Assembly (NCBI RefSeq): GCF_002157835.1
Contig: NZ_CP020809.1
Location: 1,736,001-1,800,000 of the forward strand
DNA: 64,000 nt
From: Mycobacterium dioxanotrophicus
GTDB taxonomy: Bacteria; Actinomycetota; Actinomycetes; Mycobacteriales; Mycobacteriaceae
Direction: 5' to 3'
Within the stretch, counting starts at the first letter, position 1. Each line of letters starts with the position of its first letter. This document shows positions 1-64,000 of this stretch, piece by piece. The notes beneath the pieces were generated by a model. That model had not been told where the DNA came from and ran no database searches. It saw nothing but the letters and a program-made list of their open reading frames with translations. A program made the position numbers and the translations under genes.

Positions 1-606
1 CCGGTTCCGAAGGCGGCAAAGTCGCGCTTGCTGCAGGACGGCCGGGACATGTTCTGGTCGATGGCGCCGCTGGTACTGGCGTGTATCGTCCTCGCAGGCA
101 TGCTCGGCATGTGCTCGCTGGCGACCGACGGACCTGGCCGCGGTCCCGCGCCGGTGTACGACGCCGCGGCTGGGCTGCGTGCCGACGCCGACGCCCTCAA
201 GATCCCGCTGCGGGTTCCTCAACTGCCTGCCGGCTGGCAGGCCAATTCCGGTAGCCGCGGCAGCATCGACGGTGGGATGACCCTGCCCGACGGGCAGCGC
301 GGTCGGGCGGTGTGGTCCCGGGTCGGCTACCTCACACCCATCGGGGCTTACCTGAGCCTGACCCAGAGCAACGCCGACGAAACGGCGTTGGTGTCCTCGA
401 TCAAGGCGGGCGGGTATCCGTCGGGAACCCAGAACGTCGACGGCGTGACCTGGGTGGTCTACGAGAGCGAGAGCCCCGAGTCGGTGTGGACGACGCGCCT
501 GCCCGGTCCGGTGCAGATCGCGATCACGGGAGCCGGTGGTACGGATGAGTACCGTACGCTGGCGGAGGCGACGCAGAAGCAGTCGCCACTTCCCGTCAAG
601 CGATAA
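1..606 (+). CDS. DUF4245 domain membrane-anchored protein (5' end cut by window)
   Basis: The reading frame is open to the first base, so the true start lies before the window; a TTG at 28 is possible but unconvincing. One hydrophobic segment (LVLACIVLAGMLGMCSLA) follows a short basic N-terminus, then an extracytoplasmic domain with the DUF4245 features WSRVGYL and GGTDEYRTLAEATQ. This is the family of M. tuberculosis Rv1100, which lies next to the AI-2E permease gene as here. The function is unknown; by topology it is a signal-anchored protein facing the periplasm. It is followed after 16 bases by a hydrolase gene on the same strand. Confidence 0.8.
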   Translation, partial: PVPKAAKSRLLQDGRDMFWSMAPLVLACIVLAGMLGMCSLATDGPGRGPAPVYDAAAGLRADADALKIPLRVPQLPAGWQANSGSRGSIDGGMTLPDGQRGRAVWSRVGYLTPIGAYLSLTQSNADETALVSSIKAGGYPSGTQNVDGVTWVVYESESPESVWTTRLPGPVQIAITGAGGTDEYRTLAEATQKQSPLPVKR

Positions 607-622
607 CGGATGGAGCTGGTGA

Positions 623-1426
623 ATGACCGCACCAGAAGCTGATCTCACCGGTTGGACCGTCGCCCCGTTCTCGGCGGCCGATCAGACCTACGACGTGTAC
701 CGCAAAGGGGAGGGGCCGGGCGTCGTCCTGATCCCGGAAATCCCCGGCCTGCATCCCGGCGTGCTGGCGCTGGGCAATCACCTGGTGGACAACGGCTTCA
801 CCGTCGCCGCCCCGTCACTGTTCGGCACCCCGGGGGCGCCCGCGGTGCGTCCGGGCGCCGTCCCGGTGATGATGAAAGCCTGTGTGACAAAGGAATTCGC
901 GGCCTTTGCGACCAACGCCGACCGGCCCGTCGCGCACTATCTACGGGCGCTGGCGCGGGATCTCAACGCAGGCACACCCGGTAAGGGTGTCGGTGTGATC
1001 GGGCAGTGCTTCACCGGTGGGTTCGCGCTGGCCGCCGCCGTCGACGACAGTGTGCTGGCCCCGGTGCTGAGCCAGCCGTCGGCGCCGATCGCGCTCACCG
1101 CGAAGATGCGCCGCGATCCCGGGCTGTCCGAGGAGGAGCTCAAGATCATCGAGCAACGAGCCGCCACCGACGGTCTGTGTGCGCTCGGCCTGCGCTTCAG
1201 CGAGGACCGCTTGGCGCCCGGTGCGCGGTTCGGGACGCTCAAGTCGCGGCTCGGCGATGCGTTCGAGGTCATCGAGATCGACTCGAAAAAGGGCAATTCG
1301 CATGGGATTTCGCCGATGGCCCACTCGGTGCTCACGGACCAGGTCCGGGAGGTCGACGGGCATCCGGCCTACGAAGCGCGCAAGCGGGTGGTCGAGTTCC
1401 TCAAGACTCGTCTGACGGCGGCGTAG
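623..1426 (+). CDS. Dienelactone hydrolase family protein
   Basis: This 267-residue alpha/beta hydrolase has the dienelactone hydrolase hallmark of a cysteine nucleophile in GQCFTGG (about residues 129-135) and a likely catalytic histidine in NSHGIS near residue 228. The family hydrolyses dienelactones or related esters in the cytosol; the substrate here is not predictable. GGAGCTGG upstream of ATG 623 serves as ribosome binding site. The last 26 bases overlap the 3' end of the convergent AI-2E permease gene. Confidence 0.88.
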   Translation: MTAPEADLTGWTVAPFSAADQTYDVYRKGEGPGVVLIPEIPGLHPGVLALGNHLVDNGFTVAAPSLFGTPGAPAVRPGAVPVMMKACVTKEFAAFATNADRPVAHYLRALARDLNAGTPGKGVGVIGQCFTGGFALAAAVDDSVLAPVLSQPSAPIALTAKMRRDPGLSEEELKIIEQRAATDGLCALGLRFSEDRLAPGARFGTLKSRLGDAFEVIEIDSKKGNSHGISPMAHSVLTDQVREVDGHPAYEARKRVVEFLKTRLTAA

Positions 1427-2594
1427 CGGGTCCGGTGACCGGGGCGGTCTGCTCGCGCGGAGTGGTGGTCTTGGTGGCGCCGGTGCGGAACCGGGACCAC
1501 AACCGCTTGCGGGGCGCCTCCTCGTGCACCTCCAGCTCGACACCCTTGTAGACCGCCAGGTAGACGCTCACGGTGGTGACGATGATGATCATCAGCACCG
1601 GGCCGATCACCAGGCCGAAGAAACCGAACATCGAGATGCCTGCGAAGACCGCCAGCAGCATCAGCGCGGGATCCAGCCGCGCGGCCTTCGGTACCAGGAA
1701 CGGGCGCAACACGTTGTCGATGTTGGTGACGACCAGCAGATGCCACGCCACCACGAAGATGCCGCCGGCGACATTGCCGAAGAACACCATCCCGATGCCG
1801 AACGGGATGGTGACGATGCCGCCGCCGAGCGGGATCACCGACAGCGCGGTCAGCAGGATCGCGAAGATGAAGAACCCTTCGTGAAAGCCGCCGATGTAGA
1901 TCGAGATCGCGCCTGCGACGCCCTGGCACAGCGCGATGACGAACTGACCTTTGACCGTGCCCTTGACCATCGCGCCGGTCTTGGCCAGGTACAGGTCGGT
2001 GATCTCCTCGCCCAGCGGGTTGAGCCGACGGATCAGCGTGATCACGCTGTCCTGGTTGACCAGCAGCGATATGAATACGTACAGGAAGATGATCGACGAC
2101 GTGATGGCGCCGACCATCCCGCCGACCGCCCCCTGCAGCACGCTGAGCAGCCATTCGCCGATCCGCTGCGACAGCGTGACGATGCTGCCGCGCAACGATT
2201 CCGCGGTGACGTGGATGTGCAGGAACGGCACGCGCTCCAGCAGCGAGTTGATCAGATCGAGGGTGCGGGTGCCCAGCGTGCTCAGGTCCGTCGCCGCCAC
2301 CCAGTTGCTGACCGCGTTGACCATCTGGGTGACCTGCACGATGCCGAGGAAGACCAGCAGCGACACCGGCACGATCAACAGCAACAGCGCCCACAGCAGG
2401 GTCAGGGTGGCCGACAGTCCGGTGCCGAACCGGCGCAGCAGTCGGTGATACAGCGGGGAGAACAGGTAGGCGCCGACGGCGGCCATCACGATCAGGATGA
2501 AGAAACTGCGCAAGAAGTAGGCGCCGAGCAACAGTGCGATGACGGTGGTGACCGCCAATGCGCGTCTCTGGGTGAGCGTGAATTGGTTGTCCAT
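1401..2594 (-). CDS. AI-2E family transporter (Rv1101c-type permease)
   Basis: The 397-residue protein has about eight hydrophobic segments in the arrangement of the AI-2E/PerM exporter family: a pair near the N-terminus (residues 14-80), a long soluble loop (about 85-150), then a cluster of membrane helices including GGGIVTIPFGIGMVFFG. The tail beyond residue 350 is charged. The substrate is unknown; the family name comes from E. coli TqsA and does not imply quorum sensing here. A good ribosome binding site (GGAAAGG) precedes ATG 2594. Confidence 0.88.
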   Translation of the reverse strand: MDNQFTLTQRRALAVTTVIALLLGAYFLRSFFILIVMAAVGAYLFSPLYHRLLRRFGTGLSATLTLLWALLLLIVPVSLLVFLGIVQVTQMVNAVSNWVAATDLSTLGTRTLDLINSLLERVPFLHIHVTAESLRGSIVTLSQRIGEWLLSVLQGAVGGMVGAITSSIIFLYVFISLLVNQDSVITLIRRLNPLGEEITDLYLAKTGAMVKGTVKGQFVIALCQGVAGAISIYIGGFHEGFFIFAILLTALSVIPLGGGIVTIPFGIGMVFFGNVAGGIFVVAWHLLVVTNIDNVLRPFLVPKAARLDPALMLLAVFAGISMFGFFGLVIGPVLMIIIVTTVSVYLAVYKGVELEVHEEAPRKRLWSRFRTGATKTTTPREQTAPVTGPATPPSDES

Positions 2595-2651
2595 GCCGCC
2601 TTTCCCGCCGTTGCGCTGACCTTATCGTCCGGCGGGGGCGGCGTTCGGCGG

Positions 2652-3416
2652 CTACGCCCCGGCGAGTTTCATGACGTGGCCCAGCACGTCGGGGTAGCGC
2701 TTGAGATGTGCTCCGCCGTTGAGATCGATGACCTCACCGGTCAGCCACGACGCCTGCGGTGAACAGATGAACACCACGGCCGCGGCGATGTCCTGCGGAG
2801 TGCCGGCGCGGCCCAACGCGGTGTTCTCGACGTAGTCCTCGACCACGCCCGGAATCATCGCGGCGGGCTCGGTCAGCGGCGTGTGCACGAATCCCGGTGC
2901 GATGGCGTTGACCCGGATACCGCGCGGACCCAGTTCGAGGGCCGCGACCTGGGTCAGCATCGACAACCCGGCCTTGGCTGCGCAGTACGCGCTCATCCCG
3001 GCTGCGGGCTGGCGCCCGTTCAGCGACGAGATCGATACCAGCACACCGCCTTCCGGCAATCGCTTACCGGCATGCTTGGCGACGATGAATCCGCCGGTGA
3101 GGCAGACGTCGATGACCGAGCGGAACTGGTCGACGGGCATGTCGGTGATGAGCCCGACATTGCTGAACCCTGCGCAGTTGACCACGGCGTCGATCGGGCC
3201 CACTTCGGCGAACAGGCGCTGCACCGACTCCTCGTCGGTGACCTCGACGTGGCCGCTGGTGTGTGGTCGGCCGAGTTGGGCGGCCCGGGTGGCGGCGCCG
3301 TCGGCATTGCGGTCGGCCAGCACCACGCGGCAGCCGTCCTCGGCCAGTGCCTGCGCACTGGCCCACCCGATGCCGGACGCGGCCCCGATGACCAGTGCGA
3401 CCCGTTGGCCGGTCAT
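2652..3416 (-). CDS. Short-chain dehydrogenase/reductase
   Basis: This 254-residue classical SDR has the NAD(P)-binding motif VIGAASGIGWA at the N-terminus, NCAGFSN near residue 80, a catalytic serine in SISSLN, and YCAAK as the active-site Tyr-x-x-x-Lys. The open frame extends further upstream, but homology begins at MTGQRVALVIG, and this ATG (3416) overlaps the TGA of the upstream epimerase gene (ATGA at 3413-3416), which indicates translational coupling. Because the upstream gene carries a KstR-type operator, this enzyme is plausibly part of steroid metabolism; the substrate is inferred only. Confidence 0.9.
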   Translation of the reverse strand: MTGQRVALVIGAASGIGWASAQALAEDGCRVVLADRNADGAATRAAQLGRPHTSGHVEVTDEESVQRLFAEVGPIDAVVNCAGFSNVGLITDMPVDQFRSVIDVCLTGGFIVAKHAGKRLPEGGVLVSISSLNGRQPAAGMSAYCAAKAGLSMLTQVAALELGPRGIRVNAIAPGFVHTPLTEPAAMIPGVVEDYVENTALGRAGTPQDIAAAVVFICSPQASWLTGEVIDLNGGAHLKRYPDVLGHVMKLAGA

Positions 3417-4489
3417 GCGTCGGCCATATCCGGAGTCGGGTCGCCCCACTTCTTGGCTATCGCGTTCCACACGTCGGCGTACCGGCCCGGATAGTCCCTG
3501 TATGCGGACTTCGACCGCAGGAACCCCCGGATCAATGGTGCAGCCAAGCCGATCGGCAAGCGTTTCCATCCGGCGTTGGCGCTGGTGTCGGCGAGCAGTT
3601 GGCTCCAGGAGTGATGCTGGAAGCCGAGCACTTCCTGTGCGCGGGTGGTGTCCATCCAGTCGGTGGCGAACCACGCCGTGTCACTGGCCGGGTCGCCGGG
3701 CCGGCCGAGAGGCAGGCCGCCCCTGATTCTCATGGCGGCGGCCGCCTGGGAGCCGACTGCCGACTGGGTGTGCCGATGCGTCTCGGGATCGCCGCCGATC
3801 AGCAGCACTTCACGGTTGGCGTCCTCGGTCGTGGTGGCCTTGGCGAACGCGTCCGCGACGTCACGCACGTCGACGGTCTGCAGACGTCCGTCGGCGGGCA
3901 GCACACTTTCGAACGAGATCAGGTCGACGTCGATGTCGAGACTGAACTCGGAGCTCATCACCCCGCCCAGCCGCAGGATCAGCCAGTCCAGCGTGGACGC
4001 CCGGACCAGGGCTTCAGCCTCGACCTTGTGGGCGCCGTAGATGTCGGACGGGTTGGTCGGGGTGTCCGCGGTCAGCACATCGGTGATCCGATGCGGATTG
4101 CGGGCACCGTAGACGGCAACGCTGGAGGCCTGCACGAACCGTGGTCGTTGGGCCTGCGCCTCGGCCGCTCGCAACAATGCCGCGGTGGCCTCGACGTTGA
4201 CCTTGCGGGCCAGGCCGCGGCGCATATAGCAGAACGGCGGGATGATGGCCGCGAGGTGAATGATGGCGGCAGGGGAGACCTCGGCGACGAGCGCGTCGAC
4301 AGCCGAGGTGTCGGTCAGGTCGGCCCATCGGACCCGCACGCCGGACGGTAGCTGGGCGGCGGCCTTCCGGTTGGCCGCCATGTCGAGATCGGTCGCCACG
4401 ACCTCGCGTCCCGAGGCGGCCAGTGTTTGCACGACCTTGGATCCGACCAGTCCGAACGCGCCGGTCACCAGAACGGTTTCTCCCGACAT
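3413..4489 (-). CDS. NAD-dependent epimerase/dehydratase (steroid-dehydrogenase-like extended SDR)
   Basis: This 358-residue extended SDR has the Rossmann motif VTGAFGLVGSKV at the N-terminus and the catalytic YGAHK about halfway, as in 3beta-HSD-like and NAD-sugar epimerase families. The start at ATG 4489 is chosen because AGGAGG lies just upstream; a longer frame exists but would bury this site. The gene is first in a two-gene operon with the SDR at 2652. A 14-bp match to the KstR operator consensus lies 12 bases before the start, so regulation by the cholesterol-catabolism repressor is likely. Confidence 0.87.
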   Translation of the reverse strand: MSGETVLVTGAFGLVGSKVVQTLAASGREVVATDLDMAANRKAAAQLPSGVRVRWADLTDTSAVDALVAEVSPAAIIHLAAIIPPFCYMRRGLARKVNVEATAALLRAAEAQAQRPRFVQASSVAVYGARNPHRITDVLTADTPTNPSDIYGAHKVEAEALVRASTLDWLILRLGGVMSSEFSLDIDVDLISFESVLPADGRLQTVDVRDVADAFAKATTTEDANREVLLIGGDPETHRHTQSAVGSQAAAAMRIRGGLPLGRPGDPASDTAWFATDWMDTTRAQEVLGFQHHSWSQLLADTSANAGWKRLPIGLAAPLIRGFLRSKSAYRDYPGRYADVWNAIAKKWGDPTPDMADA

Positions 4490-4501
4490 GGACCTCCTCG
4501 C

Positions 4502-4515
4502 TAGAACGTGTTGCA
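4502..4515. promoter_or_regulatory. KstR-type operator
   Basis: TAGAACGTGTTGCA matches the published KstR consensus TnnAACnnGTTnnA at all six defined core bases and both outer T/A positions. It sits 12 bases upstream of the epimerase start codon. KstR is the TetR-family repressor of mycobacterial cholesterol catabolism genes. Confidence 0.65.
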
Positions 4516-4886
4516 ACAGTAGCGAACCGCGCTGTGGTGCGCGTCACCATCACCGACGCGGATTCTGCAGGCCGCCGGGCCATCATTCGCTTGCCGCCCC
4601 TCAGCAACCTGTCAACGTGGACTGCGCTGGGCAGGGGATCAGTACGGCGAACGTAGACGACGTTGCCGTGGATGCATGAGATCTGGATCACTATCGGCGC
4701 CGGAATGTGACGGCCCGCGCCGCGCCGCCGATTCTGTGACGATTTGCCCGACGACCATTCATATTTCGATTTGTCAGTTTGCCTGATGTGTCTGCATTGT
4801 GGCTGTGGAGAAGAAAAGAAAACGAGCAGATCGCAGGTGATTGTGATGTACTCGGTTGCACTCGTCGACAATTGGGGAGGTGCGGA
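4516..4886. other. Intergenic region, no gene recognised
   Basis: This 371-base gap separates the divergent epimerase and the small hypothetical gene. It is AT-richer than its neighbours around 4740-4870. I see no convincing ORF, RNA gene or repeat; it must hold the promoters of both flanking genes. Confidence 0.6.
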
Positions 4887-5162
4887 ATGTCAGAAGATGT
4901 CGTAGCGGGGGTTAACGACAGCGGATCGGAACAGGTTGCCGGTCAGATAGCTGTGGGCACACCGGTCACGGTGTATCCCGGAACCGACGATGCCCTACAT
5001 GGGGTCGTTGTCGAGGACTTCGCGGATCTGGCAGGCACCGCCGTCGAGATCGCCGGTGAACGGATCGTGGGCCCGGCCCGACGGTGGGCCGTCAACCTCG
5101 ACGACGGCGGCTTGGTGTTCGTCGACGACGACAGCATCGCCGCCGACCCACAACTGGCCTGA
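4887..5162 (+). CDS. Small acidic hypothetical protein
   Basis: This is a 91-residue protein beginning MSEDVVAGVND, with no signal peptide or membrane helix. It is acidic and beta-rich by eye (TPVTVYPGTDDALHG, RWAVNLDDGGLVFVDDD), reminiscent of a small SH3-like or barrel domain, but I do not recognise a family. The start is fixed by GGGGAGGTGC before ATG 4887; a longer frame from 4779 lacks such a site. It ends three bases before the convergent P450 gene. Confidence 0.7.
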   Translation: MSEDVVAGVNDSGSEQVAGQIAVGTPVTVYPGTDDALHGVVVEDFADLAGTAVEIAGERIVGPARRWAVNLDDGGLVFVDDDSIAADPQLA

Positions 5163-5165
5163 GCC

Positions 5166-6359
5166 TCACCGCACGATCAGCGGCAGTCGGCTCAGCCGGC
5201 GCACCAGCAGGCTGGGGAGCCATTCGGCGTCCCCGGTCGGCTCGATGACGCCCCCGTTCGCCAGCACCTGCGATATCACGATCCGCGCCTCAAGCCGCGC
5301 CAGCGCGGCGCCCACACAAAAGTGCGCACCCCTCCCGAACGCCAGGTGGCCCTTGGCGTTGGCACGATCCATGCGGAACTCGTGCGGATTCTCGAACGCC
5401 GCCGGATCCCTGTTGGCCGCACCCCACAGCAGCAGGAGATGAGATCCGGCCGGCATGGGCGTCCCCGCCAGCGTCGTATCTGCCAGTACGTGCCGGAAGT
5501 GGCCCCGAAACGGTGACTCGTACCGCAGCACCTCCTCCAGGAACACCGGCGTCAGAACCGCGTCGCGGCGCAGCCGGTCGGCGACGTCAGGCCGGTGCGC
5601 CAGGACCTGTACGGCGCTGCCGATCAGCGACGCCGTGGACTCCGCGCCGGCGCTGACCAACTGGATCAGCATGAACGCGGCGGTATCGGTGCCCAACCGC
5701 TCCGTCGCGCAATACGTCGCGAAATCGCCCAGCAGATCGTCTCCCGGGTTCGCCGCGGCCCGCCCGAACTGTTCGACCAGGTAACCCCCGAGCTCGACCG
5801 CCGCGATACCCGCCGCCGTCAGCTGGTCCTGATCGACCAGACCGTCCAGCAGCTGCGTGCTGGCGTACGCCCAGGTGACCAGCTGATCGGCATCGGCGGC
5901 CGGCAGCCCGAGCAGCCGCGCCACCACCAGCATGGGCAACCGGTCGGCCACGGTGGCCATCCAGTCGAAGTCTCCGGTCGGGAGCAGCTCTGCCGCGGTC
6001 GCGGCGATGAACGGCTCGAGCTCGCGTATGCGTTTGGCCACCAGCCGGGGCAACACCAGCTTGCGGTGGGTGGCGTGGATCGGATCGTCGGCGGTCGCCA
6101 GCACGTGCGTGGCACCGCCCGGACCTTCCATGGTGAACTCGGCGATCGTGCCGTCCGGTTGATGCCACATCGTGGCGGTCAGGTTCGACGAGAAGTCCTG
6201 CGGACGGCCGGTGGCCTCGACGACGGCTTCGAATGATGTCGCGGCGTAGAACCCCGATTCACCGATGCGCGCTACAGCGTCCTCGGCGCGCATGCGGTCG
6301 TAGAGGGCGTAGGGGTTCTGCAGAGCGGCCCGGTCGAAGAGTTCATGTGCCAGGAGCAT
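5166..6359 (-). CDS. Cytochrome P450
   Basis: This 397-residue bacterial P450 shows the I-helix segment SAGAESTASL (Ser where Thr is usual after the acidic residue), the K-helix ExxR in EEVLRYESPFR, and the heme-ligand loop FGRGAHFCVGAALAR. It would hydroxylate a small, probably lipophilic substrate with separate ferredoxin and reductase. Homology starts at MLLAHELFDRAAL, which supports ATG 6359; upstream ATGs at 6416 and 6464 would add an unrelated leader. A TetR gene is divergently placed and probably controls it. Confidence 0.9.
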   Translation of the reverse strand: MLLAHELFDRAALQNPYALYDRMRAEDAVARIGESGFYAATSFEAVVEATGRPQDFSSNLTATMWHQPDGTIAEFTMEGPGGATHVLATADDPIHATHRKLVLPRLVAKRIRELEPFIAATAAELLPTGDFDWMATVADRLPMLVVARLLGLPAADADQLVTWAYASTQLLDGLVDQDQLTAAGIAAVELGGYLVEQFGRAAANPGDDLLGDFATYCATERLGTDTAAFMLIQLVSAGAESTASLIGSAVQVLAHRPDVADRLRRDAVLTPVFLEEVLRYESPFRGHFRHVLADTTLAGTPMPAGSHLLLLWGAANRDPAAFENPHEFRMDRANAKGHLAFGRGAHFCVGAALARLEARIVISQVLANGGVIEPTGDAEWLPSLLVRRLSRLPLIVR

Positions 6360-6478
6360 TGCCCCAGGTTGACCGCCTGTTTCGGAGCCGTCAACGGATC
6401 GGCACGAAGTTGACATGCCGCTGCGGCGATGCGCGGTGACTGCCGTCTCAGCAGGTGCGGGCATGCTGCGTCGATGCT

Positions 6479-6511
6479 GAGATCAATCTCTGTTTGTGTC
6501 TCAAACTGAGA
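6479..6511. promoter_or_regulatory. Two palindromes between P450 and tetR (candidate TetR operators)
   Basis: GAGAT-CA-ATCTC (6479-6490) and TCTCA-AAC-TGAGA (6499-6511) are two perfect short inverted repeats sharing the GAGA/TCTC half-site, 20 bases apart centre to centre. The second ends 13 bases before the tetR start codon, a typical position for autorepression. Confidence 0.5.
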
Positions 6512-6524
6512 TAGCGTTGCTGCC

Positions 6525-7076
6525 ATGTCTCGACGTGGCGAGGACTGGTTGGTCGGTGGTGACCGGCGTGCGCACGCCGCCGAGCGCATCTATGCCGCAG
6601 CCACGGAGCTGGTGGCCCGCGACGGTCTCGACTCCCTCGACATCGACGCCATCGCCGCGCATGTGCACTGCTCACGGGCGACGGTGTACCGGCACGCCGG
6701 TGGTAAGTCCGAGATCCGCGACGCCGTGCTGTCCCGGTTGGCCGCCAGGATCGTCGAAGAGGTCCGGGGTCAGGTGAACGGGCTCGCCGGGCCGGACCGG
6801 GTCGTGACGGCGGTGGTCGTGGCGCTGCGGCTCATCCGGTCGGATCCCATGGCCGACCTGCTCCTGACCTCGCTGCGCGCCGGCAATGGGGCTGTGTTGA
6901 CCGAATCACGCGTCCCCACGGCGTTCGCCACCGAACTGAGCGGCCTCGCTGAGAACGATCCCGCTGCGGCGGCCTGGATCGTGCGCCTGGCGTTGTCACT
7001 ACTGGTCTGGCCGGGCGCCGACGCGGGCGCCGAGCACGAGATGCTGCGCCGGTTCGTCGTGCCCGCGTTCGCCTAA
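6525..7076 (+). CDS. TetR/AcrR family transcriptional regulator
   Basis: This 183-residue regulator has a TetR helix-turn-helix at residues 18-63 (AATELVARDG, then IAAHVHCSRATVYRHAGGK) followed by an all-helical ligand domain of unrecognised specificity. It lies divergent to the P450 gene, with inverted repeats between them, so it most likely represses the P450 and itself. Its 3' end overlaps the convergent formylglycine-generating enzyme gene by four bases. Confidence 0.88.
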   Translation: MSRRGEDWLVGGDRRAHAAERIYAAATELVARDGLDSLDIDAIAAHVHCSRATVYRHAGGKSEIRDAVLSRLAARIVEEVRGQVNGLAGPDRVVTAVVVALRLIRSDPMADLLLTSLRAGNGAVLTESRVPTAFATELSGLAENDPAAAAWIVRLALSLLVWPGADAGAEHEMLRRFVVPAFA

Positions 7077-7960
7077 AGGCGCTTGACGCAGCGAAAACCG
7101 ATGTGGCTCATACCGGTATCGACCATCTGCGGCCGCCGTGCTGCGGGCCGGTACCGCATGCAGTAGCTGTCGGCGCACAGGAACGATCCGCCCTTGATCA
7201 CCTTGCGGCCGATTTGGAACTGCGGCTGATTCGGATCGTAACTGTCTGCTGCACAGCATGATTGAGTCGACCGGTCGGCGCCGTACCAGTCGCTGGTCCA
7301 CTCCCAGACATTGCCGGCCATGTCGAACAGCTCGTAACCGTTGGGTGGGAAGCTCCCCACCGGTTTGGTGGTGCCGTATCCGGTTTCGGGCAGGTACGGG
7401 AATTCGCCGTGCCAGTAGTTGGCCAGCTGCTGTCCGGGCTGCTCCGGCTCGTCACCCCAGGTGTAGGCCGCGCCGGCCAGCCCGCCGCGGGCCGCGGTCT
7501 CCCATTCGGCCTCGGTGGGCAGGGCCAGTCCGGCCCAGCCGGCGTAGGCCTCGGCGTCCTCGTAGGCGACGTGCACCACAGGGTGGGTCTCCCGTCCCCG
7601 CAGTGACGACCGCGGCCCGCGCGGGTGGTTCCAGCACGCGCCCGGCGTCCACTGCCACCACAGGTTGAGGTGCCGGTCCACCGGGCCCGGGGTCCGATGG
7701 AACACCATCGATCCCGGCACCAGATTCTCCGGCGGCGCATCGGGGAAGTCGGCAGGGTTCAGTGCGCGTTCGGCGACCGTCACATAGCCCGTCGCTGAAA
7801 CAAACTGGGCGAATTGATCATTCGTCACCTGGTGCGACTGGATCCAGAAGCCGCCGGTCTCGACCGGCCGCACCGGGCCTTCCTCGGCATAGTGCCGGTC
7901 GGAGCCGAGCAGGGTGGTCTGCGCCGGTATCCAGACCAGATCGGTGTCGGGCTCAGTCAA
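7073..7960 (-). CDS. Formylglycine-generating enzyme (sulfatase-modifying factor)
   Basis: This 295-residue enzyme converts the active-site cysteine of type I sulfatases to C-alpha-formylglycine using O2 and copper. Seen in sequence: the FGE-sulfatase fold from VWIPAQTTLLGSD, PTEAEWETAARGG, MAGNVWEWTSDWYG, and the C-terminal GGSFLCADSYCMRYR, whose two cysteines (C-x4-C) are the metal-binding catalytic pair. The start is TTG 7960, overlapping the stop of the HAD gene; the longer frame has no homology. It is the last gene of a four-gene operon that also encodes its two presumed substrates, sulfatases with the CTAGR recognition motif. Confidence 0.92.
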   Translation of the reverse strand: MTEPDTDLVWIPAQTTLLGSDRHYAEEGPVRPVETGGFWIQSHQVTNDQFAQFVSATGYVTVAERALNPADFPDAPPENLVPGSMVFHRTPGPVDRHLNLWWQWTPGACWNHPRGPRSSLRGRETHPVVHVAYEDAEAYAGWAGLALPTEAEWETAARGGLAGAAYTWGDEPEQPGQQLANYWHGEFPYLPETGYGTTKPVGSFPPNGYELFDMAGNVWEWTSDWYGADRSTQSCCAADSYDPNQPQFQIGRKVIKGGSFLCADSYCMRYRPAARRPQMVDTGMSHIGFRCVKRL

Positions 7961-8858
7961 AGATCCGCGCCCAGTCGTCGCGCATGCTCGCCACCGGCCA
8001 GCCGCGGTCAGCGGCCAGCGCCAGCGCTCTCTCCGCACCTGCGGTGTATTCGAATTCGCGCTCGGCGTCGTCGTGGCGCACCAGCATGCTCAACGACGGT
8101 CCGGCACCTGCACTGGTGTACTCGAGCATTTCGATGTCGCCGTTGGAGTTGCCTGCCGCGAAGATCGGCCGCCTGCCGACCCGGCCCCAGATGCGTACCG
8201 GCTTGACCGGCCCGTCGTCCAGGAACTCCGGTGTCGCCGTGGTTTTGAGGTGCCCGTCGACGAAGTCGAGTCCCACCGAGCTGCCGATGACGCGTTCCGG
8301 TGGTATCCCGTACATCGCTGTGGTGACCGGACGCATGAAGTCCCGGCCGCCGCCCGACGCGATGTAGGTGGTGAAGCCGTTGGCCTCGAGGTAGCGCAGC
8401 AACTCGACCATCGGACCGTAGCCACATGAGGTGTACGGCCGCTTCAGTGTCGGATGCTGCGCGTCGGCGAAGAACGCCTTGACGCACTCGGCGTGGTCCT
8501 CGACCGGCAGGCCGGCATAGGCCGAAAGGATACCTCCGGCAAGGACTTTGAGTGCCGAGTCGTCACCGTTGTAATGCTTGGTGACGGCGTCGCCGAACCA
8601 GCCGAGGTCACCGGCTGCGGCCGCGGCGTAGGGCTGCTCGCTGGCGAGTGCTGGGTCGGCCGCGGCTTGTTCGGCCAGCCTGCGCACCAGAAAATCCAGC
8701 TGGATGTAGGCCGGCTTCTCGCACCACAGCGTGCCGTCGTTGTCGAACACCGCGACCCGGTCCTCAGGCGCGACTTCGGTGGTGGCCCGGCCGGTGAAGT
8801 CGACGATCGCCTCCTTCACCGGCCCGTCTTTCCACGACTCCAGTAGTGCCACGCTCAC
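7953..8858 (-). CDS. HAD superfamily hydrolase (phosphoserine-phosphatase-like)
   Basis: This 301-residue protein has HAD motif I in VAVFDNDGTLW, motif II in IASGGGRDF, and motif IV in GNSNGDIEML, so it should be a phosphohydrolase with an aspartyl-phosphate intermediate. The start is GTG 8858, overlapping the TGA of the upstream sulfatase (GTGA, 8855-8858); its own stop overlaps the FGE start. It has no signal peptide. A phosphatase between a sulfatase and its maturase suggests action on the same substrate or on the desulfated product, but that is inference. Confidence 0.85.
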   Translation of the reverse strand: MSVALLESWKDGPVKEAIVDFTGRATTEVAPEDRVAVFDNDGTLWCEKPAYIQLDFLVRRLAEQAAADPALASEQPYAAAAAGDLGWFGDAVTKHYNGDDSALKVLAGGILSAYAGLPVEDHAECVKAFFADAQHPTLKRPYTSCGYGPMVELLRYLEANGFTTYIASGGGRDFMRPVTTAMYGIPPERVIGSSVGLDFVDGHLKTTATPEFLDDGPVKPVRIWGRVGRRPIFAAGNSNGDIEMLEYTSAGAGPSLSMLVRHDDAEREFEYTAGAERALALAADRGWPVASMRDDWARIFD

Positions 8859-10408
8859 CCGCCCCGGGTGGCCAAGAACTTCTCGAGTTCCTCCACGGCG
8901 TTGTTGATGGTGAACGAGGCCGGCTTTTGTCGTGGTGGGAACTCTTTGAACGTCTCCAGGAACTGGTTGACGATAGCGCTGCCGTAGAACATGAGGTACA
9001 GCCGATCGATCAGCCAGTCCCAGTAGGTGTTCGATGTGACGTCGGCGTGTTCGAACGGGTCGGTGCGCAGATTGAACAGCTTGGGTGCCCGCAGCTTGGT
9101 GAACGGTTCGAACCACACTTCGAGCGTGCCTTGGCAGCGTTGCTCCATGAACACGATCTTCCAGTTGTCTGCGCGGATTCCCAGGACATCGCCGTCGTCG
9201 GAGAAGTAGATCATCCCGCGTCGGGGTGACTTGTCGACCTCGCCGGTCAGGTAGGGCAACAGGTTGTAACCGTCGATGTGCACCTTGTACTCGGTCTCGC
9301 CGTCGGCCCCCGCTTTGTGGCCCGCCTTGAGTTTCTCGACGATGTCCGGGTCACCGGCGGCAGCGAGGAAGGTCGGCAGCCAATCATGGTGCTGCACAAT
9401 CTCGTTGGATACCGTTCCGGGCGCGATCTTGCCGGTCCACCGGATCATCTCGGGGATCCGGAAGGCGCCCTCCCAGTTCGTGTTCTTCTCGCTACGGAAC
9501 GGGGTCGTCGCGCCGTCGGGCCAGCTGTTGGCGTGCGGACCGTTGTCGGTCGAGTAGATGACGATGGTGTCCTCGGCGAGTCCGAGTTCGTCGACGAGGT
9601 CGAGCAGCGTGCCGACGTTGCGGTCGTGGTCGATCATCGTGTCGTGATAGGGCGACTGCCAGCGTCCGGCCTGTCCTTTGCTCTCAGGCTTGGTGTGGGT
9701 CCGGAAATGCATGTGGGTCATGTTCATCCACACGAAGAACGGCGTGCCGGACTCGTGCTGCCGCCTGATGAAATCCGCACAGGCTCCGGTGGTCTCGTCG
9801 TCGATGGTCTCCATCCGCTTCTTCGTCAGCGGTCCGGTGTCCTCGATGCGTTGTTTGCCAACCGGGCCATACCGCGGGTCGACCTCGCCGGAATCTTCCT
9901 CGGTGGCCCAGGAATGGATGACACCGCGAGGCAGGAGAGCTGCCCGGAGTAACGGCGCTTCCTCCGCGGTGGGATAGTCGTCGTGCTCGGGCTCCTCCTC
10001 GGCATTGAGGTGGTAAAGGTTGCCGAAGAATTCGTCGAACCCGTGCGCGGTGGGCAGGTACTTGTTGAGGTCGCCGAGGTGATTCTTGCCGAATTGCCCT
10101 GTGGCGTAACCCAAGGGTTTCAGTAGTTCGGCGATGGTGGGGTCTTCCTTGTGAAGCCCCACGTCGACACCGGGCATGCCCACCTTGCTCATCCCGGTGC
10201 GGTAGACGCTCTGGCCGGTGATGAACGACGCCCGGCCAGCAGTGCAGCTCTGCTCACCATAGGAGTCGGTGAACAGCATGCCCTCAGTGGCAATACGGTC
10301 GATGTTGGGAGTCGAATAACCCATCATGCCGCGGCTGTAACAGCTCAGATTCCAGATCCCGATGTCGTCACCCCAGATGACCAGGATGTTGGGTTTTCCG
10401 TTGGGCAT
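8855..10408 (-). CDS. Type I sulfatase (arylsulfatase family), copy A
   Basis: This 517-residue cytosolic sulfatase (no signal peptide) would hydrolyse a sulfate ester. Visible active-site elements are the metal-binding Asp pair in VIWGDDIG, the formylglycine signature CTAGR with Cys55, GKNHLGD (the Lys and His of the usual GKWHLG), and STDNGPH near residue 290. The signature has Ala in place of the usual Pro (C-x-P-x-R), a variant accepted by some FGEs. It is closely related to the adjacent copy B, 12 bases upstream, and is translationally coupled to the HAD gene. Confidence 0.92.
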   Translation of the reverse strand: MPNGKPNILVIWGDDIGIWNLSCYSRGMMGYSTPNIDRIATEGMLFTDSYGEQSCTAGRASFITGQSVYRTGMSKVGMPGVDVGLHKEDPTIAELLKPLGYATGQFGKNHLGDLNKYLPTAHGFDEFFGNLYHLNAEEEPEHDDYPTAEEAPLLRAALLPRGVIHSWATEEDSGEVDPRYGPVGKQRIEDTGPLTKKRMETIDDETTGACADFIRRQHESGTPFFVWMNMTHMHFRTHTKPESKGQAGRWQSPYHDTMIDHDRNVGTLLDLVDELGLAEDTIVIYSTDNGPHANSWPDGATTPFRSEKNTNWEGAFRIPEMIRWTGKIAPGTVSNEIVQHHDWLPTFLAAAGDPDIVEKLKAGHKAGADGETEYKVHIDGYNLLPYLTGEVDKSPRRGMIYFSDDGDVLGIRADNWKIVFMEQRCQGTLEVWFEPFTKLRAPKLFNLRTDPFEHADVTSNTYWDWLIDRLYLMFYGSAIVNQFLETFKEFPPRQKPASFTINNAVEELEKFLATRGG

Positions 10409-10420
10409 CCGTGTTCCTTT

Positions 10421-11971
10421 CTAATCCTTGGCCAGAAATTCGTGGAGCTTCTCGACCACCTGGTCGACGCTGAAGCTCGCCGGTGGGTGCCGGGGCGGGA
10501 ACTCCTTGAACGTCTCGAGGAACTTCGTGGCCATCGCGGTTGCGTAGAACACGAAGTAATCGTGTCGCAAGAACCACTCGTAATACGTGTTCGAGGTGAT
10601 GTCCGCGTACTCGTACGGGTCGGTACGCAGGTTGAACAGCTTCGGTACGCGCAGCGGAGTGAACGGTTCGGCCCAGATCCGCAGTGTCCCGGGGCAGCGT
10701 TGTTCCTGGAACACGATTTTCCAGTTCTCAAAGCGCATCGCGACCAGGTCGGCGTCGTCGGAGAAGTAGAAGAAGCCGCGCCGAGGGCTGGAGTCCACCT
10801 CGCCGGTCAGGTACGGCAGCAGGTTGTACCCGTCGATGTGCACCTTGTACTCGGTCTGGCCGTCGGCGCCGGCCGTGTGCCCGCCTTTGAGCTTCTCGAT
10901 GATTTCGGGCTCGCCTGCGGCGGCCAGCAGCGTCGGCAACCAGTCGTGGTGCTGGACGATCTCGTTGGACACCGTGCCCGCCTTGATCTTTCCGGGCCAG
11001 CGGATCATCTCCGGTACGCGGAAGGCGCCCTCCCAGTTGGTGTCCTTCTCGCTGCGGAACGGCGTGGTGCCGCCGTCGGGCCAGCTGTTGCGGTGCGGGC
11101 CGTTGTCGGTCGAGTAGATGACGATGGTGTCCTCGGCGATGCCGAGTTCGTCGAGCACGTCGAGCACCGTGCCGACATTGCGGTCGTGATCGATCATCGT
11201 GTCGTGGTAGGGCGACTGCCAAAGCCCTGCCTGTCCACGGCTTTCCGGCTTGGTGTGGGTGTACAGGTGCATGTGGGTGAAGTTGCACCACACGAAGAAC
11301 GGGTTGCCTGCGTCGTGCTGGCGCTTGATGTAGTCGATCGTCGCATCGGCGATGTCCTCGTCGATGGTCTCCATGCGCTTGGCGGTCAGCGGGCCCGTGT
11401 CCTCGATGGTCTGCTTACCGACCGGACCGAATTTCGGGTCGTCGGGTTCTTCCGACACCTCCGTGGTGGCCTTGCACTTGAGCACGCCGCGCGGCTTGGC
11501 CAGGTTGTAGAGCCGCGGGTACCGGTCCTCGTGCGGGTAGTCGAAGTTCTCCGGCTCCTCTTCGGCGTTGAGGTGATACAGATTGCCGAAGAACTCGTCG
11601 AACCCGTGCACGGTCGGGAGGTACTTGTTGAGGTCGCCGAAGTGGTTTTTGCCGAACTGTCCGGTGGCGTAGCCCAGTGGCTTGAGCAACTCGGCGATCG
11701 TGGGGTCCTCAGCGGCCCAACCGATGTCGACGCCGGGGACGCCGACTTTGCTCATCCCGGTGCGGTACACGCTCTGCCCGCTGATGAATGCCGCCCGCCC
11801 AGCGGTGCAGCTTTGCTCGCCGTAAGAGTCGGTGAAGCGCATGCCCTCGTTGGCGATGCGGTCGATGTTCGGGGTTCGGTAGCCCATCAGCCCGTCGCTG
11901 TAGCAACTCAGGTTGCTGATGCCGATGTCGTCGCCCCAGATCACCAGGATGTTCGGTTTGCCGTTAGGCAT
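10421..11971 (-). CDS. Type I sulfatase (arylsulfatase family), copy B
   Basis: This 516-residue paralogue of copy A begins with the same MPNGKPNILVIWGDDIG and conserves Cys55 in CTAGR, GKNHFGD and STDNGPH. Differences concentrate around residues 160-200 (DRYPRLYNLAKPRG against the corresponding part of copy A). ATG 11971 is preceded by GAGGGGG; the longer frame upstream is not homologous. It is the first gene of the operon sulfatase B, sulfatase A, HAD, FGE. Lack of a signal peptide places the activity in the cytosol, suggesting use of imported sulfate esters or internal sulfated metabolites. Confidence 0.92.
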   Translation of the reverse strand: MPNGKPNILVIWGDDIGISNLSCYSDGLMGYRTPNIDRIANEGMRFTDSYGEQSCTAGRAAFISGQSVYRTGMSKVGVPGVDIGWAAEDPTIAELLKPLGYATGQFGKNHFGDLNKYLPTVHGFDEFFGNLYHLNAEEEPENFDYPHEDRYPRLYNLAKPRGVLKCKATTEVSEEPDDPKFGPVGKQTIEDTGPLTAKRMETIDEDIADATIDYIKRQHDAGNPFFVWCNFTHMHLYTHTKPESRGQAGLWQSPYHDTMIDHDRNVGTVLDVLDELGIAEDTIVIYSTDNGPHRNSWPDGGTTPFRSEKDTNWEGAFRVPEMIRWPGKIKAGTVSNEIVQHHDWLPTLLAAAGEPEIIEKLKGGHTAGADGQTEYKVHIDGYNLLPYLTGEVDSSPRRGFFYFSDDADLVAMRFENWKIVFQEQRCPGTLRIWAEPFTPLRVPKLFNLRTDPYEYADITSNTYYEWFLRHDYFVFYATAMATKFLETFKEFPPRHPPASFSVDQVVEKLHEFLAKD

Positions 11972-12000
11972 GAAAGCCCCCTCGTAGCGGAAAAACCTGT

Positions 12001-12027
12001 GTCCGTGGGACTTTATGCGGTACGGAC
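12001..12027. promoter_or_regulatory. Inverted repeat with DosR-like half-site
   Basis: GTCCGT (12001-12006) and ACGGAC (12022-12027) form a perfect six-base inverted repeat. Inside it, GGGACTTTA (12007-12015) matches the left half of the DosR box, but the right half is absent. It lies between the divergent sulfatase B and DUF1876 genes. DosR control is only a suggestion, prompted by the fact that the DUF1876 protein Rv1738 is in the DosR regulon. Confidence 0.3.
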
Positions 12028-12133
12028 GACCAGCGCTGCGGGTTGGGGAGTGCGGGAAGAGAAATTTACGCCAATGTCCACTCTGGCGTTGCGGACGGTG
12101 ACGGCGCACGCTGGAATGCGGAGGTTGATCGAC

Positions 12134-12409
12134 ATGTACGACAAAGATCTGTCCAACAAGTGGTTCGTCGAAATCGAGTTCTCCGAAGACGACATTCACA
12201 CCCACGCATCAGCGCACGCACAGCTGCACGACGGCGTCATCACGACCACCGGGGATGCCTACCGCAATCCCAAGGACCCGAGCGCACCGACGGTCGGCGA
12301 GGACATCGCGGCCGCCCGTGCGTTGATCGCGCTCGGTACCGAGCTGTTGCACCTGGCGTCGGCTCGCATCGAGCAGGGCACCCACCATCCGGTGCACCTG
12401 TACCGCTGA
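12134..12409 (+). CDS. DUF1876 family protein (Rv1738/Rv2632c-like)
   Basis: This 91-residue protein beginning MYDKDLSNKWFVEIEF carries the DUF1876 features HASAHAQLHDG and a C-terminal helix with ALGTELLHLASARIEQGTHH. The family includes Rv1738, whose structure resembles ribosome hibernation factors, so a role in dormancy or ribosome silencing is possible but unproven here. The start is chosen by the GGAGG nine bases before ATG 12134. It converges with the 3beta-HSD gene with a two-base gap. Confidence 0.85.
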   Translation: MYDKDLSNKWFVEIEFSEDDIHTHASAHAQLHDGVITTTGDAYRNPKDPSAPTVGEDIAAARALIALGTELLHLASARIEQGTHHPVHLYR

Positions 12410-12411
12410 GT

Positions 12412-13554
12412 TCAGGCGAGCGCCGGCTGCGTGGCCGGCCCGGCCTCCATCTGGCGGAACAACTCGACGTAGTACGGCATGCTCGCGGTCATCGCCTGCT
12501 GCGTGGTGAACAGCGGCTCGTATCCCAGATCGCGCTTGGCTTTGGCGATCGAGAAGTAGTTGTTGAGGTAAAGCCGTTCCACGGCAAGGGGTTCGATCAA
12601 CGGCTCGGGGATGCCGAACTTGAAGTGCAACCGCTGCCACAGCGTCATGGCCTTGTGCACGAGCCGGCCCGACACCCGGATGTTGGGAAGCCGGTGTCCG
12701 CATGCCGCGATCACCGGGCGGGCGAACTCGAACATGTTGACGGGGTCGCCGTCGTTGATGAAATAGGCCTGACCGGGAGCCGTGCCACCCGGCACGAGAT
12801 GCTCGGCGGCCAGGATGAAACCGTGAATCAGGTTGTGTACGTAGCTGTTGTCCAGCTTGATGTTCTTGTTGCCGACCAGCACCTTGACGTGTCCGGCCAG
12901 CACGTTCTCGAAGACTTTGCGGAACATGGTCTGATCGCCCCGCCCCCAGATGCCGCTGGGGCGGATCGAACAGGTGAGCATGTCGTGTTCCCCGTTCTGG
13001 CTGAGCACGAACTTCTCGGCGACGACCTTGGTCTCGGTGTACAGGTCGTTGAACCGTTGGGTGTACGGCAGGGTCTCGTCGCCGTTGACGATGTTCTGGC
13101 CACCCATCACCACGCTGTTGGACGCCGTGTAGACGAAGCGTTTGACGCCGGCCGCCTGCGCCGCGTGCACGAGGTTGCGGGTGCCCTCGACGTTGACGGC
13201 GAAGCTGCGGTTGCGGTATTCGGCGGTGACAGAGGCGCCGCCCATGAGGTCGATGACGGCCGCGGTGTGGAACACCGTGTCGATGTCCTTCACGGCTGCG
13301 GCCACCGTTTCCGGATCGCAGATGTCGCCCTGCAGCACCTCAAGGCCGGCGTGCTCGCCCAACGTGGACGGCGCCCGATCGAAGGACCGCACGGTGTAAC
13401 CGCGGTCGAGCAGTTCGGTCACCAGGTTGGCGCCGACGAAGCCGGAGCCGCCGGTCACCAGCACGCGGCCGAGTTCAGCTCGCACGTGAGGAGCAGACGA
13501 ACCACCGCGCACGTGAGGAGCAGAGGAACCGCCGGTCAGAGATGCGTCAGCCAT
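12412..13554 (-). CDS. 3beta-hydroxysteroid dehydrogenase (Rv1106c orthologue)
   Basis: This 380-residue NAD-dependent enzyme oxidises 3beta-hydroxysterols such as cholesterol to 3-keto-4-ene products, the entry step of sterol degradation. Seen: VTGGSGFVGANLV for NAD binding and YTETK as the catalytic Tyr/Lys. The N-terminus before the Rossmann fold carries two tandem GGSSAPHVR-type nonapeptides encoded by a 27-bp DNA repeat, which I do not recall in Rv1106c. A KstR-type palindrome lies 16 bases upstream of ATG 13554, giving it its own promoter independent of xseAB. Confidence 0.9.
   Translation of the reverse strand: MADASLTGGSSAPHVRGGSSAPHVRAELGRVLVTGGSGFVGANLVTELLDRGYTVRSFDRAPSTLGEHAGLEVLQGDICDPETVAAAVKDIDTVFHTAAVIDLMGGASVTAEYRNRSFAVNVEGTRNLVHAAQAAGVKRFVYTASNSVVMGGQNIVNGDETLPYTQRFNDLYTETKVVAEKFVLSQNGEHDMLTCSIRPSGIWGRGDQTMFRKVFENVLAGHVKVLVGNKNIKLDNSYVHNLIHGFILAAEHLVPGGTAPGQAYFINDGDPVNMFEFARPVIAACGHRLPNIRVSGRLVHKAMTLWQRLHFKFGIPEPLIEPLAVERLYLNNYFSIAKAKRDLGYEPLFTTQQAMTASMPYYVELFRQMEAGPATQPALA
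13481..13534. repeat. 27-bp tandem direct repeat in the 3beta-HSD gene
   Basis: Two consecutive 27-base units, 13481-13507 and 13508-13534, both begin CGCACGTGAGGAGCAGA and differ at a few bases. They are in frame, adding nine residues each to the enzyme's N-terminal extension. Confidence 0.85.
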
Positions 13555-13569
13555 GGCGCAGAGCATAAC

Positions 13570-13583
13570 TGAAACATGTTCCA
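13570..13583. promoter_or_regulatory. KstR-type operator upstream of 3beta-HSD
   Basis: TGAAACATGTTCCA matches TnnAACnnGTTnnA fully and is embedded in a near-perfect 20-base palindrome (AACTG...CAGTT arms). It is 16 bases before the 3beta-HSD start, in the gap after xseB. Confidence 0.65.
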
Positions 13584-13617
13584 GTTTCGACCCTGTTCGG
13601 CAATATCGCCTGCCGGA

Positions 13618-13830
13618 TCACTCGTCGTCACCCTCGCGCGCGGCCAGTGCCTGCTCGACTCTCTGGCGAGCGCCGGCTAAGTGTTCCTCGCATCGTTTTG
13701 CCAGCTCTTCACCTCTTTCCCATAGGGTCAGCGACGCGTCAAGATCGAGGCCGCCCTGTTCGAGTTGCTGCACGACGGCAATCAACTCGTCGCGGGCCTC
13801 TTCGTACCCCAACTCACTAATGGGCTTCAT
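13618..13830 (-). CDS. xseB: Exodeoxyribonuclease VII small subunit
   Basis: This 70-residue helical protein has the XseB core [21 protein letters not shown] and [22 protein letters not shown]. It binds XseA to form exonuclease VII, which degrades single-stranded DNA to oligonucleotides in repair. The ATG overlaps the xseA stop (ATGA, 13827-13830), the standard arrangement for stoichiometric expression. Confidence 0.95.
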
Positions 13831-15080
13831 TCCGATCCTTCTGCCGTGCTCTTCTCGGGGCCTTCGCTCACCGCGACCACCACACCGTCGGACACCCGCA
13901 CCCGCAGCTGCGTGCCCCGCGGCGCGTCGGCCACCGAACGCAACACTGCGGGAGAACCCGAGGTGGGCACGGTCTGCACCACCGCGTAACCGCGCGCCAG
14001 CGTTGCGGCCGGGCCCAGGGTGGTCAGCCGCGCCGAAAGGTGGCCGATGGTCTCCCGCTCCGCCGAGATCAACCGGGTGATGTCACGTTGCGTGGTGGCG
14101 CGTGCCCGCTGGATCTCGTCCTCTCGGGCAGCCAGCGAGGCCAGCGGCAGGGCCAGCACCGGGCGGCTGCGCAGTTGGTCGAGGTGGTGCTGTTCGCGAT
14201 GTACCCAGTTGCGCAACGCGCGGGCGCTGCGTCTGCGCTGGTCGGTGACCAGGGCCTGCTCAGCGGCGGCATCGGGCACGATGCGCTTGGCGGCATCGGT
14301 CGGTGTGGCCGCGCGCAGGTCGGCGACCAGATCGCACAACGGGTTGTCCGGTTCGTGGCCGATCGCGCTGACCACCGGTGTGCGGCAGGCCGATATGGCC
14401 CGACACAGCGTTTCGTCGGAGAACGGCAGCAGGTCCTCGACGCTGCCGCCGCCCCGGGCCAGCACGATGACGTCGACGGCAGGGTCCCCGTCGAGGGTTG
14501 CGAGTGCCTCGACGATCTGCGGCACCGCGTTGGGGCCTTGGACGATGGTGTTGCGGATGGCGAACCGCACGGCGGGCCAGCGTCCGGTCGCGACGGTGGT
14601 GACATCGTGCTCGGCGGCCGACGCGCGTCCGGTGATCAGGCCAATGGTGTTGGGCAGGAAGGGGATTGGCCGTTTGAGCCGCGGGTCGAACAACCCTTCG
14701 GCATCCAGCAGGCGGCGCAGCCGGTCGATGCGGGCCAGCAACTCGCCGATGCCGACGGCGCGAATCTCGTTGACCCGCAACGAGAACGAGCCACGGCCGG
14801 TGTAGAAGTTGGGTTTGCCGCAGATGATCACCTGGGTGCCCTCGGTGAGTCGGACCGGGGCGTTGCGCACCAGGTCGCGCGGGCAGGTCAGGGTCAGCGA
14901 CATGTCGGCGGCCGGGTCGCGCAGCACCATGAACACGGTCTTCGAGTCAGGCCGCACCTTCAGTTCGGTGAGCTGACCTTCGACCCACACGGCGCCGAGC
15001 CGGTCGATCCACTTGGCGACGCGCGTCGCGACGGCGCGAACCGGCCACGGGTTCTCCGGTGACTGGCCGGGTTCGGTCAC
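13827..15080 (-). CDS. xseA: Exodeoxyribonuclease VII large subunit
   Basis: This 417-residue catalytic subunit has an N-terminal OB-fold ([24 protein letters not shown]), the central nuclease region [14 protein letters not shown], then [14 protein letters not shown] and [14 protein letters not shown] with the acidic catalytic residues, and a helical C-terminal region that binds XseB. The start is GTG 15080, overlapping the stop of the lipid-droplet protein gene (GTGA). The order lipid-droplet protein, xseA, xseB is conserved in mycobacteria. Confidence 0.96.
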
Positions 15081-15658
15081 TTCGCGGTCGCGCGGGTGAT
15101 CCTGTTGGTGAGCAGCGTGACGAACGGCGCGCGGGCCCGGCCGGCCTCCTCGTAGGCCAGTAGAGCCTCCAGATCCGCGACGCGCAGCGAGGTCAGCCGA
15201 GCCCGCAATTGCGCCAGCGTCAGAGCGTCGTAGCCCACCTCGCCGACGATCGCGGGCACGGTGCCCGTCGCGGCCGGCTTGGGTGCAGCGGCCCGACCAT
15301 TGCCTGCGACACTGCCGGCTCCCGGCTCACCGGTGCTGTAGAGGGCGAACCTGCCTTCGGTGCGGCGTTCACTTTCGGTCTGCGGGCCGTCGCCCTCGTC
15401 GACACCGGTATCGAGGTCTTCGTCGAACGTCGCCCACTCGGGCTGTTCGTCCTTGGGTGGAAACAGCTGCTCGAGCGCTTCGTCACCCTTGATGACCAGC
15501 TCGGCGAGGTTCTGCTGCACGTGCATGAAGAGGTTGGCGGCCTGGCTGGCCATGGTCATCGGGTACGTGAGAATGGTGTGGGGCAGCCTGCGGGTCTCCT
15601 CGATCGCCGTCACCGCCGCGCCTACGAGCAGCCGGACCCCATACGGTGCAGTTCCCAT
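15077..15658 (-). CDS. Lipid droplet-associated protein (Rv1109c family)
   Basis: This 193-residue protein begins [22 protein letters not shown], with an amphipathic, weakly hydrophobic N-terminal half (residues 1-55) typical of proteins that coat triacylglycerol droplets, followed by an acidic low-complexity linker (residues 65-125) and a C-terminal helical domain with [25 protein letters not shown] 15658 is preferred over 15664 by comparison with the family. It heads the operon with xseA and xseB and is divergent to ispH. Confidence 0.85.
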
Positions 15659-15711
15659 GGGCACCAGACTACGGCTGGCTCACTCAAGGCGGCTCCCCGT
15701 ACCCTGGTGAC

Positions 15712-16713
15712 ATGCCGCCAACAGTGAATATGGGTATCCCGGGTGCCTCCAGCTCGGTGAGTTCCGGCGTGGCCGGCAAGCGCGTCCTGCTGGCCGAGCC
15801 GCGGGGCTACTGCGCAGGCGTCGACCGCGCCGTGGAAACCGTCGAGCGAGCGCTCGAAAAACACGGAGCACCGGTCTACGTCCGCCACGAGATCGTGCAC
15901 AACGTGCACGTGGTGCAGACCTTGGCCAAGGCGGGCGCCATCTTCGTCGACGAGACCGACGAGGTGCCGGAAGGCTCGATCGTCGTGTTCTCGGCCCACG
16001 GTGTCGCGCCGACGGTGCACGAATCGGCTGCCGTGCGCGACCTCAAGGTCATCGACGCCACGTGCCCGCTGGTCACCAAGGTGCACAACGAGGCCAAGCG
16101 GTTCGCCCGCGACGACTACGACATTCTGCTCATCGGCCACGAGGGCCATGAGGAAGTGATCGGTACGGCAGGCGAGGCGCCCGACCACGTCCAGCTCGTC
16201 GACGGCCCGGATTCGGTGGACAGCGTCACCGTCCGCGACGAGGACAAGGTGATCTGGCTGTCTCAGACCACGCTGAGCGTCGACGAGACCATGGAAACCG
16301 TGCAGCGGCTGCGGGAGAAGTTCCCCAAGCTGCAGGATCCGCCGAGCGACGACATCTGCTACGCCACGCAGAACCGTCAGGTGGCGGTCAAGGCCATGGC
16401 ACCCGAATGCGAGTTGGTCATCGTGGTCGGCTCGCGCAACTCGTCGAACTCGGTCCGGCTCGTCGAGGTGGCGCTGGGCGCCGGATCTCGCGACGCTCAC
16501 CTCGTGGACTACGCCGAGGACATCGATCCGACCTGGCTGGAGGGCGTCACCACCGTGGGCGTCACCTCCGGGGCGTCGGTGCCCGAGGTCCTCGTCCGCG
16601 GTGTGCTGGAGCGGCTTGCCGACTACGGCTTCGACACCGTGCAGCCGGTCACCACGGCCAACGAGACGCTGGTGTTCGCGCTTCCGCGAGAAATCCGTCC
16701 GCCGCGCGCCTGA
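15712..16713 (+). CDS. ispH: 4-hydroxy-3-methylbut-2-enyl diphosphate reductase
   Basis: This 333-residue enzyme (LytB2/IspH) performs the last step of the MEP isoprenoid pathway, reducing HMBPP to IPP and DMAPP with a [4Fe-4S] cluster. The three cluster cysteines are visible in [11 protein letters not shown] (Cys34), [11 protein letters not shown] (about 118) and [11 protein letters not shown] (about 216); HGVAP and [10 protein letters not shown] supply substrate-binding histidines. ATG 15712 is chosen from the family N-terminus MGIPGASSS just after it. Confidence 0.96.
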
Positions 16714-16719
16714 GCGCGT

Positions 16720-17928
16720 TCAGCCGTCGTACTCCCAGGTGTTGTCCCGGCCGCGCGTAGATGAGCGCGGCCGGCTCCTGTACTCCCTGCGGTCGTCTTC
16801 GTCCTCGGCGCCGCGGTAGCGCACCCGCGAGACGGGGTGGTGGGTCGGGCGGCCGTTCGAACTGCCGTTGCCGTTGCGGGGCGCTTCGAACGGCTCCTCG
16901 AACGGTTGGTAGTCGTCGAAACGACGCCGACGCGGCTGCCGGTCGTGGGCCGCGGCGCTGTGCCGCTCAGGCGGAGGTTGTTTACGAGGTTCGCGCGGCT
17001 GGGTACGTACCCGACGGCGGGCGTCGGCAGGCGGAACCACGGGTGGTTCGGAGGCTCGTGGCGCCCTCGGCCTGCGGGGCCGCTCGGGCAGTGGCTCGCC
17101 GAACTCGTCGAGCAGCGGGCGGCTGGGCCGGGGACGCGGAGGCGTGGTCCGCTTGGCCGCCCGACGCTCGGTACCGGCCTCCTCGGCCGCTTCGGGGCGC
17201 CGCCGCCTGGGCCTGTCGGTGCGGTCGGGTCGCTCGGTGGTGCGGTCCGTACGGCTGGTTCGGCCGGCTCGCTCGGGACGCTGCGAGCGGTCGCTGGTCC
17301 GCCGTCGCCGTGGCGCCTCGTTCTCGGATGTCTGCGCCGAGGATCGTCGCGTTGGGGGTTTGCGGAGGATCAGCCCTGACAGCTTCGTTGTGACAGCCGC
17401 CACAATTCCGGTTTTGGCCGCGGCGACCGTCGCTTTTCGCGTGTTGCCGCTCTCCGTGCTCTCGGCGTTCGCGGCCTTGGCGGCGCTGTGTCGGGTGGCG
17501 AGGGCGAAGTACCAGCGAGCCAGGCCGATCAGCAATACCGCAGCCGTGGTGAACAGCATCAGCGGGAAACGTTCGATCAGCGGATACCCGCAGTTGATCG
17601 CCAGGTCTTTGACGCCGCCCAATTGGCCGCCGTGGAACAGGAAATAGGACCCGGGTACGGCCACGAACAGGATCAACGGCGGCTGGATCACCGCCGTGAA
17701 CACCCCGGATTGCCGCACCGCGAGCACGGCCCCGAGGCAGCCCAGGACGTAGCAGACGGCGAAGAATGTGCTGAGTTCTCGGTCACCGGATCCGGCGTCG
17801 AAAGCGAAGCCGATCGCGGTAGCCGTCACAGCCAGCAGCACAGCACCCCACCACGGCACACCAGGCCATTTGGGGTACACAGAGCGGTGGTCAGCCGGCA
17901 CTGCCGACTGTGCGCGCTGTCCGGACAC
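16720..17928 (-). CDS. DUF6542 membrane protein with long basic tail (Rv1111c-like)
   Basis: The protein has about four membrane helices in residues 20-140 (WGAVLLAVTATAIGFAF; ELSTFFAVCYVLGCLGAVLAV; TAVIQPPLILFVAVPGSYFL; PLMLFTTAAVLLIGLARWYFAL), then some 250 residues rich in Arg, Pro and Glu ending in DNTWEYDG. The tail is likely disordered and cytosolic. The start is uncertain: GTG 17928 is used, with GTG 17955 an alternative; neither has a clear ribosome binding site. The open frame continues far upstream as a shadow of ychF. The function is unknown, but its place between ispH and ychF is conserved in mycobacteria. Confidence 0.8.
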   Translation of the reverse strand: MSGQRAQSAVPADHRSVYPKWPGVPWWGAVLLAVTATAIGFAFDAGSGDRELSTFFAVCYVLGCLGAVLAVRQSGVFTAVIQPPLILFVAVPGSYFLFHGGQLGGVKDLAINCGYPLIERFPLMLFTTAAVLLIGLARWYFALATRHSAAKAANAESTESGNTRKATVAAAKTGIVAAVTTKLSGLILRKPPTRRSSAQTSENEAPRRRRTSDRSQRPERAGRTSRTDRTTERPDRTDRPRRRRPEAAEEAGTERRAAKRTTPPRPRPSRPLLDEFGEPLPERPRRPRAPRASEPPVVPPADARRRVRTQPREPRKQPPPERHSAAAHDRQPRRRRFDDYQPFEEPFEAPRNGNGSSNGRPTHHPVSRVRYRGAEDEDDRREYRSRPRSSTRGRDNTWEYDG

Positions 17929-17962
17929 AGGTAGACCGTACCGGCTCAACGGCACCGCGTGC

Positions 17963-17980
17963 CGCCAGCGCGCGCTGGCG
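17963..17980. repeat. 18-bp perfect palindrome
   Basis: CGCCAGCGCGCGCTGGCG is its own reverse complement. It lies 33 bases before the ychF start and just upstream of the divergent DUF6542 start, so it could be an operator or a supercoil-sensitive element. Confidence 0.75.
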
Positions 17981-18012
17981 TGCCCCCGACACTCTGGCAG
18001 ACTGTGGTTCCT

Positions 18013-19086
18013 GTGAGCCTGAACCTGGGAATCGTCGGTTTGCCGAACGTAGGTAAGTCGACTCTGTTCAATGCCCTGACACGCAACAACGTGTTGGCGG
18101 CCAACTACCCCTTCGCGACCATCGAACCCAACGAGGGTGTGGTCCCGCTGCCGGATCCCCGCCTCGACGAACTCGCGAAGATGTTCGGCTCGGAGAAGCT
18201 CGTCCCGGCGCCGGTGACGTTCGTCGATATTGCCGGAATCGTCAAAGGCGCATCCGAGGGCGCGGGGCTGGGTAACAAGTTCCTGGCCAACATCCGCGAA
18301 TGCGACGCGATTTGCCAGGTCGTCCGGGTGTTCACCGATGACGACGTGGTGCACGTCGACGGCCGCGTCGACCCCCGCTCCGATATCGAGGTCATCGAGA
18401 CCGAGCTGATCCTCGCCGACATGCAGACGCTGGAGAAAGCGGTGCCCCGGCTGGAGAAGGAAGCCCGCACCCATAAGGACCGCAAGCCCATCTTCGATGC
18501 CGCAGTGGCGGCCCAGGAGGTGCTCAACAGTGGCAAGACGCTGTTCAGTGCGCGTGCGGACGCGTCGCTGCTCCGCGAGCTCAACCTGCTGACCACCAAG
18601 CCGTTCCTCTACGTGTTCAACGCCGACGAGGGTGTCCTGACCGACGAGGCCCGCAAGAGCGAGCTGCGCGAACTCGTCGCCCCGGCCGACGCGGTGTTCC
18701 TCGACGCGAAGATCGAGGCGGAACTGCTGGAGCTCGACGACGAGTCCGCGGCCGAGCTGCTGGAGTCGATCGGTCAGACCGAACGCGGGCTCGACGGACT
18801 GGCCCGGGCCGGGTTCCACACCCTGCGGCTGCAGACCTACCTGACCGCGGGGCCGAAAGAAGCGCGTGCCTGGACCATCCACCAGGGCGACACCGCGCCG
18901 AAGGCGGCCGGCGTCATCCACAGCGACTTCGAGAAGGGCTTCATCAAGGCCGAGGTGGTCTCCTTCGACGACCTCGTCGCGGCCGGGTCGATGGCCGCTG
19001 CCAAGGCGGCAGGCAAGGTGCGGATGGAAGGCAAGGACTACGTCATGGCCGACGGCGATGTGGTGGAGTTCCGCTTCAACGTCTAG
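18013..19086 (+). CDS. ychF: Redox-regulated ATPase YchF (Obg-family)
   Basis: This 357-residue P-loop protein binds ATP in preference to GTP and is linked to ribosomes and oxidative-stress control. Seen: the P-loop GLPNVGKST, VDIAGIVKGASEG, a central coiled coil, FNADEG near the base-recognition site, and the C-terminal TGS domain with TYLTAGPKEARAWTI and DFEKGFIKAEV. GTG 18013 has no ribosome binding site; GACTGT seven bases upstream fits a leaderless promoter. The last 13 bases and the following 19 are duplicated at 19691-19722. Confidence 0.95.
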   Translation: MSLNLGIVGLPNVGKSTLFNALTRNNVLAANYPFATIEPNEGVVPLPDPRLDELAKMFGSEKLVPAPVTFVDIAGIVKGASEGAGLGNKFLANIRECDAICQVVRVFTDDDVVHVDGRVDPRSDIEVIETELILADMQTLEKAVPRLEKEARTHKDRKPIFDAAVAAQEVLNSGKTLFSARADASLLRELNLLTTKPFLYVFNADEGVLTDEARKSELRELVAPADAVFLDAKIEAELLELDDESAAELLESIGQTERGLDGLARAGFHTLRLQTYLTAGPKEARAWTIHQGDTAPKAAGVIHSDFEKGFIKAEVVSFDDLVAAGSMAAAKAAGKVRMEGKDYVMADGDVVEFRFNV

Positions 19087-19105
19087 CGCGTCGTTGACTC
19101 TGCGG
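19074..19105. repeat. Direct repeat copy 1 (ychF 3' end)
   Basis: This 32-base segment spans the last codons and stop of ychF plus flanking DNA. Copy 2 is at 19691-19722 with 30 of 32 bases identical (CG against AT after the TAG). The two copies bracket the SRPBCC gene. Confidence 0.9.
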
Positions 19106-19110
19106 CGAAA

Positions 19111-19590
19111 TCAACCCAGCTGGTGCGGACCGCGCTTGGCAGTTGCCTCCGCGAGCCGCGCGAGTGATTCCTGCATCTGTCGCATCCCGATCACGGGCAG
19201 GCGGTCGATCATCTCGGTATTGCGGAATGCTGACCAGTCGTATGTTTCGGTGACCAGGGTTTGGTCCGGTCCGATCGGCGTCATCCGCCATGTCCAGGTA
19301 TGGCCGGCTGGTTCCTTGCCGGGTTCAGCTGGGGCCCAGCCGATTGCGCGGCCGGGTTCAAAGCAGATGACGTGGTTCTCAACCTTGTGCGGTCCTCGGA
19401 TTTCGTTCTGCATGTCCATCATGAACTTCGCGCCGACGTGGGTGATTACGGAACCATCCGAGCAGCCGACGACAAATCCGCTGGTGTCGAACGTCACGTG
19501 ATTGGTGGGCCGCGCTATGTAGTCGAAGATGAGGTCGGCCGCGGCATTGATGACGGCGGTCACTTCGATACGTCTGTCGTCGGCCGACAT
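19111..19590 (-). CDS. SRPBCC family protein (polyketide cyclase/START-like)
   Basis: This 159-residue protein from MSADDRRIEVTAVINA has the helix-grip pattern of the SRPBCC superfamily: IEVTAVINAAADLIFDYIARPTN, a central beta region with GHTWTWRMTPIGPDQTLVTETYDW, and a long C-terminal helix (MRQMQESLARLAEA). Such proteins bind hydrophobic ligands; no specific role can be given. ATG 19590 follows TTGGAGTGGCGAG. The gene lies inside the segment bracketed by the duplicated ychF 3' end, suggesting it arrived or was rearranged as a unit. Confidence 0.83.
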   Translation of the reverse strand: MSADDRRIEVTAVINAAADLIFDYIARPTNHVTFDTSGFVVGCSDGSVITHVGAKFMMDMQNEIRGPHKVENHVICFEPGRAIGWAPAEPGKEPAGHTWTWRMTPIGPDQTLVTETYDWSAFRNTEMIDRLPVIGMRQMQESLARLAEATAKRGPHQLG

Positions 19591-19690
19591 CTCGCCACTC
19601 CAATCACGAGGTGGGTGGTTTCTAATGTTGACCCAAACCCGGGCAGGCACTCATCGGTTGGCTTGCAAGACGACGGCATTTGCGTCAAGG

Positions 19691-19722
19691 CTTCAACGTC
19701 TAGATCGTCGTTGACTCTGCGG
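19691..19722. repeat. Direct repeat copy 2 (ychF 3' end)
   Basis: This is the second copy of the 32-base ychF 3' terminus, including CTTCAACGTCTAG. It lies 617 bases downstream of the first, in a gene-free stretch. Confidence 0.9.
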
Positions 19723-19866
19723 TTACGGCGAGGTGCTCTCGAAGTTTTGCGCCCTGCTCACAGAGTCGATTGCTTTGGACGACGTGCTAGTCGACTGCAC
19801 AGCAGGAGGACGCCGATTGGCAGAGGGCAAGGATGCTGTCCGACGTTTGTCGACGACGGAGTTGGG

Positions 19867-20235
19867 TCAGGCAGCTGGCCCCTGTGCCGGATCTTCCACC
19901 AGCACGTACACATAGGCGGCCACCTGACCGGTCTCGCTGTTGACTGAGATCGGGACGCGCCGATACCCGGGCCCCTCGAATTCGTCGAGTCGGCGCCAAT
20001 GTGCTGGTAGTTCAGGCGAGGCGAAGACGTACACGTCGACCTCGGGACCTGAGTCGTCCAGAACGATGCCCGGGTAGATGCGCCAGCCGGGTTCGTGTAG
20101 GTGACCTCTGACCGACCCGCGGGTCCAGGTGCCCGAGAGCTCCTCGAGGACGTGTGCGTTCGAGCGGCCCGGGGCGAGCGTGCCGTAGGTGGCCAGCCGG
20201 TGTTCCAGCCCGAGTCGATGGTCGGCAGTGCTCAT
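19867..20235 (-). CDS. Gamma-glutamylcyclotransferase (AIG2/GGCT-like) family protein
   Basis: This 122-residue protein has the GGCT-fold nucleotide-like loop ATYGTLAPG near residue 16 and the conserved acidic stretch LDEFEGPGYRR around residue 85, which holds the catalytic glutamate of the family. It would form 5-oxoproline from gamma-glutamyl-amines, though the substrate is uncertain. Its ATG overlaps the TGA of the upstream kinase-like gene (20232-20235), so the two are coupled. Confidence 0.85.
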   Translation of the reverse strand: MSTADHRLGLEHRLATYGTLAPGRSNAHVLEELSGTWTRGSVRGHLHEPGWRIYPGIVLDDSGPEVDVYVFASPELPAHWRRLDEFEGPGYRRVPISVNSETGQVAAYVYVLVEDPAQGPAA

Positions 20236-20789
20236 CCCACAATTGTTGCCTGCCTGCGCCTGAACGCGGCGATGATGGCGGCGGCGGCCTGGTCGATTCC
20301 GGCGGCGGTGTCGACCCGAATAATCCCGGTACTCCAGGGCTCATAGGCTCGGTCTTCGACTTGTCGCCACGTCGGCACGGTCAAACCCTCGATGTCTGAA
20401 GACCGCGCCTCAACCCATCTTTTGTGCAGATCGCGGTCACTGCAGACCACTTCAACGTCGACGAGCAGTGCGTCGGCTGCGCGCGCCGCGTCAGCCCAAG
20501 CCTGCCGCGTGACGGCGAGAGGATTCACACTGTCGGCAACGACGTCATGGCCTGCGTTCAGAAAATCTGCTGTGACGGCATAGGCGATCCGATAACCGGC
20601 GTCGGGACACGCCGACCACCCACCCGAGGCGTTGATCACCCCGGAAGTGGTCAACGCGGCCTCGATCGTGTCGAGCCGCACATGCACCGCGCCGACCGCT
20701 GAACTCACCCGACGGGCGAGCGTCGTCTTGCCGACGCCTGGCAGACCTGACAGGACGACGAGCACCGATTTCGGTTTCGGGGCGGTCAC
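20232..20789 (-). CDS. AAA/zeta-like P-loop kinase
   Basis: This protein of about 185 residues starts at GTG 20789 and has a Walker A motif GLPGVGKTTLARRV near residue 13, followed by VRLDTIEAAL and VADSVNPLAVTRQAW, as in the YjcF/COG0645 group of predicted small-molecule kinases. There is no ATG at the homologous position, and the open frame upstream lacks similarity. It is coupled to the GGCT-like gene. The substrate is unknown. Confidence 0.82.
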   Translation of the reverse strand: MTAPKPKSVLVVLSGLPGVGKTTLARRVSSAVGAVHVRLDTIEAALTTSGVINASGGWSACPDAGYRIAYAVTADFLNAGHDVVADSVNPLAVTRQAWADAARAADALLVDVEVVCSDRDLHKRWVEARSSDIEGLTVPTWRQVEDRAYEPWSTGIIRVDTAAGIDQAAAAIIAAFRRRQATIVG

Positions 20790-20870
20790 GGAATTCGATG
20801 CTACGGCCGTGACCGGTACCGATGACCGGCCGCAGCGCCCATGTCGGTGGTCGGGTCTAGCGTGCGCGGC

Positions 20871-21269
20871 ATGAAATTTGTTTCGACCCGGATCATCACC
20901 GCCGACGTGTTGCGTCTGGTCACCTTCTACGAGCTCGTGACAGGGGCCACTGCGATCTGGGGCAATGAGCTTTTCGCGGAAATCCCTACGCTTGCAGGCA
21001 CTTTGGCGATCGGTAGCGACAAGACCGTTCCCCTGTTCGGAGCCGGGTCCGCCGAGCCGGCGGCCAACCGCACGGCGATCATCGAATTTATCGTCGACGA
21101 CGTGGACGCCGAGTACGAGCGGCTGCGCGAACAGGTTCCCGAGGTGGTGACCGCGCCGACGACGATGCCGTGGGGAAACCGTGCGCTGTTGTTCCGCGAC
21201 CCTGACGGAAACCTCGTCAATCTCTTCACCCCGGTCACCGAAACGGCGCGCGCAAAGTTGGGGGTATAG
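20871..21269 (+). CDS. VOC superfamily (glyoxalase/bleomycin-resistance) protein
   Basis: This 132-residue single VOC domain has RIITADVLRLVTFYELVTG at the start and ALLFRDPDGNLVNLFTPV near the end, where the glutamate of many VOC metal sites is replaced by Asn. It could bind or modify a small molecule; the specificity is unknown. ATG 20871 lacks a ribosome binding site but is preceded by TAGCGT (20858-20863) with a seven-base gap, consistent with leaderless expression. Its 3' end overlaps the predicted small membrane protein on the other strand. Confidence 0.83.
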   Translation: MKFVSTRIITADVLRLVTFYELVTGATAIWGNELFAEIPTLAGTLAIGSDKTVPLFGAGSAEPAANRTAIIEFIVDDVDAEYERLREQVPEVVTAPTTMPWGNRALLFRDPDGNLVNLFTPVTETARAKLGV

Positions 21270-21507
21270 CGCGCCGCACGAGCACAAGGGGCAAACGCCC
21301 GCCACGTGCACTTTCGAGTTTGCGCCGCATCGACCGCTGGACCTGACCGGCAGCTACCAAGACGATCAGCGCGACGGCCTGTTGTCCCAGCGGCGAGCGT
21401 CGCAGGCGCCGCCACCACGTCGGAGCGGGCGTCGTGGTGCGGCGGCCCAGTCGATAACCGAGCCACATCGCTGCGACCGCGACGCAGATCAGTTCGAGGG
21501 CCACCAT
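21235..21507 (-). CDS. Small predicted membrane protein
   Basis: This 90-residue frame encodes a hydrophobic N-terminal helix (LELICVAVAAMWLGYRLG), a basic linker with paired tryptophans, and a second helix (QAVALIVLVAAGQVQ) followed by an Arg-rich tail. The two-helix hairpin with basic flanks looks like a real membrane protein, but the frame overlaps the VOC gene by 35 bases and I recognise no family. If it is not real, 21270-21596 holds no gene. Confidence 0.5.
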   Translation of the reverse strand: MVALELICVAVAAMWLGYRLGRRTTTPAPTWWRRLRRSPLGQQAVALIVLVAAGQVQRSMRRKLESARGGRLPLVLVRRAIPPTLRAPFR

Positions 21508-21596
21508 GACGTGAGCCTGTCGGGTCGTGGTCGCAGGAAGGTCACAGGCGAGGCACGCCTTGATGCCCGTTCACGCGGCACGGCCGCGTCGTTCCG

Positions 21597-21977
21597 TCAA
21601 TCCATCGGCTCGACCCACTGGGCCCGCGACGCCCCGCGTTCGAACGGATCACCGAAATACTGTGTCTCCCGGACGACTTCACCGTTCTCGAACTCCATGA
21701 CGCTCACCACGTAGAACGGCTGCCCGTCGTAGGTCAAGACGAGTTCGCTGATCCACAGATCGCCGCCGCCGAGGATCCGACGGACCGTGAAACGCTTCGC
21801 ATTCGGCTGGGCTTGGCGCGAGGATTGAATGTTGTGGCGGCCACGGATCCGTTCACCTGACTGTGGATACTCGAGAACCGCGTCAGCTCGGTAGATGCGA
21901 TGTTCGGCATCGAAGTCGTTGACGTCGGAGGCAGACCAATGGGCTTCGAGCGCGCGCCGCACGGCACTGTCGTTCAT
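21597..21977 (-). CDS. SnoaL-like / NTF2-fold protein
   Basis: This 126-residue protein beginning MNDSAVRRALEAHWSASD matches the SnoaL-like NTF2 fold, with a helical N-terminus, AVLEYPQSGERIRGRHNI and a beta sheet ending in FENGEVVRETQYFGDPF, a typical ending of nuclear-transport-factor-2-like enzymes. It may be an isomerase or a ligand-binding protein. ATG 21977 is preceded by GGAAAGGG; the longer frame adds only a basic leader. Confidence 0.83.
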   Translation of the reverse strand: MNDSAVRRALEAHWSASDVNDFDAEHRIYRADAVLEYPQSGERIRGRHNIQSSRQAQPNAKRFTVRRILGGGDLWISELVLTYDGQPFYVVSVMEFENGEVVRETQYFGDPFERGASRAQWVEPMD

Positions 21978-22063
21978 GACGGCCCTTTCCCGATGTGGAC
22001 GTACCAAGTCTCCCGCTGATTCCGAAAAGGAGCACCGGCCCCGGCTAGGTCTATGGTTGAAGT

Positions 22064-22426
22064 GTGGCTGACGACCGCACCGGCACGTCCGCTGAGCTTC
22101 GACGCAAGGCCGACGCGCTTGATGAGCGCGAGGATGTGATCGAGCAGCGTGAGGCTGAGGTCACCAGACGTGAACTCCTTGCCGACAGGCGCGATTGGAT
22201 CGCTGACGAGCGCGAACGAATCGCCGACGAGCGCGAACAGTTGGCGGACGACCGGGAGCGGCGCGCCGACGAGCGCGAGGGTACGGGCGTGGAGCAAGAG
22301 CTCAGCCGGCAGCGACGCGTCGACGAACGAATCGGTCGGCGTGTGGCCGAGGCCCGACGCGAGCAAGCCGACATCGACCGGGAGACGGCCGAGACCGAGG
22401 GGCTGATCCGCTTCGAGAAGTACTGA
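22064..22426 (+). CDS. Highly charged coiled-coil protein
   Basis: This 120-residue protein is almost entirely helical and charged, with seven-residue repeats such as ADERERI, ADEREQL, ADDRERR, ADERE through residues 40-72, which should form a long coiled coil. It has no membrane segment. GTG 22064 lacks a ribosome binding site, and TATGGT (22052-22057) lies six bases before it, so the mRNA is probably leaderless. It may be structural or a scaffold; I do not know the family's role. Confidence 0.8.
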   Translation: MADDRTGTSAELRRKADALDEREDVIEQREAEVTRRELLADRRDWIADERERIADEREQLADDRERRADEREGTGVEQELSRQRRVDERIGRRVAEARREQADIDRETAETEGLIRFEKY

Positions 22427-22477
22427 GCGTGCGCCATCGGCCGCCTCATATCGTCATGGGCGACGTAGCATTCTGTG

Positions 22478-23224
22478 GTGGGTTTTGACGTCCCGCCGGA
22501 GGCATACGGGCGGTACATGGGTCGGTACGCCGAGCCTCTCTCGGAGGTTTTCGGCGCATTTGCCGGGATCGGCGCCGGTGCCAAGGTGCTCGACGTGGGC
22601 TGCGGGCCTGGGGCGCTGACATCGCATTTGTTGTCGATCGGAGCTGAGGTTTCGGCGATCGACCCGTCGCCGTCGTTTATCGATGCGGTCCGGGTGCGCT
22701 TCCCGCAGGTTGACATCCGTCGCGGTACTGCAGAGGAATTGCCCTATGACGCAGGTACTTTCGACGCCGCGCTGGCGCAGCTGGTAGTGCACTTCATGAC
22801 AGATCCCGTAGCCGGCATCAGACAGATGGCGCGGGTGACCCGGGTCGGTGGTGTCGTCGCGGCGTGCGTGTGGGATGGGCCCAGCGGCGCGCTGGCGCCG
22901 TTCTGGAATGCGGTTCATGTGCTGGATGCTGCGGCGACGGACGAGGCGCTGCTCTCGGGGGCGCACCGGGGGCACCTGACAGAGATATTCGAAGCTGCCG
23001 GTTTGCATGACGTGCATGAAGACTCCATTGCCGTCGATGTCGTGCACCCCACGTTTGAAGAGTGGTGGGAGCCATACACATTCGGTGTCGGTCCAGCTGG
23101 CGATTATGTTCAGCGGCTCGACGACGATGGCCGTGCACGGCTGGCGGCGGTGGCCCGTGAACGTTTGGGTGACGGGCCATTCACTGTCACGGCCACTGCA
23201 TGGGCCGCACGCGGGACGGCGTGA
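22478..23224 (+). CDS. Class I SAM-dependent methyltransferase
   Basis: This 248-residue methyltransferase has motif I VLDVGCGPGALTSHL, motif II VSAIDPSP, and the post-motif region FDAALAQLVVHFMTD, as in the UbiE/Methyltransf_11 group. The substrate is unknown. GTG 22478 is chosen because TAGCAT (22466-22471) sits six bases before it, fitting a leaderless transcript; GTG 22475 is the alternative. It is convergent with the DUF4232 lipoprotein gene nine bases downstream. Confidence 0.88.
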   Translation: MGFDVPPEAYGRYMGRYAEPLSEVFGAFAGIGAGAKVLDVGCGPGALTSHLLSIGAEVSAIDPSPSFIDAVRVRFPQVDIRRGTAEELPYDAGTFDAALAQLVVHFMTDPVAGIRQMARVTRVGGVVAACVWDGPSGALAPFWNAVHVLDAAATDEALLSGAHRGHLTEIFEAAGLHDVHEDSIAVDVVHPTFEEWWEPYTFGVGPAGDYVQRLDDDGRARLAAVARERLGDGPFTVTATAWAARGTA

Positions 23225-23233
23225 GGACGACGG

Positions 23234-23806
23234 TCAGTCGACCGAACTGACCGTCGCGTTGCAGATGGGCAGTGCGGCGTTGAGAGTGTGGGCGACATCA
23301 ACGCCCGGCGCGGTGACGACCACGGTTCCGATACGCGGGCACGCTTTGCCGGATACGGTGTCGATCGCGGAAGCCTCGATGTCCGCATTCGCAGTGTCAC
23401 CTGGGTTCAGGGTCAGTCGATGTGCCGCCGCCGCGGGACGCCTGTCGACGTGCACCAGGACGCCACCGGCTGCGGTCACCAGGTCGGCTCCCGGGTAGCC
23501 GACAAGCGTGCAGGGGTGTGACGACGTGTTCTTGAAGGACACGGCCAGCCGGCGCAGGGTGTCGGCCGATACGACGTCTCCGTTGGAGATCGCGAGATCG
23601 GCGTCGGTGCACAGGCCGAGTTCTGCGGGCACGTTGGTCGCCGATGGGGACGGTTTAGGCGGTGCGGATGACGCGGGCGCCGCGGAACTCGCCGCGGATG
23701 TCGACGACGGCGACGACGGCGATGAGGTTGGCGTCGAAGCGTTCTCGTGTGAAGCCGAACACCCCGCGATCAGAACGAGGGCCAGCACGGGCAGCATCCG
23801 ATTCAT
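23234..23806 (-). CDS. DUF4232 lipoprotein
   Basis: This 190-residue secreted lipoprotein has signal peptide MNRMLPVLALVLIAGC with lipobox LIAGC (Cys16), then a Ser/Thr/Pro/Ala-rich linker (residues 20-60) and a DUF4232 beta domain containing LAVSFKNTSSHPCTLVGYPG. It should be anchored to the outer face of the membrane. It is downstream of the sigma factor gene on the same strand, 77 bases away, and might be a target or partner, though nothing in the sequence shows an anti-sigma function. Confidence 0.88.
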   Translation of the reverse strand: MNRMLPVLALVLIAGCSASHENASTPTSSPSSPSSTSAASSAAPASSAPPKPSPSATNVPAELGLCTDADLAISNGDVVSADTLRRLAVSFKNTSSHPCTLVGYPGADLVTAAGGVLVHVDRRPAAAAHRLTLNPGDTANADIEASAIDTVSGKACPRIGTVVVTAPGVDVAHTLNAALPICNATVSSVD

Positions 23807-23883
23807 GTCCCACTCCCGGCCACGCGAACATATCCGTCAGGTCGGGATGAGTATGTACCTTGCGCGGCCCCCGGGAGCCGGGT

Positions 23884-24408
23884 TCAGGTGTTCGTGCCGC
23901 ACCCCATTTCGAGCATGATGAGCCGCAGCCGCCGCAGAGCGTAGTGCAACCTCGATTTCACGGTTCCCTCGGCGATGCCCAGATCGTCGGCGATCTGCCG
24001 GGTGGTCCAGCCGAGATAGAACGACCGACTGAGCACGGCGCGGTGGGTTTCGGGCAGGTGCGTCAGCGCCTCGGCGAGCAACATTCGGTCCAAGGCGGCG
24101 TTCACCTCATCGGCTCCCAGTTGGTCGGGCAGCTCCGGCACCTCAGGAGAACTGATCTCACAACGAAATCGGGCCGTTCGGCTGCCGTCGATGACGATGT
24201 TACGGGCGACAGTGAAAAGCCAGGCTCCTACGGGTGGCTCGCCCTCGGTGGACAACATGTGACGCCAAGCCCGCAGCAATGTCTCCTGTACCACGTCCTC
24301 GGCCCTGGTGCGATTGTTGGTGAGCCGGAAGGCATAACGGCGCAACGGGGCAGCGTGGTGATGGTAGAGCTGCAGCATCTGATCGCTCGGGCGCTCGACA
24401 GTCAGCAT
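23884..24408 (-). CDS. ECF RNA polymerase sigma factor, SigL-like
   Basis: This 174-residue ECF sigma factor has region 2 with RRYAFRLTNNRTRAEDVVQETLLRAW and region 4 with FYLGWTTRQIADDLGIAEGTVKSRLHYALRRL. It closely resembles mycobacterial SigL, including NAALDRMLLAEAL in the linker. SigL normally has its zinc anti-sigma RslA immediately downstream; here the next gene is a DUF4232 lipoprotein instead, so it appears to be an orphan paralogue. ATG 24408 follows GGAGG. A 26-bp hairpin lies 76 bases upstream. Confidence 0.9.
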   Translation of the reverse strand: MLTVERPSDQMLQLYHHHAAPLRRYAFRLTNNRTRAEDVVQETLLRAWRHMLSTEGEPPVGAWLFTVARNIVIDGSRTARFRCEISSPEVPELPDQLGADEVNAALDRMLLAEALTHLPETHRAVLSRSFYLGWTTRQIADDLGIAEGTVKSRLHYALRRLRLIMLEMGCGTNT

Positions 24409-24483
24409 CCGACACCTCCGGTTGGGTTGCTGAACCCAGCCTTCCCGCGGGCACGGAGGAATTCCTCGGTGCTGGCCGCAATC

Positions 24484-24509
24484 CGCTATACCTGCCAGCA
24501 GGTATAGCG
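24484..24509. terminator. 26-bp perfect hairpin upstream of the sigma factor
   Basis: CGCTATACCTGC (24484-24495) and its exact complement GCAGGTATAGCG (24498-24509) are separated by two bases. It directly follows the stop of the minus-strand gene at 24514, fitting a U-less terminator, but the short loop and position before the sigma gene also fit an operator. Confidence 0.6.
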
Positions 24510-24513
24510 ACGC

Positions 24514-25209
24514 TCAGTCGAGAGTGACGGAGATCTCATCGCCGAGTTGGTAACCGCGCGTGAGCGGCAACCGGTCACCGCTCCAGAACGAACCCGGGTC
24601 GAAATAGTTCTCCCGTTTCTCGGTGTTGATCAGGCCCATTTCCTCGTAGGTGATGGCGACGGTCTCCGCGCAGTACGCGGTCTCCAGACCGGCTTCGCGC
24701 TTTCGTGCTTTGTCCCGCTGAGCGGACTCACGAATCTTCTTGTGCACGAACGGCATTCCGCGGGTGAAGTCGCTCACGATCGGCAGTCGGCCACGCATCC
24801 ACCGGCCCGTCAGCCGTGCGGTGGTCGGAAACGCGGTGCCGTTCATCCGGGCCACCACCTTCAGCAGCCGATCTTCCTGCTCGCGGGTGGCGAACGGAGT
24901 CAGCTGGCGCAGCCAGCAGCGCTGCCCGTAGTGATTCATCCACTGCTCGACCACCTCGCGGGCGTCATTGAGTTGCACCCCACGGTGGTGGGTGCCGGTC
25001 CAGAGATCCACCAGTTTCTGGCCCAGCTCGGCATGCCAGATCAGCGGCGGCAGATCGTCGATGGCCACCGTCATCCCGACGTGATTCACCGGGGCATTGG
25101 TCAGGGTCTGGATGGCTCGGTCCGGACCGGAGCCTCCTCGGAACAGCCAGATGTCGCCGGTCCGCGTCTCCTGCAATGCCCGGGTGAGGGACACCGTGTG
25201 TGCGTTCAC
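24514..25209 (-). CDS. Permuted papain-like (YiiX/NlpC-P60-like) hydrolase
   Basis: This 231-residue protein shows the circularly permuted order of the papain superfamily: an N-terminal GDIWLFRGG and NHVGMTVAIDD with the likely catalytic His, and a C-terminal ETAYCAETVAITYEEMGL with the likely catalytic Cys. No signal peptide is seen. Members cleave amide or ester bonds in peptidoglycan or lipid substrates, or act as acyltransferases; the activity here is not predictable. It is divergent to the small membrane protein at 25236. Confidence 0.7.
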   Translation of the reverse strand: MNAHTVSLTRALQETRTGDIWLFRGGSGPDRAIQTLTNAPVNHVGMTVAIDDLPPLIWHAELGQKLVDLWTGTHHRGVQLNDAREVVEQWMNHYGQRCWLRQLTPFATREQEDRLLKVVARMNGTAFPTTARLTGRWMRGRLPIVSDFTRGMPFVHKKIRESAQRDKARKREAGLETAYCAETVAITYEEMGLINTEKRENYFDPGSFWSGDRLPLTRGYQLGDEISVTLD

Positions 25210-25235
25210 CCGGGCAGCTTATGCAGAATCTCGTC

Positions 25236-25403
25236 ATGAAAAGTCTTTGGAAGTGGATTGGTTTGGCCGGTGTCGCCGGAGTGGTGGCCGGTGGCGTGCT
25301 GGTCGTCCGCGATCAACGCAAGCGCAACGCGTATACCCCGGACGACATCCGGGCCCGGCTGCATCAGCGGCTGGCAGACGCGGACTCCCCGCCGGCGAGC
25401 TGA
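25236..25403 (+). CDS. Small single-pass membrane protein
   Basis: This 55-residue protein has a hydrophobic helix (WIGLAGVAGVVAGGVLVV) followed by a basic patch DQRKRNAY and an acidic/helical tail with DDIRARLHQRLADAD. ATG 25236 has no ribosome binding site; CAGAAT at 25224-25229 with a six-base gap suggests a leaderless mRNA. The function is unknown; similar small membrane proteins are widespread in mycobacteria. Confidence 0.75.
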   Translation: MKSLWKWIGLAGVAGVVAGGVLVVRDQRKRNAYTPDDIRARLHQRLADADSPPAS

Positions 25404-25442
25404 TTCGACGGTGACTTGCGTTCACGCTGAACGTGCTGACGT

Positions 25443-26225
25443 TCACCGAATCGCATACAGGCGGTGTTGTCCGGCGAAGCCTTTCAGCTCGACCTCGCGG
25501 CCCTCGTCGAACGCGATGTCGTCTTGGCCGCCAATGGCGTCCCGGACCGCTGCGCTGACGAGCGTTTCGCCGCCCTCGGCCTGCGCGGCCACGCGTGCGG
25601 CCATCGCCACGTTGCGGCCGAACAGATCGTCGCCGCGTCGCACTGACCGGCCGCTGTGGATACCGATGCGGACGCGAATGCCGCTCGGCTCTCGCTGCAT
25701 CGCGCGTTGCAGGTCGACGCCACAGCGCACCGCCTCGCCGGGCTGAGCGAAGGCGATCATGTAGCCGTCTCCCTGGTTCTTGACCACATGCCCGGAGTGG
25801 TTCTTCACGTACTTCTGGACCAGTCGGTCATGACGGCCCAGCAGTTTGACCCAGGCCCGGTCGCCCATTTGCTCATTGAGAGCGGTGGAACCCTCGATGT
25901 CGGAGAACAGGATGGTCACCTTGCCATTGGGTGCCAGCCGGGCGAGGTCGGGGCGTTCGACCTCGGCCCAGTCAGCCAGGTCCTCGATGGACGAGCGCAC
26001 CGCGGCGCCGAAGCCCTCCTTACGCAGGATGTTCGCTGTCTGCCAGACGGTCTTGACGGCCTCGCGGCTGCCGGACAGCAGCATCGCTCGGGTGTCGGCA
26101 CGACGCCGCAGCTCCTCGGCTTCCTCACGGCTGGTCCGTAGCCGCTGCGAGACCACCATCAACGCAATTGCTTCAGCTACGGCGACAAGACCCAGTACGA
26201 CGATGGCAACGAGGGAAAGGCTCAC
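25443..26225 (-). CDS. Membrane-anchored class III adenylate/guanylate cyclase
   Basis: This 260-residue protein has one N-terminal membrane helix ([21 protein letters not shown]), a helical linker, and a class III cyclase domain with [20 protein letters not shown] (metal Asp), [13 protein letters not shown] (second metal Asp) and [17 protein letters not shown] (transition-state Asn and Arg). It should make cAMP, or less likely cGMP, at the inner membrane face. The start is GTG 26225. M. tuberculosis carries a short cyclase-related gene (Rv1120c) in the corresponding neighbourhood, so this may be the intact form. Confidence 0.88.
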
Positions 26226-26278
26226 CGCACCAGTATTCGATACCGCCCAGGTGGCGGTGCGACGTTCGAAGCGGGGCC

Positions 26279-26575
26279 TTAGGCGAAGCAGTCCTTGCAG
26301 ATCGGCCCGGACAGACCACTGCGGGCGAGCCGACTGCGGTGTTGCACGAGAAAACACACCGCGCAGGTGAACTCATCTTCCTGCATGGGAATGATGCTCA
26401 CCGACAGCTGCTCACCGGACAAATCGGCACCAGGCAGCTCGAACGGTTCCACCGAATCGGATTCATCTATATCCACTTCTCGTCTCTGCGCGGTTGACCC
26501 CGGCAGGAACTCCGGTAATGCCTGATCAGAACCGCCGGCGGCGTCTGCCCGTCGTGCGTCGTAATCGACTGCCAT
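26279..26575 (-). CDS. DUF4193 zinc-ribbon protein
   Basis: This 98-residue protein starts [11 protein letters not shown] and has the family's [15 protein letters not shown] segment and four cysteines in C-x2-C pairs (FTCAVCFL and ICKDCFA), which probably bind zinc. The family is conserved in actinobacteria; its function is unknown, and possible roles include RNA-polymerase or ribosome association. ATG 26575 is chosen from the conserved N-terminus. Confidence 0.9.
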
Positions 26576-26685
26576 GGCCAATCCCATCTTCTCCACGCCC
26601 CCACGAACTGGGCATCACGCACCGAAACAGACGTGTACCCGTTTTCGCGGAACGGAATCACCGGCGAAGTCGGTAAACAGGGGGC

Positions 26686-26742
26686 CGAGTGGCCAGTTGA
26701 CGCACACGATTCGCGATTTCGCGAGTCAAAACTGGCCACTCG
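26686..26742. terminator. Large inverted repeat after the aminotransferase gene
   Basis: CGAGTGGCCAGTT (26686-26698) pairs perfectly with AACTGGCCACTCG (26730-26742). The loop itself contains CGCGA-TT-TCGCG, so a nested hairpin is possible. It lies 30 bases after the stop of the minus-strand fusion gene, so it most likely ends that transcript. Confidence 0.65.
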
Positions 26743-26772
26743 ACGGGATGGGCGATGCGCCTGTCCTGCGCG

Positions 26773-29709
26773 TTACCACCCCTCCGTCAACACCCGGTCC
26801 AGGGCGTCGACGTAGAAATCCGCGCCTGCGATGTCGATGCACAAAGGAGGCTTGGTTTTCAGGATGTTCTGGTGATCTCCGGTGGGTTGGATGATCACGC
26901 CGAGCTCGAGCATGCGGTTGCAGATGAGCGTGGTTTCCTCGGTGGCGGGTTCGAGGGTCTCGGGGTCGCGGATCATCTCGACACCGAGGTACAGGCCGAC
27001 ACCGTGGACGGTACCGATGATCGGGTGCTTGGCAGCCAGCGCCTGCAAGCGTGACTTGAGGTGGGCTCCGACCTCAACGGCGTTCTGCTGCAAGCCTTCA
27101 TCGTGGAGCACGTCGAGCACCGTCATGCCGATCGTGCATGACAGCGGGCTTCCGCCGGTGGAGGAGAAGAAGTAGCCCTGGCTGCGGAACGCCTCGGCGA
27201 CTTCGCGACTGGTGACGACCGCCCCCAACGGATAGCCGTTGCCGAGTGATTTCGCCATCGACACGATGTCGGGCACGACGCCTTGCTGCTGGAAGCCCCA
27301 GAACCAATGACCCAGACGGCCGTAGCCGACTTGCACCTCGTCGGCGACCGCGTATCCGCCGTTCGCGCGTACCGCGCCGTAGACCTTCTCCAGATAGCCG
27401 TCGGGCAGTGCCATGCCGCCGGCGTTGCCGTAGACCGTCTCGCAGATGAACGCCGCGGGCGCTCGTCCGTCGCCGGCCAACTGTTCGATCTGGGCCACGG
27501 CCTCGTCGGCGTACCGCCCGAGGTCAGTACCCCGGTACTTACCGCGGAAGCTGTTGGGTGATTCCACGGTGTGCACCCAATGTGGCCGGGTGGCAAGCGC
27601 ATTCGGGTTGTCGGCGGTCGACGTCGACACAGCGTCGGTGCCGTAGGTCCAGCCGTGGTACGCCTCGCGCATCGCCACCACGTCAGGGCGGCCTGCGGCT
27701 GCGATGGCCAGGCGCAACGCGAGGTCGCTGGCCTCGGACCCGGAGTTCACCAGGAACACGGTGTCCAGCGGTTCGGGCAACAGGCCGGCGAGGCGCTCGC
27801 TGAATTCGACCACTGCCGCGTAGTTGAAGCGCGAATTGGTGTTGAGCCTGCGCAACTGCCGCGCCGCGGCCGTGGCGATCCGCGGGTGCGCGTGCCCGAG
27901 CACCGTGACGTTGTTGACCATGTCGAGGTAGCAGCGACCGCTGGTGGCCATCAGGAAGTGCCGCCAACCACGTTCGATCTGCGGCGGTTTGCGGTAGTAG
28001 TGCTCCTGCACCGGCGCGAACGACTGGTCCCGGCGCGAGATCAGGTCGCCGTCGGCCGCATCGTCGGTCAGGGCGGGCAAGCCCAGCAGGGGTCGCGGGT
28101 CGCGGCTCAGCGCCAGCCATCCCGGTGCCAGGGCGGGTGTGGTCAGCGCCGGTGCCTCGGGCGCTCCGACGGGCCGTACTGCCACGTGCGTCCACCGGCC
28201 AGCGGTGGCGACTCCCAGTGCGCCGTCGTCGGCAGCGGCGGTGATCCCGGAGACCGTCAACTCGACATCCTGGCCGCGGAAAGTCACGGAATCTGCTGTG
28301 CGAGCGACAATTTCACCGGCAAACGGCGCGACGAGCGATACGGATCCGGCGGGCCACAGGCTGATCCCGGTCGGCACCACAGCGGGTTCGGCCTGGCTCA
28401 GGGGAGGGGCTTGGGTTATCCGCGGTCTGCCGAACTGGGTGACCACCAGGCGGGCTCCGTCAGCCACTGCGGCCCTTGCGAATTCGTCTTCGAGGCCGGG
28501 CCGTAGCCAGGCGCCCGGTACGAATCCGGAATCGAGTGCATCGGAGGTCACCGACAGGTCCAGCGTCGTCACGGCCGCGGGGTCGAGTCCGGCGATCAGC
28601 GGCGTCGTGGCCGTCAGTGGGGCCGCCGGGACGCTGAGGCCCAGGTCGGCCTTGATCAGCTCCGTCATCACCTCGATGGGCACCGAGGTGGCCTGCTCGA
28701 ACATCTGCCATTCACCGTCGGACTGCTCGGTGATGTAGGCGTTGTCGGGGTCGAGCGCCGCCTGCTGCGCGCCGCTGACGATGAGGACCGCCGTCCGCAG
28801 GACGAGCAAGGGCCACAAGACTTCCGCCTCGGCGGCCGTCAACGGGCGGATCCGGTGGAATGCCCGTACGCCCGGCAGGATGTGCGTCGGGCCGTTGCCG
28901 GGATGCTGCAGTACCGAGGACAAGGTGATCGCCAGTTCACCGACCGCCCAGCTGTCGGTCAGATCGCCGAGGTCGATGATCCCGTCCGGATGCACGGCGC
29001 CGCCGGGGGCGTGCGACACCACCACGTTGGCATCGGTCAGGTCCATGTGGATGGCTTGCCGGGGCAGCGCGTCGGCGTACGGTTCGATACGGGCCCAGGC
29101 GGATTGGGCCGCGGCCACGATGCGGCCCCGGTCTCCTTCATCGGCGACGTGGGAGGCCAGCGTCGTCACCACGTCGGCTCCGTAGCGCAGGTCCCACTGC
29201 AGGATGCGGTCCAGGCCCGGGTGGTTGAACCCGGCCAGTGCGCGCGTGACGCGGCCGGCCACGTCGCCCAGTTCGGCGACGGTGTCCGGGGACAGGTAGC
29301 CGGCGTCGAGCAGTGCGCCTCCTGGCAGGTAGCGCAGCAGCCGCAAGTACGCCGTACCGTCGAGCAATCCGGTGACCGCGGTGCGTATCTCGCCACGGAT
29401 GTTGGGCTGGGGGACCGCGACCCGCAGGCCCGGCTCGGTCGTCGCGATCAGTTCGGCTGCCAGATCCTGGGCGGTCAGCTCGGTCTCGTTGAATGCCGGG
29501 TTGGCGATCTTGAGCACACCGATGACGGTGTCGCCCTGGGTCACCAGAAAGTTCTTGTCCTGTTGGCTGCCCAGCGATTTCGCCTGCGCCTCGATGCCGA
29601 AGTGGGTCGCGAGCAGCTGCTGGGCCCGTGTCTCGGTGACCTGCGGCGCGGGCAGTTCGGGCTCGGTGAGGAAGTTGAATCCGATGGTGTTCACACGCTC
29701 AGTGGTCAT
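26773..29709 (-). CDS. Kinase (APH-like) / beta-domain / class III aminotransferase fusion
   Basis: This 978-residue protein has three parts. Residues about 35-340 are an aminoglycoside-phosphotransferase-fold kinase with HMDLTDANVVV (catalytic HxDxxxxN) and IIDLGDLTDSW. Residues about 430-560 are beta-rich (LVAPFAGEIVARTADSVTF), resembling a peptidase-M23-like or lipoyl-type barrel. Residues about 580-978 are a PLP class III aminotransferase with NSGSEASDLALRLA and the PLP lysine in VSMAKSLGNGYPLGA. Related mammalian kinase and PLP phospho-lyase pairs act on hydroxylysine or ethanolamine phosphate, so kinase followed by phospho-lyase is the favoured activity. It is coupled by ATGA to the alpha/beta hydrolase upstream. 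Confidence 0.9.
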   Translation of the reverse strand: MTTERVNTIGFNFLTEPELPAPQVTETRAQQLLATHFGIEAQAKSLGSQQDKNFLVTQGDTVIGVLKIANPAFNETELTAQDLAAELIATTEPGLRVAVPQPNIRGEIRTAVTGLLDGTAYLRLLRYLPGGALLDAGYLSPDTVAELGDVAGRVTRALAGFNHPGLDRILQWDLRYGADVVTTLASHVADEGDRGRIVAAAQSAWARIEPYADALPRQAIHMDLTDANVVVSHAPGGAVHPDGIIDLGDLTDSWAVGELAITLSSVLQHPGNGPTHILPGVRAFHRIRPLTAAEAEVLWPLLVLRTAVLIVSGAQQAALDPDNAYITEQSDGEWQMFEQATSVPIEVMTELIKADLGLSVPAAPLTATTPLIAGLDPAAVTTLDLSVTSDALDSGFVPGAWLRPGLEDEFARAAVADGARLVVTQFGRPRITQAPPLSQAEPAVVPTGISLWPAGSVSLVAPFAGEIVARTADSVTFRGQDVELTVSGITAAADDGALGVATAGRWTHVAVRPVGAPEAPALTTPALAPGWLALSRDPRPLLGLPALTDDAADGDLISRRDQSFAPVQEHYYRKPPQIERGWRHFLMATSGRCYLDMVNNVTVLGHAHPRIATAAARQLRRLNTNSRFNYAAVVEFSERLAGLLPEPLDTVFLVNSGSEASDLALRLAIAAAGRPDVVAMREAYHGWTYGTDAVSTSTADNPNALATRPHWVHTVESPNSFRGKYRGTDLGRYADEAVAQIEQLAGDGRAPAAFICETVYGNAGGMALPDGYLEKVYGAVRANGGYAVADEVQVGYGRLGHWFWGFQQQGVVPDIVSMAKSLGNGYPLGAVVTSREVAEAFRSQGYFFSSTGGSPLSCTIGMTVLDVLHDEGLQQNAVEVGAHLKSRLQALAAKHPIIGTVHGVGLYLGVEMIRDPETLEPATEETTLICNRMLELGVIIQPTGDHQNILKTKPPLCIDIAGADFYVDALDRVLTEGW

Positions 29710-30572
29710 CGGTTCACGAACTCCACGACAACTTCGGTGAACGCATCGTTGTCGTCGCCTGCGGCGGTGTGGCCGGCCTCGGAAAGCTCGGCGAACTCCG
29801 CGGCGGGCACCTTCTCCAGGAAATCCTGAACCCCCGCGGTGCTCACCACATCCGAGAGCTTTCCGCGGATCAGCAGGATCGGGATGGTCAGGGCCATCGC
29901 CGCACGCTCGATTTTGTCCACCCGCATGAACGGGTCGTCTTCAGGTTTGGTCAAAAACGCAGGATCCCAGTGCCAGTACCACCGGCCGTCGCGCAGTCTC
30001 AGGTTCTTCTTCAGGCCCTCGGGGCTGCGCGGTTTGGTGCGGTGTGGAAGGTACTCGGCGACCGCGTCGGCCGCCTGCTCCAGCGAGTCGAAGCCGTGCA
30101 CATGGTTGAACATGAAGTCGCGGATGCGGGCGCTACCGCTTTTCTCGAAGCGGGGCACCACGTCGACCAGCACCAGCTTGGTCACCAGGTCCGGCCCGGC
30201 CTCATGGGCGGCCAGTATCCCCGTCAACCCGCCCATGCTCGCGCCGATCAGCACCACCGGCCGACCCAGCTGGTAGAGGATCTGCACCACATCGCCGCAC
30301 AGCGTCTCGATCGAATAGTTGGCGCTCGGGGACCGATCGCTGTCGCCGTGGCCGCGGGAATCCAGAGCGATGACACGCAACCCCTGGTCGGCCAGGATCT
30401 GGCCGGTGTTCTTCCAGGAATGCCGGTTCTGGCCGCCGCCGTGCAGCAACAGCACGGCGGGCCGGTCGTTGGATGCGTCGGCGTTCCATTCGTCGCCCAC
30501 CAGACTGAGGTCGTCGACCCCGCGGAACGTGACGACGCGTGATTCGCTGTGTTTCCCGGTGCTCACGGACAT
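29706..30572 (-). CDS. Alpha/beta hydrolase
   Basis: This 288-residue alpha/beta hydrolase has the oxyanion segment LLHGGGQNRHSW, nucleophile elbow IGASMGG (Ser), VIALDSRGHGDSD, and a likely catalytic His in SEAGHTAAGDD near the C-terminus. It is cytosolic. The stop codon overlaps the start of the kinase/aminotransferase fusion gene (29706-29709), so the two proteins are produced together and may act in one pathway. The substrate is not predictable. Confidence 0.88.
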   Translation of the reverse strand: MSVSTGKHSESRVVTFRGVDDLSLVGDEWNADASNDRPAVLLLHGGGQNRHSWKNTGQILADQGLRVIALDSRGHGDSDRSPSANYSIETLCGDVVQILYQLGRPVVLIGASMGGLTGILAAHEAGPDLVTKLVLVDVVPRFEKSGSARIRDFMFNHVHGFDSLEQAADAVAEYLPHRTKPRSPEGLKKNLRLRDGRWYWHWDPAFLTKPEDDPFMRVDKIERAAMALTIPILLIRGKLSDVVSTAGVQDFLEKVPAAEFAELSEAGHTAAGDDNDAFTEVVVEFVNR

Positions 30573-30685
30573 TCCTCTCGGCCGCCCCCCGTGCCGTCAC
30601 GTTACCCAGGGCGGCGATGAGTTTCGGGCGGCGGGAGGGTCTGTTCTGGAAACGACACCTGCCGGACACGCACAAGGAGGCCCCA

Positions 30686-31123
30686 ATGCCACCGATCACG
30701 CCCGCCCTCTGGTTCGACGGTCATCTTGCTGAAGCTGCCGAGTTCTACCTCTCGGTGTTCCCCAACTCGTCGATCGAAGAGCTCAACGACGTGTCTGTGG
30801 TTTTCGTGCTGGACGGCCACCGCTTCATCGGCATCAACGGCGGCCCGCAGTTCCCGTTCACCGAGGCGGTGTCGTTCATGATCGGCTGCAAGGACCAGGA
30901 CGAAGTCGACTACTACTGGAGCCGCCTCACCGACGGCGGGCAGGAGTCTCAGTGCGGCTGGCTCAAGGATCGGTATGGGTTGAGCTGGCAGGTTGTTCCG
31001 GACCGGCTGTTCGAACTCATCAGTGATCCCGATCCTGCGCGGGCGCAGGCCGCGACCAAGGCGATGATGGGGATGCGCAAACTGGTGGTCGCCGAGTTGG
31101 AAGCAGCCGCCGACGGCGCCTAG
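30686..31123 (+). CDS. PhnB-like VOC protein (3-demethylubiquinone methyltransferase-like fold)
   Basis: This 145-residue protein has the PhnB/YjdN pattern ITPALWFDGHLAEAAEFYLSVFPNSSI, GINGGPQFPFTEAVSFMI, and CGWLKDRYGLSWQVVP. Despite its common annotation, it probably lacks methyltransferase activity and is a VOC-fold protein of unknown ligand. ATG 30686 is chosen because of the strong AGGAGG just upstream; the open frame upstream is not homologous. Confidence 0.88.
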   Translation: MPPITPALWFDGHLAEAAEFYLSVFPNSSIEELNDVSVVFVLDGHRFIGINGGPQFPFTEAVSFMIGCKDQDEVDYYWSRLTDGGQESQCGWLKDRYGLSWQVVPDRLFELISDPDPARAQAATKAMMGMRKLVVAELEAAADGA

Positions 31124-31219
31124 CTCCCCCGTGTCGGCAGCCGCCCACCCGGCACGACGCTGCGGCACGTTACGTTGGACGGCGAGTGTGTGAACTTGTG
31201 GTCCCGCGGAGGAGCATTT

Positions 31220-31813
31220 ATGGCAGACGACAGCGCCGACGCGCAGGAGTCGGTCGAGTCGGCTGAGGATGTGCAGGAGCCCGCCACCGAAGACTCCGAG
31301 CCCGCAGATGCCGGCGAGAGCCCGCGGCCGCGGATGTCGCAGCTGCGGTCGGCGGCCCTGGCCGGGGCGGCGGTCGTGGTCGTGTTGGTGGCTGTCACCG
31401 GGTGGCTGGGGTTTCGTGCCGTGCAGACCCATCGGGCCGACGAGAAGCGTCAGATGTTTCTCGATGCGGGCCGGCAGGCGGCGTTGACGCTGACCAATGT
31501 CGACTGGGAGCACGCCGACGACGACGTGCAGCGGGTGCTCGACTCGGCCAGCGGTCAGTTCTACGACGATTTCGAGAGGCGATCGCAGGCCTATCTCGCC
31601 GTCGTCAAGCAGGCCAAATCGAAGGCGGTCGGCACGATCACCGGTTCGGCACTGGTGTCGGCGTCGGACAACGACGCGCAGGTGATGGTGGCCATGACCG
31701 TCAACTCCAGCAATGCCGGTGTGGCCGGCCAGTCACAGTCCTGGCGGATGGTGCTGAGGATGCAGGACAGCCAGGGTGTGACGAAGGTGTCCAACGTGGA
31801 TTTCATCCAGTGA
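31220..31813 (+). CDS. Mce-associated membrane protein (first)
   Basis: This 197-residue protein has an acidic cytosolic N-terminus (residues 1-50), one membrane helix (LAGAAVVVVLVAVTGWLGF) and an extracytoplasmic NTF2-like domain with FYDDFERRSQAYLAVVKQAKSKAVGTI, characteristic of Mce-associated (Mas) proteins that stabilise Mce lipid importers. No mce genes are in this window. The GGAGGAG ribosome binding site fixes ATG 31220. The stop overlaps the GTG of the second Mce-associated gene. Confidence 0.87.
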   Translation: MADDSADAQESVESAEDVQEPATEDSEPADAGESPRPRMSQLRSAALAGAAVVVVLVAVTGWLGFRAVQTHRADEKRQMFLDAGRQAALTLTNVDWEHADDDVQRVLDSASGQFYDDFERRSQAYLAVVKQAKSKAVGTITGSALVSASDNDAQVMVAMTVNSSNAGVAGQSQSWRMVLRMQDSQGVTKVSNVDFIQ

Positions 31814-32328
31814 CCGGCAAACACGGTTTCGAGCCGACCAGGCGGACGCGGATCCTGGTGCTGGGCGTGCTGCCTGCTGTCGCACTGGTGCTCGCTCTCG
31901 CCGCCGCGGTCTTCAAGTGGCAGATTGCCTCGTCGACCGGTGTTGAGCGGGCCCGCACCGAATCCGTTCAGGCGGCACGGGATATCACTGTCGAGATGCT
32001 GTCCTACCAACCCGACAAGGTCGAGCAGCAACTCCACACCGCGCGCGAGAGGATGACGGGAGAATTTCTCGGCATCTACACGGCGATGATCGAGAACGCA
32101 GTCATCCCGGGGGCCAAGTCGCAGGGTGTCACGGCATTCGCCGAGGTGCCGCAGGCCGGCTCGGTGAGCGCGAGCCTCGACCACGCCGAGGTGCTGCTGT
32201 ACCTGGACCAGACCGTCACCGTCGCGCAGAAACCGCCGCAGAAAACGGTGTCGACGGTGCGGGTCACCATGGTGAACGAGGACGGGCGATGGCTGATGTC
32301 GAAGTTCGAGCCTGTGACGGCGCAGTGA
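31810..32328 (+). CDS. Mce-associated membrane protein (second)
   Basis: This 172-residue protein has a basic N-terminus, membrane helix LGVLPAVALVLALAAAVFKW, and a Mas-type extracytoplasmic domain (MTGEFLGIYTAMIENAVIPGAKSQGV; TVRVTMVNEDGRWLMSKFEPV). GTG 31810 overlaps the stop of the preceding paralogue (GTGA), and its own stop overlaps the next GTG, so four genes from 31220 to 34501 are translationally chained. It is likely to act as a pair with the first protein. Confidence 0.87.
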   Translation: MTGKHGFEPTRRTRILVLGVLPAVALVLALAAAVFKWQIASSTGVERARTESVQAARDITVEMLSYQPDKVEQQLHTARERMTGEFLGIYTAMIENAVIPGAKSQGVTAFAEVPQAGSVSASLDHAEVLLYLDQTVTVAQKPPQKTVSTVRVTMVNEDGRWLMSKFEPVTAQ

Positions 32329-33239
32329 CCGAGCCCCGCTGGTGTGACGTCACCACCCCCGCCGTACAACTGCGGGCACTGGTGTGGGGTCCGCAGGACG
32401 GGCCGATTGCGTTGTGTCTCCATGGTTTTCCCGATACCGCCTACGGCTGGCGCACGGTCGCTCCGGTCTTGGCCGACGCCGGCTGGAAAGTGGTGGCGCC
32501 GTTCCAGCGTGGCTATGTACCGTCGGGAATCCCGGCGGACGGCAGCTACCACGTCGGCGCGTTGATGGATGACGCGCTGCAGCTGCTCGAGTCGGTCGGG
32601 CCGACCGGGCGCGACGTGGTCATCGGGCACGACTGGGGGGCCATGGCGGCCACCGGTCTGTCGGCGCTGCCCGACGGACCGTTTCGGCGGGCCGTGATCA
32701 TGTCGGTGCCGCCGTTTGCGTCGTTCCAGCCGTTGGGACGAGTGCCCGACAGTGCCCGGCTCGCCGCGCAGCTGCCAAGACAGTTGCTCCGCAGCTGGTA
32801 CATGTTGTATTTCCAATTGCCTTGGCTTCCTGAACGTTCCGCGTCGTGGGTGGTGCCCCGGCTGTGGCGCTGGTGGTCGCCGGGATATGCCGCGGCCGAC
32901 GATCTGCGGCACGTCGACGCCGCGATCGGTGCCCCCGCGCGGTGGCGAGCTGCGATCGGCTACTACCGGGCGATGCTCCGCGGAACCACGCCCCCGGCCC
33001 GGTACACGAACCTGCACCAGCATTGGATGTCCCCACCGCGCATCCCGTCGTTGTACCTGCACGGAGCCGATGACGGTTGCGCCACACCGGATTACGTCCG
33101 CTGGGTGCAGAGGATCCTGCCCGAGGGCAGTGATGTCGGCATCGTGGCGGGAGCCGGGCATTTCCTGCAGCTCGAACAGCCCGACGGGGTCGCCGGACGC
33201 ATCCTCGACTTCATCGGCAGCGCCCGGACGCCGCAATAG
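32325..33239 (+). CDS. Epoxide-hydrolase-like alpha/beta hydrolase
   Basis: This 304-residue protein has the epoxide hydrolase pattern: HGFPDTAYGWRTV (oxyanion), IGHDWGAMAATGL with Asp as nucleophile instead of Ser, an acid in HGADDGCATPD and a C-terminal His in GAGHFLQLEQP. It would open epoxides to diols, or possibly dehalogenate. It starts at GTG 32325 within the stop of the Mce-associated gene, and its TAG overlaps the GTG of the WS/DGAT-like gene by one base. Confidence 0.88.
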   Translation: MTEPRWCDVTTPAVQLRALVWGPQDGPIALCLHGFPDTAYGWRTVAPVLADAGWKVVAPFQRGYVPSGIPADGSYHVGALMDDALQLLESVGPTGRDVVIGHDWGAMAATGLSALPDGPFRRAVIMSVPPFASFQPLGRVPDSARLAAQLPRQLLRSWYMLYFQLPWLPERSASWVVPRLWRWWSPGYAAADDLRHVDAAIGAPARWRAAIGYYRAMLRGTTPPARYTNLHQHWMSPPRIPSLYLHGADDGCATPDYVRWVQRILPEGSDVGIVAGAGHFLQLEQPDGVAGRILDFIGSARTPQ

Positions 33240-34501
33240 TGCGCAGGCTGGCGGCGATCGATGCCCAGAACTACTGGATGTCGTCCGCGATTCCCAACGA
33301 TCAGTTCCTGCTGTACGGGTTCTCCGGTGTGCCAACAGAACTGGGCGCAGCGTTGCGTGACGTGCGTCAGCGCGCCCGGCGCTGCCCCGAACTGGGGCTG
33401 CGGATCAGGGACGACCATCGGCTGAGATATCCGGTGTGGGTACCCCGCGATGTCGGCGACGACCAGTTCGTCGTACACGACCTCGGCGACCCGGGCTTCG
33501 ACGACTGCCTCACCGCCGTGGCTGCTTTGGCCGATCACCCGCTCGATGCGACTCGGGCCACCTGGCGCGTGCATGTGTTCCCTCGGGTCCGCGACATACC
33601 CGCGGCCACCGATGCGGGGACGGTGGTTGTCGTGCAGATGGCGCACGCGCTTGCCGACGGCGGCCGGTCTGCGGATTTGGCGGGATTGATGTTCGGCAGG
33701 CCGGGCGGGGTGCGAGCCGTCGAGGTACCCCGGGTGGTGACCGCCAGGCTGCCATGGCGGGCGGCGCAAGCGGCCCGGTGGCACCGCCGGCTGGTGCGCG
33801 ACGAAGAGAGTGGCCAGGTCCCGCGGCAGGCGGATTCCCGTGCGGCGCTGCACAGTAACGCTGCGCCCGCGGGAAAGATCTCGGTGCGCACGATCGTCCG
33901 TAACCGCGATCAACTGGGTGGTCCGACCGTCACGGTCACGGTGCTGGCGGCAGTGTCGGCAGCCCTCGCCGAACACCTGCGTGAGTTCGGCGACGATCCC
34001 GCGGATCTGGGCGCCGAGGTGCCGATGGCCAAAGCCGGTGCCCGCACGGCGAACAACCAGTTCGGCAATGTCGGCGTCGGGCTCTACCCGATGCTCGAGC
34101 GCGACGCCCGCACCGCACGGATCGCGGAAGATCTCGCCCAGCGGCGCCGCCGCGCGCAGCATCCCGCGATGCTCGCCGCCAGCCGGGCCTACGCCGCGAC
34201 CCCCGCGCCGTTGTTGCGGTGGGGTGTGACGCAATTCGATTCCTCACAGCGTTCGCCCACGGTGACCGGCAATACCGTGGTGTCCAGCGTCAACCGTGGC
34301 GCGGGCGATCTGCGGTTCGGTGCCACGCCGGTGGTGATGACAGCCGGGTACCCGGCATTGTCGCCGATGATGGGCCTGACACACGGCGTGCACGGCATCG
34401 GGTCCACCGTCGCTGTCAGCGTCCATGCCGCCGAGTCGGCGGTCGGCGATATCGATGCCTACGTGGCCCGGCTTGAGCGGGCGCTGACTAGCCGCCGGTG
34501 A
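33239..34501 (+). CDS. WS/DGAT-family acyltransferase-like protein
   Basis: This 420-residue protein resembles mycobacterial wax ester synthase/diacylglycerol acyltransferases, with LAAIDAQNYWM at the start and NNQFGNVGVGLYP and VNRGAGDLRFG in the C-terminal half. The usual HHxxxDG motif reads AHALADG at residues 135-141: the first His is lost but the second, catalytic, His and the DG are kept. It probably transfers acyl groups from CoA onto an alcohol. The start is GTG 33239; its end overlaps the convergent DUF899 gene by 14 bases. Confidence 0.82.
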   Translation: MRRLAAIDAQNYWMSSAIPNDQFLLYGFSGVPTELGAALRDVRQRARRCPELGLRIRDDHRLRYPVWVPRDVGDDQFVVHDLGDPGFDDCLTAVAALADHPLDATRATWRVHVFPRVRDIPAATDAGTVVVVQMAHALADGGRSADLAGLMFGRPGGVRAVEVPRVVTARLPWRAAQAARWHRRLVRDEESGQVPRQADSRAALHSNAAPAGKISVRTIVRNRDQLGGPTVTVTVLAAVSAALAEHLREFGDDPADLGAEVPMAKAGARTANNQFGNVGVGLYPMLERDARTARIAEDLAQRRRRAQHPAMLAASRAYAATPAPLLRWGVTQFDSSQRSPTVTGNTVVSSVNRGAGDLRFGATPVVMTAGYPALSPMMGLTHGVHGIGSTVAVSVHAAESAVGDIDAYVARLERALTSRR

Positions 34502-35222
34502 GGTCGTCGGAGCGACCGGCCGCCAGCCGGGACCATTGCGGTATCGGCCTGCCGTCGATGCGTGTGTTGGAACCGTCGACCGGCCAGTGCTGCGGCCACC
34601 CCGCGGGGGAGTCCTCCCAGGGTTCCTGCCGCCCGTACACGGTCAGGTCCATGAGTGCGTAGCTGTAGTCCATGGCTTCCACGCCGCGGCGGGTGGTCCA
34701 GTACGTCTCGAAGACGCGGTCATCGGCGCGCAGGTAGCAGACGATGTGCATCATCCCGACGCTGCGCCCGACCAGGAGGGTGTCCAGCGAGGGCAGCGCG
34801 GAATACCACGGGACCTGCCAGCCCATGAACTCGCGATACCGGGCCGTTTCGGGATACGGGCCTTGCGCGAAGACCGCGTAGGTGATGTCGCGGGAGTGCA
34901 GGTAGGACAGTTCGGCGACCTGCGTGGTCACCCAGGTGCACCCCTCGCACTGCTCCGGCGCGGGATGCCCGGCATGCCACATGAAGTAATACACCAGCAG
35001 TTGGCGGCGGCCTTCGAAGGCGTCGAGCAGGGTGGTGGGCCCGGCGGGCCCGATCAGTTGCGACGTCGCGTCGACCTCCACCATGGGCAGCCGTCGGCGT
35101 GCCGCGGCGATCGCGTCGCCCTCGCGGACGTGCGCCTTCTCGCGCACGCGCAGTGCCGCGAGGTCGGCTTCGAACACCGACCGGTCGACAATCGCGGGCC
35201 GGCTTGGTGATTCGGCGTTCAC
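34488..35222 (-). CDS. DUF899 thioredoxin-like protein
   Basis: This 244-residue protein has the DUF899 pattern: LLVYYFMWHAGHPAPEQCEG, in which the pair C-x2-C (CEGC, about residues 93-96) sits where thioredoxin-fold redox cysteines lie, then a C-terminal half rich in aromatics (MDYSYALMDLTVYGRQEPWEDSP). It may be a cytosolic redox protein; the substrate is unknown. It is eight bases downstream of the next minus-strand gene (35231) and is probably cotranscribed with it. Confidence 0.85.
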   Translation of the reverse strand: MNAESPSRPAIVDRSVFEADLAALRVREKAHVREGDAIAAARRRLPMVEVDATSQLIGPAGPTTLLDAFEGRRQLLVYYFMWHAGHPAPEQCEGCTWVTTQVAELSYLHSRDITYAVFAQGPYPETARYREFMGWQVPWYSALPSLDTLLVGRSVGMMHIVCYLRADDRVFETYWTTRRGVEAMDYSYALMDLTVYGRQEPWEDSPAGWPQHWPVDGSNTRIDGRPIPQWSRLAAGRSDDLTGG

Positions 35223-35230
35223 GGGGCCTC

Positions 35231-35887
35231 CTACTCGGCGAGGTCAGTGTCGGCGGGCCCGAACATATACAGGTGCTCGAGCACGGGCGTCGGATCGGCT
35301 GACCAGTCCATGGCTGCGAGTTGAGCGCGGCTGCGTCGCCCGGTGCGCCACCGCAAGACCTCGAATCGCGTGGTGCGCAAGCCTATCTCGCTGCCGTCCT
35401 GCGGACCGGTCCGGTAGTCGCCGTCCTCGACGGTCACCCGCATCGGGACGGGAGTGTTCAGAATGTTCAGCAGTTGATCGGAGGCCTGTGCCACTGCGGC
35501 ATCCGTGCGGGCACCAGGCGCGCCGAGGGCGCCCCGGATGTCGTGCTCGTGCACGACGATGTCGCCGAGCGGGGGAGCGGTTCCCCGCTCGGCGAGGCGT
35601 TGCAACTGGGTCGCCGCAGCGTCCCAGGCGGTCAGCACCGCGGTGGTGTCATGTCCCTCGAAACGTGCTATCTGCGCGGCGGTTTCGGCGTCGGACGGCG
35701 GTACGGTCAGCGTGCCGGCGGCCCAGTCTTCAGCGACCGCGGTCATGTGCGCGACGACATCGCGTACCGACCACAGCGGACAGGCCGGCACGCTGGCCTC
35801 CCACGCGTCCTTGGTCATCAGGTCGATGATGCGCTGCCGGGTATCGCGGTAGAGGGTCCAGACGTAGACGGGGTCAGCGGTCGTCAT
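35231..35887 (-). CDS. Maleylpyruvate-isomerase-fold (TIGR03083/DinB-like) protein
   Basis: This 218-residue protein has the metal-dependent mycothiol-S-transferase-like pattern: CPLWSVRDVVAHMTAVAEDW with one His, and GDIVVHEHDIRGALG with two more, forming a three-His metal site as in mycothiol-dependent maleylpyruvate isomerase. It probably uses mycothiol, though the reaction is unknown. Two 19-bp operator-like repeats lie just upstream, so it and the DUF899 gene downstream are likely repressed by a TetR, perhaps the one at 35998. Confidence 0.85.
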   Translation of the reverse strand: MTTADPVYVWTLYRDTRQRIIDLMTKDAWEASVPACPLWSVRDVVAHMTAVAEDWAAGTLTVPPSDAETAAQIARFEGHDTTAVLTAWDAAATQLQRLAERGTAPPLGDIVVHEHDIRGALGAPGARTDAAVAQASDQLLNILNTPVPMRVTVEDGDYRTGPQDGSEIGLRTTRFEVLRWRTGRRSRAQLAAMDWSADPTPVLEHLYMFGPADTDLAE

Positions 35888-35908
35888 GCCGAGCCATCCC
35901 TTCGATCG

Positions 35909-35977
35909 TTAAACAACTCTGTTGAATGTTCTTCCAGGACATCACGCGCGATGCGAATAGTCAACAAGTTTGTTTAA
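35909..35977. promoter_or_regulatory. Two inverted copies of a 19-bp operator-like site
   Basis: TTAAACAACTCTGTTGAAT at 35909-35927 and, on the opposite strand, TTAAACAAACTTGTTGACT at 35959-35977 share 15 of 19 bases. Their centres are 50 bases apart, about five helical turns. They lie 22 bases before the start of the minus-strand gene at 35887. Confidence 0.65.
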
Positions 35978-35997
35978 TGATTGTCGCTATGTGCTGC

Positions 35998-36603
35998 TCA
36001 GCGGCGCAGATTCTCGATCCCGAGATCGAGCGCCGTCTCGAGATACGAGATGTCGCCGGTGGCCAGTAGGATGCCGACGCCACCCTGGATCCCGGCCAGC
36101 AGTGCCGCCGATGCGCGGTCGGCGTCGATGCGTGCCGAGATCTTGCCCTGGGTCTGCATCGCCGTGATCCCTGCCGCGATGTCGTCGTGCCAGCGCCGCA
36201 CGAGCGTCGCGGTGACGGCTTGGGCGCCCGGGGTGGTGCGCCCGGTCTCCGACATCAGCATGCTCATCGGGCAGCTCTGGCCCTGCCGGCGGTAGCGATC
36301 GACGACGGCGTCGCGCCAGCGCTGCCACGCCGCCCACGACGTCAGTGCGCCGAGATGCGGTTGCTGGTCGGCGAGCACCTGATCGGCTTCGTGTGCCGCG
36401 ACGGCGAGCAGCAGCTGCTCCTTGCCGCCCGGGAAGTAGTGGAACAGTTGGCTTTTGGATGTCTGCGTGCGGGCGCGGATGTCGTCGAGCGTGGTCTCGG
36501 CCACGCCGCGGCTGCGGATCTCGGCTGCGGCACCCTCGATGATGCGCCGCTGGGTCGCCTGCCCTTTGGCGGTGAATTTCTGGACTTGCAGGTCCATTTT
36601 CAT
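35998..36603 (-). CDS. TetR/AcrR family regulator
   Basis: This 201-residue regulator has a TetR helix-turn-helix at residues about 14-62 (IIEGAAAEIRSRG, TSKSQLFHYFPGGKEQLLLAV) and a C-terminal domain with SCPMSMLMSETG, as in the YxaF/LmrA subgroup. ATG 36603 is only 18 bases from the start of the divergent SDR gene, and near-perfect palindromes cover both start regions, so it probably represses itself and the SDR. It could also bind the sites at 35909-35977. Confidence 0.88.
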   Translation of the reverse strand: MKMDLQVQKFTAKGQATQRRIIEGAAAEIRSRGVAETTLDDIRARTQTSKSQLFHYFPGGKEQLLLAVAAHEADQVLADQQPHLGALTSWAAWQRWRDAVVDRYRRQGQSCPMSMLMSETGRTTPGAQAVTATLVRRWHDDIAAGITAMQTQGKISARIDADRASAALLAGIQGGVGILLATGDISYLETALDLGIENLRR

Positions 36604-36630
36604 CGCAGTACACCTGAACTCATGAGTCCA
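36581..36630. promoter_or_regulatory. Paired 16-bp palindromes spanning the tetR/SDR start codons
   Basis: TGGACTTGCAGGTCCA (36581-36596) and TGAACTCATGAGTCCA (36615-36630) are each palindromes with one mismatched pair. The first overlaps the first codons of tetR; the second contains the ATG of the SDR. Both share TGGACT/AGTCCA half-sites. Confidence 0.6.
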
Positions 36631-37371
36631 GAGAGTACGCGTTTGCAAGGTCGGACAGCACTGGTCACAGGGTCCACCGGGGGACTCGGCGTCGCCATCG
36701 CCAAAGCGCTGGCCGCCGAGGGCGCCCGGGTCATCGTCACGGGGCGAAACAAGGTGCGCGGCGACGCCGTCGTTGCCGACATCCGGTCCGCCGGCGGGGG
36801 CGCGGACTTCGTCGCCGCCGATCTCGGTGCGGGGGAGGACGAGATCCGTCGCCTCGCCACGGCCGCAGGCGACGTCGACATCCTCGTCAACAATGCCGGC
36901 GTGTGGTCCTCCCCGGAGCCCACCGCCAACATCACCGAGGCCACCCTGCTGGAGTCCTACCGCGCCAACGTCGTCGGCCCGTTCCTGCTCACCGGCGCGC
37001 TGGCGCCTGCCATGGTCGCGCGCGGCCGAGGCGCGGTCGTCAACATCGGTTCCATCACGGGCCTGATCGGCGGTGACAAGTCCGCGCTGTACAACTCGAC
37101 CAAGGCGGCCGTGCATTCGCTGACCAAGTCGTGGGCCGCCGAGTACGGCCCGGCCGGCGTGCGGGTCAACGCCGTCGCGCCCGGACCGATCGCGACCGAG
37201 CGCGCCGCCGAGGCGGCCGACCATGTCGCACCGGTACTGGCCCGGATCCCGTCGCGGCGCATGAGCACGCCCGAGGAGGTCGCTGCCGCGGTCGTCTTCC
37301 TGGCGGGCGATGACGCCGCCAACATCCACGGCGCGGTACTCAGTGTGGATGGTGGCTGGGCGGCTGTTTAA
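36622..37371 (+). CDS. Short-chain dehydrogenase/reductase (TetR-controlled)
   Basis: This 249-residue classical SDR has VTGSTGGLGVAIAKAL for cofactor binding, NNAGVWSSP, the catalytic Ser in NIGSITGLIGG and YNSTK as the active-site Tyr/Lys, ending with SVDGGWAAV. The substrate is unknown. It is divergent to tetR with an 18-base gap and is followed by a DoxX gene that has its own leaderless promoter overlapping the SDR stop. Confidence 0.9.
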   Translation: MSPESTRLQGRTALVTGSTGGLGVAIAKALAAEGARVIVTGRNKVRGDAVVADIRSAGGGADFVAADLGAGEDEIRRLATAAGDVDILVNNAGVWSSPEPTANITEATLLESYRANVVGPFLLTGALAPAMVARGRGAVVNIGSITGLIGGDKSALYNSTKAAVHSLTKSWAAEYGPAGVRVNAVAPGPIATERAAEAADHVAPVLARIPSRRMSTPEEVAAAVVFLAGDDAANIHGAVLSVDGGWAAV

Positions 37372-37392
37372 CAGATGACCTAGATTCTGTTA
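37369..37392. promoter_or_regulatory. Inverted repeat and leaderless -10 box before doxX
   Basis: TAACAGA (37369-37375) and TCTGTTA (37386-37392) form a perfect seven-base inverted repeat with a 10-base spacer. TAGATT (37381-37386) is a good -10 element seven bases before ATG 37394, so the repeat covers the promoter. The left arm includes the stop codon of the SDR. Confidence 0.6.
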
Positions 37393-37393
37393 C

Positions 37394-37915
37394 ATGGCTG
37401 CTGACGTTGCGATCCTGATTCTGCGGGTGGTTCTCGGGCTGACCATGGCCGCCCACGGCTACAACAAGTTCTTCGGCGGGGGCCGGATCGCCGGAACCGC
37501 GCGATGGTTCGAGAGCATCGGCATGAAGCCGGGGACCTTCCATGCCCGGGTGGCGGCCAGTACCGAGCTGGCCGCCGGCCTGGGCCTGGCGCTCGGTCTG
37601 CTGACGCCGGTGCCCGCGGCCGGGTTCGTCGCGCTCATGCTGGTGGCGGCCTGGACCGTGCACCGGCACAACGGGTTCTTCATCGTCAAGGAGGGCTGGG
37701 AGTACAACCTGATCCTCGCGGTGACCGCGGTCGCGATCGCCGGTACCGGGGCCGGTCGCTACAGCCTGGACTACGCCCTGTTCCACACGTCCGGGTTCTA
37801 TCACCTGCTGCACGGATGGTGCGGACTGGCGATCGCCGTGGTGCTCGGGTTGGCCGGTGGCGTCGGCCAATTGGTGATCTTCTTCCGTCCGCCCGTCAAG
37901 GCGGGCAGCGCCTAG
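37394..37915 (+). CDS. DoxX family membrane protein
   Basis: This 173-residue protein has four hydrophobic segments, including ILILRVVLGLTMAAHGYNKFF, the family's signature start, and AAGLGLALGLLTPVPAAGFVALMLV. DoxX proteins are small inner-membrane proteins linked in mycobacteria to a superoxide-detoxifying complex with SodA and SseA; this role has not been shown for this paralogue. There is no ribosome binding site before ATG 37394; the leaderless promoter at 37381 explains the start. Confidence 0.88.
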   Translation: MAADVAILILRVVLGLTMAAHGYNKFFGGGRIAGTARWFESIGMKPGTFHARVAASTELAAGLGLALGLLTPVPAAGFVALMLVAAWTVHRHNGFFIVKEGWEYNLILAVTAVAIAGTGAGRYSLDYALFHTSGFYHLLHGWCGLAIAVVLGLAGGVGQLVIFFRPPVKAGSA

Positions 37916-37978
37916 CGCCGACACTACGGTTTCTGCTGCATTTCCGGCGTTTTCGCGCCAAAAACCGTAGTTTCGGCG
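37916..37978. terminator. Long inverted repeat between doxX and DUF3556
   Basis: CGCCGACACTACGGTTT (37916-37932) pairs with AAACCGTAGTTTCGGCG (37962-37978) with one mismatch in 17. It begins at the stop of doxX, so it probably ends that transcript. Parts resemble dispersed intergenic palindromes of fast-growing mycobacteria. Confidence 0.65.
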
Positions 37979-37996
37979 TTCGGGGACAATTTCGAC

Positions 37997-38010
37997 TAGA
38001 ACACGTTCTA
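37997..38010. promoter_or_regulatory. Perfect KstR-type operator
   Basis: TAGAACACGTTCTA is a perfect 14-base palindrome and an exact match to TnnAACnnGTTnnA. It ends 11 bases before the DUF3556 gene start. Confidence 0.8.
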
Positions 38011-38021
38011 ATCTTGCCGGC

Positions 38022-39752
38022 ATGGGATTTCTCAAACAGGACACCCCACAGATCGACTTCGAGCAGTGGAGCAAGGGCACGCGGGCGGAGAAGATCGTGC
38101 CGATGGCCCGGCACTGGGCCGAGGTCGGCTTCGGCACCCCGGTCGCACTGCACCTGTTCTACGTCGCGAAGATCGCCGCCTACATCCTGGTGGCCTGGCT
38201 GATCGCGCTCAGCACGGTCGGCATCGACGGCTTCATCAATGTCGCGCACTGGTATGCCGAACCGATCGTGTACCAGAAGGTCGTGTTCTTCACGATGCTG
38301 TTCGAGGTCGTGGGGTTCGGCTGCGGCTTCGGGCCGCTGAACAACCGGTTCTTCCCGCCGATGGGCTCGGCGTTGTACTGGTTGCGCCCCAAGACCATTC
38401 GGCTGCCACCGTGGCCCAGCCGGATCCCGCTCACTGCGGGCGACAGCCGCACACCACTGGATGTGCTGCTCTACGCCGCGCTCCTGGTGGGGCTGCTGGT
38501 GGCGCTGTTCTCGCAGGGCACCGGCCCCATCCCGGCGCTCGGCACTGAGATCGGCGTGCTGCCGGTCTGGCAGACCGCGACGATCGTCGGGCTGCTCGCC
38601 GCGGTCGGCCTGCGGGACAAGGTCATCTTCCTGGCCGCCCGCGGCGAGGTGTACGGCTCGCTGGCCGTGTGCTTCCTGTTCACCGGCGCCGACATCGTCA
38701 TCGCCGCCAAACTGGTCTGCCTGGTGATCTGGCTCGGCGCAGCCACGTCCAAGCTCAACAAGCACTTCCCGTTCGTCATCTCGACGATGATGAGCAACAA
38801 CCCGGTGGTCCGTCCTCGCTGGATCAAGCGCAGGTTCTTCGAGCACTTCCCGGACGATCTACGGCCGGGGCTGCTGTCGCGGTCCCTCGCGCATTTCAGC
38901 ACGGCGATCGAGGGCCTGGTGCCGTTGGTGCTGTTCTTCTCCGGTGGCGGCTGGCCCACGTACGTCGCGGCCTTCGTCATGCTGTGCTTCCACTTCGGCA
39001 TCCTGTCCTCGATCCCGATGGGGGTGCCACTGGAATGGAACGTCTTCATGATGTTCTCGGTGCTGGCCCTGTTCGTCGGCCACGCGGGCGTCGGGCTCGG
39101 TGACCTCGCGACGCCCTGGCCGATCGTGCTGTTCGCCGTCGTCGCGGGCACGGTGGCGCTGGGAAACCTGTTCCCGCGCAAGGTGTCCTTCCTGCCGGGC
39201 ATGCGGTACTACGCGGGCAACTGGGATACGTCGCTGTGGTGCATCAAGGGATCGGCCGACGAGAAGATCGGCAAGGGCGTCGTCGCGATCGCCAGCATGC
39301 CCGCCGCGCAACTGGAGCGGTTCTATGGCAGCAAGGAGGCCGCGCAGATCCCGCTGTACATGGGATATGCCTTCCGCGCGTTCAACACTCACGGCCGGGC
39401 GCTGTTCACCCTGGCCCACCGAGCGATGGCCGGGCAGAACGAGGACGACTACACCCTCACTGACGGTGAGCGCATCGTCAGCACCGCCATCGGCTGGAAC
39501 TTCGGCGACGGGCACATGAGCAACGAGCAGTTGGTTGCCGCATTGCACAAGCGATGCGGCTTCGAGCCGGGCGAGGTTCGCATCGTCATGCTCGACGCGC
39601 AACCCATCCACCGGCAGACGCAGCAGTACCGACTGGTCGACGCCGCGACGGGCGAATTCGAGAGCGGATACGTCAACGTCGCCGACATGGTGACCCGTCA
39701 GCCATGGGCCGATGACGTGCCGGTGCACGTCCATCGAGATGACTTCGCCTGA
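38022..39752 (+). CDS. DUF3556 multi-pass membrane protein
   Basis: This 576-residue protein has about nine or ten hydrophobic segments between residues 40 and 385 (for example IAAYILVAWLIALSTVGI and VGLLVALFSQG), then a soluble C-terminal region (about 395-576) with MSNEQLVAALHKRCGFEPGE and a QQYRLVDAATGEFESGYVNVADM ending. I recognise the actinobacterial DUF3556 family, whose function is unknown. The perfect KstR operator 11 bases upstream places it in the sterol-responsive regulon, so a transport or membrane-enzyme role in steroid use is plausible. Confidence 0.85.
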   Translation: MGFLKQDTPQIDFEQWSKGTRAEKIVPMARHWAEVGFGTPVALHLFYVAKIAAYILVAWLIALSTVGIDGFINVAHWYAEPIVYQKVVFFTMLFEVVGFGCGFGPLNNRFFPPMGSALYWLRPKTIRLPPWPSRIPLTAGDSRTPLDVLLYAALLVGLLVALFSQGTGPIPALGTEIGVLPVWQTATIVGLLAAVGLRDKVIFLAARGEVYGSLAVCFLFTGADIVIAAKLVCLVIWLGAATSKLNKHFPFVISTMMSNNPVVRPRWIKRRFFEHFPDDLRPGLLSRSLAHFSTAIEGLVPLVLFFSGGGWPTYVAAFVMLCFHFGILSSIPMGVPLEWNVFMMFSVLALFVGHAGVGLGDLATPWPIVLFAVVAGTVALGNLFPRKVSFLPGMRYYAGNWDTSLWCIKGSADEKIGKGVVAIASMPAAQLERFYGSKEAAQIPLYMGYAFRAFNTHGRALFTLAHRAMAGQNEDDYTLTDGERIVSTAIGWNFGDGHMSNEQLVAALHKRCGFEPGEVRIVMLDAQPIHRQTQQYRLVDAATGEFESGYVNVADMVTRQPWADDVPVHVHRDDFA

Positions 39753-40119
39753 GCCCGTTGCGGTCTGGCGAGACGAGACCGGCCGGCTCATGAGCGATCT
39801 GGGCGCCGTGGACACGGGATGTCACGCGACCGTGCGAGCGGGTCACTGTGCGCAGCGTTCTCAGTGCGTCCTGGTGCATCGGCCGCCGGGACCGCGACTG
39901 CTGTTCGGTGAGTTGATGTCCGAACTCGACGACGAGGCCGGGATCTACTTGGAGACCCATGCGAAACTGATTGCGGCCGATATGATCTCGATCAGCGTCG
40001 ACCATGTCGGCGCCAGCGGCCCACCAGGGAGCTGGCGTTACCGGCTGCTGCCGATGCGATGGAAGACCGCCGACGGGTGGCGGGATACCGCTGCGCGGCT
40101 GGCGGTCTGGCCGGACTGA
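39739..40119 (+). CDS. Hypothetical protein
   Basis: This 126-residue protein beginning MTSPEPVAVWRDETG overlaps the end of the DUF3556 gene by 14 bases and is probably cotranscribed with it. It has no membrane helix or signal peptide; the sequence HETHAK-like and RLLPMRWKTADGWRDTAARL gives no recognised family. Two cysteines (residues about 28 and 37) and several His residues are present but form no clear motif. Confidence 0.6.
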   Translation: MTSPEPVAVWRDETGRLMSDLGAVDTGCHATVRAGHCAQRSQCVLVHRPPGPRLLFGELMSELDDEAGIYLETHAKLIAADMISISVDHVGASGPPGSWRYRLLPMRWKTADGWRDTAARLAVWPD

Positions 40120-40127
40120 GCCGGTGC

Positions 40128-40919
40128 TCAGCGCATGACGTCGCGGACTTTGACGCTCTCGATGTCCTTGAGCATGAGGACGCGCGCGGTGTCCAGATGC
40201 TTGCGCCAGTGCGCCTCGGCGGCGTCGCCGTCACCGGAGCGGATGAGCTGAATCAGCTTGCGATAGGAGCGCATCAGCTTGTCGTAGTCGTTCTTGGCGA
40301 CCGGCCGGCGCTCCTTGAACAGGAAGGCGTGGTGTCGCACGGTGATCTCGTGCAGCATGCCGGCGATGATCCCCAAGGTGGCGTTGCCCGACAGCTCCAC
40401 GACCCGGCGGTGAAAATCTCCGGTGGTCTCGGCCAGTCGGTCTGACTGGTAGTCCTTCGGGATGTGCTCGTCGAGCATCTGTTCCAGTTCGGCGAAAGCC
40501 TCTTCGTCGCCCTTCTCGGCCAGCAGGCGTGCGGCCATCGGCTCGATCGCCGCACGCCCGACCAGCAGATCGGCGATGTCGGCACCGGAGAGCTCGAGCA
40601 GCAGGCCGGCCGGGCGCGCGACGATCTCGGGACCGGGCACCCGGACCCGGGCACCCGTGCGGGAGCCGCGCCGCACTTCGACCAGCCGTTCGGATTCCAG
40701 CACGCGCACCGCCTCGCGCAACGTGGGCCTGCTGACCCCGAAGTGCTCCATGAGCTCGGCTTCGTTGGGCAGGAAGTCGCCTTCCTTGAGCTGGCCGTCG
40801 ACGACCATGCGGCGCAGGGTGCCTGCCACGAGCTCGGCGGTCTTCGGGGAGCGGACCGGGGTGTGCGGCGTCATCGAGTCCGGCCCGATCATCGGCGCCA
40901 GCGGTGTACTTCCAGCCAC
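40128..40919 (-). CDS. GntR family regulator, FadR/FCD subfamily
   Basis: This 263-residue regulator has a winged helix at residues about 25-95 (EAELMEHFGVSRPTLREAVRVLESERLVEVRRG) and an all-helical FCD ligand domain (IEPMAARLLAEKGDEEAF, HRRVVELSGNATLG, HHAFLFKERRPVAK) whose histidines probably bind metal and an acid ligand. GTG 40919 follows AGGAG. It is divergent to the thiolase/crotonase/dehydrogenase operon and is the obvious candidate to control it, possibly through the site at 41064-41078. Confidence 0.9.
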   Translation of the reverse strand: MAGSTPLAPMIGPDSMTPHTPVRSPKTAELVAGTLRRMVVDGQLKEGDFLPNEAELMEHFGVSRPTLREAVRVLESERLVEVRRGSRTGARVRVPGPEIVARPAGLLLELSGADIADLLVGRAAIEPMAARLLAEKGDEEAFAELEQMLDEHIPKDYQSDRLAETTGDFHRRVVELSGNATLGIIAGMLHEITVRHHAFLFKERRPVAKNDYDKLMRSYRKLIQLIRSGDGDAAEAHWRKHLDTARVLMLKDIESVKVRDVMR

Positions 40920-41063
40920 AACGGTCTCCTGCTAACTCTCCCAATAACACTGAACGACCCGGCCGCTGCGGCTAGGTGTACAACTCAGTAAACCATGTGG
41001 GACGCGGTAGCCGCGGCAAACGGAGCAATCACCGTACCCGAAACCGCAGGCTATGGCCGTCTA

Positions 41064-41104
41064 CCAACTAGTAGGTTGACCTAGTAAACCTTCTGTTCTA
41101 CGTT
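41064..41104 (+). promoter_or_regulatory. Promoter with overlapping operator for the beta-oxidation operon
   Basis: TTGACC (41076-41081) and TACGTT (41099-41104) with a 17-base spacer form a sigma-A-type promoter. The 15-base CCAACTAGTAGGTTG (41064-41078) overlaps the -35 box; on the other strand it reads CAACCTACTAGTTGG, one base different from 53161-53175. Confidence 0.6.
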
Positions 41105-41158
41105 CACTTGTAATACAGAGGCTTTGTCAACGCCAACCCAACTTCGAAGGAGAAGTCC

Positions 41159-42303
<1,145 letters not shown>

Positions 42304-42307
<4 letters not shown>

Positions 42308-43101
42308 CCGAGGAAGGCACGCTCGGCGCGATTGTTGAAAAGCGCGGCAACGTCCTGCTCATCACCATCAACCGGCCCGAGGCGCGCAACGCGGTCAACT
42401 CCTCGGTGAGCATCGCCGTCGGCGACGCGCTGGAGCAGGCCCAGAACGATCCGGAGATCCGGGCCGTGGTGATCACGGGATCGGGCGACAAGTCGTTCTG
42501 TGCGGGCGCCGATCTGAAGGCGATCTCGCGCGGGGAAAACCTCTTCCATCCCGACCATCCCGAATACGGATTCGCCGGATACGTCAGCCATTTCATCGAC
42601 AAGCCGACAATCGCCGCGGTCAACGGCACTGCGCTGGGCGGCGGCACCGAACTGGCCCTGGCCAGTGACCTGATCGTGGCCGAGGAAAGCGCGAAATTCG
42701 GCCTGCCCGAAGTGAAGCGGGGACTCATCGCGGGCGCCGGTGGCGTGTTCCGCATCGCCGAGCAGCTGCCCCGCAAGGTGGCGAACGAGCTGCTGTTCAC
42801 CGGTGAGCCGATGTCTTCGGCCGACGCGCTGCGGTGGGGCCTGATCAACCAGGTGGTCCCCGACGGCACCGTCGTCGACGCCGCACTCAAACTGGCCGAA
42901 CGGATCACGGGCAACGCGCCGCTGGCCGTGCAGGCCAGCAAGCGGGTGGCCTACGGCGTCGACGACGGCGTCATCACCGCAGACAAGGACGGCTGGAAGC
43001 GCACCAACCGCGAATTCAGCACGCTGCTGCAGACCGAAGACGCCAAAGAGGGGCCGCTGGCCTTCGCTCAGAAGCGCCAACCTGTTTGGAAGGCAAGGTA
43101 A
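42304..43101 (+). CDS. Enoyl-CoA hydratase/isomerase (crotonase family)
   Basis: This 265-residue crotonase-fold protein has LITINRPEARNAVNSS, oxyanion-hole segments CAGADLKAISRG and GTALGGGTELALA, and a catalytic Glu in FGLPEVKRGLIAGAGG. It hydrates enoyl-CoA in beta-oxidation. GTG 42304 overlaps the thiolase stop (GTGA), so the two are coupled; the acyl-CoA dehydrogenase follows after three bases. Confidence 0.9.
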
Positions 43102-43104
43102 GCC

Positions 43105-44247
43105 ATGAAGCGACAGATCTACACCCCAGAACACGAAGCGTTCCGCGAGACCGTCAAGGAATACATCGAGCGCGAGCTCGTCCCCAATAGCGAGAAGTGG
43201 GAGAGCGAGCGCATCGTCGACCGCTCGGCATACACGGCCGCGGGCAAATACGGCGTCATCGGCTTCAACATGCCCGAGGAGTACGGCGGCGGCGGTTCGG
43301 GCGACTTCCGGTTCAACGCGATCATCGACGAGGAGATCGCCCGTGCCGGCGTACACGGCCCCGCGCTGAGCCTGCACAACGACGTCGTCGGCCCGTACTT
43401 CAAGGAGCTGGCCAACGACGAACAGAAGCAGCGCTGGATGCCCGGCATCGCCAGCGGCGAGCTGATCATCGCCATCGCGATGACCGAGCCCGGCGCAGGC
43501 AGCGACCTCGCCGGTATCCGGACCTCCGCGGTGCGCGACGGTGACGACTGGATCATCAACGGCTCCAAGACTTTCATCTCATCGGGCATCAACAGCGACC
43601 TCGTCGTCGTGGTCGCCCGGACCGATCCCGAGGCCGGGCACAAGGGCTTCACGCTGTTCGTGGTGGAGCGCGGCATGGAGGGCTTCACCCGCGGCCGCAA
43701 GCTCGACAAGATGGGCCTGCACAGCCAGGACACTTCCGAGCTGCACTTCGAGAACGTGCGGGTGCCGAACGCCAACCTGCTCGGCAAGGAAGGGCGCGGG
43801 TTCTACCACCTGATGACCAACCTGCCGTCGGAGCGGCTCTCGATCGCCATCTCCGCGATCTACGGCGCCCGCGCGGTGTGGCAGGAGACCCTGCAATACG
43901 CCAAGGACCGCAAGGCATTCGGCCAGCCGATCGGCAGCTTCCAGCACAACCGGTTCCTGCTCGCGGAGATGGACACCGAGCTGGAGGTCACCGAGAGCTA
44001 CATCGACCGCTGCCTGCAGGCCGTCGTCGACGGCGAGCTGACGGCCGTCGAGGCGGCGAAGGCCAAGTGGTGGGCGACCGAGACCGCCAAGAAGGTCATC
44101 GACAACTGCGTGCAGCTGCACGGCGGCTACGGCTACATGATGGAGTACCGCGTCGCGCGCGCCTATGTCGACGGGCGGATCCAGACGATCTTCGGTGGCA
44201 CCACCGAGATCATGAAGGAGATCATCGGCCGCGACCTCGGGGTGTAG
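43105..44247 (+). CDS. Acyl-CoA dehydrogenase
   Basis: This 380-residue flavoenzyme has the ACAD signatures IAMTEPGAGSDLAGIRT and QLHGGYGYMMEYRVARAYVDGRIQTIFGGTTEIMKEIIGR. A catalytic base Glu is expected near FGGTTEI. It introduces the alpha,beta double bond in acyl-CoA, the first step of the pathway completed by the two preceding genes; a dedicated hydroxyacyl-CoA dehydrogenase is missing from this operon. A large hairpin follows 29 bases after the stop. Confidence 0.92.
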   Translation: MKRQIYTPEHEAFRETVKEYIERELVPNSEKWESERIVDRSAYTAAGKYGVIGFNMPEEYGGGGSGDFRFNAIIDEEIARAGVHGPALSLHNDVVGPYFKELANDEQKQRWMPGIASGELIIAIAMTEPGAGSDLAGIRTSAVRDGDDWIINGSKTFISSGINSDLVVVVARTDPEAGHKGFTLFVVERGMEGFTRGRKLDKMGLHSQDTSELHFENVRVPNANLLGKEGRGFYHLMTNLPSERLSIAISAIYGARAVWQETLQYAKDRKAFGQPIGSFQHNRFLLAEMDTELEVTESYIDRCLQAVVDGELTAVEAAKAKWWATETAKKVIDNCVQLHGGYGYMMEYRVARAYVDGRIQTIFGGTTEIMKEIIGRDLGV

Positions 44248-44276
44248 CCGGCCCGCCGGCGTGGCGTGTAATCACG

Positions 44277-44336
44277 GCGAACAGACATAAATGTCCCCGA
44301 CACATCGGCGTGTCGGGGACATTTGTGTCTGTTCGC
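44277..44336. terminator. 60-bp near-perfect hairpin (bidirectional terminator)
   Basis: Two 27-base arms (44277-44303 and 44310-44336) are complementary at 26 of 27 positions around the loop ATCGGC. The stem core is AATGTCCCCGACAC. It separates the convergent acyl-CoA dehydrogenase and fasciclin genes and should stop transcription from both sides. Confidence 0.8.
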
Positions 44337-44368
44337 GCAGAGAAAGAAACCCGCGCAGAGAAGGAAAT
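44334..44368. repeat. 18-bp direct repeat next to the hairpin
   Basis: CGCGCAGAGAAAGAAAC (44334-44350) is repeated as CGCGCAGAGAAGGAAAT from 44352. It lies just before the stop of the fasciclin gene and may mark duplication at a hairpin edge. Confidence 0.6.
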
Positions 44369-45102
44369 CAGCCGATCGGTGCGTCGGCCGCCGGGGTCGC
44401 GGTCGGCGACGGCTTGGGAGCCTCGCTCGACAGGGTCGTCGGGGTCGTGGACGTGGTGCTGACACCGGTCGGGGTGAACGGCTCCGGCGGCGAGTTGGGG
44501 TCCAGCACGGCGTCGATGATGTAGATCCGGGCGTTCTGGGCCTCGATGCCACCGCAGACGATCTTGGCGGTGTCGTTGACCTTGATGTCGCCGCCCTTAC
44601 CGGTCACCTTGATCTCAGCGCCCTGCTGGGTGGGCCGCTGGCCCTTGACGTCGTCCGGGCCCAGCAGACCGAGGAACGCGTGGTAGTAGTCCAGGCTGGT
44701 GAGCGCCGCGACGTCGCCCTTCAGCGCGTCGAGCTTGCCCGGCTCCATCGCTGCGAATGCGTCGTTGGTCGGGGCGAACACCACGTACGGGCCGTTGTCG
44801 AGAACCGCGGTGATGTTGACCGCCGGGTTCATCCCACCGGCGACCGCGGAGTTGAACGTGCTGATCTCGGGGATGCTCGCCAGGACCTTGCTGACGGGCT
44901 GCTTGGACAGCGCCTTCCAGTCCGGCATTTCCTTCTTGAAGTTGTCGCAGCCGGGGCCCTGTGGGTCCGGGATCTCGACGGTGATCGTCTCTGTCGTCGT
45001 CGGTGCCGCCGGATCGGCGTTTGCGGTGATCGACAACGGCAGCGACGCCGCGATGGCGGCGACCGCCGCGGCTGCGCCAAGAGTCTTGGTGCGAGTCTTC
45101 AT
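44368..45102 (-). CDS. Secreted fasciclin-domain protein (MPT70/MPT83-like)
   Basis: This 244-residue exported protein has a signal peptide (MKTRTKTLGAAAAVAAIAASLPLSITANA), a FAS1 domain with YVVFAPTNDAFAAMEPGKLDAL and IYIIDAVLDP, and a C-terminal Thr/Ser/Pro tail. Two cysteines (GPGCDN and KIVCGG) probably form the disulfide of the MPT70 family. There is no lipobox, so it is secreted rather than lipidated. FAS1 proteins mediate adhesion. ATG 45102 follows GGGAGG. Confidence 0.9.
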   Translation of the reverse strand: MKTRTKTLGAAAAVAAIAASLPLSITANADPAAPTTTETITVEIPDPQGPGCDNFKKEMPDWKALSKQPVSKVLASIPEISTFNSAVAGGMNPAVNITAVLDNGPYVVFAPTNDAFAAMEPGKLDALKGDVAALTSLDYYHAFLGLLGPDDVKGQRPTQQGAEIKVTGKGGDIKVNDTAKIVCGGIEAQNARIYIIDAVLDPNSPPEPFTPTGVSTTSTTPTTLSSEAPKPSPTATPAADAPIG

Positions 45103-45243
45103 AGGTGGGTTTTCCTCCCGCTCATGCCAGGCCTGTGGTTCGTCGGCAGCCGGTGGCGCGCGTGTCCCATGGGGGCACGCGAAGATACGACGGCCTCGGC
45201 GTTCCCCGCGGCGCCGCATCGGATGGTAAAGGTAACTGTGCGG

Positions 45244-46521
45244 TTACGGCAAAGCAGAAGTGTCTACTGCCGCCCGCTCGACTGTACCGACCTGCACCTT
45301 TCTGATGCCCGCCGAGAACGCCGCCGCGACGAAGCACAGGCTCGCAGCCAGGTAGAACGCGACGTCGTAGCTGCCGTTCAGATCACGTAGCCAGCCCGCG
45401 CCCGCTGCGGCCACGGCCGCGCCCAGCTGATGCGACGCGAACACCCATCCGAACACGACGGGGGAGCGATCGCCGAAGTACTCGCGGCACAGCACGATCG
45501 TCGGCGGCACGGTGGCCACCCAGTCCAGGCCGTAGAACAAGACGAAGACCCAGGTGCTCGGTTCGGCGTGTGGCGAGAGCAGCGATGGCAACAGCAGCAG
45601 TGAGACGCCCCGGCCCGCGTAGTACACCAGGAGCAGCAGGCGGGGATCGACACGGTCGGTGAGCCAGCCGGAGAACACCGTGCCTGCCACATCGAGGACG
45701 CCGATGGTGGCCAGCAAGCCGGCGGCCACCGTGGTCGGCATGCCGTGGTCGTTGGCGGCGGGAATGAAGTGCGTGCCGATCAGACCGTTGGTGGTCATGC
45801 CGCAGATCGCGAAGCTACCCGCCAACAGCCAGAACGCGGGCACCCGCGAGCCGATGCGCAGTCCGTCGAAGGCCGCGGTGAAGCTGCCGGTGGCCAGGGG
45901 CGTGGGCGGTGCGACGGCGTCGGCGCCGTAGGGGGCGAGGCCTCTATCGCTGGGGTAATTGCGCATGAACAGTGCCACCAGCGGCACGACCGCCAGCGCG
46001 GCAGCCGCGACGATGAGCGAGGCCCAGCGCCAGCCATGGGACGTGGTGACGGCCGCGACGATCGGCAGGAAGATCAACTGACCCGTCGCGCTGGCAGCCG
46101 TGAGCACGCCGGTGACGAGGCCGCGACGCGCGTCGAACCAGCGGGTGGCGACCGTGGCGACGAAGCCCATCGAGATCGAGCCGGTGCCGATACCCACCAG
46201 GACGCCCCACAGCAGCACCAGTTGCCAGCTCGCGGTCATCAGGGTGCTCACCGCCGAACCGGTCGCGATCAGCAGCAGGGACACTGTCAGCACCGGCCGG
46301 ACACCGAAGCGGTCCATCAGCGCCGCGGCGAACGGCGCGGTGAGGCCGTACAACGTCATGTTGACCGACATCGCCAGGCCGACAGTGCCGTGCGACCAGC
46401 CGAATTCGTGGTGCAGCGGGTTCATCATGACGCCGGGGATCGAGCGGAAGCCGGCGGCACCGAGGATCGCGACGAAGCTGACCGCCGCCACCACCCAGGC
46501 CCAGTGGATGCGGGTTTTCAC
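45244..46521 (-). CDS. MFS transporter (oxalate/formate-antiporter-like)
   Basis: This protein of about 425 residues has 12 hydrophobic segments and the MFS loop motif DRFGVRPVLTVSLLLIA between helices 2 and 3, with FYGLDWVATVPPTIVLCREYFGDRSP near helix 9, as in the MCT/oxalate-formate group. The start is uncertain: GTG 46521 is used, while ATG 46563 would add a short hydrophilic leader. The gene is divergent to the GlxA regulator, which probably controls it. The substrate is unknown. Confidence 0.87.
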   Translation of the reverse strand: MKTRIHWAWVVAAVSFVAILGAAGFRSIPGVMMNPLHHEFGWSHGTVGLAMSVNMTLYGLTAPFAAALMDRFGVRPVLTVSLLLIATGSAVSTLMTASWQLVLLWGVLVGIGTGSISMGFVATVATRWFDARRGLVTGVLTAASATGQLIFLPIVAAVTTSHGWRWASLIVAAAALAVVPLVALFMRNYPSDRGLAPYGADAVAPPTPLATGSFTAAFDGLRIGSRVPAFWLLAGSFAICGMTTNGLIGTHFIPAANDHGMPTTVAAGLLATIGVLDVAGTVFSGWLTDRVDPRLLLLVYYAGRGVSLLLLPSLLSPHAEPSTWVFVLFYGLDWVATVPPTIVLCREYFGDRSPVVFGWVFASHQLGAAVAAAGAGWLRDLNGSYDVAFYLAASLCFVAAAFSAGIRKVQVGTVERAAVDTSALP

Positions 46522-46557
46522 CCGATCACTGTGTCCGACGGGCGGCCGACCGGCCAG

Positions 46558-46592
46558 TGGCATAAATGCCATCATCCATCAAAAACATGCCA
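46558..46592. promoter_or_regulatory. TGGCAT/ATGCCA repeats in the MFS/GlxA divergent region
   Basis: TGGCAT-AA-ATGCCA (46558-46571) is a perfect inverted repeat, and a further ATGCCA half-site lies at 46587-46592, 21 bases along. The arrangement resembles AraC-family binding and lies just before ATG 46602. Confidence 0.45.
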
Positions 46593-46601
46593 GAATCGGG
46601 T

Positions 46602-47561
46602 ATGCACCGCGTGGGCGTACTGCTGCTGGCCGAGGTGGTCGGCTTTGACGCGGCCATCGCGCCGACACTGTTCTCCAACGCCGTCGACGCCGACGGCAAT
46701 CCGCTCTACGACGTTGTGACGTGTGGCCTCGACACCGCACCGGTGCCCGCCACCAACGGCTTCGCGATCGTGCCCGCGGCCGGGCCGGAGGCATTGGATA
46801 CTGCCGACACCGTGGTGATCCCGGGAACGCGCTATGCCCCGGCGCGCATCGATGGGGTGCTGGATGCCGAGGTGTCCGAGGCGCTGGCCCGCATCCGCCC
46901 GGGAACGCGTCTGGTATCGATCTGCACCGGGGCGTTCGTGCTCGCCGCCGCCGGGCTGCTCGACGGGCGACCTGCCACCACGCATTGGCGTTTCGCCGCG
47001 GACATGCGGCGGCTGCATCCCGCGGTCCGGCTCGACGAGGACGTGCTGTTCGTCGACGACGGGGATGTGCTCACCTCGGCGGGTCTGGCCGCCGGAATCG
47101 ACCTGTGCCTGCACATCATTCGCAGCGATCACGGCGCTGCGGTGGCCAACGGCGTGGCGCGCTACTGCGTGGTGCCGCCCTGGCGCGAGGGTGGCCAGGC
47201 GCAGTTCATCGCTCCGGTCGCCGAGCCGGACGTGCCGCTGGCGTCCACCGCCGCCACCCGTCAATGGGCACTGGCGCACCTCGACGAGGAGCTCACCGTG
47301 CAGCGGCTGGCCCGGCACGCCCACATGAGCGCACGCACGTTCAGCCGCCGGTTCCTCGCCGAAACCGGCCAGGCTCCCGGAGCGTGGATCCGCAGCAGGC
47401 GCGTGGACCGCGCCAGGGAACTGCTGGAATCCCAGGACCTTTCGGTCGATGAGGTGGCCCGGCGCGCCGGGCTCGGCAGTGCCGGCAACCTACGTCATCA
47501 CCTGCGCCGCGGGCTCGGCATGTCACCGTCGAGCTATCGCAAGGTATTCCAGGGAACTTGA
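46602..47561 (+). CDS. GlxA family transcriptional regulator (DJ-1/PfpI + AraC)
   Basis: This 319-residue regulator has an N-terminal DJ-1/PfpI-like ligand domain (VGVLLLAEVVGFDAAIAPTLF; LVSICTGAFVLAAAGLLDGR, with Cys at the nucleophile elbow) and a C-terminal AraC helix-turn-helix pair (HLDEELTVQRLARHAHMSARTFSRRF and VDEVARRAGLGSAGNLRHHLRR). It probably senses a small metabolite and regulates the divergent MFS gene. ATG 46602 fits the family N-terminus. Confidence 0.9.
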   Translation: MHRVGVLLLAEVVGFDAAIAPTLFSNAVDADGNPLYDVVTCGLDTAPVPATNGFAIVPAAGPEALDTADTVVIPGTRYAPARIDGVLDAEVSEALARIRPGTRLVSICTGAFVLAAAGLLDGRPATTHWRFAADMRRLHPAVRLDEDVLFVDDGDVLTSAGLAAGIDLCLHIIRSDHGAAVANGVARYCVVPPWREGGQAQFIAPVAEPDVPLASTAATRQWALAHLDEELTVQRLARHAHMSARTFSRRFLAETGQAPGAWIRSRRVDRARELLESQDLSVDEVARRAGLGSAGNLRHHLRRGLGMSPSSYRKVFQGT

Positions 47562-47604
47562 GGCTGGGCGCACATCGCGTGACCGCCTGATTACCATGGC
47601 CGAC

Positions 47605-48126
47605 ATGCCTGAGCCGCTCATCGTGTCCGTCGCCGGTCATACCCCATCCGTGGATCCCGACGCCTGGATCGCGCCCAATGCCAATGTGATCGGCCAGGTT
47701 TCGCTCGCGGCCGGTGCCAGCGTCTGGTACGGCGCCACGCTGCGCGCCGAGTTCGAACCCATCGAGGTGGGTGCCGGCAGCAATATCCAGGACGGCGTGA
47801 CCGTGCACGTCGATCCCGGATTCCCCTGTCGCATCGCGGCCGGGGTGACGGTCGGTCACAACGTGGTGCTGCACGGGTGCACTGTCGAGGACGACAGTCT
47901 GATCGGCATGGGGGCCGTTGTGCTCAACGGCGCCGTGATCGGCGCAGGTTCCCTGGTCGCCGCGGGCGCGGTGGTACCACAGGGCATGGTGGTACCACCG
48001 CGATCGCTCGTGGCAGGGGTTCCGGCCAAGGTGCGCCGCGAGCTCAGCGACGACGAGGTGGGCCACAACCAGCTCAACGCCCAGGCCTACACACATCTCA
48101 CCGGGCTGCACCGCGAGGTGGATTGA
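47605..48126 (+). CDS. Gamma-carbonic anhydrase family protein
   Basis: This 173-residue left-handed beta-helix protein has hexapeptide repeats (WIAPNANVIGQVSL through VAGVPAKVRRELSD) and three metal His residues in VTVHVD, TVGHNV and LHGCTV, as in gamma-carbonic anhydrases and PaaY-like proteins. It forms trimers with metal between subunits; activity as carbonic anhydrase or thioesterase is undecided. ATG 47605 is favoured over 47596 because TACCAT (47592-47597) precedes it by seven bases, fitting leaderless expression, and MPEPL matches the family start. Confidence 0.87.
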   Translation: MPEPLIVSVAGHTPSVDPDAWIAPNANVIGQVSLAAGASVWYGATLRAEFEPIEVGAGSNIQDGVTVHVDPGFPCRIAAGVTVGHNVVLHGCTVEDDSLIGMGAVVLNGAVIGAGSLVAAGAVVPQGMVVPPRSLVAGVPAKVRRELSDDEVGHNQLNAQAYTHLTGLHREVD

Positions 48127-49135
48127 GTTTCGCGAACCCGTCCTGGCGGTAGTACGGGAAGTAGGGGTAAGGCGCGTCCCTGGTACTTGCGGCGTCCAGT
48201 CGCGCGATCTGATCGGCATCCAGCGTCCACCCGACCGCGCCGAGGTTGTCGCGTAGCTGCGGCTCGTTACGGGCGCCGATGATGACCGAGGACACCGTAG
48301 GCCTGCGAAGCAGCCAGTTGAGCGCGACCTGCGGGACGGTTCTGCCGGTTTCTGCGGCGATCACGTCGAGTTCGTCGATGACGCCGTAGAGAAGGTCGTG
48401 GTCGACGGGCGGCCCGGCGTCCGCGGTGGCGTGCAGCCGGCTGTGTTCCGGCAGCGGCCGGCCGCGACGGAGTTTCCCGGTGAGCCGGCCCCAGCCCAGA
48501 GGGCTCCACACGAGCGCGCCGATGCCCTCGGCCGTCGCCAACGGCATGAGCTCCCATTCGTAATCGCGCCCGATCAACGAGTAGTACACCTGGTGAGCGA
48601 CATACCTTGGGCGATCCCTTTTCTCGGCGAGGCTCAGGGACTTCATCAGTTGCCAGCCGGAGAAGTTCGACACTCCGGTGTAACGCACTTTGCCAGCCTT
48701 GACGAGGGTGTCGAGCGCCTCCAGTACCTCGTCGATCGGGGTGAACGCGTCGTACGCGTGCAATTGGAACAGATCGATGCGGTCGGTCTGCAGGCGCGTC
48801 AGCGCGGAATCGACGGCACGTAACAGCCGTGCCCGTGACGTGCCCCAGTCGTCGGGACCGGTCGGCAGCGCGGCCTTCGTGGAGATCAGGACGCGGTCGC
48901 GGCGGCCACGCAGTGCCGCGCCGAGAACCTCTTCCGACGCGCCGTCGGAGTACACGTCCGCGGTGTCGAACAGGTTGATACCGGCATTCAGGCTGAGGTC
49001 GACCATCTCCCGCGCCTGTTTTACCCCGCTGTGGCCCCAGGCGCCGAAGAACGCTCCCGACCCGCCGAAAGTCGCTGCTCCGAAGCTCAACTCGGAGACC
49101 ACGAGGTCAGAGTCACCAACTCTGCGATATTCCAT
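48098..49135 (-). CDS. Aldo/keto reductase
   Basis: This 345-residue NADPH-dependent reductase has the AKR pattern FDTADVYSDGASEEVLGAAL with catalytic Asp and Tyr, TKAALP with Lys, IDLFQLHAYDAFTPIDE with His, and GVSNFSGWQL, in the Tas/YajO-like group. The substrate is unknown. It is divergent to the TetR gene at 49214, with palindromes in the gap, and its 3' end overlaps the gamma-carbonic anhydrase gene by 29 bases. Confidence 0.9.
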   Translation of the reverse strand: MEYRRVGDSDLVVSELSFGAATFGGSGAFFGAWGHSGVKQAREMVDLSLNAGINLFDTADVYSDGASEEVLGAALRGRRDRVLISTKAALPTGPDDWGTSRARLLRAVDSALTRLQTDRIDLFQLHAYDAFTPIDEVLEALDTLVKAGKVRYTGVSNFSGWQLMKSLSLAEKRDRPRYVAHQVYYSLIGRDYEWELMPLATAEGIGALVWSPLGWGRLTGKLRRGRPLPEHSRLHATADAGPPVDHDLLYGVIDELDVIAAETGRTVPQVALNWLLRRPTVSSVIIGARNEPQLRDNLGAVGWTLDADQIARLDAASTRDAPYPYFPYYRQDGFAKLNPPRGAAR

Positions 49136-49142
49136 TCCTACC

Positions 49143-49202
49143 CCTTAACGAGATTGACTTCCCGATAAGGAACGCGGTACTAACGGGACAATATTCCTGT
49201 TA
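49143..49202. promoter_or_regulatory. Two inverted repeats between AKR and tetR
   Basis: CCTTAACG (49143-49150) pairs with CGATAAGG (49163-49170), and TAACGGGA (49181-49188) pairs with TCCTGTTA (49195-49202), each with one mismatch in eight. TAAAGT (49201-49206), seven bases before ATG 49214, is a likely -10 box, so the second repeat covers the tetR promoter. Confidence 0.55.
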
Positions 49203-49213
49203 AAGTGAGCCCA

Positions 49214-49801
49214 ATGGCAGCCGAACGCCCCGGCGGGCGCACTGCGGCCGTACGCGACGCGGTGCTGAGCGCGACGGCCGACCTACTCATCGAGGCCGGG
49301 CTGGAAGGTCTGGAACTGACGGCCGTGGCGGAGCGGGCCGGTGTCGGCAAGTCGACGGTCTACCGCAGGTGGGGTACGGCGCCGGCGCTGGTGGCCGACC
49401 TGCTGGTCGACATGGCAGATCAGTCGCTGCCCCGTGCCGATACCGGCTCCCTGCGTAATGATCTGTGGGCCAACGCCAAGCTGGTACGGCGCACGCTCAA
49501 CGACCCCCGCCAAGGTAACTTGTTCAAGGCGGTCATCGCCGCTGCGACGTGTGACCAACGCACCGCCGCGGCACTGCAGGTCTTCTACGACCGGCGGATC
49601 GACGAGTGGGCCGGGTGTGTGACCGACGCGGTGGAGCGCGGAGAGGTGCCTGCCGGGACCGATGCCGCCGCGGTCATCCGGCAGGTGTCCGCCCCGCTGT
49701 ACTATCAATTCCTCACCAGTACAAGGGCCCTCACGGTCGCCGACGCCCATCGCGCGGTCGACGCCGCCATTGCGGCTGCCGTGGCGGAGGTGTTCACCTA
49801 G
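49214..49801 (+). CDS. TetR family regulator
   Basis: This 195-residue regulator has a TetR helix-turn-helix at residues about 14-60 (AVLSATADLLIEAGLEGLEL, AERAGVGKSTVYRRWG) and a C-terminal domain of the TetR_C_16-like type. ATG 49214 fits a leaderless transcript from TAAAGT; GTG 49205 is an alternative. It probably represses the divergent aldo/keto reductase and itself. It overlaps the convergent MFS gene by four bases. Confidence 0.88.
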   Translation: MAAERPGGRTAAVRDAVLSATADLLIEAGLEGLELTAVAERAGVGKSTVYRRWGTAPALVADLLVDMADQSLPRADTGSLRNDLWANAKLVRRTLNDPRQGNLFKAVIAAATCDQRTAAALQVFYDRRIDEWAGCVTDAVERGEVPAGTDAAAVIRQVSAPLYYQFLTSTRALTVADAHRAVDAAIAAAVAEVFT

Positions 49802-51069
49802 CGCAGCGGATGCGCCAGCTCGTCGCGGGGCATGCGCGCCGCGACGAGTGCCACGGCGGCCAGCACCGCCGGCACCACACCCGACACCAGGAAGATGGTG
49901 TGCATTCCGACCACCTTCGACAACGGCCCGACGATCGCGAACGACAGCGGCATGAAGGCCAGCGACACGAAGAAGTCCAGGCTCGACACCCGGCCCAGCA
50001 TCTCCGTCGGCACGCGACGCTGCAGCAGCGTTCCCCAGATCACGACCGCGGCTCCGTCGGTGACGCCGATGACGAACGTCGCGGCCGCCATCAACGGGAA
50101 TGACGTTGTCATGCCGACGATCACGAGCGGGATGGCGCCGAGTCCCCACATCATCATCAACGAGGTCAGGTAGCGACGCGGCATCCGTCGAGACGACACC
50201 GTCAATGCGCCCAGCGCACTGCCGAATCCGAAGAACGCCAGGATGAAGCCGTATATGCGGGCACCGTCGGCGAACCGGTCCTTGGCGATGAAGGGCAGCA
50301 ACACCTCGATGGGGCCGACCACCACCAGCACAAAGATGCTGGCGAACAACAGTGTCCACAACAGCCACGGCGTGCGCACCATGAACCGGAATCCGTCGGC
50401 CAGATCGTGGAGCACATGCGACCGCTGATTCTCTTGCGGCGCAGGCGAATCAGCGGCACCACGAGTGGCCATCAGCAGCACCAGGCCCAGGCCGAACAGG
50501 CAGGCCACGCCGACCGCGCCAACCGACGGGAGTGTCGCACCCACCACCATGCCTGCCACCGCGGGGCCCACCGAGCGCTGGAACACCGGCCGCACGACAC
50601 CCTCAACCCCGTTGGCGGCCAACAGTTGTTCGGCAGGCAGGATGCGTGGCAGCAGGGCGCTGTAGGCCGGGAAGAAGAAAGCCGCGGCGATGCCGAGCAC
50701 GCCCGCGGCCACCGCCATGTGCCAGATCCGAAGAGCGCCAAGGAGTCCGAGGACAGCGACGGCGGTTACCGTGAGTAGGTTCACCGACTCGACGGCGATG
50801 ATGATGGTGCGCTGGTTGATGCGGTCCGCGGCGATGCCGCCGACGAGGACGAACAGCACCAGTCCACCACCGAGGCAGGTGGCGACCAGCGACAGTGACG
50901 CCGGATCGTTGTCCAGAGCGATGACCTGTAGCGCCATCACCACCGACCACATACCTTCGGCGAAGATTGACAGGCTCACGGCGCCGATCAGCAGCCGGTA
51001 CTCCCGCACCCGGAACGGGGCGAGCACGCGCCATCGGACCGGTCGGCCGGTGTCGAGCTGCGTACTCAT
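49798..51069 (-). CDS. MFS transporter (enterobactin-exporter-like DHA3 type)
   Basis: This 423-residue protein has 12 hydrophobic segments and the layout of the MFS_3/DHA3 family, beginning RVLAPFRVREYRLLIGAVSLSIFAEGMW, with ADRINQRTIIIAVESVNLL after helix 2 and FFPAYSALLPRILPAEQLLAAN before helix 5. It is probably a proton-driven drug or metabolite exporter. ATG 51069 is chosen because the N-terminal extension from upstream lacks similarity. Confidence 0.88.
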   Translation of the reverse strand: MSTQLDTGRPVRWRVLAPFRVREYRLLIGAVSLSIFAEGMWSVVMALQVIALDNDPASLSLVATCLGGGLVLFVLVGGIAADRINQRTIIIAVESVNLLTVTAVAVLGLLGALRIWHMAVAAGVLGIAAAFFFPAYSALLPRILPAEQLLAANGVEGVVRPVFQRSVGPAVAGMVVGATLPSVGAVGVACLFGLGLVLLMATRGAADSPAPQENQRSHVLHDLADGFRFMVRTPWLLWTLLFASIFVLVVVGPIEVLLPFIAKDRFADGARIYGFILAFFGFGSALGALTVSSRRMPRRYLTSLMMMWGLGAIPLVIVGMTTSFPLMAAATFVIGVTDGAAVVIWGTLLQRRVPTEMLGRVSSLDFFVSLAFMPLSFAIVGPLSKVVGMHTIFLVSGVVPAVLAAVALVAARMPRDELAHPLR

Positions 51070-51124
51070 CCCTCGATGGTCGCGGACGGATACCGTCCCC
51101 GTCCAACGATTTTCGCCCGGGGAG

Positions 51125-51952
51125 TCAGGAGTCGGTGAACTCCGCACGCCGGTTCTGCTGGAACGCGCGGGTGCCCTCACGGAAGTCGTTGGACGCCAAC
51201 AACTGCAGCTGGCCTTCCCGCTCGAGGGCGAAGGCGCTCTCGAGCTCGGTCAAGGTGGCCGCGTTGATGGCGTGCTTGGTCTTGCGCAGGGCCACCGCCG
51301 GACCCGAGCGCAGTTTGGCGATGACCTTGTCCACCTCGGTGTCCAGTTCGGCAGCCGGGTAGACGCCGCCGATCAGGCCGGCGGCGTAGGCGTCGGCGGC
51401 GGTGAGCCGCTCGGCCAGCAGCGCCATCCGCATCGCGCGAGCCCTGCCGATCGACGCGGCGACCAGTGCCGACGCGCCGCCGTCGGGCATCAGCCCGATC
51501 TTGGTGAAGGCCAGCAGGAAGAACGCCGCATCGGAAGCCAGCACGACATCACCGGCCAGGGCCAGCGAGACGCCGACTCCGGCGGCAGGGCCCTGCACCA
51601 CCACGACGACGGGCTTGGGTAGCGCCACGATCGAGCCGACGGCGCGGTTGGCCGCGTCTAGAACGCCTTCTGCGTCATGGGATTCGGCGTTCTGGTCTGC
51701 CTCACTGATCCCCGCGCCGGAGCTGAATCCGCGGCCCGCTCCACCCAGTCGCACCACGCGCACCGCCGGGTCACCTGCGGCGAGATCCAACGCGTCGGCA
51801 ATGGCGACCAGCATCGGCTGGGTCAGCGAGTTGAGGCTCTCGGGCCGGTTGAGCGTCACCGACAGCACACCGTCGGCCAGGCTCACCGACAGGTTGTCGA
51901 TGTTGCGGTATTCCCTGGTGGATGGGGCTGCGCTGGTGTCGGCGGATGTCAT
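51125..51952 (-). CDS. Enoyl-CoA hydratase (EchA10/11-like)
   Basis: This 275-residue crotonase-family protein has LSVTLNRPESLNSLTQPML, oxyanion-hole segments GRGFSSGAGISEAD and GPAAGVGVSLALAGD, and FLLAFTKIGLMPDGGAS, where the usual catalytic Glu near GLxPD is replaced by Asp. It is placed divergently next to mcr, matching Rv1141c/Rv1142c beside Rv1143 in M. tuberculosis. A role in branched-chain or sterol side-chain oxidation is inferred. Confidence 0.87.
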   Translation of the reverse strand: MTSADTSAAPSTREYRNIDNLSVSLADGVLSVTLNRPESLNSLTQPMLVAIADALDLAAGDPAVRVVRLGGAGRGFSSGAGISEADQNAESHDAEGVLDAANRAVGSIVALPKPVVVVVQGPAAGVGVSLALAGDVVLASDAAFFLLAFTKIGLMPDGGASALVAASIGRARAMRMALLAERLTAADAYAAGLIGGVYPAAELDTEVDKVIAKLRSGPAVALRKTKHAINAATLTELESAFALEREGQLQLLASNDFREGTRAFQQNRRAEFTDS

Positions 51953-52065
51953 ATCTGCACCTTCGGTCTGGCAGGCGAGGGGGCCCGCTATAGGCTACGG
52001 CCGGTTGAGAAGGTTATACAAGTAAGCTATGTCGGCGGTCAACCAAGGCCGAACACGAAGGGCGG

Positions 52066-53157
52066 ATGAGCATGGCAGGACCATTGCAGGGTTTGCGCGT
52101 TGTGGAGCTGGCCGGCATCGGCCCGGGCCCGCACGCGGCGATGATTCTCGGCGACTTGGGTGCCGACGTGGTGCGCATCGACCGACCGAGCAAGGGCTCC
52201 GGCACGCCGAGCGCCGACGCCATGCTGCGCAACCGCAGGTCGGTCGAAGCGGACATGAAGAGTGACGAGGGCCGGGAACTGGCGCTGACGCTCATCTCGA
52301 AGGCTGACGTGCTCATCGAAGGCTTCCGTCCCGGGGTTACCGAGCGTCTGGGTCTGGGGCCCGATGACTGCGCGAAGGTCAACGAGCGCCTCATCTATGC
52401 GCGGATGACCGGCTGGGGCCAACAGGGTCCGCGCGCGCTGCAGGCCGGGCACGACATCAACTACATCTCGCTCAACGGCTTGCTGCACGCGGTCGGTCGG
52501 CACGGGGAGAGGCCGGTGCCGCCGCTGAACCTGGCCGGCGACTTCGGTGGGGGCTCGATGTTCCTGCTGGTCGGCATACTGTCGGCGCTGTTCGAGCGAC
52601 AGACCTCCGGTAAGGGCCAGGTGATCGACGCCGCGATGGTCGACGGCTCCAGCGTGCTGATGCAGATGATGTGGAGCTTCCGGGCCCAGGGGTTGTGGAG
52701 CGACGAGCGCGGCGTCAACATGCTCGACACCGGTGCGCCGTACTACGACACCTACGAGACCTCGGACGGACGCTACGTCGCCGTCGGTGCGATCGAACCG
52801 CAGTTCTATGCCGAACTGCTCAAGGGCCTCGGCCTCGATGCCGCCGATCTGCCCGGGCAGAACGACGTCGCCCGCTGGCCCGAACTGCGCGACATCTTGA
52901 CCAAAGCCATTGGGGCACATGACCGCGACCACTGGGTGTCGGTGTTCAACGGTACGGATGCGTGCGTGACGCCGGTGCTCTCGTTCGCCGAGGTGCTCAC
53001 CGAACCGCACATCGCCGAGCGCGACACCTTCTATGACGACCGCGGCAACCTGCAGCCGATGCCGGCTCCGCGGTTTTCCCGCAGTACTCCGGTCCGGCCG
53101 ACGCCGCCGGGAGCGCGCGGCGCTGACACCGAAGCGGTCTTGCGCGACTGGGTATAG
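52066..53157 (+). CDS. mcr: Alpha-methylacyl-CoA racemase
   Basis: This 363-residue CaiB/BaiF-family protein closely matches M. tuberculosis MCR (Rv1143): [26 protein letters not shown], the catalytic His in [12 protein letters not shown] and Asp in [12 protein letters not shown]. It epimerises the 2-methyl centre of 2-methylacyl-CoA esters such as cholesterol side-chain and pristanoyl intermediates so beta-oxidation can proceed. ATG 52066 follows AAGGGCGG; ATG 52072 is a close alternative. An HSD10-like SDR and nitronate monooxygenase follow. Confidence 0.93.
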
Positions 53158-53175
53158 TCCCAACCGACTAGTTGG
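53153..53175 (+). promoter_or_regulatory. -10 box with overlapping operator-like site
   Basis: TATAGT (53153-53158), overlapping the mcr stop, is a good -10 element, and CAACCGACTAGTTGG (53161-53175) directly follows where transcription would start. The latter matches the site at 41064-41078 at 14 of 15 bases. Confidence 0.55.
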
Positions 53176-53209
53176 TCGGCACCGGGCCGGCCGGAGAGGA
53201 AAGCGGTAC

Positions 53210-55002
<1,793 letters not shown>

Positions 55003-55057
55003 GCCATCACGGCAGGGGGTGCTGAGAAACGCCCTTGCCGGGCAAACTCAACATGTG

Positions 55058-55083
55058 AAGCGCGCGCCGCGAGGCGCGCGCTT
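55058..55083 (-). terminator. GC-rich hairpin after the short ORF
   Basis: AAGCGCGCGCC (55058-55068) pairs perfectly with GGCGCGCGCTT (55073-55083) around GCGA. It lies immediately after the stop of the minus-strand short ORF; with the hairpin at 54979 it separates the convergent transcripts. Confidence 0.7.
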
Positions 55084-55085
55084 TC

Positions 55086-55217
55086 TCATACCGCTGTACG
55101 GAGCGGCTGGAAGTCGTCAAACTGCTCCGACGTATCACCCTCGACGAGGACATCGCCGTGGTAGAGAGCGTCGAAGTCGACTTTGATGACATCTGCATTG
55201 GTGTCGTCGATCCACAT
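55086..55217 (-). CDS. Short acidic ORF (43 residues)
   Basis: The frame reads MWIDDTNADVIKVDFDALY followed by HGDVLVEGDTSEQFDDFQP and ends LRTAV. It is acidic, has GC-biased third positions like neighbouring genes and is directly followed by a perfect terminator hairpin. TACTGT lies seven bases before this ATG, fitting a leaderless promoter; an in-frame ATG at 55241 would add eight residues. I recognise no family. The terminator, promoter and codon usage together are the evidence that it is expressed. Confidence 0.55.
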   Translation of the reverse strand: MWIDDTNADVIKVDFDALYHGDVLVEGDTSEQFDDFQPLRTAV

Positions 55218-55333
55218 GTACTGAACAGTAGGTGTCACCATTAAGGAATCTTTGAGTCACGATTCGGAAAATGGTGGCAATACTTACTTCGCGGTAGGTT
55301 TCCGGCGGGTTCGGCGTCCCTGGGGCAGGTTCT

Positions 55334-55867
55334 TCAGCTCCCGCTGTGAGTGAAATGGATGGGGTTGGTGCCGTTCAGGGCGATCCAGGTCACGACGGCG
55401 ACCGCGACGCCCGCCACCAACATGGCGACCGCGACCGAACGCGTGCCGCGGGCCCGACCGAAGACCCGGTGATCGATCGACAGCGTCCCGGCACCGGTGA
55501 ACAGCAGGGCCGCCGCGGCGAAGGCCACCATGAACGGAACATTGAACGGCTGCGACCAGAAGGCGCCGCCCGACACGTTCACGGCCCAGGCGTCGACCAT
55601 CGCCGAGATCACCGCCAAGGCCGCAAGCGGCGTCAGCACTCCGAGTAGCAAGCCGATGCCGCCCAGGGTCTCGGCCGCGGTCACCATGAAGGCGGCCAGG
55701 GGCGGCAGTCGCCAGCCCTCGCTCTGCATGAACCCGGTGACAGTGCCGAAGTCGAAGGCTTTGATGAGGCCCGCCTGCAGCATCGTGGCGCCGGTGGCGA
55801 CGCGCAGGATCAGCAGACCGATGTCCGTCGTTGTGGTCTCCGTGCGGAGAGCTGTGGTGGTCGTCAT
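55334..55867 (-). CDS. DoxX family membrane protein
   Basis: This 177-residue protein has four hydrophobic segments: IGLLILRVATGATMLQAGLIKAF, FMVTAAETLGGIGLLLGVLTPLAALAVIS, VPFMVAFAAAALLFTGAGTL and VAVAMLVAGVAVAVVTWIAL, with a Thr-rich N-terminus. It belongs to the DoxX family and is a different subgroup from the one at 37394. The role is unknown; it is divergent to the MmpL gene. Confidence 0.87.
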   Translation of the reverse strand: MTTTTALRTETTTTDIGLLILRVATGATMLQAGLIKAFDFGTVTGFMQSEGWRLPPLAAFMVTAAETLGGIGLLLGVLTPLAALAVISAMVDAWAVNVSGGAFWSQPFNVPFMVAFAAAALLFTGAGTLSIDHRVFGRARGTRSVAVAMLVAGVAVAVVTWIALNGTNPIHFTHSGS

Positions 55868-55962
55868 GACTACTAGACCTGTCGTCGGCCGCTAATTCAT
55901 CTCGTGCGGATCAAGTGTGAACGTTTCGCAGGCGTACGCCGTATGAATCAGCGAGGTCGGCG

Positions 55963-56003
55963 TTGACGTCCCTAAGTTATCGGAGTTAAGTTAACGTTGA
56001 TAA
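55963..56003 (+). promoter_or_regulatory. mmpL promoter with overlapping palindrome
   Basis: TTGACG (55963-55968) and TTAAGT (55986-55991) with a 17-base spacer form a likely promoter. The -10 lies inside a palindrome, 55977-56003, with the pattern TTATC-n3-GTTAA-G-TTAAC-n3-GATAA, probably bound by the TetR encoded downstream. Confidence 0.6.
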
Positions 56004-56025
56004 TGGGTCGTTGGAAGGAACCGAT

Positions 56026-58302
56026 GTGCTGAACCGGATCGCTCACCTGGCCATCGCCGCGCCCCGGCGCATCCTCGTCATCGCCGCCCTGGTGATGGCC
56101 GCAGCCGCGATCTTCGGTATTCCCGTCGCCAAGAGCCTCTCCGCAGGCGGCTTTCAGGACCCGTCTTCGGAGTCGGCCCGGGCCGCCAAGCTGCTCTCGG
56201 ACAAGTTCGACCGCGGCGACATGCAGCTGGTGATCAGCGTGACTGCCGATCAGGGGGTGCACAGTGCCGCCGCGACGGCAGCGGGCACCGACATCGTCAC
56301 CGCGTTGCAGAGCTCCCCGGACGTGACGCAGGTCAGTTCGGCGTGGACCGCGCCTCCGCCTGCCGCGGCCGGCCTGATCAGTAAGGACGGCCGAACCGGC
56401 CTCATCGTCGCGGGCATCAGCGGGGGTGAGAGTGGGGCGCAGAAGCACGCCAAGGAGCTGACGGACCGGCTCGTGCACGACCGCAACGGGGTCACCGTGC
56501 GCTCCGGGGGCGAAGCGATGATCTACGTCCAGATCAACGGGCAGAGCGAGAAAGACCTGTTGATGATGGAGTCCATCGCCATCCCGCTCAGCTTCCTGGT
56601 GCTGGTCTGGGTGTTCGGCGGGCTGCTGGCAGCCGCCCTGCCGCTGGCCGTCGGCGGGTTCGCGATCTTGGGATCGCTGGCGGTGCTGCGCGGATTCACC
56701 ATGGTCACCGACGTGTCGATCTTCGCGCTGAACCTCACCGTCGCCATGGGATTGGCCCTGGCCATCGACTACACCCTGCTGATCATCAGCCGGTATCGCG
56801 ACGAGTTGGCCGACGGCGCCGCGCCCGAGCAGGCGCTGGTGCGGACCATGACGACCGCCGGACGCACAGTGCTGTTCTCGGCGATGACCGTGGCGCTGTC
56901 GATGGTCGCGATGGTGCTGTTCCCGATGTACTTCCTCAAGTCGTTCGCCTACGCCGGTATCGCGGTGGTGGGCTTGGCGGCGCTGGCCGCCATCGTCATC
57001 GCCCCCGCGGCAATCGTGTTGCTCGGCGACCGCCTCGACGCGTTCGACGTCCGTCGCTTCGCCCGCCGCATCCTCGGCAGGCCCGAACCGGTGCGCAAGC
57101 CGGTGGACCAGACACTCTGGTACCGCATGACGAAACACGTCATGCGACGGTCACTTCCGATCGGGGTCACGCTGGTCGCTGTGCTGTTGCTGCTGGGCGC
57201 GCCGTTCCTCGGGATCAAGTGGGGCTTCCCCGACGATCGCGTACTCCCGCAGTCGGCATCGGCGCGCCAGGTGGGCGACGAGTTGCGGACATCGTTCGCG
57301 ACTGACGCGGCGACGACGGTCACCGTCGTCGTCCCCGACGCGACCGGTCTCACGCCCGCAGATCTCGACCGGTACGCCGGCGCGCTGTCGGCGGTCCCCG
57401 ACGTGACCTCGGTATCCGCCCCCGGCGGCACCTTCGTCGGCGGACGGTCGGTGGGCCCGCCGTCGGCGGGGACCGGGCTCAAGGACGGCAGCGCGTACCT
57501 CAGTGTCGGCAGCAATGCACCACTGTTCAGCGCCGCGTCCGAGAAACAGCTCGACGCACTGCGGGCTGTCCCTGCCCCCGCCGCAGTGCAGTTGACCGGC
57601 ACCGCGCAGGTCAACCGGGACAGCTCCGCGGCCATCACGTCGCGGCTCCCTCTGGTCCTCGGCGTGATCGCGGCCATCACGTTCATCCTGCTGTTCCTGC
57701 TCACCGGCAGTGTCGTGCTTCCGCTGAAAGCGTTGCTGCTCAACGTGTTGTCGCTGTCTGCGGCGTTCGGCGCGCTGGTGTGGATCTTCCAGGACGGCAA
57801 TCTGGGGGCACTGGGCACCACGCCCACCGGAACGCTCGTCGCCAACCTGCCGGTGCTGCTGTTCTGCATCGCCTTCGGGTTGTCGATGGACTACGAGGTG
57901 TTCCTGGTATCGCGGATCCGCGAATACTGGCTCGAATCCGCAGAGACGTCGCCTCGCCTCAGGAATGACGAGGCGGTGGCACTCGGATTGGCCCGCACCG
58001 GCCGCGTGATCACCGCAGCGGCACTGCTGATGTCGATATCGTTCGCCGCACTGATCGCGGCTCAGGTCGCGTTCATGCGCATGTTCGGCCTTGGGTTGAC
58101 CTTGGCCATCCTCGTCGACGCCACCCTGGTCCGCGTCCTACTGGTACCCGCGTTCATGCATATGTTGGGCAAGTGGTCGTGGTGGGCACCGGCCCCGCTG
58201 GCCCGCTTGCATCGCCGGATCGGCATCAGCGAGTCCAGTTCCGGCCCAACGAAACCCGTCGAACGGGAATGTGCCGCTGTCGGCGTGGCGGATGCTGGGT
58301 GA
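56026..58302 (+). CDS. MmpL13-type RND transporter (intact)
   Basis: This 758-residue MmpL/RND protein has about 11-12 membrane helices in two clusters, each preceded by a periplasmic loop (residues about 35-180 and 405-555). The first cluster includes MGLALAIDYTLLIISRYRDELADG with the proton-relay Asp-Tyr pair, and the second has FGLSMDYEVFLVSRIREYW. It exports lipid or drug substrates. In M. tuberculosis H37Rv the corresponding gene is split as mmpL13a/mmpL13b; here it is one frame. GTG 56026 follows GGAAGGAACC. Confidence 0.9.
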   Translation: MLNRIAHLAIAAPRRILVIAALVMAAAAIFGIPVAKSLSAGGFQDPSSESARAAKLLSDKFDRGDMQLVISVTADQGVHSAAATAAGTDIVTALQSSPDVTQVSSAWTAPPPAAAGLISKDGRTGLIVAGISGGESGAQKHAKELTDRLVHDRNGVTVRSGGEAMIYVQINGQSEKDLLMMESIAIPLSFLVLVWVFGGLLAAALPLAVGGFAILGSLAVLRGFTMVTDVSIFALNLTVAMGLALAIDYTLLIISRYRDELADGAAPEQALVRTMTTAGRTVLFSAMTVALSMVAMVLFPMYFLKSFAYAGIAVVGLAALAAIVIAPAAIVLLGDRLDAFDVRRFARRILGRPEPVRKPVDQTLWYRMTKHVMRRSLPIGVTLVAVLLLLGAPFLGIKWGFPDDRVLPQSASARQVGDELRTSFATDAATTVTVVVPDATGLTPADLDRYAGALSAVPDVTSVSAPGGTFVGGRSVGPPSAGTGLKDGSAYLSVGSNAPLFSAASEKQLDALRAVPAPAAVQLTGTAQVNRDSSAAITSRLPLVLGVIAAITFILLFLLTGSVVLPLKALLLNVLSLSAAFGALVWIFQDGNLGALGTTPTGTLVANLPVLLFCIAFGLSMDYEVFLVSRIREYWLESAETSPRLRNDEAVALGLARTGRVITAAALLMSISFAALIAAQVAFMRMFGLGLTLAILVDATLVRVLLVPAFMHMLGKWSWWAPAPLARLHRRIGISESSSGPTKPVERECAAVGVADAG

Positions 58303-58990
58303 CGTGATACAGCCCCTCAAGCGCCGACGCGCCCCACGCGGTTCCGGCGAGCAACTGCGCGAGGAGATCCTCGACGCCGCCACCGAACTGCTGCTCGAAA
58401 CGGGCCACGCCAAGGCCGTGTCGATTCGGTCGGTGGCGCAGCGGGTGGGCGTCACGCCGCCTTCGATCTATCTGCACTTCGCCGACAAGGACGCGCTGCT
58501 GGACGCCGTGTGCGCGCGCTACTTCGAGAAGCTCGACGAGCAGATGCAGGCGGTCTCCGACCAGCCGTCGTCGATCGAGGTGCTGCGCGCGCAGGGCCTG
58601 GCCTACGTGCGCTTCGCCCGGGACACCCCGGAGCTCTACCGCATCGCCACCATGGGGGAGGGCAGGCCGGGCAGCGATGTTGATCTGACGCTCAACAGTT
58701 CGGCGTTCATGCACCTGCGGACCTCCGTGGAAGCGCTCATCGCCGAGGGTGTCTACCCGGCGGGTGACGCCACGGCGATGGCGCTGGAACTGTGGACCGC
58801 GGCCCATGGCGTCGCGGCCATGCTGGTCGCCAAGCCGTACCTGCCGTGGGGTGACGCCGAGGAATTCGCCGACCGGGTGTTGCGCGCGGTGTGTCTCGGG
58901 CAGATCGTCGGAGGCATGATCGGAACCGACGTGGCGCCGAGCGACACCGTCGCCCGGCTGAAGGAATTCGCCGAAGGGATCCACCAATGA
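58292..58990 (+). CDS. TetR family regulator
   Basis: This 232-residue regulator has a helix-turn-helix at residues about 20-65 (ILDAATELLLETGHAKAVSI, AQRVGVTPPSIYLHFADKDALL) and a C-terminal domain of TetR_C_13/WHG type containing YVRFARDTPELYRI. ATG 58292 overlaps the mmpL stop by 11 bases; GTG 58304 is an alternative. It probably represses the mmpL operon through the palindrome at 55977-56003. It is coupled to the methyltransferase downstream. Confidence 0.87.
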   Translation: MLGDVIQPLKRRRAPRGSGEQLREEILDAATELLLETGHAKAVSIRSVAQRVGVTPPSIYLHFADKDALLDAVCARYFEKLDEQMQAVSDQPSSIEVLRAQGLAYVRFARDTPELYRIATMGEGRPGSDVDLTLNSSAFMHLRTSVEALIAEGVYPAGDATAMALELWTAAHGVAAMLVAKPYLPWGDAEEFADRVLRAVCLGQIVGGMIGTDVAPSDTVARLKEFAEGIHQ

Positions 58991-59622
58991 GCACTCCGAC
59001 CATCGTCGACAACCCGTTCTTCGCGCGGGTGTGGAAAACGCTGTCGAGCTACGAACCGGACGCGCTGCGCCGGCTGCGGGCCGAGAACCTGTCCGGTCTC
59101 ACCGGCCGGGTGCTCGAGGTCGGCGCGGGCACCGGCACCAACTTCGCGCTCTATCCGGACACGGTCGCCGAGGTCGTGGCCATCGAACCCGAACGCCACC
59201 TCGCCGAGGTGGCGCAGCAGGCCGCGGCTGCCGCGTCGGTACCCGTCACGGTGACCGGTGAAACCGCCGAACAGTTCGCGAGCTCCGAACCGTTCGACGC
59301 GGTGGTCTGCTCGCTGGTGCTGTGTTCCATCGAGGAACCGGTTTCGGTTCTGCGGCAGCTGTTTTCGGTGCTGCGGCCGGGTGGGGAACTGCGGTACCTG
59401 GAGCACGTGGCCAGCTCGGGTTACAAGGACCGGTTGCAGCGCGTCGCCGATGCCACCGTCTGGCCCCGGCTGCTGGGAAACTGCCACACACATCGCGACA
59501 CCGAGCACGCCATCGTCGAAGCCGGATTCGTGATCGACGGCGCGCGGCGCGAATGGGTGCTGCCGTCGTGGGTGCCGCTGCCGGTGTCGGAGTGGGCAAT
59601 CGGGCGCGCGGTGCGGCCCTAG
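58987..59622 (+). CDS. Class I SAM-dependent methyltransferase (Rv1147-like)
   Basis: This 211-residue methyltransferase has motif I VLEVGAGTGTNFALY, AIEPERHL, and DAVVCSLVLCSIEEP, as in the phospholipid/UbiE-like Methyltransf_11 group; SGYKDRLQRVADATVWPRLLGNCH in the C-terminal half is typical of the METTL7-like subgroup. ATG 58987 overlaps the TetR stop (ATGA). The same gene order, MmpL13 then methyltransferase, is found in M. tuberculosis, suggesting it modifies the exported lipid. Confidence 0.88.
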   Translation: MSTPTIVDNPFFARVWKTLSSYEPDALRRLRAENLSGLTGRVLEVGAGTGTNFALYPDTVAEVVAIEPERHLAEVAQQAAAAASVPVTVTGETAEQFASSEPFDAVVCSLVLCSIEEPVSVLRQLFSVLRPGGELRYLEHVASSGYKDRLQRVADATVWPRLLGNCHTHRDTEHAIVEAGFVIDGARREWVLPSWVPLPVSEWAIGRAVRP

Positions 59623-59634
59623 TTGTCAGTACAC

Positions 59635-60348
59635 CTAGCCGAGCAGTGTCGGCAGGCGCTGCAGCAAACCGGGCAGTGCGCTCGCCGCGGTCTCCCGCAA
59701 CGACACCGTCGCGCTGTCCGAGAGCGGTGTGCGCTGCGGGTTCACCTCGATGACGGGGATGCCGTTGGCCAACGCAGCCTCGGGCAGGCCCGCCGCCGGG
59801 TAGACGATCGAGCTGGTCCCGACCACGATGACGAGGTCGGAATTGCCGACCGCGGCCACCGATTGCTGCCAGGCCCGCTCGGGCAGCGGTTCGCCGAACC
59901 AGACCACGTTCGGCCGGATCAGCCCGCCGCAGAAGCACAGTGGCGGCTCGACCTCCTCCACAGGCTCGGGCATCGCCGGCAGCACCCCTTCGAACTGTGA
60001 TTCGCAAGCATCACAGCGGAATTCGAAGAGACTGCCGTGGAGGTGGTGCACGTTTGTGCTACCGGCCCGCTCGTGCAGGTTGTCGACGTTCTGGGTGACC
60101 ACGTGCACGTCGGCGTAGTCCTGCCAGGCCGCCACGGCGCGATGGCCGTTGTTCGGTTCGACCGCGTCCATCATGTAGTGCCGCCACAGATACCAAGCCC
60201 ACACGCGCTCCGGGTGCCGCTGCCAGCCTTCCGAGCTGGAGATCTCATAGGGGTCGACCTTGGCCCACAGGCCCGTCTCGACGTCACGGAAGGTCGGCAC
60301 GCCACTCTCCGCCGATATGCCCGCACCGCTGAGCACTGTCAATTGCAC
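59635..60348 (-). CDS. NAD-dependent protein deacylase, Sir2 family (Rv1151c orthologue)
   Basis: This 237-residue sirtuin has [15 protein letters not shown] for NAD binding, [13 protein letters not shown], the catalytic His in HLHGSLFEF, zinc cysteines in FRCDAC and PLCFCGG, and [15 protein letters not shown]. It removes acetyl or other acyl groups from protein lysines, producing O-acyl-ADP-ribose. GTG 60348 is selected because TACGTT lies seven bases upstream (leaderless) and the resulting length equals that of Rv1151c. It is divergent to the GntR gene. Confidence 0.93.
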
Positions 60349-60355
60349 GTTCACC

Positions 60356-60379
60356 AACGTAGCGGCTTTGGGTGATACT
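60356..60379. promoter_or_regulatory. Back-to-back leaderless promoters of sir2 and gntR
   Basis: On the minus strand TACGTT (60356-60361) is seven bases from the sir2 GTG; on the plus strand GATACT (60374-60379) is six bases from the gntR GTG. Only 37 bases separate the two start codons, so each -35 region overlaps the other gene's -10. Confidence 0.6.
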
Positions 60380-60385
60380 GAGCAC

Positions 60386-60751
60386 GTGACCGAGTTGGGG
60401 GATTGGGTCCGGGTCGATCCGGATGCTGACAGGCCGTTGTTCGACCAGTTGAGAATCCAGATCATCGACGGCATCAGAGACGGACGGCTCTCACCGGGCA
60501 CCCGGTTGCCGACGGTCCGGGAACTGGCCGGCCAGATCGGGCTGGCTGTCAACACCGTGGCCAGGGCCTATCGCGAGCTGGAGGCGGCAGGCGTGCTGGA
60601 GACCCGCGGCCGGTACGGCACGTTCGTCGCCCGGGCCGATCCGGCGGATGCCGCGATGGCCGCGGCCGCGAATTCGTTCGCCGAGGCCGCGCGGGCGCTG
60701 GGCATCGGCAAGGTCGATGCGCTGCGCTACCTCGACACGGCATTCGATTAG
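60386..60751 (+). CDS. GntR family regulator, YtrA-like (Rv1152 orthologue)
   Basis: This 121-residue protein has a GntR winged helix at residues about 15-80 ([59 protein letters not shown]) and only a short helical tail, as in the YtrA subfamily. These regulators usually control ABC or membrane-protein genes. It is leaderless from GTG 60386 and ends four bases into the convergent PucR gene. Confidence 0.9.
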
Positions 60752-61959
60752 CCGCGCGGATTCGTCTGACCCCGCCAGTGCACCACGTCGAGAGCCACCG
60801 CGACATCGACGGTGGACTCGGCGAGCGGTCGGGGCAGGAGTTCGTCGGCGCGGGCCAGCCGGCGCAGCAGCGTGTTGCGGTGCGTGTAGAGCCTCGCTGC
60901 CGCGCGCGACGCGTTGCACTGCTCGTCGACGAAAACCCTTACCGTTTCCTGCAATTCGGTGCTTGCCAGCTCGAAATCACCGAGCACGCGGCTGACGAAG
61001 GCGGCAGCGCGGTCGGCATCGGCGGTGATCAGTGCCACCAGTTCGATCTCGGTGAAGGTGGCGATCTGCTGTGGTGAGTGCAGCCGCGCCATCATGTGCT
61101 GAGTGGTGAGCGCGTCGAAATGGCTGCGCCGGAAGCCGTCCACGCCGTCGGCGGTCGGCCCGATCGCGATCCGGATATCGGGATCCGCGCGGATGTGCTC
61201 GCCCAGCGCGGCCACGTCGACGGTGCCGGGTGTCCACACCCAGCGGGTGGCCACGCTGGCCAGCAGACTCAGCGGACGCGTCACCCCGAAAGCCTCGGCG
61301 GCGCGGTCCAATCGGACCAGGTCGCTGTCCGGGCGTTCGGTCCAGATCACCGCCGCGGTGTGCGCGCCGGTGAGGGCGTAGCCGAGTCGCGTCTCGGCGC
61401 GCTGGCGCGGGATCGGGGCGCCGTCGAGGATCAGCGCGACCGTCTCACGCCGTTCGGCATGCGTGCCCCGGGTGAGTTCGTCGCGCTCGAGCTCGATCTG
61501 CGCGGCGATCCCCGACAGCGTCGCATCGACAAACGCGCTGATCGAGCGTGAGCAGACATCGAGCAGCTCGTGCAGTTGCTCAGGGTCCGACGTCAGCTCG
61601 AAGGCGATCTCCATGAGGCGCCGCCACGCGACGCCTTCCCCGACCCGGTACGCGTCGAGTGGGAATCCGGTGATGCCGCGCCGCACCATTTCCCGCGCGA
61701 TGCTCAATGGTTCGGGACCGGTGTTCGGCGGCACCGGCGCGCCCGGGTCGCGGACATTGGCCGCGCCCCAGAAGAACAGATTGGCCCGGTTGCTGCGGCT
61801 GACCGCACCCGCGAGTTCGGGATCCGCCGCGATCACCGGGCTGGCGGCCAGCACGGCTTCGTCGAGCTCCTCCAGCCATTCCGGGCGGGCAGTGACGACG
61901 ATCTGCGCACACTGTCGGATCAACTCCCGCACCTGCGGAGACGGCAGTTTCCACGTCAT
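60748..61959 (-). CDS. PucR/CdaR family transcriptional regulator
   Basis: This 403-residue regulator has an N-terminal helical RsbR-like region (about residues 20-160), a central GGDEF-like degenerate domain (residues 165-290), and the C-terminal PucR HTH_30 ([30 protein letters not shown]). It resembles Rv1186c-type regulators. It is divergent to the EthA-like monooxygenase gene with a perfect palindrome between them, so it is probably its activator or repressor. Confidence 0.9.
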
Positions 61960-61977
61960 CCGGCCAGCCTAGGGCGG

Positions 61978-61994
61978 TGGTGCACAGTGCACCA
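61978..61994. promoter_or_regulatory. 17-bp perfect palindrome between pucR and the monooxygenase gene
   Basis: TGGTGCAC-A-GTGCACCA is a perfect inverted repeat with a single central base. It lies 18 bases before the pucR start and 97 bases before the monooxygenase start, as expected for a PucR operator. Confidence 0.65.
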
Positions 61995-62090
61995 TCGACT
62001 CGCGGAAATGGTTTGTTTTGACCTTGGTGGCGCCCGCCGAAACCGCGACGATTGAACACATCTCCAGCAGACCACCTCACGGGAGCCCGA

Positions 62091-63605
62091 ATGACCCACA
62101 CCGAGCACGTTGACGTCCTGATCGTCGGGGCCGGAATCTCCGGCATCGGCGCGGCCTACTACCTGCAGCAGGAGCACCCGGGACGCAACTTCGCGATCCT
62201 CGAGGCCCGCGGCGCGACGGGTGGCACATGGGACCTGTTCCGCTACCCGGGAATCCGCTCGGACTCCGACCTGCACACGTTCGGCTACGAGTTCAAGCCG
62301 TGGCGTGACGAGCACGCCATCGCGACCGCCGACAAGATCCTCGCCTACCTGCGAGAGACAGTGACCGAGAACGGCATCGACCGCAACATCCGGTTCCACC
62401 ACAAGGTGCTCGGCGCGGCCTGGAGCTCGGCCGACGCCGGCTGGGTCGTCGATGTCGAGCGCACCGACGAGCGCGGCGAGGACGTCGAGCTGGTGCAGAT
62501 CTCGGCGAACTGGCTGTTCTGCGCGGGCGGCTACTACCGCTACGACCAGGGCTACGCGCCGTCCTTCGAAGGGCAGGAGCGGTTCACCGGCCAGATCGTG
62601 CACCCCCAGCACTGGCCCGAGGACCTGGATTACACCGGCAAGAAGGTCGTCGTGATCGGCAGCGGCGCGACCGCGGTGACGCTGATTCCGTCGATGGCGC
62701 CGACGGCAGGCCACGTGACCATGCTGCAGCGTTCGCCCTCGTACGTGCTTCCCGTGCCGGCCAAGGACTCTTTCGCCAACGCCGCCAAGCGGCTGCTGGG
62801 CGATCGCCGCGGTTACGCCCTGACCCGCCGCAAGAACATCATCAAGCAGCGCGCCGTCTACACGCTGTGCCAGAAGTACCCGACCGCCGCGCGGCGGCTG
62901 ATCCGCAAGGTCAACGCCAGCCAGCTGCCCCAGGGATACGCCGTCGACGAGCACTTCGCGCCCCAGTACAACCCGTGGGACCAGCGCTTGTGCGCCGTGC
63001 CCGACGGCGATCTGTTCAAGGTGATCAGCAACGGCAGCGCGTCGGTGGTCACCGACCGCATCGCGACGTTCACCGAGCGCGGCATCCTGCTCGAGTCGGG
63101 CCGCGAGCTCGACGCCGACATCATCGTCACCGCAACGGGTCTCAACGTCCAGCTGTTCGGCGGCATGACGCTCACCGTCGATGGTCAGCCGGTGAATCTG
63201 CCCGAGGCCGTCGCCTACAAGGGCATCATGCTCTCCGGCGTGCCGAACTTCGCGTTCGCCTTCGGGTACACCAACTCGTCGTGGACGCTCAAGGTCGGGC
63301 TGCTGTGCGAACACTTCTGCCGACTGCTGAAGTACATGGACGACAACGGCTTTGACTCGGTGCGGCCGGTATTCGACGATCCGGGTATCGCTACGCTGCC
63401 GCTGCTCGACTTTGCCGCGGGCTACGTGCAGCGTGCCGCCGACCAGATGCCGCGACAGGGTACCAGCGGACCATGGGTGATGTCGATGAACTACACCTAT
63501 GACGCGGACATGCTCCGCAACGGCCCGGTGGTCGACCCGGCCCTGCGCTTCGGATCCCGGCGTGCTGCCAGGAATTCGGCACAGACTCCACAGCTCGTGG
63601 TCTGA
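62091..63605 (+). CDS. EthA-like flavin Baeyer-Villiger monooxygenase
   Basis: This 504-residue FAD/NADPH enzyme has VGAGISGIGAAYYL, GATGGTWDLFRYPGIRSDSD, the Baeyer-Villiger fingerprint FTGQIVHPQHWP (about residues 165-176), and IGSGATAVTLIPSMAP for NADPH. Similarity to M. tuberculosis EthA, which oxidises ketones and activates ethionamide, is close throughout. It would convert ketones to esters. Regulation is by the divergent PucR rather than the EthR found beside ethA. ATG 62091 follows GGGAG. Confidence 0.92.
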   Translation: MTHTEHVDVLIVGAGISGIGAAYYLQQEHPGRNFAILEARGATGGTWDLFRYPGIRSDSDLHTFGYEFKPWRDEHAIATADKILAYLRETVTENGIDRNIRFHHKVLGAAWSSADAGWVVDVERTDERGEDVELVQISANWLFCAGGYYRYDQGYAPSFEGQERFTGQIVHPQHWPEDLDYTGKKVVVIGSGATAVTLIPSMAPTAGHVTMLQRSPSYVLPVPAKDSFANAAKRLLGDRRGYALTRRKNIIKQRAVYTLCQKYPTAARRLIRKVNASQLPQGYAVDEHFAPQYNPWDQRLCAVPDGDLFKVISNGSASVVTDRIATFTERGILLESGRELDADIIVTATGLNVQLFGGMTLTVDGQPVNLPEAVAYKGIMLSGVPNFAFAFGYTNSSWTLKVGLLCEHFCRLLKYMDDNGFDSVRPVFDDPGIATLPLLDFAAGYVQRAADQMPRQGTSGPWVMSMNYTYDADMLRNGPVVDPALRFGSRRAARNSAQTPQLVV

Positions 63606-63653
63606 GGTTCGTTCTCACGGATCAGCGGCATTCGGTGGCTATGCTCGGCGCAC

Positions 63654-64000
63654 ATGGAGACGTTCTCGCCGGCGCTGCCACCCGAGATCGACGGCGTGCC
63701 CTCGGCCGTCGGCGTGGAACTACCACCGGGACCTGTTCCCGGCCGGCTGTACGCGCTGCCCGCGGATGTGCTCGCCGAACAGTACGGACCACTGTTCTAC
63801 GCGGACTTCACCGGCAGCCGACGGCTGTACGCGTGTTCGCTCGAGTTGGTCGACGAGTTGTGCGACGAGAGTCGGTTCACCAAGGGCATCACCGACCGGC
63901 TCGACCGGTTCCGCACCCTCGTCGAAAACGGGCTGTTCACGTCGTATCCCGGTGAAAACGGTTGGGAGCAGGCGCATGACGTCCTGATCCCCGGCTTCAG
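63654..64000 (+). CDS. CYP102-like cytochrome P450 (start only; cut by window end)
   Basis: The frame from ATG 63654 runs to the window end, giving 115 residues with the N-terminal pattern of P450 BM3-type enzymes: PPGPVPGRLYALPADVLAEQ, YGPLFYADFTGSRRLYACS, ESRFTKGITDRLDRFR and GENGWEQAHDVLIPGF, where W-x-x-A-H-x-x-L-x-P-x-F is typical of the C-helix. The heme cysteine and any fused reductase lie outside. TATGCT (63640-63645) eight bases upstream suggests a leaderless promoter. Confidence 0.83.
   Translation, partial: METFSPALPPEIDGVPSAVGVELPPGPVPGRLYALPADVLAEQYGPLFYADFTGSRRLYACSLELVDELCDESRFTKGITDRLDRFRTLVENGLFTSYPGENGWEQAHDVLIPGF

Follow-up and report, generated by a model that had tools for sequence, protein, structure and literature searches.

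In Mycobacterium dioxanotrophicus and in most of the relatives examined, a gene for a HAD superfamily phosphatase-like protein belongs with a set of sulfatase and formylglycine-generating enzyme (FGE) genes. The set occupies positions 7073-11971 on the minus strand of the window (the whole analysed stretch of 64,000 nucleotides, from a genome of 8.08 Mb) and consists of four genes, encoding two formylglycine-type sulfatases, the HAD protein and an FGE. The four-gene operon is real, and its sulfatase-FGE part is largely ordinary. The pairing of sulfatases with an FGE is textbook knowledge, while the recurrent HAD partner is less familiar. We hold it to be somewhat probable that the operon is a cytosolic sulfate-ester hydrolysis cassette, in which the HAD protein would serve as a phosphomonoesterase in the compartment of the sulfatases, acting on the same pool of molecules. 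This reading draws on the identities and active sites of the gene products, the linkage of the HAD gene, the recurrence of the set beyond the genus and the way in which the proteins divide between cell compartments.

The first gene, encoding sulfatase B (10421-11971, minus strand, 516 aa, ATG start), is separated by 12 bases from that of sulfatase A (8855-10408, minus strand, 517 aa, ATG start). The GTG start of the HAD gene (7953-8858, minus strand, 301 aa) overlaps the sulfatase A stop codon in a GTGA junction, and the TTG start of the FGE gene (7073-7960, minus strand, 295 aa) overlaps the HAD end by 8 bases. The gap and both overlaps are present as given in the preliminary description, and no leader was seen in any of the four proteins, in agreement with its claim that signal peptides are lacking. 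The gene order goes beyond chance, since it recurs in most relatives examined. An Rv2632c-like gene lies upstream on the other strand, followed by a 3-beta-hydroxysteroid dehydrogenase gene (3Beta_HSD, PF01073, 12412-13566) and, beyond it, a gene which we take to be xseA. Downstream of the operon are a convergent TetR gene and genes for a P450, an epimerase and an SDR protein.

Both sulfatases score far above the PF00884 cut-off of 25 bits (165.3 bits for B, 159.1 bits for A) and are 76% identical to each other. Each carries C55 in CTAGR (codons 11807-11809 in B and 10244-10246 in A), as had been claimed; the usual sulfatase motif is CxPxR, of which CTAGR is a variant. Taking the metal and catalytic positions from arylsulfatase A, D14, D15, C55, A57, G58, R59, K108, H110, H234, D288, N289 and K308 are identical in all 104 rows of a sulfatase alignment from which two copies with stops had been dropped beforehand, and H232 and H292 are kept in 100 of them. 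With the Pfam match, the modifiable cysteine and these residues, both proteins are predicted type I formylglycine sulfatases (S1 family) and look catalytically sound. Their best PDB matches are 7aj0, an arylsulfatase, and human arylsulfatase A; like the type I enzymes they share PF00884, and DD 14-15, C55 of CTAGR, K108, H110, D288, N289 and K308 align with conserved positions, whereas the mycobacterial copies differ in being leaderless and in forming a tandem A/B pair. A quick tree, with some long branches among the outgroups, placed the sulfatase B rows in one clade of 49 (support 100); of the sulfatase A rows, three stayed unplaced and the others formed a clade of 42 (support 91). In lineages with a single sulfatase, this is an A copy in some cases and a B copy in others. 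The separate clades make the duplication look old, and a recent tandem duplication was rejected on the basis of this tree.

The FGE matches PF03781 at 250.3 bits (cut-off 23.3), and the predicted C-x4-C pair is found as C262 and C267 in GGSFLCADSYC, coded within 7160-7177; both cysteines are invariant in 13 of 13 rows. The family match and the two catalytic cysteines mark the protein as a putative formylglycine-generating enzyme, which looks catalytically sound by its residues. The nearest PDB entry is the FGE 6s07 (230.6 bits), aligned over residues 8-292 of 295. PF03781 and the C-x4-C pair are shared with the aerobic FGEs (SUMF1 family; 6s07, 2q17 and human FGE), from which the protein differs in its TTG start overlapping the HAD gene, in its operon with sulfatases and HAD, and in being one of two FGE copies in the genome. 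The second copy, 53% identical, stands beside another sulfatase at C1:5856499, so the operon FGE may not be strictly needed; the earlier idea that the sulfatase set is self-contained and brings its own FGE is supported, in a genome that also has this second enzyme.

The HAD protein matches PF12710 at 50.6 bits and the HAD hydrolase 4ovy in the PDB at 213 bits; no NCBIfam family was found for it. D39, D41, G42, K219, G240 and D241 are invariant in 20 of 20 rows from four phyla, and S168 is kept in at least 90% of these rows. The DxDGT motif (DNDGT, codons 8730-8744), together with the Ser/Thr, Lys and GD acid motifs, makes it a predicted phosphatase of the PF12710 group, and by these residues it looks catalytically sound. 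The protein group is large, with at least 7999 matches at E up to 0.001 among the 8000 candidates scored, and one relative is entered in a database as putative nonspecific acid phosphatase. By HAD similarity, the nearest named loci belong to Mycobacterium aquaticum, Mycobacterium sp. 852013-50091 and Mycolicibacterium brisbanense (95% identity each), so that the host is probably an environmental mycobacterium of the rapid growers. Rhizobial acid phosphatases are the subject of experimental papers. On the Sinorhizobium (S.) meliloti plasmid pSymA a HAD relative with 41% identity likewise has a sulfatase neighbour (33%), and we infer that this HAD copy is SMa1682. SMa1682 is listed as a nonspecific acid phosphatase in the excerpt of PMC12542648, and SMa1683 as an arylsulfatase in that of PMC2912261; these names fit the neighbouring genes on pSymA, the match of both being indirect because the plasmid record is unannotated.

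The linkage of the HAD gene was followed within the genus in 198 genomes, an even sample of a larger group. A HAD profile matched at E up to 1e-25 in 90 places (83 genomes), and a search with sulfatase A, accepting hits at E up to 1e-120, called sulfatases in 124 places (86 genomes). Among the FGE matches listed, the best 79 (E up to 4.6e-133) stand well clear of the others (1.5e-96 and above) and were counted as operon-type; the core FGE was excluded. The preliminary description had staked its reading of the HAD gene on conservation beside the sulfatases, and the neighbourhood search bears this out: a sulfatase stands on the same strand 6-45 bases away for 73 of the 90 HAD matches. An operon-type FGE lies within 109 bases for 77; both partners accompany 70 matches, neither accompanies ten, and 19 have two sulfatases. 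Counted by genome, for full-length HAD only and after removal of two genomes with fragments, HAD occurs together with the operon-type FGE in 78, both are absent from 116, three have HAD only and one has FGE only. The corresponding numbers for HAD and sulfatase are 79 with both, two with HAD only, seven with sulfatase only and 110 with neither. Fisher tests give 2.5e-50 for HAD-FGE and 3.9e-44 for HAD-sulfatase, values that are overstated since they ignore relatedness.

A set of 80 named loci, the best 80 of 285 by HAD similarity and thus biased to close relatives, gives a similar arrangement. In 69 of the 76 loci whose upstream sequence suffices, a sulfatase directly precedes HAD; in 75 of the 77 whose downstream sequence suffices, an FGE lies within 300 bases. 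Sulfatase, HAD and FGE are all present in 66 of 73, and two sulfatases in 22 of 72. Seven named loci have no adjacent sulfatase. HAD and FGE stay together between the HSD and the downstream genes in four of them (L033, L049, L082, L088), L033 having a 64% identical sulfatase about 7.5 kb upstream; L052 retains a 45-residue sulfatase remnant before HAD-FGE, L079 has HAD by itself (its sequence continues for about 1.1 kb downstream), and the sequence of L047 ends just after HAD. Other variants include a different sulfatase, which shares 72% identity with one from Rhizobium, in front of HAD-FGE and near a sulfate permease gene (L126), sulfatase-HAD without an adjacent FGE (L128, L130), an FGE in two pieces (L129), adjacent sulfatase and FGE genes without HAD (L172, genome G255) and sulfatases with neither HAD nor FGE (L169-L171). 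The ten HAD matches with neither neighbour comprise six full-length copies (L118-L123), one with a stop (L134) and three fragments; L123 has two other kinds of sulfatase within 6 kb of HAD. A sulfate permease gene (PF00916) adjoins the sulfatase-HAD-FGE set in genome G224, which we count in favour of the cassette reading.

The set is restricted neither to this strain nor to mycobacteria, and the sulfatase-HAD pairing is found again in further Actinomycetota, among Pseudomonadota and on a single plasmid from Bacteroidota. A survey of 396 Actinomycetota genomes, which supersedes a smaller first one (149 genomes of the phylum, three with HAD), found 13 with HAD, nine of them outside the genus. 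A sulfatase lies beside or near HAD in five of these nine (G031, G370, G420, where HAD is split in two pieces, G450 and G461); G028 has only short sulfatase-like pieces near HAD, contig ends truncate the loci of G487 and G530, and no sulfatase was found near the HAD of G428. The HAD query also matched 219 plasmid records, of which 14 were picked for variety from 60 listed. A sulfatase occurs within 10 kb in ten of these 14 loci, two of the ten being S. meliloti pSymA; no sulfatase was found in the 8-kb flanks of the Cupriavidus, Natrinema, Vibrio and Selenomonas loci, and on the Cupriavidus plasmid an FGE-type gene adjoins HAD. Eleven of these records were searched whole for PF00884, and nine of them have a match within 10 kb of HAD; the 31 matches over 10.95 Mb correspond to a chance level of roughly 0.06 per 20 kb. 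The converse is weaker: among eight annotated plasmid loci of the sulfatase family (eight of 538 records, from the 40 best), HAD lies within 8 kb in three (L162, L166, L168), and an FGE or anaerobic maturase is annotated in five. By length and identity, three kinds of sulfatase pair with HAD, so HAD is not tied to one of them.

A crude rule for export signals was applied to 26 loci of our own choice. It detects a signal on HAD in 11 of 11 loci from Pseudomonadota and Bacteroidota and in none of 15 actinobacterial operon loci. The HAD protein of the present operon has no such signal, unlike the Gram-negative copies, and so differs from an exported Gram-negative acid phosphatase. Gram-negative sulfatases carry an export signal by the rule in L105, L108, L162 and L166 and by eye in L097, L106 and L168; none was seen in L100, nor on the sulfatases of any of the 15 actinobacterial loci. 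The Gram-negative FGE, considered in five loci, has no export signal in L105, L162 and L168 and has one in L106 and L108. This split places HAD with the sulfatase and not with the FGE, which is our main reason to prefer a role at the level of the substrate: HAD probably shares the sulfatase's place of action and works there on esters, instead of taking part in FGE maturation. The L118 HAD, read at its start, is a lipoprotein with an export signal, so the cytosolic placement holds for the operon copies only, and the HAD family as such is not leaderless in Actinomycetota.

Under the cassette reading, the FGE would oxidise C55 of both sulfatases to formylglycine, as family membership and intact active sites suggest. 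The activated sulfatases would then cleave organic sulfate esters in the cytosol, releasing sulfate that can be assimilated as a sulfur source and leaving a desulfated alcohol or phenol. HAD would take no part in the FGE reaction; as a phosphomonoesterase in the same compartment, it would hydrolyse phosphate esters drawn from that same pool. The preliminary description had suggested that sulfate esters may be imported and that HAD may act on a phosphorylated or desulfated intermediate, both of which are conjecture. The sulfatase-HAD pair would be mostly exported in the Gram-negative relatives and kept inside, leaderless, in the actinobacterial operons. More tentatively, HAD might be a third, widely conserved partner of sulfatases, needed for full use of a substrate or for sulfatase upkeep, with the pair having changed compartment together: both proteins would be exported in Gram-negatives and cytosolic in Actinomycetota, and compounds with both sulfate and phosphate esters would be examples of substrates. 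Incomplete linkage counts against the cassette: only three of eight plasmid sulfatase loci have HAD within 8 kb, no sulfatase was seen in the flanks of four of 14 plasmid HAD loci, and both partners are missing beside ten of the 90 HAD matches in the genus.

The main evidence against a substrate-level role is the retention of HAD-FGE in the five loci that have lost the adjoining sulfatase (L033, L049, L052, L082, L088), which points to a tie between HAD and FGE, together with the two exported FGEs. HAD could on these grounds be an accessory of sulfatase maturation or upkeep, acting with the FGE or on any sulfatase protein in the cell. The two genes indeed come and go together across the 198 genomes, a 67% identical sulfatase is present elsewhere in G182, G189, G212 and G303 (taken as the genomes of L033, L049, L082 and L088), an annotated anaerobic sulfatase maturase follows HAD in the place of the FGE in Pantoea At-9b, and pairing with three sulfatase kinds would also fit. 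We nevertheless consider this role unlikely: the Gram-negative HAD bears an export signal while the FGE has none in three of five loci, the 18 kb read at the second FGE locus of the genome (L133) yielded no HAD match, and sulfatase and FGE occur without HAD both in G255 and, within 8 kb, in two plasmid loci. A broad nonspecific phosphatase merely co-expressed with the sulfatases, as a kit for scavenging sulfur and phosphorus with no shared molecule, seems to us similarly improbable. The acid phosphatase names of a relative and, in the excerpt cited, of SMa1682 agree with it, as do the export signals of the Gram-negative copies, often present in scavenging enzymes, and the lipoprotein copy standing apart in L118. 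However, the leaderless proteins of the mycobacterial operon would not scavenge outside the cell, and a generic phosphatase would not require so tight a linkage to sulfatase and FGE.

The neighbouring genes invite a further explanation, the breakdown of steroid sulfates with the 3-beta-hydroxysteroid dehydrogenase upstream and the P450 and SDR proteins encoded downstream, and steryl-sulfatase is among the PDB matches. Yet among the 58 loci that extend 9 kb to either side, HSD is present in 51 and xseA likewise in 51, which looks like a fixed chromosomal site; some loci (L053, L056, L064 and L068 among them) retain the sulfatase-HAD-FGE set but have no HSD above 50% identity, and the best PDB match is an arylsulfatase, not a steryl-sulfatase. 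The steroid link, which we regard as very unlikely, was rejected as the main reading, the HSD going with the xseA-HSD site and the operon occurring also elsewhere. Turnover of an internal sulfated lipid or another endogenous sulfate ester would suit the leaderless proteins, but the ten genes examined at 2652-13566 include none that would suggest sulfolipid synthesis, and related sets exist in other phyla, so we give it equally little credence.

Among the titles and abstracts of the matches listed from the open-licence literature, no sulfatase-HAD-FGE operon is described. The excerpt of a paper on acesulfame in Shinella (PMC11500405) deals with another sulfatase and makes no mention of haloacid or phosphatase, and the excerpts of PMC9736018 and PMC6355987 hold nothing bearing on such an operon. 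Sulfatases are usually annotated singly, with their substrates guessed. A phosphatase-like gene kept beside sulfatases and maturases in several phyla offers a handle on joint function, and the role of HAD, once settled, would help to annotate a large group of proteins.

A promoter scan gave two promoter-like sites, both within the sulfatase genes (0.7 expected), and a terminator scan gave one terminator-like site at 12068-12089 (4.0 expected), counts that provide nothing to build on. An alternative HAD start is possible at a GTG two codons further in.

On the upstream side of the sulfatase operon, and divergent from it, lies a plus-strand Rv2632c-like gene (PF08962; about 12074–12409 in the window). 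Among the 58 loci that are fully flanked (9 kb on both sides, within the best 80 of 285 by HAD similarity), this gene is present in 27, including 18 of the 19 that carry two sulfatases. On the other side of the operon, a TetR gene (6525–7076) converges with the FGE gene, their ends overlapping by 4 bases; TetR and P450 genes each occur in 17 of the same 58 loci.

The sulfatase content of the operon varies between genomes. M. brisbanense (locus L018) has kept sulfatase A, HAD, and FGE, while a 45-residue N-terminal stub (8227–8361) is what remains of sulfatase B. A mycobacterial-type sulfatase-HAD-FGE set (74–81% identity) was also found on a contig labelled as a Bifidobacterium breve MAG (L061), which is probably mis-binned. 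In L126 (4411–12416), a sulfatase-HAD-FGE set whose sulfatase is of Rhizobium type has a sulfate permease gene (PF00916) close by on one side, while its opposite flank holds a terminase-like gene (PF03237).

HAD relatives also occur apart from these sets. A second mycobacterial copy (L118, 5789–6793; 42% identical) possesses a lipobox and is not linked to operon-type sulfatases. Four similar stand-alone copies (L119–L122) show 41–43% identity, the lipobox call referring to the L118 start only. In Natrinema (L103, 4212–8939), two proteins with Tat-like starts precede a HAD that is predicted from its sequence to be exported, and the PF00884 match closest to it in that record lies approximately 52 kb away. 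In distant Gram-negatives, operon-family sulfatases, HAD, or FGE share one cluster with genes encoding a MoxR ATPase and DUF58 and/or VWA proteins, a recurrent arrangement (loci L099, L100, L104, L105, L108, L166, and L167).
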